DNA of 64,000 nt from Cystobacter fuscus. GTDB lineage: Bacteria; Myxococcota; Myxococcia; Myxococcales; Myxococcaceae. The notes under the pieces were generated by a model. It was not told the DNA's origin. It searched no databases and saw nothing but the letters and a program-made list of their open reading frames with translations. This document shows, piece by piece, positions 1 through 64,000 of the stretch; the stretch's first letter is position 1, and each line of letters begins with the position of its first letter. A program made the translations under genes and the position numbers. The stretch is from assembly GCF_002305875.1 (NCBI RefSeq), contig NZ_CP022098.1:1922001-1986000 (forward strand), given 5' to 3'.

Positions 1-579
1 GCCGAAGACCGCGATGTACGAATTGCCAAGACGACGGAGGAACCGCGGCTCGGGGCCGAACGCGAGCTTCCGCACCCGAGAGTGCAGGCCGTCTGCGCCT
101 ACGATGAGCTCGAAGCGGCGAGAAGCTGCGCGCTCGAACGTCACGTCGACCCCCGACGTGTTCTGAGTGAGCGACGCGACCGAATCGTCGAAGAGATACT
201 CCACCCGGTTGCCCACGACCTCGTGCAGCACGCGGCAAAGGTCGTCGCGCATGATTTCAACATCGGGGCTCTCGAAACGCCCGCCCGTGAGGGTGCGCTC
301 CTCGCTTCGGTGTGTCTCCTTGCCGTTGGCGTCGACCATCGAGAACCCCGTCAGCCTGGTGCTGTGCTCGCGGAGCCTGGCGAGGATGCCCATACGTTCC
401 GCGACCGTGAGCGCCGGCCCACGCACGTCGAGCGCCTGCCCACCCGGACGCAGGTGTGGCGCACGTTCGACGACGGTGATGTCGAAGCCGTAGCGCGCAA
501 GCCAGTAGGCGATGGTGAGACCGGAGACGCTGGCGCCGGATACCAGCACGCGGGGGATCCTTGGAGTCGTAGAGGACAT
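1..579 (-). CDS. FAD-dependent monooxygenase, N-terminal part (cut by window edge)
   Basis: Reading the minus strand from the ATG at 579 gives an uninterrupted 193-codon frame that runs off the window start. The N-terminus carries a Rossmann dinucleotide-binding segment (VSGASVSGLTIAYWLARYG) followed by an acidic end to the second strand (VVERAPHLRPGGQALDVRG), and a later stretch ELIVGADGLHSRVRK matching the GD/DG motif of flavoprotein aromatic hydroxylases (PHBH class). Family members use NAD(P)H and FAD to hydroxylate aromatic or polyketide-like substrates; the substrate cannot be read here. The usual glycine in the middle of GxGxxG is a Ser (GASVSG), common in this family. It is divergent from a LysR-type gene 84 bp away, the usual arrangement for a LysR target. 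Confidence 0.85.
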   Translation of the reverse strand, partial: MSSTTPRIPRVLVSGASVSGLTIAYWLARYGFDITVVERAPHLRPGGQALDVRGPALTVAERMGILARLREHSTRLTGFSMVDANGKETHRSEERTLTGGRFESPDVEIMRDDLCRVLHEVVGNRVEYLFDDSVASLTQNTSGVDVTFERAASRRFELIVGADGLHSRVRKLAFGPEPRFLRRLGNSYIAVFG

Positions 580-595
580 GGACCCTCAGGTACAC

Positions 596-634
596 TTCCG
601 GAATCGAACCGTCCAAGACATTGATTGAACGAAT
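596..634. promoter_or_regulatory. Candidate LysR operator in the divergent intergenic region
   Basis: The 84-bp gap between the FAD monooxygenase and the LysR gene contains the palindrome TTCCGGAA (596-603) and an ATT-N9-AAT box (620-634, ATTGATTGAACGAAT) that fits the loose T-N11-A rule for LysR-type regulators. Placement between divergent genes is typical for such an operator. Inferred only. Confidence 0.35.
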
Positions 635-663
635 ATGATACCTCTTGAGCAACGATAGAACTC

Positions 664-1617
664 ATGGAACTCCGACATCTGCGCTACTTCGTCACCATCG
701 CCGAGGAGCAAAGCTTCCGTCGCGCGGCCGGGCGACTCCACGTCTCGCAGTCGCCGCTGAGCCGGCAAATGAAGGACCTCGAGGACGAGATGGGCGTTGA
801 ACTCTTCGCGCCCGAGGGGCGAGGAATCAAGCTCACGGCTGCTGGGAAGGTTTTCGCGGAGAGAGCCAGAAGCATCCTTGGGAGCGTCGACACGGCCATT
901 GAGGAAGCCAAGGGAATCGCCGAAGGCAGACTTGGCACCGTGGTCATCGGCTTTGAAACGGGGACGACCTTCGTGGGTGCATTGTTGTCCCTCGTCGCGG
1001 CGCTTCGCCGACGAACGCCCCGTGTCGGCCTGCAACTCGTCCCCATGAGCAGCCTCGAGCAGTGGACGGCGCTGAGGCAGGGGACGATTACCTTCGGCTA
1101 TGGTGCATACGCGCCCAGTGACGACTCCTTGGGTCACCTGGAGATGAGCCGTGACCGGCTCGGGGTGCTTCTCTCCTCTGAGCATCGGCTCGCACGACTT
1201 GGGAAAATCCGGCTTCGAGACCTTGAGAACGAGCGCGTGCTACTCCAGCCACGTCATCTCTATCCGCGGCTCCACGCGGACATCATCATGGCGGCGCGCG
1301 CACAGGGCGCGACGCTGCACGTGACGGCGGAGGTGCTCGACCTGGAGGCGCTCCTGGCACTGGTCGTTATCGGCGACGCGATTACCTTCCTGACGGAGAA
1401 GTTCTGGGAGCCAGCATCGCAAGCCTCGTTGATGTGGCGGCCCGTGGAGGACCTCCACATCAACCTGAGTGAGTTCGTCACATGGCGCGTGGAGGACGCC
1501 GATACGCCCGTGGTGCGAGCGCTGCTCGAGAGTGCACGCGAAGTGAGTCCGTTCCCGCAAGGCACCGCGGACCGCACGCGCTCCTCCAAGGCTAGGCCGC
1601 GGCGGAAATGCTCTTGA
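664..1617 (+). CDS. LysR-family transcriptional regulator
   Basis: 317 residues, the usual LTTR length. The N-terminal winged HTH is clear: MELRHLRYFVTIAEEQSF, then RRAAGRLHVSQSPLSRQMKDLEDEMGVELF, which is the canonical A-x-x-L-x-x-S-Q-x-x-x-S-x-x-I/M-x-x-LE pattern. The rest (about 90-300) is a periplasmic-binding-protein-like effector domain. It is divergent from the FAD monooxygenase and probably controls it. The first ATG directly opens the HTH, so the start is convincing although no strong Shine-Dalgarno is seen. The 3' end overlaps the convergent glycosyltransferase gene by 26 bp. The residues after about 295 (TADRTRSSKARPRRKCS) look non-conserved and may be a read-through extension. 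Confidence 0.92.
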   Translation: MELRHLRYFVTIAEEQSFRRAAGRLHVSQSPLSRQMKDLEDEMGVELFAPEGRGIKLTAAGKVFAERARSILGSVDTAIEEAKGIAEGRLGTVVIGFETGTTFVGALLSLVAALRRRTPRVGLQLVPMSSLEQWTALRQGTITFGYGAYAPSDDSLGHLEMSRDRLGVLLSSEHRLARLGKIRLRDLENERVLLQPRHLYPRLHADIIMAARAQGATLHVTAEVLDLEALLALVVIGDAITFLTEKFWEPASQASLMWRPVEDLHINLSEFVTWRVEDADTPVVRALLESAREVSPFPQGTADRTRSSKARPRRKCS

Positions 1618-2893
1618 CGTCCACGTTCCCCTCGAAGGCCAGCTTCTCGAGGGCGCGCGCGGCGACCTGCCCGCTCTTGAGCTGCTGAATCTCCGAGGAG
1701 ACCTTCCGGGCGCGGGCTCGCAGCGACTCGTCGGCCAGGAGTGCCTGCAACTCGGCGCGGATCCGCTCGGGAGTCGCCTTCTCCAGGGGCAGGTAGCGCC
1801 CGAGCCCCGCGCGCTCGACCAGCGACGCGTTGAGGGTCTGGTCTCCAACGAGGGGGATGACCAGCATGGGCAGACCCGTGTACAGGGCGCGACCCACCGC
1901 GCCCCAACCCCCGTGGGTGATCAACGCCCGGGCCTTGGGGAACACCTCGTCGTGGGGAACGTAGCGCTCGATGCGGATGTGGGAGCCGAGCCCGGAGGGA
2001 ACATCCGAGGCCCCCGCGGCCGTGGCGAGCACGGGGACGTTCATGGGCGAGACCGCCTCCAACACGCGCCGGAACAAGCCATTGTCCGCATGGGTCGTCG
2101 TCGTGCTGACGATCACGGTCCCGGGCTCGATGCGCGGCGCTTCCTTGCGGCTCGTGGAGCTGTTGGCGGTCGTCGGCCCGACGAAGAGCTGGTTGTCGCG
2201 CAGCGGAATGCTCCCGGCGAGTCCCCGGTGGCCCATGATGATGTGGAGCTTGGGCGAGGCCGCGGCCTGGACGAGGTGCGCCAAGCGGCCACGATAGGGG
2301 GACAGACCGAGCTGGGCCCTCGCCTCGTTCAACGGCATCAGCTGGCCCATCAGCAGGTGCGTCAGCGCGGGGAACCGGAAGAAGGGCTTCATGGACGGCA
2401 TGGTGCTGAAGAGCAGCGGCAGCTCATCCGCCGTGAGGACCGTCCCCATGTTCCCGGCGCTCGCCCAGGGAATGCCGGCGCGCTCGGCGGCCCAGGCCGC
2501 GCCCAGCTCGAAGTAGTCGTGGACCACGCAGTCCACCTTCTCGCGCTTCAAGACAGGCTCCAGCTCTCGCGCGAGCTGGACGTTGTTCGCCTGGCCGATG
2601 CTCCGGAACATCGTGATGCCGAAGGGGACCGACGGCATCCAGGGCGGCAGACTCGTGAGCTGGGCGAGATCGCCAATGTCCTGGACGTCGAGCATCCGCT
2701 CATGAGGCAGGTGCTCCGCGCCGACGGCCTTCACATCGGCCGCCAGGCTCGCCTTCGCCTTGAACAGCACCCGGTTGCCCCGAGCGGTGAGCTGCTGCGC
2801 GAGGTCCAGGACGCGAAGCAGATGCCCCGGCGCCCCCGAGCTCGCCAGCAGGAAGGTCGCGGGTTTCCGGGAAACATCATTCGTGGATGCCAT
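1592..2893 (-). CDS. MGT-type (UDP-glycosyltransferase-like) glycosyltransferase
   Basis: 433 residues from the ATG at 2893, preceded by GGGGGAG; an in-frame start 14 codons upstream lacks one. The N-terminal half opens with a GT-B acceptor domain strand (ATFLLASSGAPGHLLRVLDLAQQL, shown in part). The C-terminal half has the donor-nucleotide motif ITHGGWGAVGRALYTGLPM followed by PLVGDQTLNA, the HGGxxS-like / D-Q signature of the YjiC/MGT macrolide-flavonoid glycosyltransferase family. Such enzymes transfer a sugar from a UDP/TDP donor to small hydrophobic acceptors, as in antibiotic self-resistance or tailoring; the acceptor is unknown. The gene is apparently monocistronic, with two dyad-symmetric sites in its upstream region that look like a repressor operator. 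Confidence 0.88.
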   Translation of the reverse strand: MASTNDVSRKPATFLLASSGAPGHLLRVLDLAQQLTARGNRVLFKAKASLAADVKAVGAEHLPHERMLDVQDIGDLAQLTSLPPWMPSVPFGITMFRSIGQANNVQLARELEPVLKREKVDCVVHDYFELGAAWAAERAGIPWASAGNMGTVLTADELPLLFSTMPSMKPFFRFPALTHLLMGQLMPLNEARAQLGLSPYRGRLAHLVQAAASPKLHIIMGHRGLAGSIPLRDNQLFVGPTTANSSTSRKEAPRIEPGTVIVSTTTTHADNGLFRRVLEAVSPMNVPVLATAAGASDVPSGLGSHIRIERYVPHDEVFPKARALITHGGWGAVGRALYTGLPMLVIPLVGDQTLNASLVERAGLGRYLPLEKATPERIRAELQALLADESLRARARKVSSEIQQLKSGQVAARALEKLAFEGNVDVKSISAAA

Positions 2894-2947
2894 GGTCGTT
2901 CTCCCCCAGGAAGTCGCAAACGGTCCCCTCCGCACACGCGATGGACC

Positions 2948-3007
2948 GCAACTCCAAGTTGCGATGATGAATAGAATTGGATTTCACTCACCGCAATTCG
3001 AAGTTGC
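2948..3007 (-). promoter_or_regulatory. Two operator-like dyads upstream of the glycosyltransferase
   Basis: GCAACTCCAAGTTGC at 2948-2962 is a perfect 6-3-6 inverted repeat; GCAATTCGAAGTTGC at 2993-3007 is a near copy with one mismatch between arms. Centres are 45 bp apart. On the minus strand a possible promoter, TTGCGG-N17-TATTCA, lies between them so that the distal dyad overlaps the -35. The architecture suggests a dimeric repressor (TetR- or MarR-like) acting on the glycosyltransferase 55-115 bp downstream. No such regulator gene is adjacent. Confidence 0.5.
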
Positions 3008-3654
3008 GATACTCGGCTTATGAGAGAATTGGAAGAAGGGCGCATCCCACCCCGAGCGGGGGGGCGGTAGTCTCGGCCCCATGCACACCAAGGCCCTGAG
3101 AGGTGTCAGACGACTCGTAGGCGGCGAGGGAGCGGAACAAGTTCTCTGACACCTCCTGGAGTTTCTTACGAATCGTCCCGTACAAATTGTCTGACACCTT
3201 CTCAGGGCGCTCCTCCAAGGTCGCCCAGCGAAAACGTCACGGCAAGCGCTGATCGTCTCAATGGCGACCACGAGAACTACGTTCATTCCCTCCGCGTATG
3301 GTTTGCAACGTCGCCTCTGCGGGGGATGACACATGCTCGGGACTACGAAGGCGTATAGGAGGGATGGGGGCCCTGTGGAGGGGGGAGGGCTGGAGCGGAG
3401 GGGGAGAGGAAGGCCGCGGATGGGTGCTGTCAGGGCTGTGCGCCGGGCCAGTGGAGAAGCGGTGCAACCCTCCTTGGGGCACAAGTCCCAGGAAGGGTGT
3501 GGAGATGCCTTCTCCGAGACTTCGCCGGACACCTTCCCCAGGAGTAGGCCCCCACCTGCCGAACCGAGTACCTCCTGGAAGTCAGGCGCGGTCCATGAGA
3601 GCACCATGACTCCTGGCCACCCGCAGGCGGGGAGGTCAGGGCGGAGGAGCACGC
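3008..3654. other. 647-bp gene-free stretch
   Basis: No convincing coding region. It holds the 97-bp MITE-like element at 3102-3198 (see separate entry) and a purine-rich part at about 3360-3420. The many overlapping frames here do not resemble known proteins. Confidence 0.6.
3102..3198. mobile_element. MITE-like element with 20-bp imperfect terminal inverted repeats
   Basis: The left end GGTGTCAGACGACTCGTAGG (3102-3121) matches the reverse complement of the right end (3178-3198, GGTGTCAGACAATTTGTACGG when flipped; shown without its first base it is 20 long) with few mismatches. A further internal end-like copy, TCTGACACCTC (3145-3155), is an 11-bp perfect inverse of 3100-3110. A close relative of the right end lies at 4701-4738 and a weaker one at 5575-5599. 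Repeated short motifs inside the ends recall multi-repeat ends of some insertion sequences (for example the IS21 type), but there is no transposase gene, so a non-autonomous element or relic is inferred. Confidence 0.45.
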
Positions 3655-4458
3655 ATGGACGAGAAGAAGAAGAAGTCCGAAGCGAACGGCGAGGAACCGG
3701 AGCGGTTGGGGCCGTACGTGATTCAGGAGCAGGTGCAGCAGTCCCATGACAGCCAGGAGCAGCTCTACCTGGCCACGCACGAGACGAGCGGGGCCAAGGC
3801 CCTGGTGCGCAAGCACTCCTCCGAGGAGGACGCGGCACCACGCAAGGACTGGCGAGTGCTCTTCGGCTCCTGGGCCTCAGGGGGTTACTCCGCCATGGAA
3901 GTGGAGCACACCGACTGGGCCAGGGCCCTGGACAGGCAGTCGGCGGAGTCGATGCTGCTCACGTTGGAGAGTGTGCTCGAGGAAGTGCGGCGCATGGCCC
4001 GCGCCGTGTCCGGCACCCACGAGCCCCGCTTCCGGTGGAGCCTGGGGTTGGGCATGGCGAGCGCCGCCATGGTGTGCGCCCTTCTCTTCGCGCTGGTGCG
4101 TCTGGCCCCGGTGTCCCAACCTCCGAGCTCCCCGGAGACTTTGGCGAGCGCCCCGCCCGCGTCTGGGAGCCACGAGGAGCCCGCGGCGGGCGAAAATCTG
4201 GACATGCCCACCCATGGCGTGCTCGTGGACACCGCGGACGCGGGGCAATCCGTACTCGCCCGTCCGCTGCCGCGCGAGCCCTTCAAGGGACAGAAGCGCC
4301 CTCCCTGCCATCGCTACGCCGAGGTCGAGTTGGTCGGTGCCTGCTGGATGCCTCACGAGTTGAAGGCCCCGTGCCCGGACGTGCTCTACGAGCACCAGGG
4401 CAAGTGCTACTCGCCCGCCTTCAGCGCGAAGCCGCCGCCCTCGTCGCTCGGGCAGTGA
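3655..4458 (+). CDS. Kinase-N-lobe-like single-pass membrane protein (degenerate kinase family)
   Basis: 267 residues. Residues 17-50 (RLGPYVIQEQVQQ, then QLYLATHETSGAKALV) resemble the first strands of a Ser/Thr kinase N-lobe, but no catalytic Lys context, HRD or DFG follows, so kinase activity is very unlikely. A transmembrane helix lies at about 128-148 (LGLGMASAAMVCALLFALVR). The C-terminal domain has four conserved-looking cysteines (PPCHRYAEVELVGACW, then PCPDVLYEHQGKCYSP). From memory, similar Cys-containing tails end other myxobacterial kinase-like membrane proteins. Probably a cytoplasmic-to-periplasmic sensor or scaffold of unknown role. It sits between copies of the same short repeat, suggesting a mobile accessory position. 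Confidence 0.7.
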   Translation: MDEKKKKSEANGEEPERLGPYVIQEQVQQSHDSQEQLYLATHETSGAKALVRKHSSEEDAAPRKDWRVLFGSWASGGYSAMEVEHTDWARALDRQSAESMLLTLESVLEEVRRMARAVSGTHEPRFRWSLGLGMASAAMVCALLFALVRLAPVSQPPSSPETLASAPPASGSHEEPAAGENLDMPTHGVLVDTADAGQSVLARPLPREPFKGQKRPPCHRYAEVELVGACWMPHELKAPCPDVLYEHQGKCYSPAFSAKPPPSSLGQ

Positions 4459-4700
4459 GGAGCGCGGGGCCCCCTGGCGCCCGGCAACCGGCTTCGCTCG
4501 TCCCTGCTCGTCCATCCGACATTGGCCGTGCCTTCGGATTCGCTCTCCGAGGGGCTCACGCAACTCTCGCAGCGCCTGGGCTCGTGGAGGCATGCCCCAA
4601 CGGTCGCGGGTTGCCTCGGGCCGGGTAGGCGGGTGATGGGCCCTCACGGCACGCGCCCCGAGGATTGGCTTGTCCCGTGAACGAGCCGGGAAGGGGGTCG

Positions 4701-4738
4701 CTTACAAATCGTCCGTACAAATCGTCTGACACCTTTTC
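4701..4738. repeat. Second copy of the MITE-like end repeat
   Basis: This 38-bp segment aligns with 3165-3203 with three substitutions and one indel. It begins CTTACAAATCGTCCGTACAA and ends with TCTGACACCTTTTC. Internally it carries a direct repeat of ACAAATCGTC with a 13-bp period. Only one end-like copy was found here, without an opposing partner nearby. Confidence 0.6.
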
Positions 4739-4843
4739 GAGCCGATGCCTTGTTCCGCCGGAAGTCCCCCAAGCGTGGGTAGAGCCGAGGCGGCAAGAGG
4801 CGAGCCCCGCGCGGCAAGGCCCGAGAAGGGCCGTTGATGGGTA

Positions 4844-5320
4844 TCACCCGAGCGCGGGGGCTTCACTTCCACTGATTCGCGACGTCCTCCTGGGTGGCTG
4901 GGCCGGAGGCGGGGGGAAGTACCGCTCACGGTGGTATGTCCAGTCCGACCAGGTCACTCTCTTCCCGAACTCGTGCACCACGCCACGAACGTGGTCGACG
5001 GGGTACTTACGCTCACGACCGTCGGTGAAGGCCTCGGCGACGCGACCAGCCTTGAACGTGGCCCGGAAGATGAGCGACTCCTCGCCACATCCCCTCCCCG
5101 TGTAGATGGGCTCGTAGCGGACACCATCCACGCGGACCAGATGGTACTCCAGCCTACGGAAAGTGCGAGATGCGGGCGGAATGGAAGCTACCGCGCAGGC
5201 CCGTTTCCTTCGTGCCCATGCCATGCGGCCGACGGGTTGGGGCCTGATCGGCAAGACGCGAGCAGCGCTCCATTCCCCCTCCCCATACTTCGGCCCGCCT
5301 TGCAAGGGGTGGAAACCCAC
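4844..5320 (-). CDS. Doubtful open frame, unknown protein or relic
   Basis: 158 codons. The part from about residue 52 on (RTFRRLEYHLVRVDGVRYEP to VVHEFGKRVTWSDWTYHRER) has a composition and charge pattern plausible for a real small protein, whereas the first 50 residues look non-coding. No family recognised, no clear ribosome binding site, and GC3 is not as high as in neighbouring genes. It may be a decayed fragment of a transferred gene. Confidence 0.25.
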   Translation of the reverse strand: MGFHPLQGGPKYGEGEWSAARVLPIRPQPVGRMAWARRKRACAVASIPPASRTFRRLEYHLVRVDGVRYEPIYTGRGCGEESLIFRATFKAGRVAEAFTDGRERKYPVDHVRGVVHEFGKRVTWSDWTYHRERYFPPPPAQPPRRTSRISGSEAPALG

Positions 5321-5429
5321 CCCTCCACAGAATGTTCCCCGGCATTACCTTCCACGCGGTGACGGGCAAGCTCATGGGGTCGATTCGCGGGAGATGGATC
5401 CCATCCAAATCAGGGCCAGGCGTACCCCG

Positions 5430-5516
5430 TTGTCGACTGGCTCGAATTCATTCTTCGCGGGCATCATCGACGACGTTCGTTGGTACCAGGCAGCCCTGAC
5501 GGGCTCGGTGAAGTGA
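5430..5516 (+). pseudogene. Remnant of a LamG/concanavalin-like domain protein
   Basis: The last 22 codons before a stop read FFAGIIDDVRWYQAALTGS, matching the G-x-I-D-D-V-R-x-Y-x-x-A-L motif that ends LamG-like jelly-roll domains of secreted glycan-binding proteins. The upstream sequence in this frame shows no continuation of the fold and no start or signal peptide, so only a C-terminal fragment survives. Confidence 0.5.
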
Positions 5517-5574
5517 CATTATCGTCGCGGCCAAGGAGAGGCTCTGCTTCTGTGGGCCCGCTTGCGGGAAGAGA

Positions 5575-5599
5575 GGTGTCAGAACGAACTCTTTGACAC
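5575..5599. repeat. Short dyad related to the MITE-like ends
   Basis: GGTGTCAGAACGAAC followed by TTTGACAC forms an imperfect inverted repeat whose outer 7 bp match the ends of the 3102-3198 element. It lies about 120 bp upstream of the secreted protein gene at 5720. Confidence 0.35.
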
Positions 5600-5719
5600 T
5601 TTCTCTGGATGCCTGGGCTGGATGCCTGGACTGATCTTGTTTGACAGGTCTCCGGGAGTGAAATACGATTCACTTGCTGTGGTGGTTTGCCCATAGCCCA
5701 CATCCCACATCGAGGAAAC

Positions 5720-6142
5720 ATGAACGTCGCGAAACTGGCCTTTGCTTGTATTGCCCTTCTGTCTACAGCCGCCGTCGCAGGCAGCAAGACGAATTTTGAG
5801 ATCTACCTCTCCATTCCCCCGTCGGGCACGGCTGTTGCGGCGGGTTCTTTCGTTGGCGTGCAGAACTCGTCTGATACGAACTCCGTCATTCAGTGCCAGA
5901 TCAAGGTGGACCTTACGGCCTTGGGAACAGCAACCCAGAGATTGTATTGCCATGCCAGGGATACCAGCGGCAACGACGGGATCTGTATCCTGAACAACCC
6001 ACCCCAGGCCTTTGTCGATCTCGTTTACGCACTCAAGGACAATGACAAGCTGACCTTCACCTGGGACGTCGCTACTCAGCAGTGCAAGTCGCTGGAGCTT
6101 CAGCGTGGGTCCTGGCAGGTCCGGAGTAATGGCGCTACGTAG
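5720..6142 (+). CDS. Small secreted protein of unknown function
   Basis: 140 residues from the ATG at 5720, preceded by CGAGGAAAC; an ATG 11 codons upstream would place non-signal residues before the signal peptide. MNVAKLAFACIALLSTAAVA is a clean Sec signal peptide with an AxA cleavage site. The mature part is polar with four cysteines (in QCQIKVDL, YCHARD, ICILNN, QCKSLE) that could form two disulfides, and has a beta-rich look. No family recognised. An intrinsic terminator follows, so it is probably monocistronic. Confidence 0.75.
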   Translation: MNVAKLAFACIALLSTAAVAGSKTNFEIYLSIPPSGTAVAAGSFVGVQNSSDTNSVIQCQIKVDLTALGTATQRLYCHARDTSGNDGICILNNPPQAFVDLVYALKDNDKLTFTWDVATQQCKSLELQRGSWQVRSNGAT

Positions 6143-6163
6143 TTCCGTACCAAGAGAAGCGTG

Positions 6164-6208
6164 GGCCGGTGCTGAGAGCCATGAGCTTCGGCACCGGCCT
6201 TTCTATTT
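6164..6208 (+). terminator. Rho-independent terminator after the secreted protein
   Basis: GGCCGGTGC (6164-6172) pairs perfectly with GCACCGGCC (6191-6199), followed at once by TTTCTATTT. It ends the transcript of the gene stopping at 6142. Confidence 0.8.
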
Positions 6209-6360
6209 GGTTCCAGCCTTCCCCTCAACAGGTCCCCTCTCCCTCCTATACGCCCGTCCCCGCCCCCGCTCCGGGTGCGACCTGCGAGGTCAAAATCTTC
6301 CCGAGAGTGAACGCAGAGCTTGCTCCGTACCGGAGATTACGTAACTTCGCGTCGCTCTTC

Positions 6361-7470
6361 ATGACCAACGAAACCTCTTCGTCGGGCCCTCGCCCATACA
6401 AGCTCGTGGAAACGCGCCATCTTGACGAGGCGCGCGACATCTTCCGCCGTACGTACGGTGAGTCGAAGCTCGATGCCGTGGACTCAAAGCATTTCGAGTG
6501 GCGGGTCAACCTCGCCGGCACGGGCCCCGTCGTCTTCACCCGCGGGGGGAGCAGTGGTGGGACCATCATGCGCGTCATGCCCGACAGCTACGTCGTGGTC
6601 TTGCTCACCGACAAAAGCGGGCACGCGGCTTCACACAAGAACGCAGCCGACATCACGCAGGACGGCGGCGCGGTCGTATTCACGGCAGGACACCCTCTCG
6701 TCTTGGAGCTGGCGGATGGCGTCCGCTCGGTCACCTTGCGCATCGACCCCGCCCATCTGCAGGCCGAGCTGGAGGCGCTCACGGGCCAGACCGTGCATGG
6801 GCCGCCGCGGTTCGCGCTCTCCATGGACACCCAAGCCGGCTACGGCGAATCCCTCCGGCAAATGTGCCTCTTCCTGGGACGAGAGATCGAGAAGGGATCC
6901 GTGATGTTCCAGGATCCGCGGCTCATAGCCCCTCTCGGCGAGAGCGTCGTGCGCGCGCTCCTCCTGGGCCAGGCGCACGACTACTCCCATCTGCTCCAGA
7001 CCCCCACGCCGAGCGCCGGCATGGGCGCGGTCCGCAGGGTCGAGGAATACGTCGAGGCCGCCGGGCCCCGCCCGGTGTCGATGCGCGAGCTCTGCCGGAT
7101 CACCGGCGCGAGCGGGCGCTCGATAGACAAGGCGTTCCGCGATCATCGGGGCTCCACGCTGACCGCCGCGCTCGCGAGATTACCGCCATCGCCGAGCGCG
7201 AACGAGGCAGGCGCGGTCGCGGCGTGCATCTCCCTGCTCACGCCGCGCGAGCGCGAGGTGTGCGCGCTCGTGGCGCGGGGGCTGCTCAACAAGCAGGTCG
7301 CGGCCGAGCTGGACATCTCCGAGGGGACTGTGGAGAAGCACCGGGCCCGGGCAATGAAGAAGCTGGCGGTGGGCAGCGCCGCCGAGCTGGGCGGGTTGTG
7401 GGCGCGGATGGGGAATGAGGCCGGGGAGGCGCCTCGCCCGCGGGGCGCCTCCCCGGCCTCGGGTGGATGA
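6361..7470 (+). CDS. Hybrid regulator: AraC-type sensor with C-terminal LuxR/GerE HTH
   Basis: 369 residues from the ATG at 6361; the frame extends upstream but that part is proline-rich and overlaps the terminator, so this start is preferred. Residues about 10-190 resemble the AraC_binding_2 N-terminal domain (MRVMPDSYVVVLLTD, VVFTAGHPLVLEL). About 225-270 resembles only the first part of an AraC HTH (PVSMRELCRITGASGRSIDK, then AFRDHRGST), which stops before the second HTH. Then LLTPREREVCALVARGLLNK, followed by QVAAELDISEGTVEKHRARA, is a complete LuxR/GerE HTH. The AraC DNA-binding domain thus appears truncated and replaced. Targets unknown; it stands alone. Confidence 0.85.
   Translation: MTNETSSSGPRPYKLVETRHLDEARDIFRRTYGESKLDAVDSKHFEWRVNLAGTGPVVFTRGGSSGGTIMRVMPDSYVVVLLTDKSGHAASHKNAADITQDGGAVVFTAGHPLVLELADGVRSVTLRIDPAHLQAELEALTGQTVHGPPRFALSMDTQAGYGESLRQMCLFLGREIEKGSVMFQDPRLIAPLGESVVRALLLGQAHDYSHLLQTPTPSAGMGAVRRVEEYVEAAGPRPVSMRELCRITGASGRSIDKAFRDHRGSTLTAALARLPPSPSANEAGAVAACISLLTPREREVCALVARGLLNKQVAAELDISEGTVEKHRARAMKKLAVGSAAELGGLWARMGNEAGEAPRPRGASPASGG
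7419..7458. terminator. Perfect 15-bp stem inside the end of the hybrid regulator gene
   Basis: GGCCGGGGAGGCGCC (7419-7433) and GGCGCCTCCCCGGCC (7444-7458) form a perfect 15-bp stem with a 10-nt loop, lying within the last 17 codons of the gene. There is no T-run after it on the plus strand. It could be a transcription terminator or 3'-stabilising structure embedded in coding sequence. Confidence 0.45.
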
Positions 7471-7518
7471 ACCGCTCAGAAGCAGGCGGAGTCGTTGGTA
7501 GGGCGGGACGCCGGCGGT

Positions 7519-7806
7519 TCACGCCGCATGGCGACTGTGGCACAAGGCCCCTCCGACGGCCGCGATGGCATCGCCGCACGCGGCCACCTGGGCATCGGAG
7601 ATGTTGTCGATGGTCTGCACGCCGTAGGAGACCGACACGGCTCCACATTGGTAATTGGCGGTCTGACTCCGGATTCCCGTGCGGATGGCGCTGCCGTTGG
7701 AGTCGTCAACGGGATACGCTTGGCCCCGATTCGGGTGGAAAATCGCCAGCGCGTGGGAATCAATCGACCGGACCTGCAGTTCGACCATAACGGCCGCCGC
7801 TATCAT
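7519..7806 (-). CDS. Small unknown ORF, possibly a gene remnant
   Basis: 95 codons. The frame is open about 21 codons further upstream of the ATG at 7806, reading ...GGATARNGCVVFDMIAAAVM, without a good start or ribosome binding site. Codon use is plausible and there are three cysteines (YQCGAVSVSYG, AACGDAI, ALCHSR). The C-terminus ends soon after, and another frame continues with coding-like residues, so a truncated or frameshifted gene is possible. No family recognised. Confidence 0.35.
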   Translation of the reverse strand: MIAAAVMVELQVRSIDSHALAIFHPNRGQAYPVDDSNGSAIRTGIRSQTANYQCGAVSVSYGVQTIDNISDAQVAACGDAIAAVGGALCHSRHAA

Positions 7807-7867
7807 ATCGAATACGACACACCCGTTTCGGGCCGTGGCCCCGCCCAGCGAGCCGCCGTGCGTCTAG

Positions 7868-8712
7868 CTACTCATCGGCTCCATCTGACGGAGCCGCGGC
7901 CTCCAGGGCTGTATCGAGCTCCACGGCCCTCTTGCGTTCCTCCCAGTCTTTCAGGGCTGACGCCACGTGGTGGAGGGAGTGACGCTTCAGCCTCGGGTGA
8001 TGCACCGCGAAGTAGTGCTCCCCGGCGATGACCACGAAGGCATAGGGATTGGCTGGGTGGCTCATCAACCATTCCTCCGCCTCCATGCGTGTGGCGAACG
8101 AAGGAGTCCGCGGGGGGATTCCCCTGGCGGTCAGCGCCTCCAGCGCCGGCTCCATGCAATATTCGCGATACATCCCGCGCGTATTGTCCTCACGCGTATA
8201 CCAGAATTGGTAATACGCATCGCCGATGAGGATGCGGACCGGGCTCGGTGGTTCCGCGACGCTCTTCATCCAGGCCTCGGCTTCCTCTTGGCTGGTGAAG
8301 TGCGCGATGGCCATCGGGGCATGGTCCAGTTGATTGATGAAGTAGTCCTCGGCCTCATCGAGCTGTCCAGTCCGGCGATGAAGTCGAGGAGGGCGATGAG
8401 AAGGCGCGCATGCTGCTTCTGTTCGAGCTCGGGTGTTTCGTCCAGGGTCTTGAGCAGCAGTTCCACCGCCGGTTCCGCGAGCGTCCCCTCATGCTTGCCC
8501 AGGTTTGCGCTGACGGAGGGGCGTTCCGCTGGAGCCTTGCCCTCGAGTGAGTCTTCGAATCGGTAGATCTGGCCGGTAATGAGGACGAAGTGGTTGAATG
8601 CGCGTACATAGCGCCAGAGCTTCTCTTCGTCCTGTCGACCCTTCGCCTCCGCTGCTCGCCGCCGGGTCTCGATGAAAAGCGTCGCGCCTGTAAGCTCCTC
8701 GAAGATTGTCAC
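7868..8712 (-). pseudogene. Frameshifted hypothetical gene (two frames of one protein)
   Basis: The 5' part starts at the GTG at 8712 (behind GCGGAGG) with VTIFEELTGATLFIETRRRA and runs to LLIALLDFIAGLD. Its frame then turns into non-coding-like residues. The other frame continues naturally from the same point as QLDEAEDYFINQLDHAPMAI and on to the stop at 7868, ending EERKRAVELDTALEAAAPSD. A single-base difference at about 8362-8374 would join them into one protein of about 280 residues. The second half is acidic/aromatic with a repeated motif (SQEEAEAWMKS / RMEAEEWLMSH, each before a YYQFWY or HYFAVHH stretch). It could be a real frameshift or a sequencing error; function unknown, possibly an immunity-type protein. 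Confidence 0.6.
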
Positions 8713-9065
8713 CTGCACACCTCCGCGAGCTCGATTCCGGAGAGCATTCCCGGGGAGCGTTCCGCCATGACCAGATGAGGGCAGCATCTCCCGGATGGCT
8801 CCACAACGGAACCACTTGGAGCATTTCTCACGAGCACCTCGGCATCCATCGGTGAGCACTGCTGCCCACGGCGCGTGGGCCCGAGCCTACTGCGAGACCG
8901 TCGTGCCCTCGCCCATGTACGGCAGGGCACCGACGGCTCGCTGCAACTGGCCCAGCACCTCGTCAAGCGTGGTCCGTCCGCACACAATGCGCTCAGACTG
9001 CTCGAAGGTGAGTCGGCCGTGGAGGAGGGCGTCGCTGCCGGGCGCCCCCCAGCGCCGCGGGCGGG
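8713..9065. other. 353-bp stretch holding a decayed C-terminal fragment
   Basis: Contains the minus-strand fragment at 8887-9050 (separate entry) and, between 8713 and 8886, no convincing gene. The stop of the next lipoprotein gene lies directly at its upstream edge. Confidence 0.5.
8887..9050 (-). pseudogene. C-terminal fragment of an unknown protein
   Basis: One minus-strand frame reads SDALLHGRLTFEQSERIVCG, then RTTLDEVLGQLQRAVGALPY and a stop at 8887-8889. It looks like the amphipathic C-terminus of a real protein, but there is no start: the frame loses coding character at about 9050, against the neighbouring gene end at 9066. Probably a truncation left by rearrangement. Confidence 0.35.
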
Positions 9066-10124
9066 CTACTTCGCGATCTTCCGGATCTTGCCCTCGCCAG
9101 CCCAGTAGACCCCCGTGCTGTCCACGGCGAGGTTATAAGACTCGCCGGTGGACGCCAGGACCTGGGCGCCGGTGCCGTCCTTGCACATCGCCCGGAGGGC
9201 TGTTCCATCGAGCCAGTAGATCCTCTCGCTATCGACGACGACCCTCGTCCCCGTGGTGGCGAGCTGGACGGCGGTGCCGCCGCTCTTGGGAATTCTGTAG
9301 ACCCCGCTCGCGGCGTAGTAGACGTTGGCGTCGTCGAAGTCGAGATACCAGCTCGTACGAGTGAGCTTGATCGGCGCCGAGGCGCCAGACTTGGGCGCCT
9401 TCATGGTGGAAGAGAGAGAGCCGAGTTCGCGATAGTACAGGCTATCGCCGTCCGCGAACAATGACGTCCGCAGCCCGCCCGAAACAGGATCTCGAGGGAC
9501 GACCAGGGACGCGGTCCCGCCCGAGAGCGGCTGGGCGTAGATGTTGTATTGATTGTTGCCGATCCAGTAGATATGGGTCGAGTCCACCGCCACCCCCGAC
9601 GGGTAGCCGCCGGTGACCGGCAGCGCGGTGATGGTGCCGTCAGGGTTCACCCTGTTCAATTTGCTCCCGAGGCCGGGACCACTGCCGGAGAAGTAGGCGT
9701 AGGGGCCGCTTCCCACGAGCTCGGTCACGTAGGTGAGCCGATTGATGAGGACGGTCTTCGCGCCGCCGGCCTTGGGGACCCTGCCTACCTCGTCGTTGCT
9801 GACCTCGGAGCCATAGCCGCCGCCGTAGTACACGTACTGGTCCGTCAGCGCGATATTAATGGCGCCGTTGGTGTTGATGGTCGCGAGATCGATGGGGGTG
9901 CAGCTCCCATTGCACAGCGGCGCACATGCGAGCGTGGAGGCGAGCGCGCTCTCTGCCTGGCCTTCCTCCAGACTCGCGCCCGCGACGTTCGCCTCGCCGG
10001 GCGAGCCGCCGCAGCCGGCCAGAGCTGCGGAGAGGAGGAGGGCCGAAGCAGCGTGAAACGAGGGCTTCGTGCGGGTGAGGGCTTCAGTTTGGGAGGGTTG
10101 ACGAGCTGCCGTATCTTTTCTCAT
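9066..10124 (-). CDS. Secreted lipoprotein with predicted beta-propeller repeats
   Basis: 352 residues. The lipobox LAGC (Cys38) follows a hydrophobic signal, after a longish N-region. The mature part repeats a short unit of the type VYYGGG... / AYFSGS... / IYWIGN... / LYYREL... / VYYAAS... / IYWLDG... / VYWAGE, about seven times, each followed by K/N and a glycine-rich turn. That spacing fits a seven-blade propeller (DUF5050/NHL-like). Four cysteines cluster after the lipobox (CAPLCNGSC). Such lipoproteins are common in myxobacteria; ligand or partner is unknown. Apparently monocistronic. Confidence 0.8.
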   Translation of the reverse strand: MRKDTAARQPSQTEALTRTKPSFHAASALLLSAALAGCGGSPGEANVAGASLEEGQAESALASTLACAPLCNGSCTPIDLATINTNGAINIALTDQYVYYGGGYGSEVSNDEVGRVPKAGGAKTVLINRLTYVTELVGSGPYAYFSGSGPGLGSKLNRVNPDGTITALPVTGGYPSGVAVDSTHIYWIGNNQYNIYAQPLSGGTASLVVPRDPVSGGLRTSLFADGDSLYYRELGSLSSTMKAPKSGASAPIKLTRTSWYLDFDDANVYYAASGVYRIPKSGGTAVQLATTGTRVVVDSERIYWLDGTALRAMCKDGTGAQVLASTGESYNLAVDSTGVYWAGEGKIRKIAK

Positions 10125-10228
10125 GTGGATACCCTGTCAGGAGGGAACGCACGAACCATGCGTTCTTTCGGATCAAGCCGGTGAGGGCGGGAGGCCCCGG
10201 GAGCTTCAGGCCTCCCGCCCGTCGCGGA

Positions 10229-11347
10229 TTATTGCAACAGCTTCTGCTTGATGAAGGTGCCGGAGGGCGTGAGGGCCGAGGCGGGCCAGTTGCCGGTGGT
10301 GCTCGCGCCGGGGACGAGCGCGGAGGCCGTCTCGGGCTTGTCGTGCAGCGACCAGTTGGCCCAGCTCAGCTTGCGGCTGTTCATGAAGTCGATCCACAGC
10401 TGGCTCTCGTTGAGGTTGAGATTGCCATTGCCGGACGCGTCGCAGGTGCCGAACTCCGTCACGAACAGGGCGATGCCCCTGGACAGCGCCGCGGCCGCCC
10501 TGTCACGCAGCCATTGCCCGTGCGTGCCCGCGTAGAAGTGCAGCGTATAGGCCACGTTGGGGTACTGGGTGATGGGGTTGTTGGCGGCCGCGTCCACGCC
10601 CTGCGACCAGGTCGGCGTGCCCACCACCACGAGGTTGGGAGCACCGGCGCCGCGGATGGCGCCAATGATTTCCACGGCGTAGGCACGCACCTCGCTCCAG
10701 GACTCGTTGTCCGGCTCGTTGAAGATCTCGAAGATGACGTTGGGGGTGTTCTTGTAGAGCTGCGCCATCTCCGTGAAGAACGCCTTGGCCTGCGCGGTGT
10801 GCTGCGTGGCGCTGTGATCATGCCAGTCGATGATGACGTAGATGCCCTTGGCGATGGCCGCGTCGACGACCGTTTTCACCCGGGCCTTCTCCGCCGCCGG
10901 ATTGGTGAGATAGCCGCCTTCCTCCACGGCCATGGCGGCGCGCACCACGGTGACCTTCCAGTTGTCCGCGAGCGAGTTGACGACGGAGGCGTTGTAGAAC
11001 GCGCTGCCCCACTGGCTCCAGAAGAGGCTCATTCCCTTGAGCTGGACGGCTACGCCATTCTGGTTCTGGATTTGATTGCCCACCACCTTGAGCTGGCCAT
11101 TCGTGGCCACGGGCGAGGCCACCGGCGTCGGAGTCGGGTTGGTGGGCTGGGTCGGAGCGGGGTTGGTGGGAGTGGCGGGCGAGGTGGGGGTGGTGGGGCC
11201 AGGCTCCACCACCACCGGGGGCTGCTCCCCTGGAGGATTGGGCTCTTCGATCCCACACCCGCCGAGGAGCGACAGGTGGAGGACCGCCAGACACAGACCC
11301 CGCCAGCCGCTCAGACCCCTACCGCCTGAAACCGGATTCCTCTTCAT
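10229..11347 (-). CDS. Endoglucanase lipoprotein, glycoside hydrolase family 5
   Basis: 372 residues from the ATG at 11347 (behind GAGAGG). The lipobox LLGGC gives Cys31, followed by a Pro/Thr-rich linker (about 35-80) and a GH5 TIM barrel. Landmarks: VVRAAMAVEEGGYL (Arg and acidic site at strand 3), IDWHDHSA, the acid/base VIFEIFNEPDN (Glu211) and the nucleophile ALFVTEFGTCD (Glu298), then SWANWSLHDK. All catalytic residues are present, so cellulase/beta-1,4-glucanase activity is expected (subfamily 5_2-like), anchored at the outer membrane or cell surface. There is no separate carbohydrate-binding module. A strong hairpin lies in its 5' leader. Confidence 0.92.
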   Translation of the reverse strand: MKRNPVSGGRGLSGWRGLCLAVLHLSLLGGCGIEEPNPPGEQPPVVVEPGPTTPTSPATPTNPAPTQPTNPTPTPVASPVATNGQLKVVGNQIQNQNGVAVQLKGMSLFWSQWGSAFYNASVVNSLADNWKVTVVRAAMAVEEGGYLTNPAAEKARVKTVVDAAIAKGIYVIIDWHDHSATQHTAQAKAFFTEMAQLYKNTPNVIFEIFNEPDNESWSEVRAYAVEIIGAIRGAGAPNLVVVGTPTWSQGVDAAANNPITQYPNVAYTLHFYAGTHGQWLRDRAAAALSRGIALFVTEFGTCDASGNGNLNLNESQLWIDFMNSRKLSWANWSLHDKPETASALVPGASTTGNWPASALTPSGTFIKQKLLQ

Positions 11348-11378
11348 GCGCGCCTCTCGAGATGGATGCAATGTCGTC

Positions 11379-11405
11379 GCGGGTGTCTTTCAAACAGACA
11401 CCCGC
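11379..11405 (-). promoter_or_regulatory. Stem-loop in the 5' leader of the endoglucanase gene
   Basis: GCGGGTGTCT (11379-11388) pairs perfectly with AGACACCCGC (11396-11405) around a 7-nt loop. On the minus strand this sits about 32 nt upstream of the start codon, downstream of an AT-rich segment (about 11455-11505) that could hold the promoter. There is no U-run, so an mRNA-level control element or protein-binding dyad is more likely than a terminator. Confidence 0.45.
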
Positions 11406-11509
11406 ACGGCTTGGCTCATCGTCAAGCGCACGCAGGATATCTCATTGCCTCTCCAATGGGTGGGGTTTTTTACTGGTTTCTCGGTTTTTACGTATTTGTT
11501 GAAAGGGAG

Positions 11510-14500
11510 CTAGGGTTTCACGAGCACCAGGTCGCGCGACTGGATGAGGTCCACTTCGCCCGCGAAGTGCGCGAAGTCCTCGTACTGCTTCACCGCGATG
11601 CGGCCTCGTTCCACGCGCAAGGTCTCGTCGATGGAGAGCGTGTTGCCTTCCTGCTTCTCCGTGCGCAGCAGCCGGCCGAAGGAGCTCTCCGTCTTCAACT
11701 GCGCCTGGGGATCCGTCAGACGGTAGCCCGAGGGCATCTTCAGGCTCACCCGCGTGGTGCTCGCCTCGGTGTCGTCGATGAGCAGGGGCACGGTGCGCGT
11801 GCTGAGCTGCACGTACTGCCGTCCCAACGTCGCGGGCATGGTGATGGGCGGCAGCACCAGCGTCCCGCCGCTCGCGCGCGCGAAGCTCGTGGCCTTGAAG
11901 CCGTAGCGCACCGTGAAGGGGGCGCCCACCTGCTCCTCGCGATCGAACTTCAGCTCGGTCAGCTCCGCCCCGTTGAAGTAGCGGCCCACCGCGTTCTGGA
12001 GGGCCTGCCGCCGGCGATCGCCGGAGATGGCCTCGAAGGCCTCCGCGAGCTGGGCCGCGTCGTAGCCCGTGTAGACTTCCTCGCCGCGGCCCACGAGGTG
12101 GCCGTTTTCATCCAGCTCCAGCTCCAGCTTCACCTGCTTGCCCGGCTGCGGCTCGAGCTTCGGCGTCTTCACCTTCTCCAGGGCCCGGCCCGGCTCGGGC
12201 AGCAGGTACGCGTCGCGCTCGCCCAGCGCCGTCTCGGGCAGCTCGCCGAAGGGCGCGTAGCGCGTGGTGGTGTCCAGCCACACCGGCCCCGCGCCCGGCA
12301 CCTCCGCGCGCAGCGCGATGTAGGGCAGCAGCGACTCCTCGGGGAAGAGGTACTCCGCCGGGTCTACCGAGAAGGTGCGCACCGCCGCCAGGCGCGTGGG
12401 AATCCCCAACACCTCCAGGCCTGTCTTGAGGACCCACATGCGACTGCCCCGGTCCTGCGCCACCGCGGACGCCGCCGACTGGGTCAGCCCCGCGTCCCGG
12501 CCACTGAAGCGCTTCATCACCGCCGCGTACAGTGCCTGGGCCGCCGCGAGCCCGCGCTTGTCCCCTGCCGCCTCGCGCACGAACGCCTCCAGCTCCCAGT
12601 TGAGCGCGCCCCGCTCCAGGAAGCTGTCCGCGTACACCGCCACCAGCTTGTCATTGCCCGTGGTGCCCGCGCCCACCACCACGAAGGGCAGGTATTCCTT
12701 GCTCGAGGGGCCATCCGGTTCGGGGATGAGAGGCGGTACCCCGCGCACCTCGTGGGTGAAGAGTTCCTCGTCACCCTTCACCGTGGGCGGTGGCACCCGG
12801 ACGTTGTGCGCGTCCACCTTCATGCCCGTGCCCTTGGGCGCCACCACCGTGTACGTGGCGCGGTGGTCCGGCATGCTCGCCACGCTGAAGTAGAAGTCCG
12901 ACGCCTTGAAGCCCGGCTGCGCCGGCCCGCGCGAGGGCTCCGCCAGCAGGTATTCGATCTCCACGTAGTCACCCACCTGCACGCCCGGCAGGCTGACGCT
13001 GTCCTTGCCCTCGATGCTCTCCGGCTCCAGCACCGTGCCATTGGCCTTGAGGGTGCGTACCGCGAGTGGCTGCGCGCCCGCGGGCAGGTTCACTTCGGCG
13101 ATCTCCTGCACGCCGCTCTGCTCCAGCGCCTTCTGGATGATGTGGATGCGGGTGACCTGGGAGCCATCGGGGAAGACCCGGGTGGCGGCCGCGTCCAGCA
13201 CGTAGGCGGCGGAGCTGTCCTCGGGGCCGTGGTTCTGCTCGTAGTCGCGGATGGCCTCGCGCCCGTTGATGGCGTGCGCCTGCAACACCTCCTGCCCCGT
13301 CTTCGCGCGCGTGACGGCGCGGCGCAGCGACAGGTTGTCCCCATCCAACAGGAGCGACTGCTCGCGCAGGGCGAGCGCCCCGGCGGCGTCTCCGGCCAGC
13401 TCACGCACGTCCGCCCACTTCTCCAGCACCCGGGGGTTGCGCGGCCACAGCAGGCTCAGCTCCTTGAGCGTGGCGGTGGCGTCGTCGAACCGGCGCAGGG
13501 CCACCTGCGCGGCCGCCAGCGACAGGGCGGTGGTGCCGTCCCCGGGATTGCGCGTGAGCTGCTCCCGGTAGAGGGCGACGCTGCGCTCCAGATCGCCCCG
13601 CATCCGCGCGTGCTCGGCCGCCCGCGCGAGCGAGCCCGGGCAGCCCTCCAGCGAGGTGATCAGCTCATCCGTGCGCGCCACCGCGTCGCGGCGCCTGGCC
13701 AGGTTGTAGCGCAGGCCCTGCGCCTCGCACAGGCCCGGCTGCACCTGGAGCGCCGACGCCAGGCTCTCCTCCGCCGTACTGTCCAGCTCCAGGGCCACCG
13801 CCGCGCGCGCCTCCATCATCAGCACGGGCCAGCCCGTGGGAGTCGCCGCCTTGCGCGCCGCCTTGAGCGTCTCCAGCGCCGTGGTGGGCTGGTTGTCGCC
13901 GAGGGACAGCTCGGCGCGCACCATCAGCGCCACCACGTCGCTCGCGTCCCTGACCAGCACCGCCTCCAGATCCCTCGTCGCGCGTCCGCGCGCCACCTTG
14001 CTGGGAATGGTCCGGTCCTGCACGGCCAGCTCCGCGCGCAGCGACAGCACGGCCGGGGCCTGCGAGAGCTTCGCCAGGCGCGTCATCAGCCGCCAGGAGC
14101 CGTCCGGATCCCTCGACATGCCGTCGCGCACCGCGATGAAGTCCGCGAGCAGGGTCCCCGCCTCGGCCGTGAGCGCCGCGGACAGCTCCTCGGCGCGCGG
14201 GTAGACGAGCTCCGCGCGCGCCTCCTTGGGGCCAGTGCCCCACGGGGCGGGAGCGGGTCCGGTGGCGGCGCTGTAGCGCAGGGCGGCGGGGCGCCCATCG
14301 GCGCGCGACAGCGTGACGGACACGGAGGCCTGGCGCTGATCGCGCAGCAGCTTGACGAGGACGCGGTGCCGGCCCGCGCCGAGCTGCAGGGGGCGCGCGG
14401 CCACGGTGGACGCGGCGCGCGCGAAGGCCCGGCGCTCGAGCACGGGCTGCCCGTCCAGCATCAGCTTGTACGAGGAGGCGGACGCGGCGCGCACCACGTA

Positions 14501-15286
14501 GACGCCCGCCTCGGGCACCTCCACGTCCGCCGCCAGCAGGTAGACATCTCCCGGGCTCGTCTCGCCCGCGATGTCCAGGCGGCTGTCGGGCGCGTGGAGG
14601 ATGCGCGGCGCGAGCGGACCGAAGGGGCCGGTGAAGGGGCCCACGAGCGAGCCGTCCTTCTCCGGCGCGAGCGGCTCGTCGAAGGTGAGCAGGTGCCAGG
14701 CGGAGAAGGGCCCGAGCAGCGTGGCCGTGTCCGCGGCGCCGAGATCCTGGAGCACCTGCGTCTGGGCGGCCCGGTCCGGCCGCAGGGCCATCACCGAGAG
14801 CTGGGCCGCGCGCAGCAGTTGGGCGGCTTCCCCCACGGCGCCGGCGTCGAGCGCGGCGAGCAGGCCGGTGAGGATGACTTCATCCAGCGCGGGCGAGACG
14901 CCCACCGACTCCAGCACGTAGCGCGCCGAGGGCACCGCCAGCGGATGACGGGGCGCCCGGGTGACCACCGCCAGCGCGGCGTCGAGCGCCCGGCGGGGCT
15001 GGGCGGCGCGGCGCGCGAGCAGGTGATGACCGTAGAGGGCGTAGGGCTCGGCCGGATCCTTGGAGATGGCCTCGTCGAAGCGGCCCTGGGCGGCCGCCAT
15101 GTCCCCTTGCACCAGCCAGGAATGGAAGCCCGCGAAGGCGAGGGTGCGCGAAGCGGAAGCCCCATTGCTCGCCGCCGTGGCGGCCCGTTCGAGCACCTCG
15201 GAGGAGGCGGGGGAGTGAGCGGCACAACCGGCCACGAGGCCGGTGACGAGCAGGAGCGCGAGGAGGGCGCGGGTGGGCGTGCGCAT
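11510..15286 (-). CDS. Large lipoprotein with TPR, DUF3857 and transglutaminase-like domains
   Basis: 1258 residues. The lipobox LVAGC (Cys21) follows MRTPTRALLALLLVTG. About residues 25-180 and 370-620 are helical repeats of TPR type. About 640-830 is DUF3857 (with EQSGVQEIAEVNLPAGAQPL and VGDYVEIEYLLAEP). About 850-1010 is the transglutaminase-like segment (RMWVLKTGLEVLGIPTRLAA, PVWLDTTTRYAPFGELP), and the tail is a beta-rich DUF2569-like region. In active homologues the first segment begins G-D/N-C-K-D; here it reads RGSRMW, so the nucleophilic Cys is absent and the domain is likely non-catalytic. The product is exported and anchored at the envelope. The kinase gene at 15358-17160 lies 71 bp upstream on the same strand and may be co-transcribed. 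Confidence 0.85.
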   Translation of the reverse strand: MRTPTRALLALLLVTGLVAGCAAHSPASSEVLERAATAASNGASASRTLAFAGFHSWLVQGDMAAAQGRFDEAISKDPAEPYALYGHHLLARRAAQPRRALDAALAVVTRAPRHPLAVPSARYVLESVGVSPALDEVILTGLLAALDAGAVGEAAQLLRAAQLSVMALRPDRAAQTQVLQDLGAADTATLLGPFSAWHLLTFDEPLAPEKDGSLVGPFTGPFGPLAPRILHAPDSRLDIAGETSPGDVYLLAADVEVPEAGVYVVRAASASSYKLMLDGQPVLERRAFARAASTVAARPLQLGAGRHRVLVKLLRDQRQASVSVTLSRADGRPAALRYSAATGPAPAPWGTGPKEARAELVYPRAEELSAALTAEAGTLLADFIAVRDGMSRDPDGSWRLMTRLAKLSQAPAVLSLRAELAVQDRTIPSKVARGRATRDLEAVLVRDASDVVALMVRAELSLGDNQPTTALETLKAARKAATPTGWPVLMMEARAAVALELDSTAEESLASALQVQPGLCEAQGLRYNLARRRDAVARTDELITSLEGCPGSLARAAEHARMRGDLERSVALYREQLTRNPGDGTTALSLAAAQVALRRFDDATATLKELSLLWPRNPRVLEKWADVRELAGDAAGALALREQSLLLDGDNLSLRRAVTRAKTGQEVLQAHAINGREAIRDYEQNHGPEDSSAAYVLDAAATRVFPDGSQVTRIHIIQKALEQSGVQEIAEVNLPAGAQPLAVRTLKANGTVLEPESIEGKDSVSLPGVQVGDYVEIEYLLAEPSRGPAQPGFKASDFYFSVASMPDHRATYTVVAPKGTGMKVDAHNVRVPPPTVKGDEELFTHEVRGVPPLIPEPDGPSSKEYLPFVVVGAGTTGNDKLVAVYADSFLERGALNWELEAFVREAAGDKRGLAAAQALYAAVMKRFSGRDAGLTQSAASAVAQDRGSRMWVLKTGLEVLGIPTRLAAVRTFSVDPAEYLFPEESLLPYIALRAEVPGAGPVWLDTTTRYAPFGELPETALGERDAYLLPEPGRALEKVKTPKLEPQPGKQVKLELELDENGHLVGRGEEVYTGYDAAQLAEAFEAISGDRRRQALQNAVGRYFNGAELTELKFDREEQVGAPFTVRYGFKATSFARASGGTLVLPPITMPATLGRQYVQLSTRTVPLLIDDTEASTTRVSLKMPSGYRLTDPQAQLKTESSFGRLLRTEKQEGNTLSIDETLRVERGRIAVKQYEDFAHFAGEVDLIQSRDLVLVKP

Positions 15287-15357
15287 AGAGGACCCAGGGA
15301 TAGTTCAAAGCCCGGGTCCGGGCCACATCCGCATGCAGCGGATGGACGCGCATTTCT

Positions 15358-17160
15358 CTATTTCGAGCGCTTGCCCTTCGAGGACGTGGACTTGGTGGGG
15401 GCGCGCCTGGCCGGAGCGGCGGCCGGCCTGGAGGCCGGCGGCGGCGGGGTGAGCTGGGCGGTGGTGGACTGCTTGGGCGCGGGCCACACCTGATAGGTGA
15501 AGTTCTCCGCCTGACACCTGCCCTCGATGCAGCCGAGCGCCGGCACGGGCTCGTCGCCGAAGCGCCTGCTCTGCCAGTCCGTCCCCAGGTGCAGGGGTTC
15601 TCCCATGGGGCGCTGGTCCTCCTTGGTCCCCACCGAGGCGACGAGCACGCCTTCGTCGTCCACCTCCAGGGAGAGCTGCACGGGCCCGTCGGGCGAATCC
15701 TCGCCGAGCATGATTCCGCGCTTCTCGCCGAGGCTCCACTCCAGCCGCAGCGGAGCCCCCGCGCCGCTGTACACCAGGGCCACGTAGCGGCCCGTGCTGC
15801 CGAGCAACAGCAGGGCGACCTCGGGGTCCGGCGCCTCACCGTGCTTGAAGGAGCGCAGGCGGTTGGCGAGGGTGGGCTCGGGCTCGCGGGCATCCACGCG
15901 CGCGGAGAAGCGGGCGCGGCTGCCGCGCATGCTGCGCACGTCCACGCGCATGAGCCCCACGCGGGACTGGCCCATCACCGAGGGGAAGACGATCGTGCGA
16001 TCCTCCAGCTCCAGGGGACGGCCCGACACGAGTACCGAGGGCTTGTCGGGGCCTTCCCCGAGCGTGACCCGGCGCGTCTCGCCCTCCACCGTCATCAACC
16101 GTCCGGCGAGGGACGACGCGGCGGGAAGTCCGAGGTCCGCGGTGAGCGCGGCGCCCGGGGTGCGCTCCACTCGCTTCTCCCCGCTGCGCATCCACGCCAC
16201 GCCCAGGATGCCCACGGACGCGATCACCATCACCGTGGCGACCACCTGCAGGCAGGTGCGCACCACGCGCGCCGCCACCCGCTTCGCGCGCTGCACCCGG
16301 CTGAGCTTCGCCGGCGCGATGGTGGTGTAGTGGGGGATGAGCGGTTCGATGTCCCGGATGAGCGCGGTGACGTTCGGGTAGCGCTCCTCGGGTTGTTGCT
16401 TGAGGCACCGGTCGATGATGCCGTCCAGCTTGGGGTCCACCCCCGGCTTGCGGCGCGAGGGCGGATCATAGTGGCCCGCGGGCAGCTCCCCCACGAGCAG
16501 CTCGTAGAAGATGAGGCCGAGCGCGAAGATGTCCGCGCGGCCATCCGCGTTCTTCGCGTCCACGCGCTGCTCGGGCGCCATATAGGACAGCGTCCCCATG
16601 GCCACGTGCGTGCTGGTGAGGGCGAAGCGCGTGCTGCTGTCCTCGAGGAACGAGGCGAGTCCGAAGTCCGTCACCTTGGGCAGGTCACCCGCCTGCATGT
16701 CGAAGAGGATGTTCTCCGGCTTGAGGTCGCGGTGGATGACGCCCCGGTTGTGCGCGTACTCGATGGCCCGGCAGATCTGCATCATGATCCGCAGGTGCTC
16801 GAAGGGATCCTCGGGCGCCTGGCGCATGCGCTCGCGCAGCGAGGGCCCGTCCACGAACTCCATCACCAGGTAGTACGTCGTCGGCGTGCTGCCCTTGTCG
16901 ACGATGGACACGATGTGGGGGTGGTGCAGGGTGGCGAGCGCCGCGGCCTCCTTCTGGAAGCGCGCGACGAAGCTCTCGTCCTGGGCGAGCTGCTGGCTGA
17001 GCAGCTTGACCGCCACGGTGCGGCCGAGCGACAGCTGGGTGGCCTTGTGCACCTCGCCCATGCCCCCGGCGCCAACGAGTTTCTCCAGCCGGTAGCCTGG
17101 AATGAGATCCGGATCGAACGTCCGGCTGATGGAAGTGGCGGTGGCGTCGAGCGAGGACAT
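15358..17160 (-). CDS. Transmembrane Ser/Thr protein kinase
   Basis: 600 residues. The kinase domain is at 23-275: Gly loop GAGGMGEV (30-37), VAIK-equivalent Lys52 (VAVKLL), HRDLKPEN (Asp145, Asn150), DFG (165-167), APE at 195-197. All residues needed for catalysis are present. A basic juxtamembrane segment precedes a helix at 302-323 (TCLQVVATVMVIASVGILGV). The extracytoplasmic part (about 340-560) is beta-rich and could be a jelly-roll or lectin-like sensor (ATTACHED features: FSARVDAREPEP, LRLEWSLGEKRG, one Cys pair in LGCIEGRCQ). The C-terminus is Pro/Lys-rich. It probably senses an envelope signal; the downstream DUF3857 lipoprotein is a candidate partner by proximity only. Confidence 0.93.
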   Translation of the reverse strand: MSSLDATATSISRTFDPDLIPGYRLEKLVGAGGMGEVHKATQLSLGRTVAVKLLSQQLAQDESFVARFQKEAAALATLHHPHIVSIVDKGSTPTTYYLVMEFVDGPSLRERMRQAPEDPFEHLRIMMQICRAIEYAHNRGVIHRDLKPENILFDMQAGDLPKVTDFGLASFLEDSSTRFALTSTHVAMGTLSYMAPEQRVDAKNADGRADIFALGLIFYELLVGELPAGHYDPPSRRKPGVDPKLDGIIDRCLKQQPEERYPNVTALIRDIEPLIPHYTTIAPAKLSRVQRAKRVAARVVRTCLQVVATVMVIASVGILGVAWMRSGEKRVERTPGAALTADLGLPAASSLAGRLMTVEGETRRVTLGEGPDKPSVLVSGRPLELEDRTIVFPSVMGQSRVGLMRVDVRSMRGSRARFSARVDAREPEPTLANRLRSFKHGEAPDPEVALLLLGSTGRYVALVYSGAGAPLRLEWSLGEKRGIMLGEDSPDGPVQLSLEVDDEGVLVASVGTKEDQRPMGEPLHLGTDWQSRRFGDEPVPALGCIEGRCQAENFTYQVWPAPKQSTTAQLTPPPPASRPAAAPARRAPTKSTSSKGKRSK

Positions 17161-17356
17161 GGCAGGCGGGCGCGTAGGCTACCAGAACCGATCGCGCGCG
17201 GACGCCAGAAGCCATGGCCGCCTCGCCAGCGGGGAAGCAGGCAGGGGTGTCGCGTGTGCGTCGCCTTTCTCCTACACGCGTGGGTTTCGGGGAATGCCTT
17301 GAGCTCCGGGTCGAGCACGTGGTGGGTGTTAGGCTGACCTCCGAGGAACTCGCGCC

Positions 17357-18112
17357 ATGAACATCACGCTGTCTCCCCAGGACTACGCCACCGCCTTCCA
17401 CCTGCTCGCCAGGACGGCCAGGCACCCCGAGAACATCGGGCAGTGGGTCGAGCGGAGCCTTCTCTCCCGGCTGCCCGCGCGTCCGTCCCTGCTCGATGTC
17501 GGCGCGGGGCCGGGCTCGGTCGCCCGGCGGCTCGCGCCGCACTTTGGCCCGCTCACCCTGCTCGAGCCCAACCAGGAGCAGCTCGGCGCGTTCGAGCTGC
17601 CGGGGGCCCGGCTCATCCATGGGACGCTGGAGAGCTTTCAATCGCCCGAGAAGTACGATCTCGTCCTCTGCTCGCACATGCTGTACCACGTGCCCGTGTC
17701 CGATTGGGGCGGGGCCATCGAGCGGCTGCTCTCGTTCGTGCGCCCGGGGGGCTACTGTCTGGTCGTCCTCGGCTCGGCGCGCGGGCAGAACTACGAGCTG
17801 CATCGCGACTTCACCCAGACGGTGATCACCAGCGAGCAGCTCAAGGCCATCCTGAAGGACAAGCAGCTCCCGTTCGAGGTGGTCGAGACCCAGAACGGTT
17901 TCTCCGCGGCCACCTTCGAGGAGATGTACACGCTCTGCCGCTTCTTCGTGTTCGAGGACTGTTACACCGCGCGGCAGCTCGCCGCGCTGAGCGACGACGA
18001 GGCGCGCGCTCTCGATGCGAGGATTCGCGAGCACGCCGGGCGCTGCCGGGAGTCGGACGGGGTGTACCGCCTGCGGCAGGGGGATGAGTTCATCCTCATC
18101 CCCAAGCCGTAG
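17357..18112 (+). CDS. Class I SAM-dependent methyltransferase
   Basis: 251 residues. Motif I is LLDVGAGPGSVARRL (about 47-61), followed by an acidic post-I strand (LTLLEPNQEQ), motif IV YDLVLCSHMLYHVP and the RPGGYCLVVLGS strand after helix D. This is the UbiE/Methyltransf_11-type fold; the substrate cannot be inferred. It is divergent from the kinase gene (196 bp gap) and ends 2 bp from the convergent macroglobulin gene. Confidence 0.88.
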   Translation: MNITLSPQDYATAFHLLARTARHPENIGQWVERSLLSRLPARPSLLDVGAGPGSVARRLAPHFGPLTLLEPNQEQLGAFELPGARLIHGTLESFQSPEKYDLVLCSHMLYHVPVSDWGGAIERLLSFVRPGGYCLVVLGSARGQNYELHRDFTQTVITSEQLKAILKDKQLPFEVVETQNGFSAATFEEMYTLCRFFVFEDCYTARQLAALSDDEARALDARIREHAGRCRESDGVYRLRQGDEFILIPKP

Positions 18113-18114
18113 GT

Positions 18115-20457
18115 TCAGCGGATCGTCCAGGTGGTGGGCGCCACGCGGAAGGCCGTGTTCTCGCTCCCCACGAGCGAGAGGCTGGAGGCGCCCGCCTGCA
18201 ACGCGCCGGCGAGCGTGGGCACCACCCGGAACCGGGCCGTGAAGGGCTCGGCGGCGCCGCGCGGCGGCAGGGTGAGGCTCACCGCTCCGTCCTCCACGTC
18301 GTAGGCCGTCACCCGGCCCTGGCGCACCAGTTCCTCCAGGCTCGGGCGATCCACCTGCACGCCCGCGGGCAGCTCCTGGCGCAGCGTGAGCTCCAGGCCC
18401 GCCGGAGAGGCCGCCTGGAGCGTCACCTCCACGGGCATCCCCACCTTCGCGTCCGCCGCGACCTTCATGGCGAGCTCCAGTCCATGGCCCGGTTCGCTCG
18501 CGCGCCAGGGCACGCGGGCGGCCAGCGTCAGGGAGAAGCCCAGTCCCGGCACCGCGGGCTCCGCGCGCACGCTCCAGGTGTGCGGGCCCGCGGAACCGGG
18601 TGCCTCCGCCTCCAGCGCGAGCACCTCGCGCAGCGCCTTCGCGTCGAAGTTCCCCTCCGTTATCGGCTGGCCATCCCGCTCCAGCACCACCCGGACTCGA
18701 GAGGGCAACGGCTCCTTGAAGAGGGCCAGCACGGCCTGGAGTCCGGCGAGGTTGGCGCGCCCGTCACCCCAGCCGGACTCGGGCCGGTAGTCCGCGAGCA
18801 GCGAGGTGCCCAGGTCCGCGAGCGGCGCTTCCTTGTCCTCCACCAGCGCCAGTACCGCGAGCGCGGTGGCCTCGGCCTCCGAGGGGATCCGTCCATCCGC
18901 TCGCACCACGCCCGCTGGTACGGGGAGGTACGCCGCGCCATCCGGTCGCCGCTGGAGCGCCTCACGTACCCGCCCGCGCAGCGTGTCCCGGACCGAGCCG
19001 GACACCCCTCCGCTGGCCAGCACCGCCGCCGCCGTGTAGCCGTCCCGGATCCGTGACAGGGCGCGCTCGAAGGCACCCGACGCGCGCGCCCCGAAGGCCG
19101 AGGCCCGTCGGAGGCCCGCGTCCGTGCCCATCCCAGCGCGCACCACCCGGGTGCACTCCGCCGTGGCGACCAGCAGCCGCTGCAACGTCCACCCCTCGCC
19201 GCCCTGGCACGTTCCATCCGGGCGCTGGGCCCGCGCCACCTGCTCGGACAGGCGCTCGCCGAGCCGTGCCAGCACGGGATTGCCCGGGTGGGCCAGCGCC
19301 GCCTCGGCGAGCAGGGCCGCCGTCGCCACGTCCGGCGCGCGTCCGGCCTTCAGCACCCGCTGGCCCGCGAGCATCGACGTCTGCTCGAGCGCGCGTGGCT
19401 CCACCGTCCCGCCCAGGCCCTGGAGCAGCGCCGGGGCGCGCCCGGTGAGCAGCAGCGCATAGGCATCCTCGGCCCCGCCCGCGCGGCCGGGAGCCGCCGC
19501 CAGCTCCGAGCGCAGCACGCCCAGCGCTCCGGGGAAGACGAGCAGCCGCACCCGCTCGCTGCCCTCCACTGGGGACGGGGGCCCCACCAGCTCCAGTGTG
19601 CGCGGCGCGGCCAGGGTGCCTCCGCGAGTCTCGCGCACCAGTTGGCCCGTGGGCCACACGTCGAAGCCGCGCTCCACCGAGTCCGCTCCCTCCAGCGCGG
19701 CCCGCACCGTCACCGGCCCCGGCCTCGCCGCGCGCAGCGTCACGTACTCCACCACGCTGCCCGCCGCCGGCACCGTCACCGTGCGCGTGCCGCCCTCCAC
19801 CTGCGCTCCCTGGGCCTCCACCTTCAGCGCGCGCGTCACCGCGGCGCCCGTGGTGTTCACCAACTGCACCGGCATGCGCACCACGTCTCCGGCCCGCAGG
19901 AAGGCGGGCAACACCGGATCCACGTAGGTGGGCAGCGAGCTCGCGAAGGTGCTCACCGCCCCGGCCTGAGCCCCCGAGCGCGAGTGCGCCAGCGCCAGTA
20001 CCCGCCAGTGCGTCAGCCGGTCCGGCACCTTCACGGGGACCGAGGCCTCGCCCGACGCGTCCGTCACCACCAGGGGCTCGAAGAGGAACGTCTCGGGGAA
20101 CCACGCCCGTCCCGATGGGGCCGCCGCTTGCTCCTGCCCGGGCGCGGGGGGAGGTGGGGGCGGGGGAGGGGCCAGTGCTCCCACGGCCATCCCCTTCTCC
20201 CTCATCCCGAAAGCGACCGGAGCTCGTTTGGCTGCTCCTCCGCCCCCTGGGATGGCGTCTGCCTCGATGAGGCCCCCCCTGAGCTGCTCCATGGGGAGGG
20301 TGGCGGGAGCGGCCTGGGGGGGTGCTTCCGCCAGCATCAGCTCCTCCGGCTCCGCCCGCACCGGTGAGAAGCTCGGCATGAACAGGATGCTCGAGAACAG
20401 GGTCAGCAGGACGCCCACGACGAGGCCTCCCGCCCCCACGAGGATGTAGCGCTTCAT
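18115..20457 (-). CDS. Alpha-2-macroglobulin family protein, C-terminal half (no thioester)
   Basis: 780 residues from the ATG at 20457, which overlaps the stop of the upstream partner (ATGA); the longer frame adds ten residues lying in that gene. An N-terminal anchor (YILVGAGGLVVGVLLTLFSS) is followed by a Pro-rich linker, then the A2M bait-region/ANATO-like boundary and the MG/A2M core (WFPETFLFEPLVVTDASGEA, then VKVPDRLTHWRVLALAHS), which is diagnostic. The helical thioester domain spans about 330-600, but the C-x-E-Q thioester motif is missing: the position reads PGRAGGAEDAYALLL. The C-terminal receptor-like MG domain follows. It is likely to form one complex with the upstream half in the periplasm. 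Confidence 0.85.
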   Translation of the reverse strand: MKRYILVGAGGLVVGVLLTLFSSILFMPSFSPVRAEPEELMLAEAPPQAAPATLPMEQLRGGLIEADAIPGGGGAAKRAPVAFGMREKGMAVGALAPPPPPPPPAPGQEQAAAPSGRAWFPETFLFEPLVVTDASGEASVPVKVPDRLTHWRVLALAHSRSGAQAGAVSTFASSLPTYVDPVLPAFLRAGDVVRMPVQLVNTTGAAVTRALKVEAQGAQVEGGTRTVTVPAAGSVVEYVTLRAARPGPVTVRAALEGADSVERGFDVWPTGQLVRETRGGTLAAPRTLELVGPPSPVEGSERVRLLVFPGALGVLRSELAAAPGRAGGAEDAYALLLTGRAPALLQGLGGTVEPRALEQTSMLAGQRVLKAGRAPDVATAALLAEAALAHPGNPVLARLGERLSEQVARAQRPDGTCQGGEGWTLQRLLVATAECTRVVRAGMGTDAGLRRASAFGARASGAFERALSRIRDGYTAAAVLASGGVSGSVRDTLRGRVREALQRRPDGAAYLPVPAGVVRADGRIPSEAEATALAVLALVEDKEAPLADLGTSLLADYRPESGWGDGRANLAGLQAVLALFKEPLPSRVRVVLERDGQPITEGNFDAKALREVLALEAEAPGSAGPHTWSVRAEPAVPGLGFSLTLAARVPWRASEPGHGLELAMKVAADAKVGMPVEVTLQAASPAGLELTLRQELPAGVQVDRPSLEELVRQGRVTAYDVEDGAVSLTLPPRGAAEPFTARFRVVPTLAGALQAGASSLSLVGSENTAFRVAPTTWTIR

Positions 20458-23400
20458 GGCGACTCCCGGGTGACCCATGCGCCCCAATTCTCGATGTCCT
20501 GGGGCAACCGCGTGCCGTTGACCACCACCGCGCGCGGATCCGTGAGGGCGAGCAGCTCCGAGGGCAGTTGCGACAACCGCAACCGGCGGCCGAAGGCGTC
20601 CGTGACCTTCTCGCCCCGCTGCTCACAGGCCGCGAGCGCCTGCTCCCATTGCCGCGCGAGGCCCTCGGGCGACAGCGTCTCGCCCTCGGGCGCGGACTCC
20701 TCCCAGGCGCGCACCCGCACCGTCAGCTCCGAGAGCACCCGGTAGAAGGGCTCGGTCAACTCCACGTCGGGCTCGAAGGGCGACCGCGCCGAGAACGACA
20801 GGGTCCGTTCCCCCTCGGCGCGCGAGGGCACGCTCCTCACGCGCAGCAGCGTGGCGGCGGCGGCGTTGGCGCCCCGGATGCGCCCCATGACGAGCGCCGT
20901 GCCGTCCAGCACCCCGAAGGCGGGCGAGGTCATCGAGGGCGTGGGCCGCATCCCATCGAGCGCGTCCGCGTCCGGCAGGGCCACGAGCTGCGACAGGCTC
21001 TCGTCCACGCCGAAGAGGCCCACCGCCGCCGGGCCCTTGCGACCGTCCACCCACGTGTTCACCTGGAGGTGGGCCAGCTCGCCGGGGGCGTAGGCCGCCT
21101 TGTCCGACGCCACCTCCAGTGAGAGCCGCGCCTGGGGCGCCACGTACACTCGCGCCACGGCCCCGTTCCAGGACGCCTCGGCCCAGCCCTCGAAGCTCGT
21201 GGGCAGGGAGAAGCGCGCCACCGGTACCGGCCCCGTCCGCTCCACCTTCGTCCGGAGCGTCCTGTCTCCCGCCTGGAGTTCGAGTTCCTCGGGCAGTCCT
21301 CCCGTGAAGTCCGGGCCGCGCAGCAGCTCGATGCTCACTTCCCCTCCAGTCTGGGCCAGCACGGGCGAGGCGCGCAGGCGCGTGGGGGGCAACCGCGCGG
21401 GCGACGCGATCCACGTCGTCGAGCCGAGATCCCCCGTCGCGTCCTTCGCGCTCACCTTCAGCTCGTAGCCCAGCATCGTCGTCTCCTGGGGAACGGCACC
21501 CTCGGCGGACCGGGAAGTGGGCTCGGCGGTGAAGCGCACGATGCCCGTGGCGTGGCCGGGCTCCTCGCTCAGCCGCATCCCCGCGAAGCGCGACTGGATG
21601 CAGGCGAGGTGGGGGGTGGGCAGCGAGTCTTCCTGGGGGCGTGGGGACGTCCAGCCCACTTCCACCTCGCGCTTGCCCGGACGCGTGCGCCAGATGAGCA
21701 CCGAGGGCAGTGGCGCCGCGAGCGACAAGTCCGCCGGCAGGCACTCGCGCGCATCGAGCGCCGCGCGGTGCAGCGCATCCTCGAGCCCCTCGCTGGTACT
21801 GGCTCCGAGGAGGTCGCGCACCTCGGTGACGAGCAGGGGCAGTCCTGGATCCCTCAGGCTCAGGGTGAGCCCCAGCATGCGCTCGCGACCGGGAGGCAGC
21901 GAGCGCGTGCGCAGGATCGCGGCGGCGCAGGAGGCCAGCGGCGAGTCCTCCGCGGTGACGTCCACCACCGCGCCTCCCGCCGTCACGCGCAGGCCGAGCT
22001 CCACCTCGAAGGAGTCCGCTTCGGGCGACACGAAGCGGGCGCAGGGGCGCAGGGGCTCCAACCACCGCTCCACGGCGAGCTGATCCTCCAGCGAGGCGTC
22101 GCCCTCGTCGGCGAGCAGATCCCTCATCTCCTCGAGCTGCACCGGAGGGGGCCGGGGAGCGGGGCGCACCGGCAAGGCGGGCAGCACGACGTTGACGGGC
22201 GGGCCCGGGTCGAGCTGGAAGACGGCCACGCCGTCCTCGTCCGTCACCGCGCGCACGCCCTCGTCGTTCGGATCCCACGCCCGGCGCACGGTGAGCTCGG
22301 TGCCGGGCAACAGCCGGCCGGCGGCGGTGGTGGCCCGCAGGTAGACGCGGTTGCCGTAGCCGTCCACCAGGCCGTCCGACTGCTCCGTCACCGCCGACAC
22401 GGAGAGGGCGTCCTCGGTGAGCAGCACCGAGGTGGCGCCCTGCACCTGGTCTCCCGCCGGGTCCGTGGCGGACAGCGTCGCGGAGAGGGTGGCCTGGCCG
22501 CGCAGATCGAAGGGCACGCGCGGCAGTGGGAGGCGGAAGCGTCCCGCGGCGTCCGTGCGGGCCTCGCGGGGCAGTCCGTCGCGGGCGTTCGCGTCGAGCC
22601 ACGCGGTGGGCGGAGGCCAGCGGCCCGAGGCGCGCCAGTCCACCTTCACGGTGGCGCCGGCCACGGGGGCTCCCGAGGTATAGAGGACCCGGCCCTCGAC
22701 GAGGGGCGACTCGCCCGCGCGCCAGAAGGGCCTGGTGCCCTGGGCCTCCACCTGGAAGCGGGGCAGGGTGAAGGGCTGCACCTGGAAGGACACCTCGCCG
22801 CCGGTGTCTCCGCTCACCCATTTCACCTTCCAGGCGCCGGTGGCCGCTTCGCGGTCGAGCGGGAACTCTCCGGACACCACGCCCCAGGGGCCCGCCGGCA
22901 TGCGCTGCTCGAGGAGGACCTCTCCCGAGGGATCGGTCACGAACCAGGAGCCCGGGCGCCCATCGATGGGAGCCAGGTCCCGGGCACGCAGCACCACGGC
23001 GCGAAAGCGCACCACGTGGCCGGGCTCATAGAGGGGCCGGTCGGTGAGCACCTGGATGCGGGCGGGGGCGTAGAGGGGAAGGGGGGCGTCCACGGTGTCC
23101 GTGCCCAGCGGCGAGTCGACGCGGGCACGCAGCCGGTAATCCCCGTCCGGCAGGGCGGGCAGCTTCACCGAGGCGCTCTGGGCGAAGCCGGGCTTCTGCC
23201 GCTCCCAGGGACCCTCGATGGGAAGCGGAGTCTCCTTGCCCTCGGCATCCACGAGGAAGAGGGCGGGCTCCAGGCGGCGCACCGCCGATTGCAGCGTGCC
23301 GCCATCCCGGGTGACGCCATGGGCCAGGGCCCCGACGGTGACGCTCCCCGTGGATTCGCGGGCGAGTCCCCGCGCGTCCAGGGTCACGGTCTGTCGCATG

Positions 23401-23543
23401 CGCCCGTCCGGACACCGAGGCATCTTCACCCCCTGGAAGATCCAGGTGGACACGCAGTCGTCCACGGCCACCCACCAGATGCCGATCAGGATGACGAGCG
23501 CGGCGATGCCGAGTGTGAGCCGGCGATTGGAACGAATGTTCAT
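20454..23543 (-). CDS. Alpha-2-macroglobulin family protein, N-terminal half (MG domains)
   Basis: 1029 residues, starting at an ATG behind GGGAGGG. A single N-terminal membrane anchor (LGIAALVILIGIWWVAV) is followed by MG domains: DRPLYEPGHVVRFRAVVLRA is the classic MG2 signature, then WFVTDPSGEVLLEQRM and GAWKVKWVSGD (MG3/MG4). An unusual insert at about 460-690 contains LRVTAGGAVVDVTAEDSPLA SC-type residues resembling the C-terminal energy-coupling repeat of myxobacterial AgmX-like proteins. It ends with the AYAPGELAHLQVNTWVDGRK segment and GLFGVDESLSQL, after which the next gene continues the fold. In most bacteria these parts are one polypeptide. Bacterial A2M is a periplasmic protease trap; without the thioester the mechanism here must be non-covalent. 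Confidence 0.85.
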   Translation of the reverse strand: MNIRSNRRLTLGIAALVILIGIWWVAVDDCVSTWIFQGVKMPRCPDGRMRQTVTLDARGLARESTGSVTVGALAHGVTRDGGTLQSAVRRLEPALFLVDAEGKETPLPIEGPWERQKPGFAQSASVKLPALPDGDYRLRARVDSPLGTDTVDAPLPLYAPARIQVLTDRPLYEPGHVVRFRAVVLRARDLAPIDGRPGSWFVTDPSGEVLLEQRMPAGPWGVVSGEFPLDREAATGAWKVKWVSGDTGGEVSFQVQPFTLPRFQVEAQGTRPFWRAGESPLVEGRVLYTSGAPVAGATVKVDWRASGRWPPPTAWLDANARDGLPREARTDAAGRFRLPLPRVPFDLRGQATLSATLSATDPAGDQVQGATSVLLTEDALSVSAVTEQSDGLVDGYGNRVYLRATTAAGRLLPGTELTVRRAWDPNDEGVRAVTDEDGVAVFQLDPGPPVNVVLPALPVRPAPRPPPVQLEEMRDLLADEGDASLEDQLAVERWLEPLRPCARFVSPEADSFEVELGLRVTAGGAVVDVTAEDSPLASCAAAILRTRSLPPGRERMLGLTLSLRDPGLPLLVTEVRDLLGASTSEGLEDALHRAALDARECLPADLSLAAPLPSVLIWRTRPGKREVEVGWTSPRPQEDSLPTPHLACIQSRFAGMRLSEEPGHATGIVRFTAEPTSRSAEGAVPQETTMLGYELKVSAKDATGDLGSTTWIASPARLPPTRLRASPVLAQTGGEVSIELLRGPDFTGGLPEELELQAGDRTLRTKVERTGPVPVARFSLPTSFEGWAEASWNGAVARVYVAPQARLSLEVASDKAAYAPGELAHLQVNTWVDGRKGPAAVGLFGVDESLSQLVALPDADALDGMRPTPSMTSPAFGVLDGTALVMGRIRGANAAAATLLRVRSVPSRAEGERTLSFSARSPFEPDVELTEPFYRVLSELTVRVRAWEESAPEGETLSPEGLARQWEQALAACEQRGEKVTDAFGRRLRLSQLPSELLALTDPRAVVVNGTRLPQDIENWGAWVTRESP

Positions 23544-23597
23544 CGACCCTCCCGTGGCCAGTCTACGCCACGCGGTGGGGCGGTGTACCTGGGGGGC

Positions 23598-23921
23598 TCA
23601 ACCCTGGCTGGCGGTCATGAACGCCACCTGCCGCTCCTGCAGGAACGCCAGACACTCCATGAGGATGGCGGGGGGCGGGAACACGGGCGCCTGGGTGAAG
23701 CTCACGAACGCGCTCCTGACGCCCTCGTAGAGGGCGGGGTCGAACGGCGCTCCCGGCTGGGTGCTGGCGAGCAGCTCGTGCATCTTGCGCAGGACGGGCT
23801 CGGCGGTGCCGGTGGCCACCTTCGCCTCCTTCTCCAGGGTGGCCAGCAACTGCTCCCGCCTGGCCACCAGCTCGGGGGGCTCGATGGGAAGCGCGGAGGA
23901 GTTCGGAGTCGTCTGCGACAT
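23598..23921 (-). CDS. Small hypothetical protein
   Basis: 107 residues from the ATG at 23921 (the frame extends further but its upstream part is Pro/Arg-rich and overlaps the divergent gene). Mostly helical (PELVARREQLLATLEKEAKV, AILMECLAFLQERQVAFM), no signal peptide or known domain. It lies 54 bp upstream of the macroglobulin pair on the same strand and might be the first gene of that operon. Confidence 0.65.
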   Translation of the reverse strand: MSQTTPNSSALPIEPPELVARREQLLATLEKEAKVATGTAEPVLRKMHELLASTQPGAPFDPALYEGVRSAFVSFTQAPVFPPPAILMECLAFLQERQVAFMTASQG

Positions 23922-24111
23922 GGGCGGTCTCGTTGGGTGACGGAGGTTCAACGGCAAGCCGGCGGCATGTTGGGAGAAAAAGGAGCTCCAGGCAATCCGG
24001 GGAGTGGCCCGCCCTCCACCCGGGGGTTCTGGTCGGGGACGAGGACAAGTGCTACGCGCGGGCCCCATCGTGGCTCCGTGGAGGGAGCGCGCCTGGCGAG
24101 GAGTCTGTGGG

Positions 24112-24912
24112 ATGTCGTCTCAGTGGGTGTCGTGGCGGTGGGGCAGGGCGTGCGTGATGGGTCTGTGCGTGGGTCTGCTGGCCTGTCGTGGAAGTGAACG
24201 GGCCGCGCCTGGCGTGTCGCGCACACGGGAGGTTCGCGAGCCCTCGGCCCTGGCCGGGTCCACGCGCGCGGGCGTGCATGGCATGGTTGTCTTCGGAGAC
24301 CAGGGCCTCTACCTCTACCACCTGCCCATGTGGCACGGCCTCCATGCCTGGCAGATCGTCATCGAGGCCCGCCTGGATGAAGCGGGGCGCCGCCTCTACG
24401 ACTCGGACCGGGCCGCGGGCAGCCCGCTCGTGACCTTCGAGCCGGAGCCCTTCGCCCTGGCCTCGCTGAAGCCGGGCTTCACGCTGGAGGGCACGCTCTA
24501 CCACGGGCACTTCGAGCAGGGCGGAACGCCGCTTCCTTCCGCGGACAGCGCGGCGAAGGTGTCGTTCACGGTCCAGCGTCTGCTCATGGTCAAGGCGCTG
24601 CGACCCACCGATCCGGCGCCCTCCTCCGCGAGCTACCGGGTGTTTGGCCGGGAGGGAGAGTGGTTTGGCGTCCACGTCGCCAGCCGCGCTCCGGACTTCG
24701 ATCAGATCCTCCGCCTGGAGACGCGTTCCCTGGCCCTGGGCGACGCGCGGGGGAGCGCGGGCGTGCCCGTGTCCGCCATCCTTCCGGGTGACGCGAGCCA
24801 CCGGCCTCTCGTGGGTTCCGCCTGGACGGGACGTCTCGAGGATGGCACCGAGGTGTCCTTCACGGTCCAGCGCGAGGAGTACTTCAGCACCACCGACCTC
24901 GGGGGGCCGTGA
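24112..24912 (+). CDS. Lipoprotein of unknown function
   Basis: 266 residues from the ATG at 24112 (behind AGGAG). The lipobox LLAC gives Cys25. The mature protein contains MVVFGDQGLYLYHLPMWHGL followed by HAWQIVIEARLDE, and later two similar segments with SFTVQR (STRETCHES near 165 and 260), a beta-rich pattern. The HLPMWHGLHAWQ region with three histidines is conserved-looking and could bind metal. No family assigned. Divergent from the small hypothetical gene at 23598 and followed by a bidirectional terminator. Confidence 0.75.
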   Translation: MSSQWVSWRWGRACVMGLCVGLLACRGSERAAPGVSRTREVREPSALAGSTRAGVHGMVVFGDQGLYLYHLPMWHGLHAWQIVIEARLDEAGRRLYDSDRAAGSPLVTFEPEPFALASLKPGFTLEGTLYHGHFEQGGTPLPSADSAAKVSFTVQRLLMVKALRPTDPAPSSASYRVFGREGEWFGVHVASRAPDFDQILRLETRSLALGDARGSAGVPVSAILPGDASHRPLVGSAWTGRLEDGTEVSFTVQREEYFSTTDLGGP

Positions 24913-24940
24913 GCCGGCGGGCGCTTTGAGCTGAAAACGA

Positions 24941-24972
24941 CGAGGGCGCCTCCCGGGATGGGGGCGCCCTCG
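24941..24972. terminator. Bidirectional terminator between convergent genes
   Basis: CGAGGGCGCC (24941-24950) pairs perfectly with GGCGCCCTCG (24963-24972) with a 12-nt loop. It lies between the ends of the lipoprotein (24912) and the convergent small secreted protein (24997), and an A-rich tract (CTGAAAACGAC) flanks it on the left. Confidence 0.65.
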
Positions 24973-24996
24973 GACGATGCGGCTCGAGGAGACGAA

Positions 24997-25233
24997 CTAC
25001 TTGGTCTCGGCGGCAGCGGCCTTCTTGTCGGCCTTCTTGGCGGGCTTCTTGGTGGCCTTCTCGGTCTTGGCGGCCTCGGGCTGGGGCTCGGCCTTCACGC
25101 CCTCGGCCTGGGCCTCGGCCTTCAGCGCGGGAGCCGGCTCGGCGGCGGGAGCCGGCTCGGTGGCCTTGGTGGGCTCGGAAGCAAACGCGGACAGCGACGC
25201 GGACAGCACAACGGCGGCGAGGACGTTCTTCAT
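24997..25233 (-). CDS. Small secreted Ala/Lys/Glu-rich protein
   Basis: 78 residues starting at the ATG at 25233 (behind GGAGCCCGACC). MKNVLAAVVLSASLSAFA is a short Sec signal peptide. The mature part is low complexity: alternating EPAPAAEPAPALKAEAQ-type and then KATKKPAKKADKKAAAAETK. It resembles histone-H1-like or periplasmic spacer peptides of bacteria; the basic tail could bind DNA, peptidoglycan or polyanions. No conserved family is recognised. Confidence 0.65.
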   Translation of the reverse strand: MKNVLAAVVLSASLSAFASEPTKATEPAPAAEPAPALKAEAQAEGVKAEPQPEAAKTEKATKKPAKKADKKAAAAETK

Positions 25234-25354
25234 GGTCGGGCTCCGGAAGGACGAAGAAGCGTCGCTTGAGTGCGACGTTTCGTCCGCGTGACAGAGCACC
25301 CGCCGTGCCACGGCCTCTTCCCAGGGGCCGTGGTGTTGGATTGCGGAGATTCTC

Positions 25355-25382
25355 CCCATGTCGCCTGCCCGGCATGGGGGCA
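25355..25382. promoter_or_regulatory. Dyad in the divergent region before the signalling operon
   Basis: CCCCATG (about 25356-25362) and CATGGGG (about 25374-25380) form a 7-bp inverted repeat with a GC-rich loop in the 282-bp gap between the small secreted protein and the lipoprotein-kinase-regulator operon. Could be a leader hairpin or operator; no promoter is clear. Confidence 0.25.
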
Positions 25383-25515
25383 CCCTCCCCACAAACCCAC
25401 CGCGCTCTTTGACGTGACCCTTCATCTTGGGGATGCTGGCCCTGTCAGCCGGCCAAGGTAGAGCCCGGTCTAGCCCTGAGGCGCATGACGCGCGGCGGAG
25501 GACGGGAGCGAAGGC

Positions 25516-25971
25516 ATGCGGTACCTCTTCATCGCGGTGGTCATGTGTGGGTTGGAAGTCGGGTGCGTGACTCCAAAGGTAACCGCACCACCCCCAGTGT
25601 CGGAGGACATGGATCAGTGGAAGCGCCGGTATGAGGAAGAGCGTGAACGGGTGGAAGCGCTGGCCATGCGGCTCGCCTCGGTGGAGAGCGCGCTGGAGGT
25701 GGTGAACCTGGAGCGCGCCGAGCAGGTGCTGCTTCCGCCGTTGTGGCAGGACGAGCTGGAGCGGGTGCAGGCGGAGCGGCACACGCTGGTGGAGCACAAC
25801 GCGCAGCTGGTGACGAAGCAGCGCGAGCTGACGGCCATCCAGGAGGAGCTGGAGGACGTGTGGTACCAGTCGGCGCTGTCCCGGGCGCGGCGGCGCAGCC
25901 AGCCGCAGCCGCTGCCCATTCCGCCCCTGCCGCCCGCGACTCCTCCCGCCGAGTCCGCCAGCACGCCGTGA
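25516..25971 (+). CDS. Coiled-coil lipoprotein in a two-component operon
   Basis: 151 residues, with GGGAGCGAAGG before the ATG. The lipobox LEVGC gives Cys17. The middle (about 30-120) is a charged coiled coil (WKRRYEEERERVEALAMRLA), and the C-terminus is Pro-rich. Its stop overlaps the GTG start of the histidine kinase by 4 bp (GTGA), so translation is coupled. A periplasmic partner or signal-relay lipoprotein for the kinase is a reasonable inference. Confidence 0.82.
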   Translation: MRYLFIAVVMCGLEVGCVTPKVTAPPPVSEDMDQWKRRYEEERERVEALAMRLASVESALEVVNLERAEQVLLPPLWQDELERVQAERHTLVEHNAQLVTKQRELTAIQEELEDVWYQSALSRARRRSQPQPLPIPPLPPATPPAESASTP

Positions 25972-27362
25972 AGTCCTCTCCTTCGATCCGGGTCTACCGC
26001 GCGGGCTTCCTGTTCGCGGTGATGCTGCTGTCGGCCGTGGCCGCCTTCTTCCTCTGGACGGAGGTGCGCACGAGCCATGAGGTGGCCGCGCGCTTCCAGG
26101 AGTCGTTGGACCGGGCGGGGCTCATCGGCCGCATCCGCGTGGACGCCATCTCGCTGGAGTCCGCCATCGAGGCCCACATCCGGGCCACCAACGACGCGGA
26201 GCGCCAGGAGGCCAACGAGGTGATGGAGGACATCCTCGCGGACGTGCGCGACGCCACGCTCGCGTACACGCGCGGCCTGCCCAAGGGAGAACCCCTCGTC
26301 GTGTGGGAGCGCTTCAACATGGCGTGCACGCGCCTGGCCGAGCAGGTGCGGGCCGCGGCGGTGCTCTCCAATCGTCAGGAGGCGGAGCGGGCCCGGCACC
26401 ATCTGGTGGAGCAGGTGCGTCCGCTGGCCGAGGAGATCGACGGACTGGCGGGCCACCTCAACCGGGAGAACGCGGAGGAGGGCCGCCTGCTGCTCGACCA
26501 TCTGGCGGCGCTGCGCACGCGCAACCTGGCCTTCGGCGGCGCGGTGACGCTGCTGGCGATGCTGGTGTCCCTGTCGGTGGTCTGGCGCATCACCTCGGTC
26601 ATCAAGCGGCAGGGAAAAACCATCCAGGCGCAGATGGAGGAGCTGGACCGGCGCAACCAGGAACTGGATGCCTTCACGCGGCGCGTGGCGCACGACCTGA
26701 TGGGCCCGCTGTCACCCCTCAAGGGCTACCTGACGCTCTTGCGCCGCTCGGGCGCGGTGAAGGAGCCGCAGGCGCTGGAGCTCGTGTCGCTGTGCGAGTC
26801 GAGCGCGGTGCGCATGGGCGAGCTCATCGAGGCGCTCCTGCGCTTCTGCCGCGCGGGCACCCGGGGCGAGCCCGTGGTGGGCGAGCTGGACACGGCGGTG
26901 AGCACGCTCCTGTTGGAGGTGAGCCAGACGGCGGCGGCGCAGGGCGTGGCCCTGGAGCGGGAGTTGGGCTCGGGCGTAAAGGTGATGTGCCCCTCGCAGC
27001 TCTTGCAGATCATCGCGCAGAACCTGCTATCCAACGCGGTGAAGTACACGGCGGGCCGGCCCGACGCGCGGGTGAGCGTGCGGGTGGCGCGCGAGGGAGG
27101 CGAGGCGGTGTTCGAGGTCGTCGACAATGGCATGGGCATGAGCGAGGACACCCAGGGCAAGCTCTTCCAGCCCTTCTTCCGCTCGCCGGAGACGCGGGGC
27201 ATTCCCGGGCACGGGTTGGGTCTGGCGACCACCCGGCGTCTGGTGGAGGCGCACGAGGGCACGTTGCGGTTGCACTCGGCGCCGGGCGCGGGCACCCGGG
27301 TGACGGTGCGCTTTCCCCTGGCGGCCGAGGCGGCGCCCGTTGCCCAGAGGGGAGCGGCCTAG
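25968..27362 (+). CDS. Sensor histidine kinase
   Basis: 464 residues from the GTG at 25968, which overlaps the previous stop; a longer frame upstream would duplicate the lipoprotein region. Two TM helices (about 9-30, GFLFAVMLLSAVAAFFLW; and about 185-205, FGGAVTLLAMLVSLSVVW) flank an all-helical periplasmic sensor (about 35-180). Then a HisKA domain with VAHDLMGPLSPLKGYL (phospho-His), N-box QNLLSNAVKYTA, G1 DNGMGM and G2 GHGLGLATTRRL. All elements for autophosphorylation are present. Its stop abuts the start of the NtrC regulator, an evident cognate pair. Confidence 0.93.
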   Translation: MKSSPSIRVYRAGFLFAVMLLSAVAAFFLWTEVRTSHEVAARFQESLDRAGLIGRIRVDAISLESAIEAHIRATNDAERQEANEVMEDILADVRDATLAYTRGLPKGEPLVVWERFNMACTRLAEQVRAAAVLSNRQEAERARHHLVEQVRPLAEEIDGLAGHLNRENAEEGRLLLDHLAALRTRNLAFGGAVTLLAMLVSLSVVWRITSVIKRQGKTIQAQMEELDRRNQELDAFTRRVAHDLMGPLSPLKGYLTLLRRSGAVKEPQALELVSLCESSAVRMGELIEALLRFCRAGTRGEPVVGELDTAVSTLLLEVSQTAAAQGVALERELGSGVKVMCPSQLLQIIAQNLLSNAVKYTAGRPDARVSVRVAREGGEAVFEVVDNGMGMSEDTQGKLFQPFFRSPETRGIPGHGLGLATTRRLVEAHEGTLRLHSAPGAGTRVTVRFPLAAEAAPVAQRGAA

Positions 27363-28700
27363 ATGAATCCCGCGCGCATCCTCGTCGTCGACGATGATCC
27401 CCACGCGAGGGATCTGCTCAAGCGCCTGCTCGGCATGCTCGGCGAGGTGACGCAGGCGTCGGATCCGAAGATGGCCGCGGCGCGCATGGCGGAGGAGGGT
27501 CCGTTCGACCTGGTGTTCACCGACATGGCGATGCCGAACGCGGGCGATGGACTGCTCGTGCTGCACGAGGTGCGCGCGCACCTGCCGGACACGCCCGTCA
27601 TCGTGGTGACGGCGTTTGGCAACATCGAGGGCGCGCTGGACAGCATCCAGCAGGGCGCCTTCGACTACCTGTCCAAGCCCTTCGACGTGGACGCCATCAT
27701 GCGCGTGGCGCGGCGGGCGTTGGAGCAGAAGCGGCTGGTGGAGGAGAACCGCTCGCTGCGCAAGCAGGTGGAGCGCGGCGCCATGGTGGGCCGCAGCCCG
27801 GGGCTGCTCGAGGTGTACAAGCAGGTGGCGCGGGCGGCGGCCACGTCGGTGCCGGTGCTCATCACCGGCGAGACGGGCACGGGCAAGGAGATGGTGGCGC
27901 GGGCGCTGCACCGGCGCTCGCCGCGCTCGACCGGACCCTTCATCCCGGTGGACTGTGGCGCCATCTCCGAGTCCCTCATGGAGAGCGAGCTGTTCGGCCA
28001 TGCCCGCGGCTCGTTCACCGGCGCCACGGGGGCGCGGCGGGGCCTCTTCGAGGAGGCACACGGCGGCACGCTCTTCCTCGACGAGATTGGCGACGTGGGC
28101 CCCAAGGTGCAGGCGCAACTGCTTCGCGCCCTGCAGGAGGGGGAGATCCGCCGCGTGGGCGAGAGCGCGCCCGTGAAGGTGGACGTGCGGGTGGTGGCGG
28201 CGACGAACAAGGACTTGAAGGCGCGGGTGGCCGAGGGGCTGTTCCGCGAGGACCTGCTCTATCGCCTGGACGTGGTGCACCTGCACCTGCCGCCCCTGCG
28301 CGAGCGGCGCGAGGACATCGCGGCGCTGGTGGAGCACTTCGCGGCGCTGCACGCGCGGGGCGGGGTGGCGCCGGTGGTGGCGGGCGAGGCGATGGTCCGG
28401 CTGGCGGCGTATGACTGGCCGGGCAACGTGCGGCAGTTGGAGAACGTGGTGGCGCGGGCGCTCGCGCTCAACGTGACGGGCGTGCTGGGGCCCCAGGACT
28501 TTCCCGAGCCCATCGGCGACGCGCCCAAGAAGCTCAGCGGCCTCGCCGGAGACATGCCGAGCCTGGCCGAGCTGTCCCGGCGCTACGCGGCCCATGTGCT
28601 CCAGCACGTGGGGGGCAACAAGAGCGAGGCGGCGCGCCTGCTGGGCGTGGATCGCAAGACGCTCTACAAGCTGCTCGAGGCCCAGGAGCCCGAGGAGTAG
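27363..28700 (+). CDS. NtrC-family sigma-54-dependent response regulator
   Basis: 445 residues: receiver 1-120 (acid pocket DDD at 10-12, phospho-Asp54, Lys105), AAA+ domain about 140-370 (Walker A GETGTGKE 169-176, GSFTGA loop 216-221, Walker B FLDEIGD 238-244, arginine-finger region LFREDLLYRLDVVHL), and a Fis-type HTH at the end (GNKSEAARLLGVDRKTLYKL). The usual GAFTGA is GSFTGA, a tolerated variation at the sigma-54 contact. It starts directly at the histidine kinase stop, so both are one transcript. Target genes unknown; it may control the lipoprotein operon itself. Confidence 0.95.
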   Translation: MNPARILVVDDDPHARDLLKRLLGMLGEVTQASDPKMAAARMAEEGPFDLVFTDMAMPNAGDGLLVLHEVRAHLPDTPVIVVTAFGNIEGALDSIQQGAFDYLSKPFDVDAIMRVARRALEQKRLVEENRSLRKQVERGAMVGRSPGLLEVYKQVARAAATSVPVLITGETGTGKEMVARALHRRSPRSTGPFIPVDCGAISESLMESELFGHARGSFTGATGARRGLFEEAHGGTLFLDEIGDVGPKVQAQLLRALQEGEIRRVGESAPVKVDVRVVAATNKDLKARVAEGLFREDLLYRLDVVHLHLPPLRERREDIAALVEHFAALHARGGVAPVVAGEAMVRLAAYDWPGNVRQLENVVARALALNVTGVLGPQDFPEPIGDAPKKLSGLAGDMPSLAELSRRYAAHVLQHVGGNKSEAARLLGVDRKTLYKLLEAQEPEE

Positions 28701-28724
28701 GGCCCGGCCCGCGCTTCAACTGCT

Positions 28725-29138
28725 TCAGCTCACCACGGAGACCGTCACCCGGCGCTGGTGGGCCGCGGTGCGGTGCTCCCAGACGTAGAGGCCCTGCCAC
28801 GTGCCCAGGCTGGCCTCGCCGCCCTTGATGGGCACGCTGATGGAGTTCTGCGTCAGCACCGTGCGCACGTGCGCGGGCATGTCATCCGGGCCCTCCGCGT
28901 CGTGGACGAAGAGTGGATCCCCATCCTTCACCAGCCGGGAGAAGAAGGACTCCAGGTCCCTCCTCACGTCTGGATCCGCGTTCTCGCACAGCAGCAGCGA
29001 GGCGCTCGTGTGGTGCAGGAAGATGGTGCACAGGCCCTCACGCGCGCCGCTCGCCGCCACCGCCCGCTGCACCTCGTCCGTGATGTCGTAGAAGCCCCGG
29101 CCTCGCGTGGCCACCGTCAATTCCCTGGCGTGGTACAT
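28725..29138 (-). CDS. yjbQ: YjbQ family protein (UPF0047)
   Basis: 137 residues, the normal family length. The signature CTIFLHHTSASLLLCENADP with following DVRRDLESFF is complete, and the C-terminal GTWQGLYVWEHR is the second hallmark. YjbQ proteins are small trimeric proteins reported to have weak thiamin-phosphate synthase-like activity; the true role is unclear. It is the last gene of a minus-strand cluster with an esterase (31 bp upstream). Confidence 0.92.
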   Translation of the reverse strand: MYHARELTVATRGRGFYDITDEVQRAVAASGAREGLCTIFLHHTSASLLLCENADPDVRRDLESFFSRLVKDGDPLFVHDAEGPDDMPAHVRTVLTQNSISVPIKGGEASLGTWQGLYVWEHRTAAHQRRVTVSVVS

Positions 29139-29169
29139 GGCTCGCTCCTCTTCCGGGGCTCCTTCCCGC

Positions 29170-29904
29170 TCAGCGCTTCAACAGCCGGACGTGGAGGAAC
29201 TCCGCCAGCTTCGCCAGCTCGTCCGGATCGATGGTGTGCGGCCCGTCGAAGGGCACGAAGTCCACGAGCAGGCCCGCGTTCTTCAACAGCTCCCGCAGCG
29301 ACTCGGCCTGATGGAAGGGCAGGATGTCGTCGTGGCGCCCGTGCCCCTGCAACACCGGCAGGCCCTTGCGCCGCTCGGCCCGCTGCTTCCACTCGTCCTG
29401 GCAGATGAGCGCCCCCGACAGGATGCACAACCCCGCCGGAGCCTCCTCCAGCCGCAGCGACAGGTCCGTCGTCACCATGGCGCCCTGGCTGAAGCCGCCC
29501 AGGACGATGCGCCCATAGGGCAGCTTCGTCGCCGCCGACAGCGCGGACAGCATCCCCATCAGTCCCCGCCGCGCCTGCGCGAGCCCCTCGGGCACGGACA
29601 CCGCGAACTTCTTCCAGTCCCGCTCCCGCCCCATCAACACCTCCGGGGGCAGGTGGAACCACGCCCGCGCGGACGGCATCCCCATGGCCGCGAGCGACAG
29701 GGGCGCCGCGGGGAAGACGAAGCGGACCTTGGCGCCCAGCTCGGGCTGCAACTGCACCAGCTCGCGCGCCAGTGGCACGAGGTCCGTCGCGGGGGCCCCG
29801 TAGCCGTGGCACAGCACCACCGCCAGCTCCGGGTTCGTTCCCTCCGGCACCGCGTCGAACACCTGGCAGTCCAGCTCGCCCAGCTTCGTGCTCACTCGTC
29901 GCAT
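29170..29904 (-). CDS. Carboxylesterase/phospholipase (alpha/beta hydrolase)
   Basis: 244 residues. The nucleophile elbow is GGFSQGAM (Ser139), with Asp in GHGRHDDILPF and His in DGPHTI completing the triad; LCHGYGAPATDL early on is the oxyanion loop. This matches the Abhydrolase_2/carboxylesterase YpfH class, typically acting on short-chain esters or lysophospholipids. No signal peptide, so cytoplasmic. It sits between a cyclophilin (15 bp upstream) and YjbQ, probably as one operon. Confidence 0.9.
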   Translation of the reverse strand: MRRVSTKLGELDCQVFDAVPEGTNPELAVVLCHGYGAPATDLVPLARELVQLQPELGAKVRFVFPAAPLSLAAMGMPSARAWFHLPPEVLMGRERDWKKFAVSVPEGLAQARRGLMGMLSALSAATKLPYGRIVLGGFSQGAMVTTDLSLRLEEAPAGLCILSGALICQDEWKQRAERRKGLPVLQGHGRHDDILPFHQAESLRELLKNAGLLVDFVPFDGPHTIDPDELAKLAEFLHVRLLKR

Positions 29905-29919
29905 GGTGTTTCGTCTCCC

Positions 29920-30720
<801 letters not shown>

Positions 30721-30926
30721 GGGGCGGGCATCCTACAGAGCGAAGCCGCGCTCGCAACCGGAACGCTCCGGGATGGCGCCGGGGCGTGGCGGCGCAAGCG
30801 TTCAGTCCCCCACGCTCCCCGGGCGCGGATGGGTCGGAGGGGAACCATACGATTCCGGCTATCGTCAGACCTCCTGGGTCCCCTGCGTACACGGGCCCAG
30901 GAGCCCCGCTCCCCCAGGAGGAAGCC

Positions 30927-33900
30927 ATGGCCGCCGTCATCAAGGATGTCGTCGTGTTGCTGCCCGGTCTGCTCGGCAGTGTGCTCAAGCGGGACGACAA
31001 GGAGATCTGGGGCCTGTCCGGTGGGGCCATCTTCCGGGCCCTCTTCAGTGGCGCGGGCAGCGTGAAGTCCCTCGCCCTGAAGTCCGACAGCGGGGAGGAC
31101 GTCGCGGATGATGGGGTGGTGGCCACCGCGGTGCTCCCCGACACGCACCTCATCCCCGGCTTCTGGAAGGTGGATGGCTACACCCGCGTGGCCGAGACGC
31201 TCGTGAGCCGGCTCGGCCTCATCCCGGGCGCCAACTTCTTCGAGTTCCCCTATGACTGGCGGCGCGACATCCGCCACACCGCGAAACGGCTCGCCCGCGA
31301 GTCCGCGCGCTGGCTGCACACGTGGCGCAAGAGCAATGGCGGCTCGCCCGATGCGCGCCTCATCCTCGTGGGCCACTCCATGGGTGGCATCGTCTCGCGC
31401 TACTTCCTCGAGTGCCTCGGCGGGTGGAAGGACACGCGCGCGCTCATCACCTTCGGCACGCCCCATCGTGGCTCCCTCATGGCCCTGCAGGCGCTCGCGC
31501 TGGGCTTCCGCAAGGACCTGGGGCCGGTGAACCTGGTGGACCTGACGGACATGGTGCGCTCGCTGCCCTCGGCGTACCAGCTCCTGCCCATCTACCCCTG
31601 CGTGCGGCTGGCGGACGGGCGGCTCGTGCGTCCGGGCGAGGTCCAGGGCCTGGGCCAGCTCGATCCCGTGCGCGCCGCCCAGGGCCTCGCCTTCCAGCGG
31701 GAGATCGAAAGCGCCCTGGCGGCGAACGCGAAGAGCTCCGAGTACCTCGAGCGGGGCTATCACCTCTACCCCGTGGTGGGCACCTTCCAGCCCACGTTGC
31801 AGGGGGCCCGTGTCAGCGCGTCCGGAGCCGTGGAGATGCTGACGAGCGAGCCGGATGGCACGGACCACGCCGGCGATGGCACGGTGCCGCGCGTGGCCGC
31901 GCTGCCGCTGGAGGAGCGCGGCCAGGTGCGCGCCATGTACAGCCCCACGTCCCATGCCTCGCTGCAGAATGCCTTCGAGGTGCTGGCGCACGTGGAGGGA
32001 CTCATCACCGGCCAGCATCTCGCGCTCGACAAGTACCGCGACTCGTTGTTCGGGCCCGCGCCGAGCATGCTGTCGCTGAGCATGGAGGATGCGTTCGCGC
32101 ACGACGAGCCCGTGGTCATCCGCGTGCGGCCCTCCACCGAGACCGTGTCCCTGCGGGCGTACGTGTCCAACGTGAAGACGGCGGAGTCCTTCTCGACGCC
32201 ACTCGTCCGGGGACCGGATGGACGGCACGAGGGGACGCTGGCTCCGCTGCCGCCCGGGCTCTACCGCGTGAGCGTCAAGGGCGGCCCCGAGGTCATCCCG
32301 GTGAGCGACGTCTTCGCCGTCTTCCACCGTACCGGGGCGCTGCCCGAGGACGAGGAGGAGACGCTGGAGTTCGCGGTGGGCCAGGGGACGGGCGCGACGT
32401 CGGAGTGGCGCTCGGAGTCGTTCTCCGCCCCGGTCACGGAGGAGGATCTCGCCGCGAAGCTCGCGGCACGGGACGAGGGGCGCACCATCACCCGCTACCC
32501 CTCGGTGGAGCCGCGCACGGCCGCGCGCCCGGGCGAGGAGCTCGCCGTGAAGGTGGACCTGTCGATCCTCGAGGTGGGCGCGGAGTCGGAGTCCGCGGGG
32601 GTGTCGCTCTCCGGCCTTGCCGAGGATTGGAAGGAGTTGCCCATCCAGGTGCGCCTGTTGTGCGCGGAGATGACGTTCAAGCCAGGAGAGGACACGGGCG
32701 AGGTGGTGGTGCGGCGCAATGACAGCTCCAAGCCGGTGACGCTCTTCGGCACCGTCAACGCGGGGGCCTCGGGCGAGCTCTCCCTGGTGGCCACCTTCGA
32801 GTACCAGGGGCGCTTCTGCGGAGCGGCCCGTCGGCGCGTCCCCATCGTGTCCACGGGCACGGGCAATCCGGGTCGGGGCCCGTCACGTGCCCCCTCGGCG
32901 TCCTCGTCCGGCGGGGGCGTGTCGGCCTCCGCGAGTGACGGGGAGGAGGAGCGAGGGGTCTTCGCCGTGGACGCGGGGGCCCAGAAGCCCCACCTGACGG
33001 TGCAGATCCACCGGTTGGATCCCTCCAACCCCCAGCGGCTGTACTGGATGCTCCACGTGGGCGTGCCGTGCGAGGGATTGCCGGCCCGGCTCTCGGGAGA
33101 CCTCAACCTGGGCTCGGATCCGGCGGCGTTCTTCCAGAGCGTGGCGTCCACGGCGCGCGAGCTGCGCTCGGGCGAGCACTACGCCTGGTTTCTCGGGCTG
33201 GGCAAGCTGCTCTACCAGCGCACGCCCAGCGCCTTCCGGGAGACGTTCAAGGCGCTGCGCCAGCAGTATGGGCCGGGCTTTCCCATCCAGTTCATCACCG
33301 ATGATCCGCACGTGCCCTGGGAGCTGATGGCGCCGGTGGACGTGCCGGGCGCGGAGCTGTTGTGCATGGAGCACCCGGTGGCGCGCTGGCTGCTGGACTA
33401 CCAGACGTCGATGTCGGCGCGGCTGACGCAGGGGGACATCCTCACCGTGGCGCCGGACTACCAGTTCCACCCGCACCTGGCGCCCCTGCCGCAGGCGCAG
33501 GAGGAGTCGCGGCAGTTGTCCAAGCGCTTTCGCGCGGTGCGGGTGGCCGGAAGGCGCCAGCCCATCCTGAGCCTGCTGACGGGCGGCTATCCGCGCGCGG
33601 TGGGCCTGTTGCACTTCGCCGGACACGGCAAGTACAGCGCGAACAACGAGGTGTCGCCCTCGCGGGTGTTCCTCGAGGATGGCACCCTGCAGACGCTCGA
33701 GGTGCGCAACTCGCTCACGATGCTGGGGCAGAAGTCGCGGCCGCTCGTCATCTTCAACGCCTGCGAGGTGGGCGCCGCCACGGAGCTGCTGGGAGGCATT
33801 GGGGGTTGGGCGGAGACGTTCGTGAGCGAGCGCTTCGCGGGCTTCATCGCGCCGCTGTGGCCGGTGCAGGACGCGCACGCGCGCAGCGCGGTGGAGCACC

Positions 33901-34058
33901 TGGTGGGGGACCTGATGGAGCAGCGCATCAGCGTGGGCGAGTCCCTGCGGCGGCTGCGCGAGCGCGAGGCGAAGACGTCTCCCACGTATCTGTCCTACGT
34001 GTACGTGGGGGACGTGATGGCGCGCTTCTCCCCGCCGCACGCGCCTCCCAAGGCGTGA
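30927..34058 (+). CDS. LCAT-like alpha/beta hydrolase fused to a CHAT caspase-like protease
   Basis: 1043 residues from the ATG at 30927 (behind AGGAGGAAGCC; an upstream frame without this site is less likely). Residues 1-370 are an LCAT/PGAP1-like hydrolase: VVVLLPGLLGSVLKR, FPYDWRRDIR, and nucleophile elbow VGHSMGGI with Ser151; the acid and His may be the Asp in DHAGDGTVP and His in SHASLQN. Residues about 370-640 are beta-rich (Ig-like), then a Ser-rich linker. About 690-1030 is a CHAT domain: DDPHVPWELMAPVD, then GLLHFAGHGKYS (His900) and VIFNACEVGAA (Cys946), followed by GFIAPLWPVQD. Both dyad residues are present. No signal peptide, so cytosolic is likely. An effector and a protease in one chain suggest a self-processing or stress/phage-response enzyme (inference). 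Confidence 0.88.
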   Translation: MAAVIKDVVVLLPGLLGSVLKRDDKEIWGLSGGAIFRALFSGAGSVKSLALKSDSGEDVADDGVVATAVLPDTHLIPGFWKVDGYTRVAETLVSRLGLIPGANFFEFPYDWRRDIRHTAKRLARESARWLHTWRKSNGGSPDARLILVGHSMGGIVSRYFLECLGGWKDTRALITFGTPHRGSLMALQALALGFRKDLGPVNLVDLTDMVRSLPSAYQLLPIYPCVRLADGRLVRPGEVQGLGQLDPVRAAQGLAFQREIESALAANAKSSEYLERGYHLYPVVGTFQPTLQGARVSASGAVEMLTSEPDGTDHAGDGTVPRVAALPLEERGQVRAMYSPTSHASLQNAFEVLAHVEGLITGQHLALDKYRDSLFGPAPSMLSLSMEDAFAHDEPVVIRVRPSTETVSLRAYVSNVKTAESFSTPLVRGPDGRHEGTLAPLPPGLYRVSVKGGPEVIPVSDVFAVFHRTGALPEDEEETLEFAVGQGTGATSEWRSESFSAPVTEEDLAAKLAARDEGRTITRYPSVEPRTAARPGEELAVKVDLSILEVGAESESAGVSLSGLAEDWKELPIQVRLLCAEMTFKPGEDTGEVVVRRNDSSKPVTLFGTVNAGASGELSLVATFEYQGRFCGAARRRVPIVSTGTGNPGRGPSRAPSASSSGGGVSASASDGEEERGVFAVDAGAQKPHLTVQIHRLDPSNPQRLYWMLHVGVPCEGLPARLSGDLNLGSDPAAFFQSVASTARELRSGEHYAWFLGLGKLLYQRTPSAFRETFKALRQQYGPGFPIQFITDDPHVPWELMAPVDVPGAELLCMEHPVARWLLDYQTSMSARLTQGDILTVAPDYQFHPHLAPLPQAQEESRQLSKRFRAVRVAGRRQPILSLLTGGYPRAVGLLHFAGHGKYSANNEVSPSRVFLEDGTLQTLEVRNSLTMLGQKSRPLVIFNACEVGAATELLGGIGGWAETFVSERFAGFIAPLWPVQDAHARSAVEHLVGDLMEQRISVGESLRRLREREAKTSPTYLSYVYVGDVMARFSPPHAPPKA

Positions 34059-34069
34059 GGCGCGACCTG

Positions 34070-34097
34070 CCCGCGTCCCAGAGTGGGCGGACGCGGG
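34070..34097. terminator. Hairpin between convergent CHAT and P450 genes
   Basis: CCCGCGTCC (34070-34078) pairs perfectly with GGACGCGGG (34089-34097), loop 10 nt, in the 58-bp gap between two convergent genes. No T-run, so termination strength is uncertain. Confidence 0.45.
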
Positions 34098-34116
34098 TGG
34101 GGCCGGGCGCTGGAGA

Positions 34117-35529
34117 CTAGAAGCGGACGGGCACCCGGTCGAAGCCGCGCAGGCCGGAGCCGGTGTTCCACCGCAGCGACTCGAAGGGCACCTCCAGGCG
34201 CATGCGCGGGTAGCGCCGGAACAGGGTCTCGAAGGCGATCTGCCCCTCCAGGCGGGCCAGGGGCGCGCCCAGGCAGATGTGGATGCCCTTGCCGAAGGCC
34301 AGGTTGCGGTGCGCGTTCGGCCGCGTGATGTCGAACACGTCGGGGTTGGGGAAGTGCTGGGGGTCGCGGTTGGCCGACGCGAGCCCCACCGACAGCTTCT
34401 CCCCCTGGGGCAGGTGCGTGCCCGCCAGCTCCATCTCCTCCTTGATGATGCGCGGCGTGGACATGTAGTCGACCGGGCCCCAGTAGCGCAGCGTCTCCTC
34501 GACCGCGCCCTTGGACAGGTTGGTGGGGTCGGCCAGGAAGCGCTCGAGCTGCTCCGGATGGGTGAGCAGCGCCACCACGCCGCTGCCAATCAGGTTCACG
34601 GTCGTCACGTGCCCGGCGAAGAAGAGGATGAACACCATGGACACCATCTCCTGGTGGTTGAGCTTGTCCCCTTCGTCCTGGGCGTGGACCATCTGGCTGA
34701 TCATGTCCTCGGCGGGTTCGCGCCGCTTGCGCTCGAACAAGCCATCCAGGTACCGGGCGAACTCCCGCAGGCTGCTCCGCCGCAGCTCGTCCATCGCGGC
34801 GTCACGCCGATCCGCGCCGAGCAGGCTCTCCGCCCAGCCGTGCACCCGCGACCGATCCTCCTCGGGGATGCCGAGCATGTCGCTGATGACGGTGATGGGC
34901 ATCGGGTAGGCGAACGCGTGGAGCAAGTCCATCCGGCGCTCCCCCTCGCGCTCCCCGCGCTCGGCGGCCGCGCGCTCCACCTGGTCGAGCAGGGTGTCGG
35001 CGATGCGCTGGATGCGCGGCCGGAGCATCTCCATGGTGCGCGCGGTGAAGTTGGGTTGGACGAGCTTGCGCAGCCGTGTGTGGTCGGGCGGATCCAACAT
35101 CAGCAGGCTGTAGGCGATGGGGCGGACCTCCTCGGGCATGTACTGAAGGTTCGCGCGCTGTTCCGGCGTCAGGGACGTGCGGAAGTCGGACGAGAGGCGC
35201 TCATCGAGCAGCGCCTCCACCACCTCGTCGTAGCGGGTCACGAAGAGGCGCTCCTTGGCCGGGTGGCTTCCGGACTCCGGCCGCTTCGTGCCCCCCGGAA
35301 GCACCGCGTCCGCGAAGTTGTGGGCGAACGAGGTGCGCACGACGGGGGCCTGGGTCCGCAGGTCCGCGTAGGTGGCGTACGCGTGGGCGAGGAACTCCGG
35401 GCTCTCCTTGTCGAGGAGCGCGGGGCAGCGCGGCGCCTCGCGCAGGGCCTTCATGGGGCAGGTGGCCTGGGGCGTGGGCCCACTCGCCGCCGCCTTCGTC
35501 GTCTGTTCGTTCACGGGATTCGTCGCCAT
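34117..35529 (-). CDS. Cytochrome P450
   Basis: 470 residues. The haem-ligand motif is FGKGIHICLGAPLAR (Cys419). The I-helix oxygen-activation segment reads FFAGHVTTVNLI (AGHxT instead of AGxxT with D/E, as in many bacterial P450s), and there is an EETLRYWGP ExxR motif. Lacks a membrane anchor, so class I soluble type needing separate redox partners, none of which are adjacent. An N-terminal extension before ALLDKESPEF is longer than usual (about 35 residues, Ala-rich). Second gene of a MarR-P450 operon; the start has AGGAGGACACC before it. Confidence 0.95.
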   Translation of the reverse strand: MATNPVNEQTTKAAASGPTPQATCPMKALREAPRCPALLDKESPEFLAHAYATYADLRTQAPVVRTSFAHNFADAVLPGGTKRPESGSHPAKERLFVTRYDEVVEALLDERLSSDFRTSLTPEQRANLQYMPEEVRPIAYSLLMLDPPDHTRLRKLVQPNFTARTMEMLRPRIQRIADTLLDQVERAAAERGEREGERRMDLLHAFAYPMPITVISDMLGIPEEDRSRVHGWAESLLGADRRDAAMDELRRSSLREFARYLDGLFERKRREPAEDMISQMVHAQDEGDKLNHQEMVSMVFILFFAGHVTTVNLIGSGVVALLTHPEQLERFLADPTNLSKGAVEETLRYWGPVDYMSTPRIIKEEMELAGTHLPQGEKLSVGLASANRDPQHFPNPDVFDITRPNAHRNLAFGKGIHICLGAPLARLEGQIAFETLFRRYPRMRLEVPFESLRWNTGSGLRGFDRVPVRF

Positions 35530-35548
35530 GGTGTCCTCCTCGTTGGTG

Positions 35549-36070
35549 TCACTTCCGTCCTGCCTTCGACTTCTTCGCCGGCTCCTCCTCGTCGAGGAGG
35601 GTGGGCGGCGTGCGCTCTTCCAGGGCGAGCAGTGCCCGCTCCACCAGTTGCATCGAGCGACCCAGTTCCTGGAGTTGCTCCGGGGAGGCGCTCGCGAACT
35701 GGGCGGTCAACTCGGCGGCCAGTGTCTGTTGGACCTCCAGGCTCACCGCGAGCCCGTTCTCCGTGAGCACCAGCCGGAAGCGCCGCCGGTCCGTGGGTTC
35801 GGCCTCGCGCCGCACGTAGCCCTGTCGCTCCAGGCGATCGACCAGGCCCGTGATCACGGCGGGCGTGACGCGCAGCCGGCGCGCCAGTTGTCCGGGTGAG
35901 GACTCGCCTTCCCGGAGCGCGTAGAGCACGCCCAACTGGCGCAGGCTCAAGTCCCGGCCCAGGTGGTTGGCCTGCATGCTCGCCACCGCCCACCGGTACA
36001 GCCGGGGAATGAGCTGGAGCGCCTGGAGGGCGTACGCGTTGGCGGGCTGGGAGGTCAGGGGCTGGCGCAT
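35549..36070 (-). CDS. MarR-family transcriptional regulator
   Basis: 173 residues from the ATG at 36070; an upstream frame start lacks support and lies over the operator region. The winged HTH is LSLRQLGVLYALREGESSPG, then QLARRLRVTPAVITGLVDRL and the wing RREAEPTDRRRFRLVLTENG. The C-terminal acidic/Lys tail is unusual. It lies 19 bp before the P450 gene on the same strand, so it is the probable repressor of that operon, responding to a small lipophilic ligand. Confidence 0.92.
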   Translation of the reverse strand: MRQPLTSQPANAYALQALQLIPRLYRWAVASMQANHLGRDLSLRQLGVLYALREGESSPGQLARRLRVTPAVITGLVDRLERQGYVRREAEPTDRRRFRLVLTENGLAVSLEVQQTLAAELTAQFASASPEQLQELGRSMQLVERALLALEERTPPTLLDEEEPAKKSKAGRK

Positions 36071-36111
36071 GGCTGGGTGTCTCGTACCGGGTTCGCCTGC
36101 ACCCGATGGTT

Positions 36112-36127
36112 TACCTGGCAAAAGGTA
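36112..36127 (-). promoter_or_regulatory. Candidate MarR operator
   Basis: TACCT-GGCAAA-AGGTA (36112-36127) is a 5-6-5 inverted repeat about 42 bp upstream of the MarR start; a second TTTGCC direct repeat lies 16 bp further (minus strand). Location and symmetry fit autoregulation by MarR. Inferred. Confidence 0.4.
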
Positions 36128-36314
36128 TGACAGGCAAATCGCTTTCCGGCCAGGGAATGTTCGTACCTGGTGGGGGGAGCGAGGCGGGTGGTTGGCATGT
36201 GGTTGAAGAAATGCCGTGAGTGTACGGACCGAGGGGGGGGATTGTCGTGGAGGGCGCCGGGTGGAGCCGCTCTCCGGCTAGTGTGGTGTCCCCTCTCTGG
36301 AACGGACAGCGGGT

Positions 36315-38966
36315 ATGCGCAGACTCACACTCGTGGTGGTGGTCTTGATGGGAGTGCTCCTCCTGCTCTGGCTCGGACTCCGGGGGAGCGGGAGTCTCAC
36401 GGCGGGGGATACTCCATCGCCGGGGCGGGAGCCGGGGCGACGAGCGGGCCTGGAGTTGCAGCCGGAGCGGCCCGAGGACGTGGGCGCTCGCGGTGGCGCG
36501 GATGCGGGCAGTACGCCGTCGCTGGTCGTGGCTCCCACGGAGGCGGAGGGCGTGCTGGAGGTGGAGGTGCTCGCGGGCGAGCGTCCCATGCCTGGTGCCA
36601 ACGTCCGGTTGTACTGGCGCGGCGCGCGCGACCCGCGCCTTGACGAGATGTCCTGGCGGCTGGCGAGCACGGCCACCACGGACGCGCGGGGCCGGGCACG
36701 GCTCTCTTCACGGCCCGGGGGCTACCTGATAGCCGTCCACGCCGAGGGTCATGCGCCGCTGCGGCGGCCGGTGTCGCGCCCCCATGGTGAGGCGCGCACG
36801 AGCCTGCGCCTCGTGCTGGAGCGCGGCCACTCGCTCACCGGCCGCACGGTGGTGGCGGGGACGAACGAGCCGCTGCCCCTGGTGGAGCTCGTCCTCACGG
36901 CGCATGGAGGGCGCCTGGACCGTGGCTTCGAACCCGACGCTCCCGCGGAGGAGCGGGTGTACGCCACGAGCAACGAGCGGGGAGAGTTCCGCGTCGAGGG
37001 GCTCTCCTCGGGGACCTACATGCTGGATGCGCGGGCCCCGGGGCAGACGCGCGAGGTTCTGCTCGGGGTGGAACTCCCCGCGAAGGCTCCACTGACGGTG
37101 GCCCTGGAGAGGGCGGGGGTGATCGAGGGCTTCGTCGTGGATGCGGAGGAGCGGCCCGTGGCGGATGCCGAGGTGATGGTGAGCGGGCCCACGACTCCCC
37201 GGCAACTCACCACGGGCGAGGGCGGCGGCTTCTCCGCCGAGGTGAGCACCGGCTCCTACCTTCTTTCCGCGCGGCACGGTGCCGAGGCGGGCTCGGTGGA
37301 CAAGCTTCTGTTCGTGCGCGCGGGGCAGACGGTGCGGGACGTGCGGATCCGGCTCGGGCGGGGGGCGGTGCTGGAAGGCCGGGTCCTCGCGCGGGCCACG
37401 GGTGCTCCGGTGGAGGGCGCCCGTGTGAGTGTCCGCCCCACGGGCCGTCCGGGAGACGCGGGAAGCGGGGTGACGGATCGCGCGGGGCTGTTCGCCCTGA
37501 AGGGCCTGGCTTCCGGTGGCTATGATCTGGTGGTGCATGCACCCGGCTATTCCCGGCTCTCGCGCAGGGGATTGATGGTGGCCGCGGGTGAGCGCTTCCC
37601 GCTCGAACTCCAGCTCGAGGGCATGGGCACGGTGGAAGGCCAGGTGCGGGATGCCGCGGGAGCGCCGCTGCCGGGCGTGCGGGTGGTGGGGGGCCTGCGT
37701 TGGGCGGGCGGGTGGGGGAGCGCCGCCGAGTCCCGCACCGATGCCGATGGGCACTACCACCTCGAGGGATTGGCCATCGGCCGCGTGGACATCTCCGCCC
37801 TCTCGGAGGGCGCGGACCTGGGGGTGAGCCAGTCCGTGGACGTGAAGGCGGGAGAAATGACCCGGGTGGATCTCACCCTTCAGCGGACTGGCACGCTGGA
37901 GGGCGTGGTGCGCACGGCGCGGGGCTCGCCTCCCTCCAAGCCGTTGGAGGTGAGCGCCTATTCCTTGACGACGCCTTCATCCTCCAGCCCTCGGCCCGAG
38001 CGGATCGCGCTGGATCCCTCCGGGCGCTTCCGGATGGTGTTACCGCAGGGGTCCTACCATGTGCTTGTCTCCTCCCATGTCGAACCTCCCATGCGGGAGG
38101 TGAAGGTCGAAGCGGGACGGACCGTCCAGACCGAGCTGACGTTGCCTGAGGACTCGGGTGATGTCTTGCGGATCAAGGGCCTCGTCCTCGAACCGGATGG
38201 GACTCCTTCTCCCCATGCCTGGCTGATGCTCTCCCTCGAGGGGTTCCAGGGGGGACGCGGCTCGGGGGCGTTTGTGGACGGGGAGGGGCGCTTCAGCTTC
38301 TCCCACGAGCTGGAAGACGCGAAGGCCAGGCTGTTCACGGCGACTGCGAGGAACGGCGGACGCATGGGAGAGACGCAGCAACTGGTGAAGCGTGGCGAGC
38401 AGGAAGTGGTGGTGAGGTTGCGGCCTGGGACCTCGGTGCGCGGCCAGGTCGTGCGGAGGGATGGTCAGCCCGTGCGGGGTTTCGTCCTGGCCGTTCGACT
38501 CCCGGGCCTGAAGTACCTGGCGGGCTTGGACACCCTCGAGTTTCCCGGAGATCGCTTCGAGTTGTCGGACGTGCCCGATGAGCCCGTGACGTTGTCGGTG
38601 CGGACCCTGGAGGGCGCGATCGGGGAAGTCCATCTATCTCCGTCGGTGGGGACGACGGCGGAGGTGACGGTCTCGGTGGAGTCGGGAGCGACCGTGCGAG
38701 GCCGGGTCGTGGATGCCGCCACGAACGTTCCCCTGGCCGGAGTGTTCGTCCTCATCAGGGGACAAGCGCTCCGCTCCTCCCGCACCAGCGCGGATGGACG
38801 CTTCACGCTGGAGAACCTCTCCTCGGGAGAAGACAGTCTGGAGTTTCTGGCGAGCGGAGTTCGTCTCGGCCAACGCCCGGTGAAGCTGGTGCCCGGTCAG
38901 TCGCTCGACGTGGGGGACATTCCGGTCGAGTCGCGTCGGGCTCCTGACGCGGGCGTGCCCTGGTAG
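36315..38966 (+). CDS. Periplasmic or surface protein with nine carboxypeptidase-regulatory-like repeats
   Basis: 883 residues. A hydrophobic N-terminal segment (LTLVVVVLMGVLLLLWLGL) serves as signal or anchor. From about residue 75 to the end at least nine repeats of 60-85 residues have the CarboxypepD_reg/SpaA-like pattern, for example GVIEGFVVDAEERPVADAEV, AVLEGRVLARATGAPVEGAR, ATVRGRVVDAATNVPLAGVF, each with a T-D-A/R-G-x-F-x-L-x-x-L-x-x-G-x-Y turn. No enzyme motif; likely a structural or adhesion/stalk protein of the envelope. Ends at a perfect stem terminator. Single gene, apparently without partners. Confidence 0.85.
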   Translation: MRRLTLVVVVLMGVLLLLWLGLRGSGSLTAGDTPSPGREPGRRAGLELQPERPEDVGARGGADAGSTPSLVVAPTEAEGVLEVEVLAGERPMPGANVRLYWRGARDPRLDEMSWRLASTATTDARGRARLSSRPGGYLIAVHAEGHAPLRRPVSRPHGEARTSLRLVLERGHSLTGRTVVAGTNEPLPLVELVLTAHGGRLDRGFEPDAPAEERVYATSNERGEFRVEGLSSGTYMLDARAPGQTREVLLGVELPAKAPLTVALERAGVIEGFVVDAEERPVADAEVMVSGPTTPRQLTTGEGGGFSAEVSTGSYLLSARHGAEAGSVDKLLFVRAGQTVRDVRIRLGRGAVLEGRVLARATGAPVEGARVSVRPTGRPGDAGSGVTDRAGLFALKGLASGGYDLVVHAPGYSRLSRRGLMVAAGERFPLELQLEGMGTVEGQVRDAAGAPLPGVRVVGGLRWAGGWGSAAESRTDADGHYHLEGLAIGRVDISALSEGADLGVSQSVDVKAGEMTRVDLTLQRTGTLEGVVRTARGSPPSKPLEVSAYSLTTPSSSSPRPERIALDPSGRFRMVLPQGSYHVLVSSHVEPPMREVKVEAGRTVQTELTLPEDSGDVLRIKGLVLEPDGTPSPHAWLMLSLEGFQGGRGSGAFVDGEGRFSFSHELEDAKARLFTATARNGGRMGETQQLVKRGEQEVVVRLRPGTSVRGQVVRRDGQPVRGFVLAVRLPGLKYLAGLDTLEFPGDRFELSDVPDEPVTLSVRTLEGAIGEVHLSPSVGTTAEVTVSVESGATVRGRVVDAATNVPLAGVFVLIRGQALRSSRTSADGRFTLENLSSGEDSLEFLASGVRLGQRPVKLVPGQSLDVGDIPVESRRAPDAGVPW

Positions 38967-38973
38967 GCAAGAC

Positions 38974-39000
38974 GCCGCCGGGGGGAGTGCCCCCGGCGGC
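38974..39000 (+). terminator. Stem-loop terminator after the repeat protein
   Basis: GCCGCCGGGGG (38974-38984) pairs with CCCCCGGCGGC (38990-39000) around a 5-nt loop, 8 bp after the stop and before the end of the convergent oxidoreductase gene. Serves both strands. Confidence 0.6.
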
Positions 39001-39016
39001 GGAGACGACGGGTGCG

Positions 39017-41326
39017 TCAGATGCTCTGCAGGAACTTGATCAAGGCGTCGCGATCCGAGGCGGACATCTTGACGAAGGACTGCTTGGCGGCCTCGCCCTC
39101 ACCGCCGTGCCAGAGGATGGCCTCGGACAGGGTGCGCGCGCGACCATCGTGCAGGTAGGCCTCGCCGCCGCTCACGCCCGCCGTCAGGCCGATGCTCCAC
39201 AGCGGAGCGGTGCGCCACTCCGAGCCCGACGCGTTGTTCTCCGGCAGGCTGTCGGCCAGGCCCGACCCCATGTCGTGCAGCAGCAGGTCGGTGTAGGGGC
39301 GGATCGTCTGGCCGCGCAGCTCGGCGTTCGGGTGGTAGGCGCTCGTGGTGAGGGTCGCCTTGTGGCAGCTCGCGCACCCCGCGCTCTGGAAGAGCGTCTC
39401 GCCGCGCTGGGCCTGGGTGTCGTTCAGGTTGCGGCGGGCCGGCACTCCCAGCAGGGAGATGTAGCGGACGATCTTGTCGAGATCCTGATCACTCAGCTCG
39501 GTGCTGGTGCCCGTGCAGCCCTGCTGCGACGCGCCGCAGTCCAGCGACTTGTAGACGGACGTGGTGACGCCCATGTCGCCATTGAAGGCATCGGCGACCT
39601 GGTGGCGCACGCGCGCCAGGCCCGCCTTCCAGCCGAAGCGGCCCATGCGCAGCTCGCCCGTCTGGGGATCCCTCACGTTGCTCATGCGTCCGGAGATGCC
39701 ATCACCATTGCTGTCATTGGGGTCGGACAGGGCGGCGATGTCGGTCTCGGGCACGGCCTCCAGCAGGCCCAGGCCGACGAGCTGCGGGGTGGCGCGCACC
39801 GAGAAGTGGGTGGGGATGACGTTGGTGAAGCCGTAGGTCGGCTTGCGCAGCTGGTAGGCCGTCCCATCGGCGAACTGGCCGCTGGTGGTGGTCCAGCCGG
39901 AGATGCGCACGTCCGCCTCGGGCGTGCCGCTGGTGCTGCGCGGCTGGAGCTTGGCGCCGATCTGCGGATCCGCGGTGACGGTGCTTCCGCTGACGCGTCC
40001 CACCTTGACCACCATGTTGGTCAGCGTGGTGTTGGTGGCCTGGGGCAGACCGCGGCCGTTGTTCTTGTGGCAGGCGACACAGGACTCCGCCACGTAGTTG
40101 ACCCCCAGCTTACCCACCTGCTGGGTGAACACGGGATTGCCCGACTCGGAGTGGGTGCCGTCCCCGAAGTGGGTGTGGTGGATGCGGCGGCCCTCGACGA
40201 ACGGCTGCGCGTTCACGGGCGCCAGGTTCGTCGCCAGCTGCATGAAGCGCTTGGAGGGCTCGTTCGAGTAGGGATAGTTGAGCGTGGTCCGGCCGCCGCT
40301 CCAGGCGGTCTCCGGCAGCGGGAAGGAGTCCAGGGTGGAGCCCACGCCCTCGAACGGGACGATGCCGCCGGTGCCGACGATGTAGAGCATGGTGCTGGAG
40401 TAGTAGTTGAAGCGTCCTTCCACCGGCTGCTTCAGGAAGACGCCCACTTCGATCTCCATGCGATCGCCCACCTTGATCGCCCGGCCTTCCTTGGCGTTGT
40501 AACCCACGCTGGCGGTGTAGTGATAATCGTCCGTCGTGCGGGTGAAGGTGCCGTTGTGCCAGTACTCCGCCGTGGTGTTGATGCCCCGGAAGAAGGCGCG
40601 GAAGTTGGTGCCGTCATGGGGGTAGGTGGTCGTCATGTTGACCTTGACCTGGGTGCCGCCCTTGGCGACCTCGTCGATGATGTCGAGGTAGAACGTGCGG
40701 CCGGTGAAATACAGGCTGAGGAAGTGCTCGTATGCCTGGAATTGGGATTCACGGGCATGGCGGTCGCGCACGCGGTCGCCCACGTGGGTGATGATCGCCG
40801 TGGACGTGTTCTCCACGAGCACGGGCTCCAGGGCCGTGCCGCTGTTGAACAGGGGCACCACGTTGGTGGTTCCGCCGCCGTCGAAGGTGCCCGAGTCCGG
40901 TGTTCCCGCGTCCTGGGGGCCGCCCGCGTCGGGCGTGCCCGAGTCCGGCGTGCCCGAGTCCGGCGTGCCCGAGTCCGGCGTGCCCGAGTCCGGCGTCGCG
41001 CTGCCATGGACATACCGGGCCGTCGCCGTGTCATAGGCGCAGTTGCACGCGGTGTCCCAATACGTGAAGTTGTAGTCGACCGTGGCGCCGCTGGTCAGGT
41101 TGGTGATCGTGTATTCGTTGCGCCCGTTGACGACCGCCATGCGGACGTTGAGCTGGCCACCGTTGTTGACGCGGTAATGGATGTCCGCCCAGGTCGTGGT
41201 GTTGATGTACGCGATGGCGGAGGAGCCCGAGCCCTGCACTCCAGATGCGGGGGCCGCGAGACCTTCACCCGCCCACAGGCCGGTGACCATCATCGCGACG
41301 GCGAGTCCAGTGATTTTGTATTTCAT
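39017..41326 (-). CDS. Secreted di-haem oxidoreductase with N-terminal glycan-binding-like domain
   Basis: 769 residues with a Sec signal peptide (ITGLAVAMMVTGLWAGEGLA). Residues about 30-115 resemble a carbohydrate-binding module (WADIHYRVNNGGQLNVRMAV, then TSGATVDYNFTYWDTACNCA). A GTPDS/GTPDAG linker (about 115-145) follows. The rest is a di-haem oxidoreductase of the putative peroxidase family (DHOR) with two c-type haem sites, ESCVACHKNNGRG and CASCHKATL, plus the surrounding FTQQVGKLG and HYFGDG-like residues. It is probably periplasmic or extracellular. DHORs with CBM are unusual; a role in oxidising a polysaccharide-bound substrate is speculation. RBS GAGGAGG is 14 bp upstream. Confidence 0.85.
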   Translation of the reverse strand: MKYKITGLAVAMMVTGLWAGEGLAAPASGVQGSGSSAIAYINTTTWADIHYRVNNGGQLNVRMAVVNGRNEYTITNLTSGATVDYNFTYWDTACNCAYDTATARYVHGSATPDSGTPDSGTPDSGTPDSGTPDAGGPQDAGTPDSGTFDGGGTTNVVPLFNSGTALEPVLVENTSTAIITHVGDRVRDRHARESQFQAYEHFLSLYFTGRTFYLDIIDEVAKGGTQVKVNMTTTYPHDGTNFRAFFRGINTTAEYWHNGTFTRTTDDYHYTASVGYNAKEGRAIKVGDRMEIEVGVFLKQPVEGRFNYYSSTMLYIVGTGGIVPFEGVGSTLDSFPLPETAWSGGRTTLNYPYSNEPSKRFMQLATNLAPVNAQPFVEGRRIHHTHFGDGTHSESGNPVFTQQVGKLGVNYVAESCVACHKNNGRGLPQATNTTLTNMVVKVGRVSGSTVTADPQIGAKLQPRSTSGTPEADVRISGWTTTSGQFADGTAYQLRKPTYGFTNVIPTHFSVRATPQLVGLGLLEAVPETDIAALSDPNDSNGDGISGRMSNVRDPQTGELRMGRFGWKAGLARVRHQVADAFNGDMGVTTSVYKSLDCGASQQGCTGTSTELSDQDLDKIVRYISLLGVPARRNLNDTQAQRGETLFQSAGCASCHKATLTTSAYHPNAELRGQTIRPYTDLLLHDMGSGLADSLPENNASGSEWRTAPLWSIGLTAGVSGGEAYLHDGRARTLSEAILWHGGEGEAAKQSFVKMSASDRDALIKFLQSI
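40932..40991. repeat. Four tandem copies of a 15-bp unit encoding GTPDS
   Basis: Perfect tandem repeats of GGCGTGCCCGAGTCC at 40932, 40947, 40962 and 40977, plus degenerate neighbours from 40876 on. They encode the linker (minus strand) between the CBM-like and catalytic parts of the di-haem oxidoreductase, a place where slippage could vary linker length. Confidence 0.85.
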
Positions 41327-41418
41327 GGTGGTGCTTCGTCCTCCTCATCCAGGTTGCGCCGAAACCAAACGGATTCCTGCGAAAGCAGAGGAAGAAGAAA
41401 AATGATTTTTAGGGTTAA

Positions 41419-41461
41419 GTCCAGCTATTGAGATGTTTTTATGAGAATTCAATAGCTGGAC
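41419..41461. terminator. 13-bp perfect inverted repeat, possible terminator or operator
   Basis: GTCCAGCTATTGA (41419-41431) pairs perfectly with TCAATAGCTGGAC (41449-41461), loop 17 nt rich in T. It lies in the AT-rich 247-bp gap between the Pat gene end (41574) and the oxidoreductase start (41326), both on the minus strand. It is placed to terminate the Pat transcript, and AT-rich sequence follows (CTAAAAATCATTTTTC), but could also be an operator of the oxidoreductase. Confidence 0.5.
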
Positions 41462-41573
41462 GCGGTGCGCAATACAGGGACCCCGGGGCTGTTGGCTGTC
41501 TTGCAACCGACAAGTCGGTGCACCGGGGTACGCGTGCTGAATCGTGTCAGTCCGGACGGGGAAGGATGGACCC

Positions 41574-44300
41574 TCAGTCCAGCTTCTTCACGGCCTTGAC
41601 CATGTCATCGCCGAGCTCCCCCTCGTGAATGTGGAAGCCCAGCTTGCGGCAGACGCGCTGCATGGCGCCATTGCGCGACAGGATGTCCGCCACGATGTAG
41701 CGCAGGCCCCAGTCGCGGCCCACCGTCACCAGCCGCTGGAGCATCTCCGTGCCCAGGCCCTGGCGCTGCACCACGTCGCTGATGAGCAGGGCGAACTCCG
41801 CGGCCTCCGTTCCGGGCAGGCGCGTGAGCCGTCCCACCCCGAGCACCGTGCCGTCCGCCCGGGTGGCCAGCAGCGCCATTTCCCTCCCGTAGTCGATGAA
41901 GCAGATGCGCGCGAGCCGCTCGTGGGCCACGCGCTGGTCCAGCTTCATCATCCCCGCGTAGCGCAGGAACACCGACTGCTCGGAGAGCGTGTGGTGGAAC
42001 TCCACCATCTTCGGCTCGTCCTCGGGGCGGATGGGGCGGATGTGCAGCTCCTCGCCGTCGCTCGCCCGCCATCGGTCCACGTAGCGCTGGGGGTAGGGGA
42101 GGATGGCGAGCCGGGGCAGTTGTGCTTCCGTCACCTCGGGCTCGTGCAGCACCACGCGCGCATCCAGCGCGATCATCCGCTCCTCCGAGACGAGCAGCGG
42201 GTTGATGTCCACCTCCTTGATGAGGCGTTGCTCCACCACCAGGTGGCTGAAGCGCACCAGCAGCTTCTGCAGGGCCGCCAGGTCCACCGGCTTGCGTCCG
42301 CGCACGCCGCGCAGGGCCTCGTGGATGCGCGTCTGCTCCATCATCCGCCGCGCCAGCGTGGTGTTGAGCGGGGGCAGGCCCAGTGCCCGGTCCCGGAACA
42401 CCTCCACCAGCGTGCCTCCGGTGCCAAACAACAACACCGGCCCGAATTGCGCGTCCAGACCGCTGCCCAGGATGAGCTCGTAGCCGTCCAGCTTCACCAT
42501 GGGCTGCACCGTCACGCCCTGGAAGGCGTCCGGCTGTCCCAGCTCCTCGAGCCTCTGGCGGATGCCGTCGAAGGCCTCGCGCACCGCCTCCTCCGTGCGC
42601 AGGTCCAGGCGCACCCCGCCCACGTCCGTCTTGTGGGTGACGTGCTGGGAGTTGAGCTTGACCACCACGGGAAAGCCCAATGCCCGGGCCTCGCGCACCG
42701 CCTCGTCCGCGCTCGATGCCAGCCGGGTCTCCACCGTGGGAATCCCATAGGCCGCCAGCAACCGCTTGGACTCGTACTCCGTGAGCATCGTGCGGCCCGC
42801 GCGGCGCGCCTCGCGGATGAGCGCCTCGGCCTCCTCGCGCCGCTCGGGCTCCTCCGTCAGCACGGGGGTCTCGTACAAACCCGCCAGGTTGTACGAGTAG
42901 CGCCACATGTAATTGAAGATGCGCGCGGCCGTGTCCGGGTAGCCGAACGTGGGAATCCCCGCGTCGTTGAGGATGCGCTCGCCCTCGCTCACCTCCGAGC
43001 CGCCCATCCAACTGGCGATGATGGGTTTGCCCATGCGCGCGTAGGGCTTGAGCAGCTCCGCCGTCTGCGTGGGCTTCGTCATGTCCTGGGGCGTGAGGAT
43101 GACGAGCAGGCCATCGCTGTTCTCGTCCGCGCCCGTCACCTTGAGTGCCCGCGCGTAGCGCTCGGGGTCGGCGTCACCGAGGATGTCCACCGGGTTGCCG
43201 TGGCTCCAGGCGGGCGGCAGGAAGGTGGTGAGCTGCTCGCGCGTCGTGTCCGACAGCCGCGCCAGCTCGCCGCCTCCCATCACCAGTGCGTCCGTGGCCA
43301 GGACGCCGGGGCCTCCCGCGTTGGTGAGCACGGTGAGGCGCCGTCCGTCGGGGCGAGGCTGCCGGGCGAGCACCTCGGCCATGTAGAAGAGGTCCGCGAT
43401 GGAGTCCACGCGCAGCACGCCCGCGCGGCGGAAGGCGGCGCTGAGCACCTCGTCGCTGCCCACCAGCGAGCCCGTGTGCGAGGCCGCCGCCGCGGCCGCC
43501 TGGGCGGTGCGTCCCGCCTTGATGACGATGATGGGCTTGTGCAGCGCCACCGCGCGCGCCGCCGACAGGAACGAGCGCGCGTCTCCCACGGACTCCATGT
43601 AGATGAGGATGCTGCGCGTGCGCGGGTCATCCCCGAGGTAGTCGATGATGTCGCCCCAGCCCACGTCCATCATCGAGCCCAGGGACACGATGGCGCTGAA
43701 GCCCACGGCCTCGCGCTGGCTCCAGTCGAGGATGGCCGTGAGCAGCGCGCCACTCTGGCTGATGAAGGCCACGTTGCCCGCTCGCGCCACGCTCCCCGCG
43801 AAGGTGGCGTTGAGGCCGTTGGGCGGCCGCATCACGCCCAGGCAGTTGGGGCCGAGCACCCGGATGCGCGCCCGCCGGGCGATCTCCAGCACCTCCTGCT
43901 CCAGTCGCGCGCCCTCGCCACCCACCTCCTTGAAGCCCGCGGAGATGATGAGGGCGTTCTTCACCCCCACCTCGGCGCACTCGCGCATCACCTCGGGCAC
44001 CGTGGCCGCCGGGGTCGCGATGACGGCCAGCTCCACCGGCTCCGGCAGCGCGCGCAGGGTGGGCCAGGCGGTGATGCCCAGCACGTTCTTGCGCTTGGGA
44101 TTGATGGGGTAGACGGTGCCCCCGAAGGGGCTGCTGATGAGGTTCCACAGGAGCGTGCGTCCCACGCTTCCCGGCTTCTCGCTCGCGCCAATCACCGCCA
44201 CGCTGCGCGGCGCGAAGAGAGCGTCGAGTGGATGGCGGTCTCGCTGGTGCAGCAGGTCGTACGACGGGTCGCTGGGGGGCGGACGGTTCGTCGGATCCAT
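41574..44300 (-). CDS. Pat-type protein acetyltransferase (acyl-CoA synthetase fused to GNAT)
   Basis: 908 residues, the usual size for Pat/YfiQ. Domains in order: CoA-binding Rossmann ([20 protein letters not shown]), flavodoxin-like ligase CoA-lid ([21 protein letters not shown]), a second ligase part with [13 protein letters not shown] (His about 272), ATP-grasp ([29 protein letters not shown]), and a C-terminal GNAT ([36 protein letters not shown]). Such enzymes acetylate Lys of acetyl-CoA synthetase and other proteins. The His of SHTGSL, which carries the phosphoryl group in ADP-forming acetyl-CoA synthetases, is kept here. Divergent from a LolA-like gene (153 bp). Confidence 0.92.
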
Positions 44301-44453
44301 GGCGCGCTCCTGGGCTGCTCCTCCGGGTGATTCAATAATGGACGAAGAGCCCCGCGATGGGGCGTCGTCTGGGTATCAGTTGTCACCTGGACGAGACACA
44401 CAAGGACCTCAGGGGGGGCTGGCGTTTCCGAGGCGAGGTGTAGCTTTTCGCGT

Positions 44454-45164
44454 ATGCGATTCCCTTACTGGTCCATGGTGTTGTCCTTCTTCCTGTCGCT
44501 TCCGGTCTTCGCGAACGAGGATCCCCTGGCCGAGCTGCTCCCGCGCCTGGCGGCGGCCGAACAGGCGCGCGAGCAACGCAGACAGGGCCGGAGCACCTTC
44601 GCCACCACTGTGTGGGAAGAGCTCGACGACGAGGGCAAGACGAAGTCCCGCCTGGAGTCCTTGGAGCGCAACGAGTGGCGCGAGGGCAAGCGCGCCACCA
44701 CGGTGGTGCGTGCCACGCAGGATGGACAGGACATCACCGAGAAGGTGCGGGAGCAGCGCGCGAAGGAGGAGAAGGCCCGGGCCGAGAGCAAGGAGAAGCA
44801 ATTCCAGCTCGACTACCTTCCCTTCTCCCCGAGGGAGCAGGGCCGCTACCGCTTCGAGGTGAAGGGCCCGGACTCCCGGCAGCCCAACCTGCTGCGCATC
44901 GCCTTCGCGCCCAAGGACGGCAAGAGTTCGGATGGGCTCGTGGGCGAGGCCCTGGTGGATGGGCGCCGGGGCGAACTGCTGCGCATCAGCACCCGACCCA
45001 CGCAACTGCCGAAGCTCGCGGACAAGGTGGACATCACCCTGGAGTTCGATGCGTCTGGAGCGCAGGGCCGGGAGCTGTCGCGCATCCTCGCCACGGGCGA
45101 GGGCGGCGTGCTCTTCATCAGACGGCGCGTGCGTTCCACCACGACGTTCTCCTACGCGCCCTGA
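44454..45164 (+). CDS. Periplasmic LolA/LppX-like protein, function unknown
   Basis: 236 residues with a Sec signal peptide (MRFPYWSMVLSFFLSLPVFA). The mature protein is a beta-strand-rich fold (YRFEVKGPDSRQPNLLRIAF, then GLVGEALVDGRRGELLRIST) with several long charged helices before it (EKARAESKEKQFQLDYLPF). The strand pattern is reminiscent of outer-membrane lipoprotein-sorting proteins, but this match is weak. It is a single gene divergent from Pat and convergent with the M23 peptidase. Confidence 0.72.
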   Translation: MRFPYWSMVLSFFLSLPVFANEDPLAELLPRLAAAEQAREQRRQGRSTFATTVWEELDDEGKTKSRLESLERNEWREGKRATTVVRATQDGQDITEKVREQRAKEEKARAESKEKQFQLDYLPFSPREQGRYRFEVKGPDSRQPNLLRIAFAPKDGKSSDGLVGEALVDGRRGELLRISTRPTQLPKLADKVDITLEFDASGAQGRELSRILATGEGGVLFIRRRVRSTTTFSYAP

Positions 45165-45237
45165 GGAACGAGCGCGGGATGGACGACCGGAGGACCGTTC
45201 CGCCCGGTGGTGGTGAGCGGAACGGGGCGCGCGGGGA

Positions 45238-45780
45238 CTACAGCGTGGGGGCGCCGATCACCGTGGTGCAGTTGCCGGTGGTGCCGCAGGTGGTGCCCTT
45301 GCTGGTGTACCAGGCGGACTTGCGGGTGCCGTACTGGCGGTTGTCCGCGTGCACGTGGGGACCGGTGGCGTCGCCGGTGCCGCCCACCAGGCCCAGGGCG
45401 CAGCCGTCGCACGTCTTCGTGCCGGAGCTGGCGTTGGCGTAGATGTGGAGCTGGCGGAACTCCCAGCCGCTGCCGCCGGAGACGACGTAGTAGTTGCCCG
45501 CGCCGCCGTTACAGGTGGAGCCGTAGCACGCCGCGCCACAGCCGCCGTAGTACTTGTAGGCGAAGCTGCCCGCGAGCATGCCGCGGTGGTTCCACTCACC
45601 GCACGTGCCGTTGCTGATGTCGAGCGCCGTGTGGCTGCCGCTGCTGCAGCTGTAGTACGTCGTCGAGTTCACGCGGGCGTTGGGCTCGCAGATGGGGCCC
45701 TTGGCGCTCGCCGCGATGGCCATGCCAGCCCAGCCAGCCAGCAGGGCGCTGGCGGTGTACATCACCTTCTTCATGTTCAT
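45238..45780 (-). CDS. M23 (LytM-type) metallopeptidase, small secreted form
   Basis: 180 residues with a Sec signal peptide (ASALLAGWAGMAIAASA). Zinc motif HTALDI (His50, Asp54), LHIY (His112) and GPHVHAD (His142, His144) correspond to the HxxxD/HxH ligands of M23. The rest is Cys-rich (ten cysteines), suggesting disulfide-stabilised extracellular enzyme. M23 enzymes cut peptidoglycan cross-bridges; myxobacteria secrete several to lyse prey. Start has GAGGAGG. Last gene of an apparent three-gene operon with two HEAT-repeat proteins (51-bp gap). Confidence 0.82.
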   Translation of the reverse strand: MNMKKVMYTASALLAGWAGMAIAASAKGPICEPNARVNSTTYYSCSSGSHTALDISNGTCGEWNHRGMLAGSFAYKYYGGCGAACYGSTCNGGAGNYYVVSGGSGWEFRQLHIYANASSGTKTCDGCALGLVGGTGDATGPHVHADNRQYGTRKSAWYTSKGTTCGTTGNCTTVIGAPTL

Positions 45781-45831
45781 ACGTCCTCCTCGGGGGGCAC
45801 TGCGCTGCGGGACTACGGGGTGAGACAGCCG

Positions 45832-46845
45832 CTACCTGCGCAGGCGCTCCTTCTCGCGCAGCAGCAGGTGCCACTCCTGCAGCCCGAGCCTGAGCGCGGA
45901 CTGCCAGGCATCGATCTCCGGATCCATCCCGGGGGCCACGCCTCGCAGGGACTCGAGCGTGGCGCGGGCGCCCCCCATGCCCAGCCTCACGAGCCCCTGC
46001 AGCGCGGCCTTGCGCACCGTTGGATCCTTCTCGTCGCGGTAGAGCGACACGAGTGCGTCGCGCATGGCGGAGGACTCCGCTCCCGGCACACCGCCGAGCG
46101 CCGTGGCCGCCGCCCCGCGCAGGGCGGGGTCCTCCGAGCGCAACTGCTGGCGCAACCGCTCCACCGTGTCGTGGCCCACCGCCTCCATGGACACCTCGGA
46201 CAGCAGCTTCGCGGCCGCCTGGGGATCCTTCGAGGCCAGCGCCGCGGACACGGCCGCCTCGGACACGGTGCGCTCGTGGCCGAAGTACACCTTGGCGCTC
46301 TCGTGGATGAGGTTGTCCACCACGGCCTGGCGCACCTCGGGGGCGCTGTCGCGGATGAGCTGCTCGTACGTCACCACGCCGCCGTTCTTCGTCATGAGGT
46401 CCACGGAGCCGGTGCCCCGCAGGCCCCGGATCGCCGCGGCCCGGGCCTTGGGGTCTCCGTCTCCCGACGCGCGAGCGAGCAGCGGCTGCACGAGCGTGGC
46501 GTCCTCCGTGAACGAGGACTTGCTGGCGAGCGCCATGCCCAGCGCCTCCAGGGTGTCCGGGTCCCGCTCGTCCTGCACGGCCGCGCGCAGCTCGTCCGCG
46601 GGCATGACGCGCGCGGCGGTCTTGAGCCGCTCCCGGGCGTACTTGCGGTAGGCGGGCGAGCCCGATTTCAACGCCACGCGCAGCTCGTCGATCATCCCGG
46701 AGAACGAGCACGCCGTCTGCCGCAAGGGCGTGGCGGTATCGGCGGCGTGGGAGGTGGCCGGCAGCAGCCAGGTGGCCGAGGCCAGCAGCGTCGCGCGCCA
46801 CCAGGACGCGCGCCTCGCGAGGGCGGAGGGGAGCGGGGGATTCAT
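45832..46845 (-). CDS. Secreted HEAT-repeat protein
   Basis: 337 residues from the ATG at 46845, which overlaps the preceding gene stop by 4 bp (ATGA); a longer frame through the preceding gene is an artefact. A signal peptide (WWRATLLASATWLLPATSHA) precedes PBS/HEAT-like repeats of about 30-35 residues (e.g. DPALRGAAATALGGVPGAES, DPTVRKAALQGLVRLGMGGA). No catalytic motif. HEAT repeats build solenoid scaffolds for protein binding. The gene is translationally coupled to the larger HEAT protein, and precedes an M23 peptidase. Confidence 0.8.
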   Translation of the reverse strand: MNPPLPSALARRASWWRATLLASATWLLPATSHAADTATPLRQTACSFSGMIDELRVALKSGSPAYRKYARERLKTAARVMPADELRAAVQDERDPDTLEALGMALASKSSFTEDATLVQPLLARASGDGDPKARAAAIRGLRGTGSVDLMTKNGGVVTYEQLIRDSAPEVRQAVVDNLIHESAKVYFGHERTVSEAAVSAALASKDPQAAAKLLSEVSMEAVGHDTVERLRQQLRSEDPALRGAAATALGGVPGAESSAMRDALVSLYRDEKDPTVRKAALQGLVRLGMGGARATLESLRGVAPGMDPEIDAWQSALRLGLQEWHLLLREKERLRR

Positions 46846-48023
46846 TGGTGGGGTGCTCCTTCCTCGATGGTGCAGCGGTGGCGCTCCTGGACGCCGAGCC
46901 AGATGCGGGCGAAGTCCACGGTGCCCTCGGCGTAGAGCCGCTGGAAGTCCTGGTAGTCCTGTGCGAAGCGTGGGTCCTGCGCGGCCATCTGCCGCAGCAG
47001 GGGCAGGGCCTCGGGTCCACCGGCGCGCACGGCGAAGCGGAAGAGGGCCCAGCGCACGCACTCGTCCTTCTCCAGCGGGAAGGCGGTGCGGTAGGCCTCC
47101 AGGGCCTTCTGGGGCTCTCCGGTGACGGCGAGCCGGAAGGCGGCCATCTCCCGCACGTCCCGCTCCGGATCCTTGCGCATGATGCTCGCGAGCCGATCCA
47201 TCGTCTCGTCTCCGATGAGGGGATCCGAGTAGGAGGGCATCTCGAGCGCCAGCAGGCGCACGGCCAGGTCCTCGGACTTCTCGCCCACGTCGAGCAGCTC
47301 GTTCCAATAGGGAGCGAAGGTGCCGGTGCGCTCGTAGTCCTCCTTCATCACCCGGCCGATGGTGCGCGTGGCCACCCAGCCCGCCGAGTCCGTGGCCGGC
47401 TCCATCGCGAGTGCCTTGAGGCGCTGGATGTTCGTGGGGGACAGGCGCTTCTGCGTCTCCAGCGCGTCCACGGCGGCGGCGCGGGTGCCGAGCTGCGCGC
47501 CCGGGTCCTCGCCCATCTTCAGCAGGCGCTCGACCACCTGGGGCTGGTGGACGGCGGGCGCGTGCTTCATCGCCTCCATGTAGACGCCCAGCTCCGGCGG
47601 CGCGGACTTCTCCGCCCACTCGAGCACCTGGAGCGCCTTGCCCGCGTCGTTCGCGATGAGCTCCGTGAGCCGCTCCTGGAGGTAGAGCAGCAGATCACTG
47701 TCCCCCGCTGCCGCCGCGGCGCTCAGCGCCTGGCGGAAGGTGTCCAGCGAGCCGTTCTGGTCGAACTCCGCCACGCCCTCCCAGCACCCGGGCATGGGCA
47801 GGATCTCCTCCTTCGGCTTGGGCTCCCTGGGGATGGCGGGGCCCGCCGCTCCGGGTGGCGCGGCGGCGGTGGGCGCGCCGCTCGCGGAGGAGGACCGGGA
47901 GGCCGGAGCCTCCGCGGAGGCGCTCCGGGAGGAGTCCGGAGGGCGCGAGATCAGCGCCGCTCCGAGGGCGATGAGCAACAGGACACCGAGGGTGCCGATG
48001 GCCTTGGAAGAGGGACGTTGCAT
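46842..48023 (-). CDS. Membrane-anchored HEAT-repeat protein
   Basis: 393 residues with an N-terminal anchor (IGTLGVLLLIALGAALI), an Ala/Ser/Pro linker (about 30-70), then HEAT-like helical repeats to the end (DPERDVREMAAFRLAVTGEP; VRWALFRFAVRAGGPEALPL). A single pair of Cys (PMPGCWEGV; ERHRCTIEEG) could tie the ends. First gene of the likely operon with the second HEAT gene (4-bp overlap) and the M23 peptidase. A sensor, chaperone or regulator of the peptidase is inferred from position only. Confidence 0.8.
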   Translation of the reverse strand: MQRPSSKAIGTLGVLLLIALGAALISRPPDSSRSASAEAPASRSSSASGAPTAAAPPGAAGPAIPREPKPKEEILPMPGCWEGVAEFDQNGSLDTFRQALSAAAAAGDSDLLLYLQERLTELIANDAGKALQVLEWAEKSAPPELGVYMEAMKHAPAVHQPQVVERLLKMGEDPGAQLGTRAAAVDALETQKRLSPTNIQRLKALAMEPATDSAGWVATRTIGRVMKEDYERTGTFAPYWNELLDVGEKSEDLAVRLLALEMPSYSDPLIGDETMDRLASIMRKDPERDVREMAAFRLAVTGEPQKALEAYRTAFPLEKDECVRWALFRFAVRAGGPEALPLLRQMAAQDPRFAQDYQDFQRLYAEGTVDFARIWLGVQERHRCTIEEGAPHQ

Positions 48024-48135
48024 GGGCTGAACAGGCTTTACCTGTTAGCACAAACAATTATCGCATTCCAAGATTTCTGGAATAACGGCTTTTCTTGCTC
48101 TCCGTATGGCCTGGGCGGACCGGCGGTGTGAGGGA

Positions 48136-49017
48136 TTACTTGCTGCAGCCGCACCAGGGCGAGGTGGTCGTCTTGGCGGCCTGATCGGCCCAGTACGCCG
48201 CGCTGTAGCGCGCGACGGAGTAGCCGCTCAGCAGGGTGGAGCGGTCCTGCTCCGTCAGGGTCTTGTCCGCGAGCGTCTCCTTCTCGAAGGACTTCGTGGC
48301 CGCGATCAGCTTGTCCGTGTCGAGGGGCGCGACGGTGGTGAAGTAGCGGGTGAGCCGCTGGCCCACGGCCGCCGTCATCTTTCCGCTCTCCACGCGCTTC
48401 TTGATGGAGGTCTCGATGTCGTCGTTCGCGGTCGAGGCGACGAAGTCGAGCGAGTCGTACCAGCCCTCCTTGAACTCGGGCAGCGCCAGGAACTCCTGAG
48501 GGGTCTTCAACTCCTTGGCCGCGTAGTCCCAGAGGGGGCCCTGGGTGCGATCACGCGGGAAGGGGAACGGGAAGGGGTTGGGGATGCAGCCTCCCGGGCC
48601 GATGATGGACACGGAGTTGTCCAGCTCCACGTTGTGGTGCCTGCCGATGTGATCGAACGGGTTGAGGGCGTTGGAGGGATCGCTCGACGCCCGGCTGCCC
48701 GCGGACACTCCCTGGGTGGTGGTCGTCGCGGAGGCGGCTTCGACGGAGGCCTGGGTCCCGTAGATGACGGCACCCGCGACGGTCCCGATGACGGCGCCCT
48801 CGGGGCCGAAGACGGCGCCGATCGTACCGCCCGTTTGTGCCCCCTCGATCGCTCCCACGATGTCGGCGCCGATGACCCGGATCCACTTCGGCCAGCGCAG
48901 GGGCTGAGCGGCGGCGGTGGTCTCGGGGGTGGGCTCGGGCTCGGGCGCGGGGCCACAACCCGAGGCGAGGACACAGGCGAGGAGCAGGGAGGAGGGGCGG
49001 AGCAGGGTGCGGATCAT
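48136..49017 (-). CDS. Lipoprotein with glycine-zipper segment
   Basis: 293 residues. Lipobox LASGC gives Cys21, then a Pro/Thr/Glu linker and a glycine zipper (IGADIVGAIEGAQTGGTIGA, then VFGPEGAVIGTVAGAVIYGT), a helix-packing motif known from pore-forming or membrane-inserting segments. C-terminal half is a helical domain (KEGWYDSLDFVASTANDDIE; LTRYFTTVAPLDTDKLIAAT) ending WCGCSK. Function unknown. Divergent from the alpha/beta hydrolase. Confidence 0.75.
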   Translation of the reverse strand: MIRTLLRPSSLLLACVLASGCGPAPEPEPTPETTAAAQPLRWPKWIRVIGADIVGAIEGAQTGGTIGAVFGPEGAVIGTVAGAVIYGTQASVEAASATTTTQGVSAGSRASSDPSNALNPFDHIGRHHNVELDNSVSIIGPGGCIPNPFPFPFPRDRTQGPLWDYAAKELKTPQEFLALPEFKEGWYDSLDFVASTANDDIETSIKKRVESGKMTAAVGQRLTRYFTTVAPLDTDKLIAATKSFEKETLADKTLTEQDRSTLLSGYSVARYSAAYWADQAAKTTTSPWCGCSK

Positions 49018-49321
49018 GGGGTCCTCTTCTTCCGGGGGAGGGGACCGCGAGGCCGATGCCTCACGGTGGCTCGGCGGACTCGCGGAGCGTGCCCTGACCC
49101 CAAAGCAGGAAGCAGGCCAACGCGTGTTTCCCTCTGTGGACGGTGAAGACCGTTCTTACTGTGTTGTCTGGAACACCACAGCTTCCAGGTACACTGTTGT
49201 TTTTCAATTCACGACCGGGTCCCGGGCCTGGGAGTTCCGGCGCTCGTCCGCGGCATCCGGAGTCCTCGCCGGGCCGCGTGTAGCCTCGGAGGCACGTGGG
49301 GGTGGAGTAGCGTGGGGCTCC
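49018..49321. other. 304-bp divergent promoter region
   Basis: No gene. AT-richer sequence at 49130-49215 (TCTGGAACACCACAGCTTCC, then TGTTGTTTTTCAATTCACGA) is the best candidate for promoters of the lipoprotein (-) and the hydrolase (+). A possible dyad AACACCACAG / GTACACTGTTG is weak. Confidence 0.35.
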
Positions 49322-50110
49322 ATGCCCATCGCCGAACTCAACCATCAAGGCATCTACTTCGAGGACTCTGGCGGCCCGGGTCCCGCGCTCATCCTGGGAC
49401 ATGGCTTTCTCATGGACGGCCGCATGTTCGACGCGCAGGCCGAGGCGCTCGCCCCCGAGTTCCGCGTCATCCGCTGGGACGCCCGGGGCTTCGGGCGCAC
49501 GCGGTGGGACGGCCAGCCCTTCACCCTCTATGACTCCGCGGCGGACTGCATCGCGCTGCTCGACCACCTGGGCATCCAGCGGGCGGTCGTCGGCGGCCTG
49601 TCCCAGGGGGGCTATTGCGCCCTGCGCGTCGCGCTGCGCTACCCCGAGCGTGTGCATGGCCTCGTGTTGATGAGCACCAGCGGCACCATGGACGGAGAGC
49701 AGGGCCGTGCCGGCTACCGGCAGGTGCGAGACCTGTGGGGGACTCCCGGCGCCACGGAGAACATCCTCCAGCTCTACTCGGGGGTCATCATCGGCGACTC
49801 GCGCTTCCTCGGCCCCTGGCTCGAGCGGTGGCGCCAGACGCCCAAGGCCGCCTTCGTCGCCGCGACGAACAACCTCCTGGAGCGGGATGACATCGAGCCC
49901 CGGCTCGGGGAGATCCGCTGTCCGGCCATCGTCTTCCATGGCCTCGCCGACGCGGCGATTCCCGTCTCCGAAGCTCAGGTGCTCGTCGAGGCGCTCGGGG
50001 GCCGCACGCGCTACGTCCCCATTCCGGGCGCCGCGCATGCGCCCACCCTGACGCATCCGGAGCTGCTCAATCCACCGCTCGTGGAGTTCATGCGGGAGTT
50101 CAGCGGGTGA
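49322..50110 (+). CDS. Alpha/beta hydrolase (3-oxoadipate enol-lactonase-like)
   Basis: 262 residues from the ATG at 49322; a much longer upstream frame runs through the promoter region and is not supported. Nucleophile elbow GGLSQGGYCA (Ser94), oxyanion LGHGFLMDGRMF, HxGxADAAIPVSEA acid (ADAAIPV) and His in IPGAAHAP; the PFDNGRG-like WDARGFGRTRWD fits the epoxide hydrolase/enol-lactonase group. Substrate unknown. The 3' end overlaps the convergent signal peptidase gene by 11 bp. Confidence 0.88.
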   Translation: MPIAELNHQGIYFEDSGGPGPALILGHGFLMDGRMFDAQAEALAPEFRVIRWDARGFGRTRWDGQPFTLYDSAADCIALLDHLGIQRAVVGGLSQGGYCALRVALRYPERVHGLVLMSTSGTMDGEQGRAGYRQVRDLWGTPGATENILQLYSGVIIGDSRFLGPWLERWRQTPKAAFVAATNNLLERDDIEPRLGEIRCPAIVFHGLADAAIPVSEAQVLVEALGGRTRYVPIPGAAHAPTLTHPELLNPPLVEFMREFSG

Positions 50111-50777
50111 GGCGCGGGTCGAGGCCGGTGCCTTCTTCGGGGAGCAGCGGCAGCCACCAGCGCTCGCCGGCGGAGAGTCCCTCGCGCTGGCTGTAGACGA
50201 CGGCCACCGCCCGGCCCAGCAGGTTCTCGCGGGGAACGAAGCCCCAGTAGCGGCTGTCGGCCGAGTTGCCCCGGTGGTCTCCGAGGACGAGGTAGTTCCG
50301 CGCGGGCACCTCCACCTCGCTCAGGGGCGGGCCCTGGTCGGTCTCGGGGTGGAGCGGGTGGAGGGCGCCCGGGAGGAACTCGAGGCGCGTGCCGTCCGGG
50401 GTGAGGTGTTGGGGGATGCGCTCGCCATTGAGCAGGAGCGACTCGCCGTCGAAGGCGATCCGGTCACCCGGCAGGCCCACCAGCCGCTTGACCATGACGC
50501 GTCCATCCACGGGCGAGTCGAAGAGGATGACGTCGCCGCGCTGAGGCTCGTGCTCGGTGAGCCAGAGGTGGGTGAGCGGAACGCGCAGGCCATAGGCGCG
50601 CTTGTCCACGACGATGTGATCCTTCACCTGGAGCGTGGGCTCCATGGAGCCGGAAGGCACGTGGTAGTGGTCGGCGAGGCTGGCCCGGCCGACGAGCAGC
50701 AGGAGCAGGGGAGAGAGATCGACGAGGTACTTCGTCCATCGGCCACGGGCTCGGGGTGCTTGGGCGGGGCGTTGCAT
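50100..50777 (-). CDS. lepB: Signal peptidase I
   Basis: 225 residues. A single N-terminal membrane segment ([20 protein letters not shown]) precedes box [10 protein letters not shown] (catalytic Ser44), box [10 protein letters not shown] with VMVKRLV (Lys97), and box [12 protein letters not shown]. All type I signal peptidase motifs present. It cleaves Sec and Tat signal peptides at the outer leaflet of the inner membrane. Shorter than the E. coli enzyme, as in many delta-proteobacteria. Convergently overlaps the alpha/beta hydrolase and is divergent from the PfpI gene. Confidence 0.95.
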
Positions 50778-50899
50778 GGGGCCTCCAAGGCGGGTTGGCG
50801 CGCCCTACGCGTGAAGGCGCCGTCCATTGCCCAGGCCCTGTTTCCGGGAGGTATGATTCTGGACGATTCACCCCCCAACTCCCCAAACCGGAGAAGACG

Positions 50900-51484
50900 A
50901 TGGCTCAAGGCAAGAAGCTGCTGATGCTGGTGGGCGACTACGTGGAGGACTACGAGGTGATGGTGCCGTTCCAGGCCCTGCAGGCCGTGGGGCACACCGT
51001 GCACGCCGTCTGTCCGGACAAGAAGAAGGGCGACTTCGTGCGCACCGCGGTGCACGACTTCGACGGAGCGCAGACGTACAGCGAGAAGCCCGGGCACAAC
51101 TTCGTGCTCAACGCCACTTTCTCCGAGGTCGATGCCACCCAGTACGATGGTCTGGTGATTCCCGGAGGCCGGGCGCCGGAGTACCTGCGCCTCAACCCGA
51201 AGGTGATCCAGGTGGTTCGCCACTTCGGCGAGACGCGCAAGCCCATCGCCGCGATCTGCCATGGGTTGCAGATCCTCGCGGCGGCGGGAGTGCTCGAGGG
51301 CAAGCGCTGCACGGCCTATCCGGCCTGCGGCCCCGAGGTGACGCTGGCTCGGGGGACCTTCGTCGAGGTGGCCGCGGATGAGGCGGTGGTGGACGGCAAC
51401 CTCGTGACTTCGCCGGCCTGGCCCGGCCACCCGCGCTGGATTGCGGGCTTCCTGCAGGTGCTGGGCACCCGCATCCAGCACTGA
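50900..51484 (+). CDS. DJ-1/PfpI superfamily protein
   Basis: 194 residues. Nucleophile elbow [10 protein letters not shown] (Cys120, His121) with Glu16 in [10 protein letters not shown], the DJ-1/PfpI triad arrangement. DJ-1/PfpI/YhbO proteins are stress-related deglycases or glyoxalase III-like; the exact activity cannot be called. RBS CCGGAGAAG is upstream. Apparently a single gene between lepB and the MYXO-CTERM surface protein gene. Confidence 0.93.
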
Positions 51485-51490
51485 GTGGTG

Positions 51491-53557
51491 TTAGTGGGTC
51501 TGGCTCTGGCGGCGACGCCGGAGCCCGGCCACGAGAGCGCCCAGACCCAGCGCGATCAGCGAGGCGTCCTGCCCGGAGGCCGAGCACCCGCCGATGCCAT
51601 CACCGAGCAGCGAGAGGTCCGCGACGGTGACCTGGAACTCCCGGACGTAGGGCGTCTCATCCCGGTTACCGGCGCGATCAACGGCATACACCTCCACCTT
51701 GTGAGGCCCTTCGGACAGGTTGGCGAAGGTGTACGTTGGATCGCAGGGGGTGAAGTCGGCCGCGTCATCCAACTTGCACAGATATTTCACGCCCTCTTCC
51801 GAAGCGCTGAACTCGAACTTCACGTCACGAGCACGCGTGAACCGTTCCGGACCGCTGGCGACGTCGGTGTCTGGGGGGGTGATGTCCACGGTGAAGGTGT
51901 CGGGCACGCTGTTGAGGCTCTGCACGGCATCGATCGCCGCGATCGCAATCACCGTGTGAGCGCCTTCGGCCAGATCCTGGGTCGGGGTGACGGAGTATTC
52001 ACCAGCGGCGTTGGTGGTGACTCGGCCGACTTCCTGTCCATCCAGGTAGACGATCACCGGAGTGTTGGGCCGAGCCGTGCCCGTGATGGGGGGGCGGACG
52101 TTGTTGGTGAAGCTGCCGTTGGCCGGCGTGGTCACCACCGGAGGCGCGGGGATGATGAAGCCGTACTTCAGCTCGGCGGCTGGAGTGGTGCCGCCCGGCG
52201 TCGCGCCATACGTCGCGTCATTATTAGGAGGAGCCGATGCATCCTTCTGGCCTCCGGGTGCAGACCCCGTGGCGACGAGCCCGCAGGTGCCTCCCGGGTC
52301 GGCTTGGAACAGCACATGCCCAGCGCCCCCTCCACCTCCGGGCCCGACACGGATGGCATCCGAGGCGCCTCCGAGGCCGCCCGTAGCTGCAATCGTGCCG
52401 CAGGCGGCAGCTCTGACAATCCGCACATAGATGGACCCACCCGCACCACCGCCGCCGCCTCCCTCCGCGGACGCGCCACCCAATCTCCCCGAGGCGTTGA
52501 TGCTGCCGCTGCCTGCCAGCTGGAGGGCTCGAAAGAAGACGATGCCTCCGCCCGCGCCACCCGAGCCGCCTTCGGTGACGCCATATCCGGCCCCTCCTCC
52601 TCCGCCGAACGTGAGGCGTCGCAGGAAGGCATCGGAAGTCGCCCTGTCTCCATAGGAGAGCTCCACGCCTCCCCGTCCACCCACGTCGCGTCCGTTATCA
52701 AACGAATAATCCGAACGACCTCCCTGGCCGCCGGCTCCGCCGTTGCCTCCGCCGCCACCCCCTGACTTGAAGCAGACGGCGCCTCCCGCACCATTGGCCG
52801 CGTTGCCGCGACCGGTCGAGCCTGGAGTTGAGCCGGTTGGTTCAGCGTTGTAGCGGCTGGCACCTGCAATGCCCTCACCCTTTCGTGCGCCGCTCAGAGG
52901 GCCAGCCTCATCCACGTCAGAGCAGCCCCTGGCCGTGTCATCACCAGCAGCGATGAACTTGCCTCCCCGGAACCCAAGGCCGCTTGTGTCGATCACTCCC
53001 CCGTTGTTCACCGCGTCGTTGGCCAGGAATGCGATGAACCCGCCGGTGGTGCCATCCCAAGCCGGGGCCGTGATGCTTCCGGTGTTCTGGATGGTGAACC
53101 GGGTGTACTCCGGCACCCGGATGACTTGAGTGTTATTCGCCGCATAGGCATGGATGAGCGGCTCCGTCAGCGTCAGCCGATCAGTCTCCACCGAGGCCAG
53201 ACGCGCGAACTCCCACTGCCCCACGGCGTTGTTGCTCACGTCGATGGGGGTTTGCGACCCAGACGCGGGCACAGGCTGGAGGCCCGTGGCCTGATACACC
53301 AGCACCAGATCTCCCTCTGCGAAGCATGCCGGGGCTCCCCGGCAGGTTCCGATCTGGATGGACGTGGCCTGGGCCGCCAGTGCTGCGGTTACTGGGGCAT
53401 AGCTGTTAATGACGGTGCCGAACGTAGACACCGTGACGGGCCCGTTATGTCCGTTGCCCAAACCGACCGTGTCCGCCCCGGCCATCGCCGTGGTCGAGCC
53501 GAGTCCCAGCGCGCACACGGCGGCGGGGAGCCACTGTTTCATGAATGGATTCCTCAT
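51491..53557 (-). CDS. MYXO-CTERM surface protein, Gly-rich AgmC-like
   Basis: 688 residues. Signal peptide (WLPAAVCALGLGSTTAMAGA), an N-terminal beta-rich domain, then a Gly-rich, low-complexity section (about 245-460, e.g. GGGGGGNGGAGGQGGRSDYS) typical of AgmC-type adventurous-gliding proteins, then Ig-like/Y_Y_Y-type domains (PITGTARPNTPVIVYLDGQE; DTDVASGPERFTRARDVKFEF). The end has GGCSASGQDASLIALGLG with RRRR: a Cys/Ser-containing motif, hydrophobic helix and basic tail, the MYXO-CTERM sorting signal. It is 21 bp downstream of the OmpA-TSP3 gene; the two are likely co-transcribed and surface-exposed partners. Confidence 0.85.
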   Translation of the reverse strand: MRNPFMKQWLPAAVCALGLGSTTAMAGADTVGLGNGHNGPVTVSTFGTVINSYAPVTAALAAQATSIQIGTCRGAPACFAEGDLVLVYQATGLQPVPASGSQTPIDVSNNAVGQWEFARLASVETDRLTLTEPLIHAYAANNTQVIRVPEYTRFTIQNTGSITAPAWDGTTGGFIAFLANDAVNNGGVIDTSGLGFRGGKFIAAGDDTARGCSDVDEAGPLSGARKGEGIAGASRYNAEPTGSTPGSTGRGNAANGAGGAVCFKSGGGGGGNGGAGGQGGRSDYSFDNGRDVGGRGGVELSYGDRATSDAFLRRLTFGGGGGAGYGVTEGGSGGAGGGIVFFRALQLAGSGSINASGRLGGASAEGGGGGGAGGSIYVRIVRAAACGTIAATGGLGGASDAIRVGPGGGGGAGHVLFQADPGGTCGLVATGSAPGGQKDASAPPNNDATYGATPGGTTPAAELKYGFIIPAPPVVTTPANGSFTNNVRPPITGTARPNTPVIVYLDGQEVGRVTTNAAGEYSVTPTQDLAEGAHTVIAIAAIDAVQSLNSVPDTFTVDITPPDTDVASGPERFTRARDVKFEFSASEEGVKYLCKLDDAADFTPCDPTYTFANLSEGPHKVEVYAVDRAGNRDETPYVREFQVTVADLSLLGDGIGGCSASGQDASLIALGLGALVAGLRRRRQSQTH

Positions 53558-53578
53558 GACTGTTGATTCCCTCGGCTT

Positions 53579-55435
53579 CTACTTGTGCTCTTCGTTGACG
53601 ATGGTGAACACCACGCGGCGGTTGGCCGCGCGGCCTTTGGCGTTCGTGTTGGGCGCGATGGGGCGGTCGGGTCCATAACCCTTCGCCTGCATCCGCGAGG
53701 CCTCCACGCCCTTCTCCACCAGGTAGGTCTTCACCGACTCCGCGCGCGCCAGCGACAGCTTGCGGTTGGCATCGGCATTGCCCACGGAGTCGGAGTGGCC
53801 CTCGATGACGATCTGCTCGATCTCCGGGTGCTGCTGGATGATCTTGGCGATCTGGTTGAGCATCTTGAACGAGCGCGGCTTGATGACCGCCTTGTTGGTG
53901 GCGAAGTACACCGACTGCTTGATCTTCAGCTGGTCCTTCTGGATCTCCACCAACTGCTCTTGCTGCTCGGGGCAGCCCTGGTTGCTGGCCAGACCCTTCT
54001 CCGTGGGGCAGTTGTCCAGGTGGTCCGACACCGTGTCGCCGTCCGTGTCCTTCGCCGGGCAGCCGCGCAGCTCCACCAGACCCACCTGCGTCGGGCAGGC
54101 GTCACGCTCGTCCACGACGCCGTCGCCGTCCGTGTCCTTCACCGGGCAGCCCTGGCGCGAGGCCGGGCCCGTCTCCCGCGGGCACTTGTCCTGCTCGTCC
54201 GGCAATCCATCGCCGTCCGTGTCCTTCACCGGGCAGCCCTGGCGCTCGGCCGGACCCGCCTCGGTCGGGCACTTGTCCTCGGTGTCGAGGATTCCGTCCC
54301 CGTCCCGATCCTTCGTGGGGCAACCCTGCAACTCGGCCGGCCCCGGCTCCTTCGGGCACTTGTCCGCGCTGTCGACGATGCCGTCGTTGTCCGTGTCCCG
54401 CACCGGGCAGCCCTGGCGCGCGGCCGGACCCGGCTCGTTCGGGCACTGGTCCTCGCTGTTGGGCACGCCGTCGCCATCGTCGTCGCGCGCGCCGCCCCGT
54501 TCGATCTCCGGCTCCATTCCGCCAAAGGCCACGCCGAGCAGCGCCCGGAAGAAAGGCGTACCCGTGGTGTCTCCGAAGCCCGGGCCTCCCAGGGCGTACA
54601 GCTCCGCCGCGGAGCCCAGCGGCAGCCGCACGCCGAGCAGCACTTCCATGGACTTCTGCTGTTGGGTGAGCGGAATCGTGCCCCGCACGTTGAGCTCCCC
54701 GCGCAGCCCCTTGCCCGTGGTGGCGACCACCGCGCCCAGGCGCACCTCGTTGCCCAGCTCGTCCTGGACGGCGCCGTCGTCGATGAGCACGAGCGGGGGC
54801 CGCACCAGCACGCCCGCCTCCACGCCCGCGCGCAGCCCGCCGAAGCGCCGGCCCAGTGACAGCTTGGGCGACAGCCGGAAGGCGCTGTCCCGGGAGAGCG
54901 TGTCCACGCTGCCCACGGGCAGGCCCACGCCCAGCTCGAGCGCCAGGTCCAGCGGGGCCTCGCGGCGCTGCGCGAGCAGTCCCACGCGCACCTGCGCCGA
55001 GGGCGTGCCCAGGCCCGTCGTGGCCGGCGTGCCGAGGCCCCGGCCGCTCAGGTCATCTCCGCGCTGCCAGGCCACCAGGGGCAGGTGCGCGCCCAGCTCG
55101 AGCCAGCGCAGCGGCGTCCACGCCAGCAACAGGTGCGCCGTGGCTCGGTCTCCCACCACCGCGCCCACCGGACTCATGTCCGAGTACAGCACGAGGGGGT
55201 TCTTCTCGTAATGCCCCGCCACCGAGAGGCGGAAGGCGCCTCCGGGCAGCAGTTCACCGGTGCCCATCACCAACGAACCCCGGCCGTTGGGATTGAGTTC
55301 CAGGCGCTCCAGTTCGAAGCTCACCAGGCCCTTGGGTTGGGCGGAGGCGAGGGAGGCAATCAGCCCGGTGGCGACGGCGGACAGCCGCATGTAGCCCACC
55401 AGTCGCGTGGCGAGGGTCGGCTTCGCGTGACTCAT
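53579..55435 (-). CDS. OmpA-family outer-membrane protein with thrombospondin type-3 repeats
   Basis: 618 residues from the ATG at 55435; the upstream extension is Arg-rich and non-coding-like. Signal peptide (AVATGLIASLASA), an N-terminal beta-barrel-like domain (about 30-340), six TSP3 repeats of about 24 residues with DxDxDG calcium sites (DTDNDGIVDSADKCP to DTDGDTVSDHLDNCP), then an OmpA peptidoglycan-binding domain (VIEGHSDSVGNADANRKLSL, then RAESVKTYLVEKGV). It links outer membrane, Ca2+-binding stalk and peptidoglycan. Genes with the same domains (such as TraB of Myxococcus outer-membrane exchange) work with MYXO-CTERM partners, and the downstream gene is one; orthology is not claimed. 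Confidence 0.88.
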   Translation of the reverse strand: MSHAKPTLATRLVGYMRLSAVATGLIASLASAQPKGLVSFELERLELNPNGRGSLVMGTGELLPGGAFRLSVAGHYEKNPLVLYSDMSPVGAVVGDRATAHLLLAWTPLRWLELGAHLPLVAWQRGDDLSGRGLGTPATTGLGTPSAQVRVGLLAQRREAPLDLALELGVGLPVGSVDTLSRDSAFRLSPKLSLGRRFGGLRAGVEAGVLVRPPLVLIDDGAVQDELGNEVRLGAVVATTGKGLRGELNVRGTIPLTQQQKSMEVLLGVRLPLGSAAELYALGGPGFGDTTGTPFFRALLGVAFGGMEPEIERGGARDDDGDGVPNSEDQCPNEPGPAARQGCPVRDTDNDGIVDSADKCPKEPGPAELQGCPTKDRDGDGILDTEDKCPTEAGPAERQGCPVKDTDGDGLPDEQDKCPRETGPASRQGCPVKDTDGDGVVDERDACPTQVGLVELRGCPAKDTDGDTVSDHLDNCPTEKGLASNQGCPEQQEQLVEIQKDQLKIKQSVYFATNKAVIKPRSFKMLNQIAKIIQQHPEIEQIVIEGHSDSVGNADANRKLSLARAESVKTYLVEKGVEASRMQAKGYGPDRPIAPNTNAKGRAANRRVVFTIVNEEHK

Positions 55436-55959
55436 GGATTCTCCGTATCGGGTCGATACATTCCTGGCGGGAAGCAGGGAGCGCGCCGTCGTGCCGCGGG
55501 CTTCAGGGCCGCTCTCACGGTGAGCGCCGCGCATACGACATGCCAACACCGGCGTGCCTCTCTCCTCTGCTCTGCCATCGGCTCAATCTCCCCTCCTATC
55601 TTCAAAAGCGGAGCAGGCGCAAACAAACAGTGCCTGAATTCCCGCAAATCGTCCTTCTCTGTTTCCTGGAATTCCAATGAGAAGGGTATGATCCAACAGT
55701 TCTGGATCCAAACCGTGCATCGGACAACGGCTCGGCGGCCCTCCTCGCTTTCGCGCTTTACGTTCGGGGTTCGACGCGCACCGGCAGGCACTGAGGGCCT
55801 CACGCGATGTACCGGTCCGCTTCCGGGTCGCGCTGCTCGTCCGCGCACTCCGCCAATCCATGGACCAGACGAGCGATGGCTGGCCTGGCCCTGTTCACTG
55901 CCGAACATGTCCGTGAGCTATCCTCACGACGGGGGGTGCGCGGCGAGCGCGACATCGAC
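55436..55959. other. 524-bp region before the histidine kinase
   Basis: The first half is intergenic; it has an AT-richer patch at 55600-55700 with an imperfect dyad, GAATTCC (55636-55642) and GGAATTC (55668-55674). The second half is in the histidine kinase frame but upstream of the start chosen at 55960. Confidence 0.4.
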
Positions 55960-57915
55960 ATGGCGAGCACATCCGATTCGAAGCACGTAGGCTCCGGTTC
56001 ATCCACGCCATTGGAGCGAGGGGGGACGCGAGTGGGGTACCTCTGGCTCACCTCCCTGCTGGACGCGTTCCTCTCGGATGCGCTGCTCAAGGCCCCCCCC
56101 TCGGAGTTGCACCGTCAGCGGGTGTTGATCGCCGCCTGCCTGTTCGCGATCCCGCTCGGGATGTCGTACCTGCTGCTCGTGCCCTTCACGGCCGCGGAGG
56201 TCCCCACGCTCCTCCTGATCGGGTGCTACGCCGCGACGCTGTTGCTGGCGCGCAGGGCCCGCTCCTTGACCCTGCCGGCGATGTTCCTGTGCCTGTCCAT
56301 GGTGGTGAGCTACGTGGTGTCCATCTTCCTGAGCGCTCATCCCGAAGGGGGGTTCCACGCCTCGAGCATGATGATTCCCGCGTTCGCGGTGTACCTGCTG
56401 GGACCCCGCCTGGGCCTCGTCGTCACGGGCTGTCTCGCCGTGTGCCTGGGCATCCTCCATCCGTTGTTCCGGGTGCGCTTCACCCCCGGCCTCACGGCCA
56501 TCCCCTTGGATGAGTTCACGGTCATGTGCGCCTCCGCGGCCATCGCCCTCCTGGGCTCGTGGGTGCTGAGCACGCTGCACAGCACCTCGCGGGACACCGC
56601 CCACGACGCGCTCGAGCGGACCCTGGCCACCCTGCGCGAGAGCGAGGGCAAGCTGAGCAGCCTCATCGAGAGCTCCGATGACCTGGTGTTCTCGCTCGAC
56701 ACCCAGCTGCGCGTCATCACCGCCAACACGGCGATGCGCCGGTTCTACCGGCGGATGCAGGGCCAGGAACTCGTTCCCGGACAGCGCTTCTGCTTCCCAC
56801 GCACTCCAGAGCTCCAGGCGCAATGGGATCCGAGGTTCAACCGGGTGCTCGCGGGGGAGCGCCTGCGCTTCGAGCAGGAGGAGCACTCGGAGGAGCCCTT
56901 GGAGGACCCCGTCCACGTCGTCCTGGACCTCTCCATCAGCCCCATCCTGGGAGATGAAGGCCGCGTGATGGGGCTGACCGTCTCCGCGCGGGACATCACG
57001 GCGCGCAAGCTGGCGGAGGCCCGGTTGGGGGAGATGCACCGCAGCCTGGTGGATGTTTCCCGCTACGCGGGCATGGCCGAGATCGCCACCGGCGTGTTGC
57101 ACAACGTGGGCAACACCCTCAACAGCGTCAACATCTCGGCGGGCATCCTCAACGATCAGTTGCGCCACTCGCGCTTGTCCGGCCTGCGCAAGGCGGCCGT
57201 CCTGCTGGAGGCGCACTCCGAGGAACTGAGAGCCTTTCTCGCCACGGATGCGCGCGGCCAGCGGCTTCCGGGCTACCTGCTCGCCCTCGCGGAGGAGCTG
57301 GAGAAGGAGCGCGAGGTGCTGCGCCAGGAGGTGGGTGCGCTGACCGAGGGCGTCGAGCACATCAAGTCCATCGTGGTCATGCAGCAGCAGTACGCGCGGG
57401 CCGGTGGGGTGTTGGAGCGGATGCCGGTGCCTCAACTCATCGAGGAGGCCCTGCGCCTGCATGCCGGATCGTTCGAGCGCCAGGGCATCCACATCGTGCG
57501 GGAGTACGCCGACGTCCCCCCCATCCTGGTGGATCGCCACAACCTGCTGCAGATCCTCGTCAACCTGCTGAGCAACGCCCGGCACGCGCTGGTGGAGAGC
57601 AAGACCTTGGACAAGCGCCTGCGCATCCGCATCCGTCTGGGTGCAGGAGGCGACCAGCTCGTCATCGAGTTCGCCGACAATGGCGTGGGCATCGCGCCGG
57701 AGCACCTGGCGCGCCTGTTCTCCCAGGGCTTCACGACGAAGAAGCACGGACACGGCTTCGGGCTGCACATCAGCGCGCTGGCGGCCACCGAGATGCACGG
57801 GCGTCTGTCCTGCTCGAGCACCGGGCTGGGGCATGGGGCCACCTTCACGCTGGTACTGCCGGTGGAGGGCCCCCGCGAGAACCAGCGGCCCTCCGCCTCG
57901 CTCGAGTTGTCCTGA
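55960..57915 (+). CDS. Membrane sensor histidine kinase with PAS domain
   Basis: 651 residues from the ATG at 55960; starts at 55807 or 55876 are also possible, as no Shine-Dalgarno decides. About six hydrophobic segments (residues about 45-215, e.g. VLIAACLFAIPLGMSYLLLV, FTVMCASAAIALLGSWVLST) form an integral membrane sensor. A PAS domain (ESSDDLVFSLDTQLRVITAN) follows, then an atypical H-box GVLHNVGNTLNSVNISA, and an HATPase_c domain with NLLSNARHAL, DNGVGIAP and GHGFGLHIS. No cognate regulator adjacent. The GVLHNVGN class of kinases is frequent in myxobacteria. Confidence 0.88.
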   Translation: MASTSDSKHVGSGSSTPLERGGTRVGYLWLTSLLDAFLSDALLKAPPSELHRQRVLIAACLFAIPLGMSYLLLVPFTAAEVPTLLLIGCYAATLLLARRARSLTLPAMFLCLSMVVSYVVSIFLSAHPEGGFHASSMMIPAFAVYLLGPRLGLVVTGCLAVCLGILHPLFRVRFTPGLTAIPLDEFTVMCASAAIALLGSWVLSTLHSTSRDTAHDALERTLATLRESEGKLSSLIESSDDLVFSLDTQLRVITANTAMRRFYRRMQGQELVPGQRFCFPRTPELQAQWDPRFNRVLAGERLRFEQEEHSEEPLEDPVHVVLDLSISPILGDEGRVMGLTVSARDITARKLAEARLGEMHRSLVDVSRYAGMAEIATGVLHNVGNTLNSVNISAGILNDQLRHSRLSGLRKAAVLLEAHSEELRAFLATDARGQRLPGYLLALAEELEKEREVLRQEVGALTEGVEHIKSIVVMQQQYARAGGVLERMPVPQLIEEALRLHAGSFERQGIHIVREYADVPPILVDRHNLLQILVNLLSNARHALVESKTLDKRLRIRIRLGAGGDQLVIEFADNGVGIAPEHLARLFSQGFTTKKHGHGFGLHISALAATEMHGRLSCSSTGLGHGATFTLVLPVEGPRENQRPSASLELS

Positions 57916-57922
57916 GCGTCCG

Positions 57923-59437
57923 TCAGTTCGTTCCGGGCGCCCAGTAGGCCCGCGCCCGGGGCCAGAGGAAGTCGGCCACCTGGCGTCCGAGCTCCAGCCC
58001 CGCGATGTTGTCGGCCTGGATGTGGTAGCCGCCCATGACACGCGAGATGCCCGCCAGCTCCGCCGTCTCGCTGAAGGTCGGCAGCGCCAGTGTCACCTGG
58101 CAGTCCTCGGGCGTGTCCTGCGAGGGCACACCCTCGCGCTGCTGGATGATGTTGCACGCGAAGCCCGGCTCGGTGAGGGCCCCCGCGGTGAGCTGCTCCA
58201 CCTTGCCGAAGGCGTCGCTGCCCGTGAACAGCTCCAACACCCGGGCGCACGCGGCGCTCACCGTGCTGTGGCCCGACACATAGCCCGGGAAGGGCGGCGT
58301 GATGAACGTGGAGGGCGAGTACGGGTGCCACTGCTCGGCGGGAATCCAGTCCACGCCCTGGCCCGGCCCCACCCAGCCTGGCAGCGTGTCACCCGCGTGG
58401 TAGTAGCGCACGAGCGTCCAGGGCCGGGAGGAGTCGTAGTAGCGCTTGGACTCCCAGGCGGCGATGAAGGCATCCAGCGCCGCGTTGCCCACGGTGAAGA
58501 AGAGCTTCACGTCCCGGTCCAGGCCTTGATGGTCGCGACGGGACACGTCCTGGGCGAAGCGCAGCCAGTGGCCGGACTGGGCCGTGGAGCGGGGGCCATC
58601 GCGCATGAACTCCACGAGCGCCTTCTGCTCCGGGGTGAGGTTCGCGTTGTAGTCGATGACCTCCTGCACGTCCTGGGCGAGCCGTGCCGAGCCCACCTTG
58701 GGAGGAGGCGGCGGACGGAACTGGGCGCTTGTGGTGAGCGCGAAGGGCCGCACCTTGTACCAATGGGGGGTGAGGAAGCCGGGCGTCACGGTGCCGCCCT
58801 GGCCGTCATCGAACGAGATGGGCTGCCAGCGATCGGGATCGATGATGACGTCGGGCGGATTGACGGGCGCGTAGCCGGTGTAGTCGGAGTAGGGGGCGCC
58901 GCTGGAGCCGGGCTCGTCGCCGAACTGGTTGGCGCCATCGTGCCGCCGCCAGGCGAGGAGCGCGGCCGCGGCGGTGTTGCCCACTCCCTGGGGCGTGGCG
59001 AGGTTGGTCGAGGTGTCGTTGGGGTCGTACCCCATGCCGCTCATCTGCTGCGCGAGCCACGCGGCATCCTCCGGGTAGAGGTCCACGAGGGCGCGGTAGG
59101 TGGCGTAGGCGATGGCCTTCTGCTTGCGGGCCGGGGTCCGCTCGGAGGGGGGCCGGCGCAGGCTGGCTCCCAGCCGGGTGCCCACCGCGCGCGCGTCATA
59201 GGCCGCCCACGCGTCGTACATGGCCGTCACCGAGATGGCGTGGGCACGGGAGATGACCGTGGGCCGCGCGCCGCGCCGCTCCACCTCGCGCGCCGTGGCC
59301 TCGAGCACGATGTCCAGCCACCGGTACGCGGCGGAGGGCCCGTGGCCCCCTTCCGGGGTGGGGGTCTCCGCCCGGGCGGACGGGACGAGGAGCAGCAGGG
59401 GGACGAGACAGGCGAGGAGCTGTCGGGGTTGGAGCAT
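57923..59437 (-). CDS. Vanadium-haloperoxidase-type PAP2 family protein
   Basis: 504 residues with a Sec signal peptide (LLACLVPLLLLVPSARA). Key residues: SGHSTVSAAC (His390) in FPGYVSGHS and the last motif SRVMGGYHIQADN (Arg466, His472), the vanadate/phosphate-binding pattern of class II PAP2 and vanadium chloroperoxidases. The first (K/R)-rich motif is probably in the DSSRPWTLVRYY stretch. This matches the bacterial vanadium-dependent haloperoxidase-like family, many members of which act as phosphatases; activity is not decided. Convergent with the PAS histidine kinase with 7 bp between them. Confidence 0.88.
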   Translation of the reverse strand: MLQPRQLLACLVPLLLLVPSARAETPTPEGGHGPSAAYRWLDIVLEATAREVERRGARPTVISRAHAISVTAMYDAWAAYDARAVGTRLGASLRRPPSERTPARKQKAIAYATYRALVDLYPEDAAWLAQQMSGMGYDPNDTSTNLATPQGVGNTAAAALLAWRRHDGANQFGDEPGSSGAPYSDYTGYAPVNPPDVIIDPDRWQPISFDDGQGGTVTPGFLTPHWYKVRPFALTTSAQFRPPPPPKVGSARLAQDVQEVIDYNANLTPEQKALVEFMRDGPRSTAQSGHWLRFAQDVSRRDHQGLDRDVKLFFTVGNAALDAFIAAWESKRYYDSSRPWTLVRYYHAGDTLPGWVGPGQGVDWIPAEQWHPYSPSTFITPPFPGYVSGHSTVSAACARVLELFTGSDAFGKVEQLTAGALTEPGFACNIIQQREGVPSQDTPEDCQVTLALPTFSETAELAGISRVMGGYHIQADNIAGLELGRQVADFLWPRARAYWAPGTN

Positions 59438-59495
59438 GCGGAAGTCTCCTGGGTGAGCCCCACCCTCTACGCCCCTCGTCTGACAGATTCCGGCC

Positions 59496-62951
<3,456 letters not shown>

Positions 62952-62967
62952 AACGAAGGGGCGCGTT

Positions 62968-63984
62968 CTAGGTCCCCTGGGCGCGCGAGTCGAGGGCCAG
63001 GGCGACCAGCGTCTCGGTGAGCGAGCCGGGGAAGTGGTTGGCGAAGCCCGGTAGGCCGGTGAGTGCGGCTTCGGCATGGTCCATGTCCGTCAGCCGCACC
63101 ACGCGTGAACCGGGCACCTCCGCGTCCAGCGCCGTCACCAGCCCGTCACAGCCCCAGCCGTAGCGCTCCTGGACGTAGTTGCACAGGGGCCGCATCAGCG
63201 AGCGCCGCGACAGCCGCGAGGTGGCCAGCGCCACGGTGGGGACGTCCAGGGGGTAGGGGTGCTGGCGCACGAACTCCACCCGCCGCGCGTAGGACAGGTC
63301 CTCCACCGAGGCCGCGTCCCCCTGGAAGAGCGAGGGGAAGGTCACGTCCAGCATCTGCCTCAGCGCGGGCGTCGTCACCAGATCATTGGCGATGACCGAG
63401 CCCCCATAGGGCGGCTGCATCGCCACCACCGCGCGCACGTGCCGGCGCAGCTCCGGGTAGAGCGCGAGCGTGCTCATCGCCTCCACGCCGCCCTTGCTGT
63501 GGCCCACCAGCACCACCGTGCGGCCGAAGTGGACGGCGTCCAGCAGGGCCTCGCGCACCACCTCCACGTTGTCCACGAGCCGCCCCTCGGTGTCCACCGC
63601 CACCTCGCGCGTCTCCAACCCCCGCTGCTGAAGCCGGAGCTGGTTGTCCTCGAGATAGCCGGGCAGCTCGTCGCCGAGCATCCCCTTCACCAGCAGGTAC
63701 AGGTGGCGCCGGGCCTCGTCGGGCAGCACGGGCTCGTCCTGACGCACGCGGGCGTAGAGCTCGTGGAAGCGCGCGGTGACGTCCGTGGGCGGGGCCGTCT
63801 CGGACTTGAACCAGCCGGCGAGGCCCGTGCTGCCTCCCGCCGGGGCCTCGTGCCGGGCCTCCGGCAGGGCGCGCAGGGAACGCAAGAGCCGCGCCACCGC
63901 GCTCGGCGCGGGCACTTTCCTCGGCGCGGGTTCCTGGACGGGGGAAATGGGGGCGGGCGGGGGGAGGAGATCCTTCGGGGCCAT
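62968..63984 (-). CDS. Alpha/beta hydrolase upstream of the WD40 kinase
   Basis: 338 residues from the ATG at 63984 (a GTG two codons earlier is possible). The N-terminal 90 residues are Pro/Ala-rich and non-conserved. Elbow LVGHSKGGVEAM (Ser ~167), with DMDHAEAALTG near the C-terminus giving His; the oxyanion/early loop KGMLGDELPGYL. Resembles lipase/triacylglycerol-type alpha/beta hydrolases (PGAP1 distant). The stop lies 16 bp before the kinase start; both are probably one transcript, with the hydrolase first. Real promoter lies beyond the window end. Confidence 0.85.
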   Translation of the reverse strand: MAPKDLLPPPAPISPVQEPAPRKVPAPSAVARLLRSLRALPEARHEAPAGGSTGLAGWFKSETAPPTDVTARFHELYARVRQDEPVLPDEARRHLYLLVKGMLGDELPGYLEDNQLRLQQRGLETREVAVDTEGRLVDNVEVVREALLDAVHFGRTVVLVGHSKGGVEAMSTLALYPELRRHVRAVVAMQPPYGGSVIANDLVTTPALRQMLDVTFPSLFQGDAASVEDLSYARRVEFVRQHPYPLDVPTVALATSRLSRRSLMRPLCNYVQERYGWGCDGLVTALDAEVPGSRVVRLTDMDHAEAALTGLPGFANHFPGSLTETLVALALDSRAQGT

Positions 63985-64000
63985 GCTCACGTGCAGTGTA

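What the first reader, a model, noticed from the sequence alone, without database searches (positions are those of the whole stretch)
18115..23543. Alpha-2-macroglobulin split in two genes and lacking the thioester
The family's N-terminal MG domains and C-terminal core lie in separate genes whose start and stop overlap by 4 bp (ATGA), so the halves are translated together, and each carries its own N-terminal membrane anchor. The expected C-x-E-Q site is absent in the helical domain (PGRAGGAEDA instead). A two-chain, double-anchored, non-covalent trap would differ from the single-polypeptide thioester traps of other bacteria. An AgmX-like insert in the first half is also odd.
Basis: partly seen in the sequence, partly recalled or inferred. 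Interest (0 to 1): 0.55.

Follow-up and report, generated by a model that had tools for sequence, protein, structure and literature searches.

The report
Two-gene, thioester-less bacterial alpha-2-macroglobulin
Myxobacteria-like bacteria build a relative of the blood protein alpha-2-macroglobulin from two overlapping genes, broken where the usual protease trigger sits and lacking the usual reactive bond, so it probably holds its partners rather than snapping shut and bonding to them.

Summary
Gene A (23543-20454, minus strand) carries MG1-MG5 and the first half of MG6; gene B (20457-18115) the second half of MG6, MG7, CUB, TED and MG8. In 41 of 41 junctions read, across five numbered families of the phylum, they overlap by 4 bp (38 ATGA, 3 GTGA) behind a ribosome-binding-like site. 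CxEQ is absent in 40 of 40 B rows; 20 of 21 single-chain relatives keep it. The break lies in the bait-containing segment of MG6, so MG6 is probably completed in trans, as in two-chain complement C3/C5. B's MG6 half is the most conserved segment of either protein yet is modelled poorly alone; so is A's, but A's conserved MG2 is too, which weakens that argument. Thioester loss alone is known (MagD, type II); an inherited two-gene break at the bait was not found in seven paper searches. The insert in A is AgmX-tail-like (one module 87%, the other 32%). Function is inferred: most likely a constitutively assembled, non-covalent envelope binding protein; the classical cut-the-bait trap is unlikely.

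The parts
20454..23543 (-). gene A: N-terminal chain (beta-chain-like), 1029 aa
   Evidence: ORF and translation; Pfam MG2 and CarboxypepD_reg over the cut-off, A2M_BRD below it; first and last aligned residues 290-935 of E. coli A2M 4ziq and 23-647 of C3 8oq3
23439..23543 (-). A residues 1-35: N-terminal hydrophobic helix (signal anchor?); invariant C30 and C44
   Evidence: helix 2-35 in the model, low confidence; invariant columns in 27 rows
22146..23402 (-). A residues 48-466: MG1-MG4 (bounds set by hand)
21492..22145 (-). A residues 467-684: insert of two alpha/beta modules of the same H-E-E-H-E order, each with two invariant Cys (C501/C539, C601/C648); module 1 resembles the AgmX/PglI tail
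   Evidence: model, invariant Cys, hhalign 87.5% and 31.6%; no convincing match in 21 single-chain relatives
20808..21137 (-). A residues 803-912: first half of MG6, up to the bait position
   Evidence: A2M_BRD match 799-853, below cut-off; pLDDT blocks 22-37; mean pairwise identity 0.60
20457..20807 (-). A residues 913-1029: conserved, mostly helical tail at the bait position, no family match
   Evidence: no convincing match in 21 single-chain relatives
20463..20467 (-). GGGAG, ribosome-binding-like site of B inside the end of A
   Evidence: a GGAG, GAGG or AGGA word in 41 of 41 junctions
20454..20457 (-). ATGA: start of B overlapping stop of A
18115..20457 (-). gene B: C-terminal chain (alpha-chain-like), 780 aa
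   Evidence: A2M domain over the Pfam cut-off; the family matches 27 of 27 members at E 0.1 or better
20368..20457 (-). B residues 1-30: export signal or transmembrane stretch (lipobox-like in some relatives)
   Evidence: by eye and pattern
20119..20367 (-). B residues 31-113: Pro/Ala/Gly-rich linker, the least conserved segment
   Evidence: a GltG-like Gly-rich stretch in 4 of 27 relatives, not in this protein
19924..20118 (-). B residues 114-178: second half of MG6, most conserved segment of either protein
   Evidence: 0.82 mean pairwise identity, 31 of 65 invariant, 27 rows; pLDDT under 50 up to residue 175; aligns from the end of the bait of human A2M
19654..19923 (-). B residues 179-268: MG7
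18508..19653 (-). B residues 269-650: CUB interrupted by TED (TED about 310-582)
   Evidence: TED against the C5 TED 9y6c, Z 23.0, rmsd 3.3, 263 aligned
19462..19491 (-). B residues 323-332 PGRAGGAEDA: place where the thioester CxEQ would be
18118..18507 (-). B residues 651-780: MG8 (receptor-binding-domain-like)
   Evidence: (C5 match, E 5.5e-5)

Best explanation
A member of the alpha-2-macroglobulin/complement superfamily that is made as two polypeptides. Shown: two ORFs with a 4-bp start/stop overlap kept in all 41 junctions read across a phylum; the break lies in the segment of MG6 that carries the bait region; no thioester; each half starts with its own signal-like or anchor-like stretch; the single-chain thioester relatives lie on the other side of one branch of the tree. 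Inferred: ribosomes that finish A restart on B, giving near 1:1 amounts; each chain is exported; in the periplasm the two halves of MG6 complete each other, giving a non-covalent heterodimer with the domain order of a C3/C5 beta+alpha pair, held at the membrane by A and, through a disordered linker, by B. Because the bait strand is already open and there is no thioester, it cannot be triggered or bond covalently in the usual way; I think it most likely works as a permanently assembled binding or scaffold protein of the cell envelope that holds its ligands (proteases or other hostile enzymes, or envelope partners) non-covalently. Confidence in the two-chain architecture with MG6 in trans about 0.75 (lowered from 0.8 on re-checking, because A's conserved MG2 is also modelled poorly); in the function about 0.35.
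For: Split inherited: 28 distinct junctions (after dropping L056, a copy of L035) plus 13; 41 of 41 with a 4-bp overlap, 38 ATGA and 3 GTGA, 27 distinct junction strings. A and B occur in the same 25 of 59 genomes, own included. B relatives in 87 of 195 genomes of the phylum, own included, in 5 numbered families (my count of printed rows at 287 bits or more; a few partial). Place of the break: B aligns from the end of the bait of human A2M (bait bounds recalled); A's aligned range ends at E. coli A2M 935, whose disordered bait stretch is 923-942 (PMC4498604; same numbering assumed); on one profile of 15 single chains plus YfhM, A covers 188-695 (99.9%) and B 887-1612 (100%), colinear, with the bait between; in 20 of 21 single-chain relatives both profiles match one ORF in that order; the bait domain is inserted in MG6 (PMC12939704). 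MG6 in trans: MG6b has the highest conservation of the segments (0.82), MG6a 0.60, yet both are at pLDDT under 50 in the separate models, while TED is at 78-94. Fold matches of A include C3 beta chains, those of B C5/C4/C3 alpha chains. CxEQ absent in 40 of 40 B rows, present in 20 of 21 single-chain relatives. Two-chain rows are one side of a branch, 100/100.
Against: No complex was predicted or measured. The models rest on 7 and 9 sequences (pTM 0.32 and 0.48), and A's MG2, a whole and conserved domain (0.70), is also mostly under pLDDT 60, so poor modelling of the MG6 halves is weak evidence by itself. No neighbour conserved across lineages points to a function. Export and anchoring were judged by eye and a simple pattern. 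The pair is absent from one same-genus genome, G002, 98% complete, so it is dispensable. B's linker could itself be a protease target. The branch to the single chains is long (1.48 + 2.51 changes per site) and many single-chain rows have odd letter make-up, so the order of break, thioester loss and insert is unknown.
Confidence: 0.57

Rival explanations
1. It is still a working non-covalent protease trap of the MagD kind: B's disordered linker, which sits at the bait position, is the bait, and cutting it releases the cage from the membrane or closes it.
For: MagD lacks the thioester and still traps TEV after bait cleavage (PMC5764988, passages). B's linker is long, Pro/Ala/Gly-rich and the least conserved segment (0.18), and it enters MG6 where the bait leaves it.
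Against: In ECAM the proposed trigger is the untethering of an intact bait strand (PMC4498604, passages); here the strand is open from the start. No mag-type neighbours were recognised in the 11 loci read by eye. Low conservation is also what a plain tether would show.
Confidence: 0.25
2. A and B are independent proteins that share ancestry but do not form one molecule.
For: Each has its own signal-like start; no complex has been shown.
Against: One domain is divided between them; they overlap in 41 of 41 junctions read and occur in the same 25 of 59 genomes (in G005 and G006 on different contigs of fragmented assemblies); MG6b is the most conserved segment yet is modelled poorly alone.
Confidence: 0.1
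3. A frameshift at the overlap makes one fused chain.
For: The two frames overlap and B's open frame runs upstream of its start.
Against: By eye B starts with a signal-like hydrophobic stretch or lipobox in the 41 rows, with a ribosome-binding-like word in 41 of 41; I saw no slippery heptamer at the window's junction.
Confidence: 0.03
4. Sequencing error or decaying gene.
For: None beyond the two frames.
Against: The same overlap in 41 of 41 junctions, with A at 44-90% identity in the set; many invariant residues.
Confidence: 0.01

Closest known systems
Type I bacterial A2M (ECAM/YfhM, Sa-A2M)
   Same: MG domains, bait position inside the domain equivalent to MG6, CUB-TED, C-terminal MG; A aligns to 4ziq at Z 13.3, rmsd 22.9, 379 aligned
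   Different: YfhM is one chain with a lipoprotein-like start and CLEQ, beside pbpC; insert and tail of A were not found in 21 single-chain relatives (YfhM itself not tested with those two profiles)
Type II bacterial A2M (MagD, YfaS)
   Same: no thioester; likely non-covalent action; A's profile scores slightly higher on a YfaS piece (41.8 bits) than on YfhM (29.9 bits)
   Different: MagD is one chain with a bait region in a six-gene operon (PMC5764988, passages); here two genes, bait interrupted, no such operon recognised. MagD protects against some T6SS peptidoglycan effectors (PMC12663445, passages)
Complement C3/C4/C5 (two-chain)
   Same: beta chain resembles A, alpha chain resembles B; division inside MG6 (C3 detail recalled); C5 also lacks the thioester (recalled)
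   Different: C3/C5 are cut from one precursor and carry an anaphylatoxin domain (recalled); here two genes, with a tail, signal and linker instead. The likeness is not exclusive: the best rows for B by Z are TEP1 (24.6) and CD109 (23.9), C4/C5 following
AgmX/PglI C-terminal tail (NF033768) of myxobacterial proteins
   Same: module 1 of the insert, second Cys aligned, hhalign 87.5% over 53 columns
   Different: internal insert rather than a C-terminal tail; module 2 only 31.6%; 1 of 27 A proteins at E 0.046 by HMM

Membership tests
A2M/complement superfamily | MG2 and A2M domains by curated profile | tested here: met
   PF01835 60.8 bits (cut-off 32.8) in A, PF00207 53.9 bits (cut-off 21) in B
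A2M/complement superfamily | TED inside CUB followed by C-terminal MG | tested here: met
   TED against C5 TED Z 23.0, rmsd 3.3, 263 aligned; C5 alpha chain over B 179-780, Z 22.4, rmsd 26.7, 474 aligned
Type I bacterial A2M | CxEQ thioester motif | tested here: not met
   absent in 40 of 40 B rows
Type I bacterial A2M | pbpC neighbour | tested here: inconclusive
   gene starts read by eye in 11 loci, no pbpC recognised; neighbours were not run against a family library
Type II bacterial A2M (MagD) | lacks CxEQ | tested here: met
Type II bacterial A2M (MagD) | one chain with intact bait region | tested here: not met
   split at the bait segment
Type II bacterial A2M (MagD) | magABCDEF-type operon | tested here: inconclusive
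   no neighbour conserved across the lineages seen; judged by eye in 11 loci, noisy table
Complement C3/C4/C5 | two chains divided inside MG6 | tested here: met
   place of the break by profile and fold alignment; MG6 pairing itself not shown
Complement C3/C4/C5 | anaphylatoxin domain and single precursor | tested here: not met
   two genes; no anaphylatoxin family among the Pfam matches listed
AgmX/PglI tail | profile similarity and paired Cys | tested here: inconclusive
   87.5% and 31.6%; Cys pairs invariant in 27 rows
A2M protease inhibitors | traps a protease after bait cleavage | not testable with these tools
   needs purified protein

The most novel reading that the evidence does not exclude
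A macroglobulin that has turned its bait into a membrane tether: the chain is opened genetically at the bait, A ends in a new tail, and B reaches the membrane through a disordered linker from the same point. Damage in the envelope would cut the tether rather than a bait and so release or rearrange an already open cage, a sensor-and-release device instead of a snap trap, with the AgmX-like modules perhaps linking it to the envelope's TonB-like machinery.
Probability: 0.13. Interest if true: 0.75.

Novelty: new variant of a known kind. Interest (0 to 1): 0.55.

Why it matters
The trigger of A2M is explained by cutting the bait strand. A natural A2M, kept across a phylum, that is born with that strand open and without the thioester asks directly which of the family's actions need trigger and bond. 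It also gives a bacterial counterpart, made by gene structure rather than by proteolysis, of the two-chain form of C3/C5, with one domain apparently completed by two separately exported chains.

Tried and rejected
Sequencing error, pseudogene and fused frameshift product: rejected from the 41 junctions. Operon context as a clue: neighbours differ between lineages; loci of Myxococcus, Corallococcus and Citreicoccus share two downstream genes, others do not. The all-against-all table was noisy with shadow ORFs and its output was cut; I use it only for that statement. Pseudopilin (T2SSG) origin of A's tail: suspected by eye, no support (only PDB match E 0.031, a TetR regulator; Pfam only DUF802 at 0.073 in 1 of 4 tails). 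NCBIfam: no family for this A or B at E up to 1. GltG matches in 4 of 27 B proteins lie in a Gly-rich linker and are far below that model's cut-off (16-32 against 650 bits), so probably composition. Modules 1 and 2 against each other: 0.7%, so the idea that they are repeats of one another rests on the order of helices and strands and the Cys alone. Profile match of insert or tail in single-chain relatives: best E 0.068 and 0.13, none convincing. Fold rows were judged by family and aligned range, because multi-domain alignments have high rmsd.

Rows dropped or not used: L056 (copy of L035); L043 (B frame broken in a MAG) from the B alignment and tree, though its junction is counted; L036, L039, L040 (A not on the contig stretch) from the junction count; L103, L104 (partial); L143 (no CxEQ, no A match) from the tree; L144 (an arbitrary 1 kb filler); L045 and L046, two of the three other A2Ms of this genome (CxEQ seen), which had no B-profile match; L050 (see Noticed in passing). 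So one search gave 21 single-chain proteins out of 24 loci searched. The profile used 15 of those 21 plus YfhM. Junctions were read in 36 of the 87 genomes with B, plus 5 named contigs; the other genomes were not read.

Papers: passages only were read of PMC4498604, PMC5764988, PMC12663445 and PMC12939704; all others were seen only in search listings. 'Not found in print' rests on these seven searches of an open-access library.
Full report
What is there. On the minus strand gene A (23543-20454, 1029 aa) is followed by gene B (20457-18115, 780 aa); stop and start share ATGA. A has MG2 over the Pfam cut-off and a bait-region match below it; B has the A2M domain over the cut-off. The ORF tool's longer B start (TTG 20487) is not the likely one: the ATG at 20457 has GGGAG in front, and a start at that place is present in all 41 junctions read.

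The split is inherited. Relatives of A and of B were found in the same 25 of 59 genomes, own included; one of the same-genus genomes, G002, has neither. B relatives were found in 87 of 195 genomes of the phylum, own included, in five numbered families (my count of printed rows at 287 bits or more, a few of them partial). Junctions were read in 36 of these genomes and 5 named contigs: 28 (one duplicate locus dropped) and 13. The overlap is exactly four bases in 41 of 41: 38 ATGA, 3 GTGA, with a GGAG, GAGG or AGGA word upstream in 41 of 41 and 27 distinct junction strings. No fused version was seen among these 41. A pattern scan of public genome contigs gave nine loci, eight with myxobacterial titles.

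Where the break is. B's profile aligns with human A2M from the end of the bait (bait bounds recalled). A's model aligns with E. coli A2M 4ziq 290-935, first and last residue only, Z 13.3, rmsd 22.9, 379 aligned; the disordered bait stretch of that protein is 923-942 (PMC4498604, passages), and the bait domain is inserted in MG6 (PMC12939704, passages). In 20 of 21 single-chain relatives the A and B profiles match one ORF in order with the bait-containing segment between them. Against a profile of 15 of these plus YfhM, A covers 188-695 (99.9%) and B 887-1612 (100%). So the gene break divides MG6.

Structure. Separate models (7 and 9 sequences; mean pLDDT 64.7 and 62.2; pTM 0.32 and 0.48) give A as MG domains with an alpha/beta insert and a mostly helical tail, B as MG7, CUB, TED and MG8. 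For A, Foldseek leads with C3, A2ML1 and CD109 and VIA-align with bacterial A2M and then C3; for B, Foldseek leads with C5 alpha chains and VIA-align with TEP1 (Z 24.6), CD109, C4 and C5; B's TED matches the C5 TED at Z 23.0, rmsd 3.3 over 263 residues. The low-confidence stretches include both MG6 halves (A 802-912, B up to 175), although MG6b is the most conserved segment of either protein (mean pairwise identity 0.82, 31 of 65 invariant) and MG6a is at 0.60. The simplest reading is that each half needs the other. Against it: A's MG2, a complete and conserved domain (0.70), is also mostly under pLDDT 60, so this argument is weak for A and better for B, whose TED reaches 78-94 with the same alignment.

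Thioester. 40 of 40 B rows lack CxEQ, with four gap columns at the site; 20 of 21 single-chain relatives have it, as do the three other A2Ms of this genome. All 40 two-chain rows are one side of a branch against 20 single-chain rows, 100/100, on a long branch, with odd letter make-up in many single-chain rows. The root, and so the order of loss, break and insert, is open.

Insert and tail. A residues 467-684 hold two modules of the same helix-strand-strand-helix-strand order, with Cys pairs 501/539 and 601/648 invariant in 27 rows. Against the AgmX-type tails of this genome (8 over the cut-off), module 1 scores 87.5% and module 2 31.6%; against each other they score 0.7%. The tail 913-1029 is conserved but matches no family. 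Neither was convincingly found in 21 single chains.

Anchors. A starts with a hydrophobic helix, with invariant C30 and C44. B starts with a hydrophobic stretch in most rows; a strict lipobox pattern hits in 4 of 41, and a few others look lipoprotein-like by eye. Both halves look exported, but topology is not shown.

How it most likely works. Coupled translation, separate export, assembly through MG6 into a two-chain molecule with the plan of C3/C5. Since the intact bait and the thioester are gone, I expect non-covalent binding by a permanently assembled molecule in the envelope. The nearest functional lead is type II MagD, which traps a protease non-covalently (PMC5764988, passages) and protects against some peptidoglycan-cutting type VI effectors (PMC12663445, passages). 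That lead is by analogy: MagD is one chain in an operon not recognised here.

Known or new. Superfamily and thioester loss are known. A genetically two-chain member broken at the bait was not found in the seven paper searches listed, in an open-access library only. I rate it a new variant of a known kind. On re-checking, confidence in the architecture went from 0.8 to 0.75, the overall figure from 0.6 to 0.57, and the 'independent proteins' rival from 0.08 to 0.1, because of the MG2 result.

Noticed in passing
L050 (G039:C1:11000-21000), frames at about 1060 and 4725: A different A2M that keeps a CNEQ site seems to be read in two overlapping frames that break near the bait; by eye the second frame has no export signal, so a frameshift or sequence error is likelier than a second two-gene form.
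   Followed up: partly
   Followed up: partly
upstream of A, window 23544-23618, and relatives: A GGC[AG]TA[GC]A word shortly before A, perhaps a promoter -10 element, in the window and 10 of 26 relatives.
   Followed up: no
L047, L066, L067, L068, linker of B: Gly-rich linker resembling the one in the gliding protein GltG.
   Followed up: partly
L043:3518-3922: In a Myxococcaceae MAG the B frame breaks after 135 aa; probably an assembly error.
   Followed up: no
G000 C1:3231197, C1:4677423, C1:10501314: Three single-chain A2Ms with CxEQ lie elsewhere in the same genome.
   Followed up: partly
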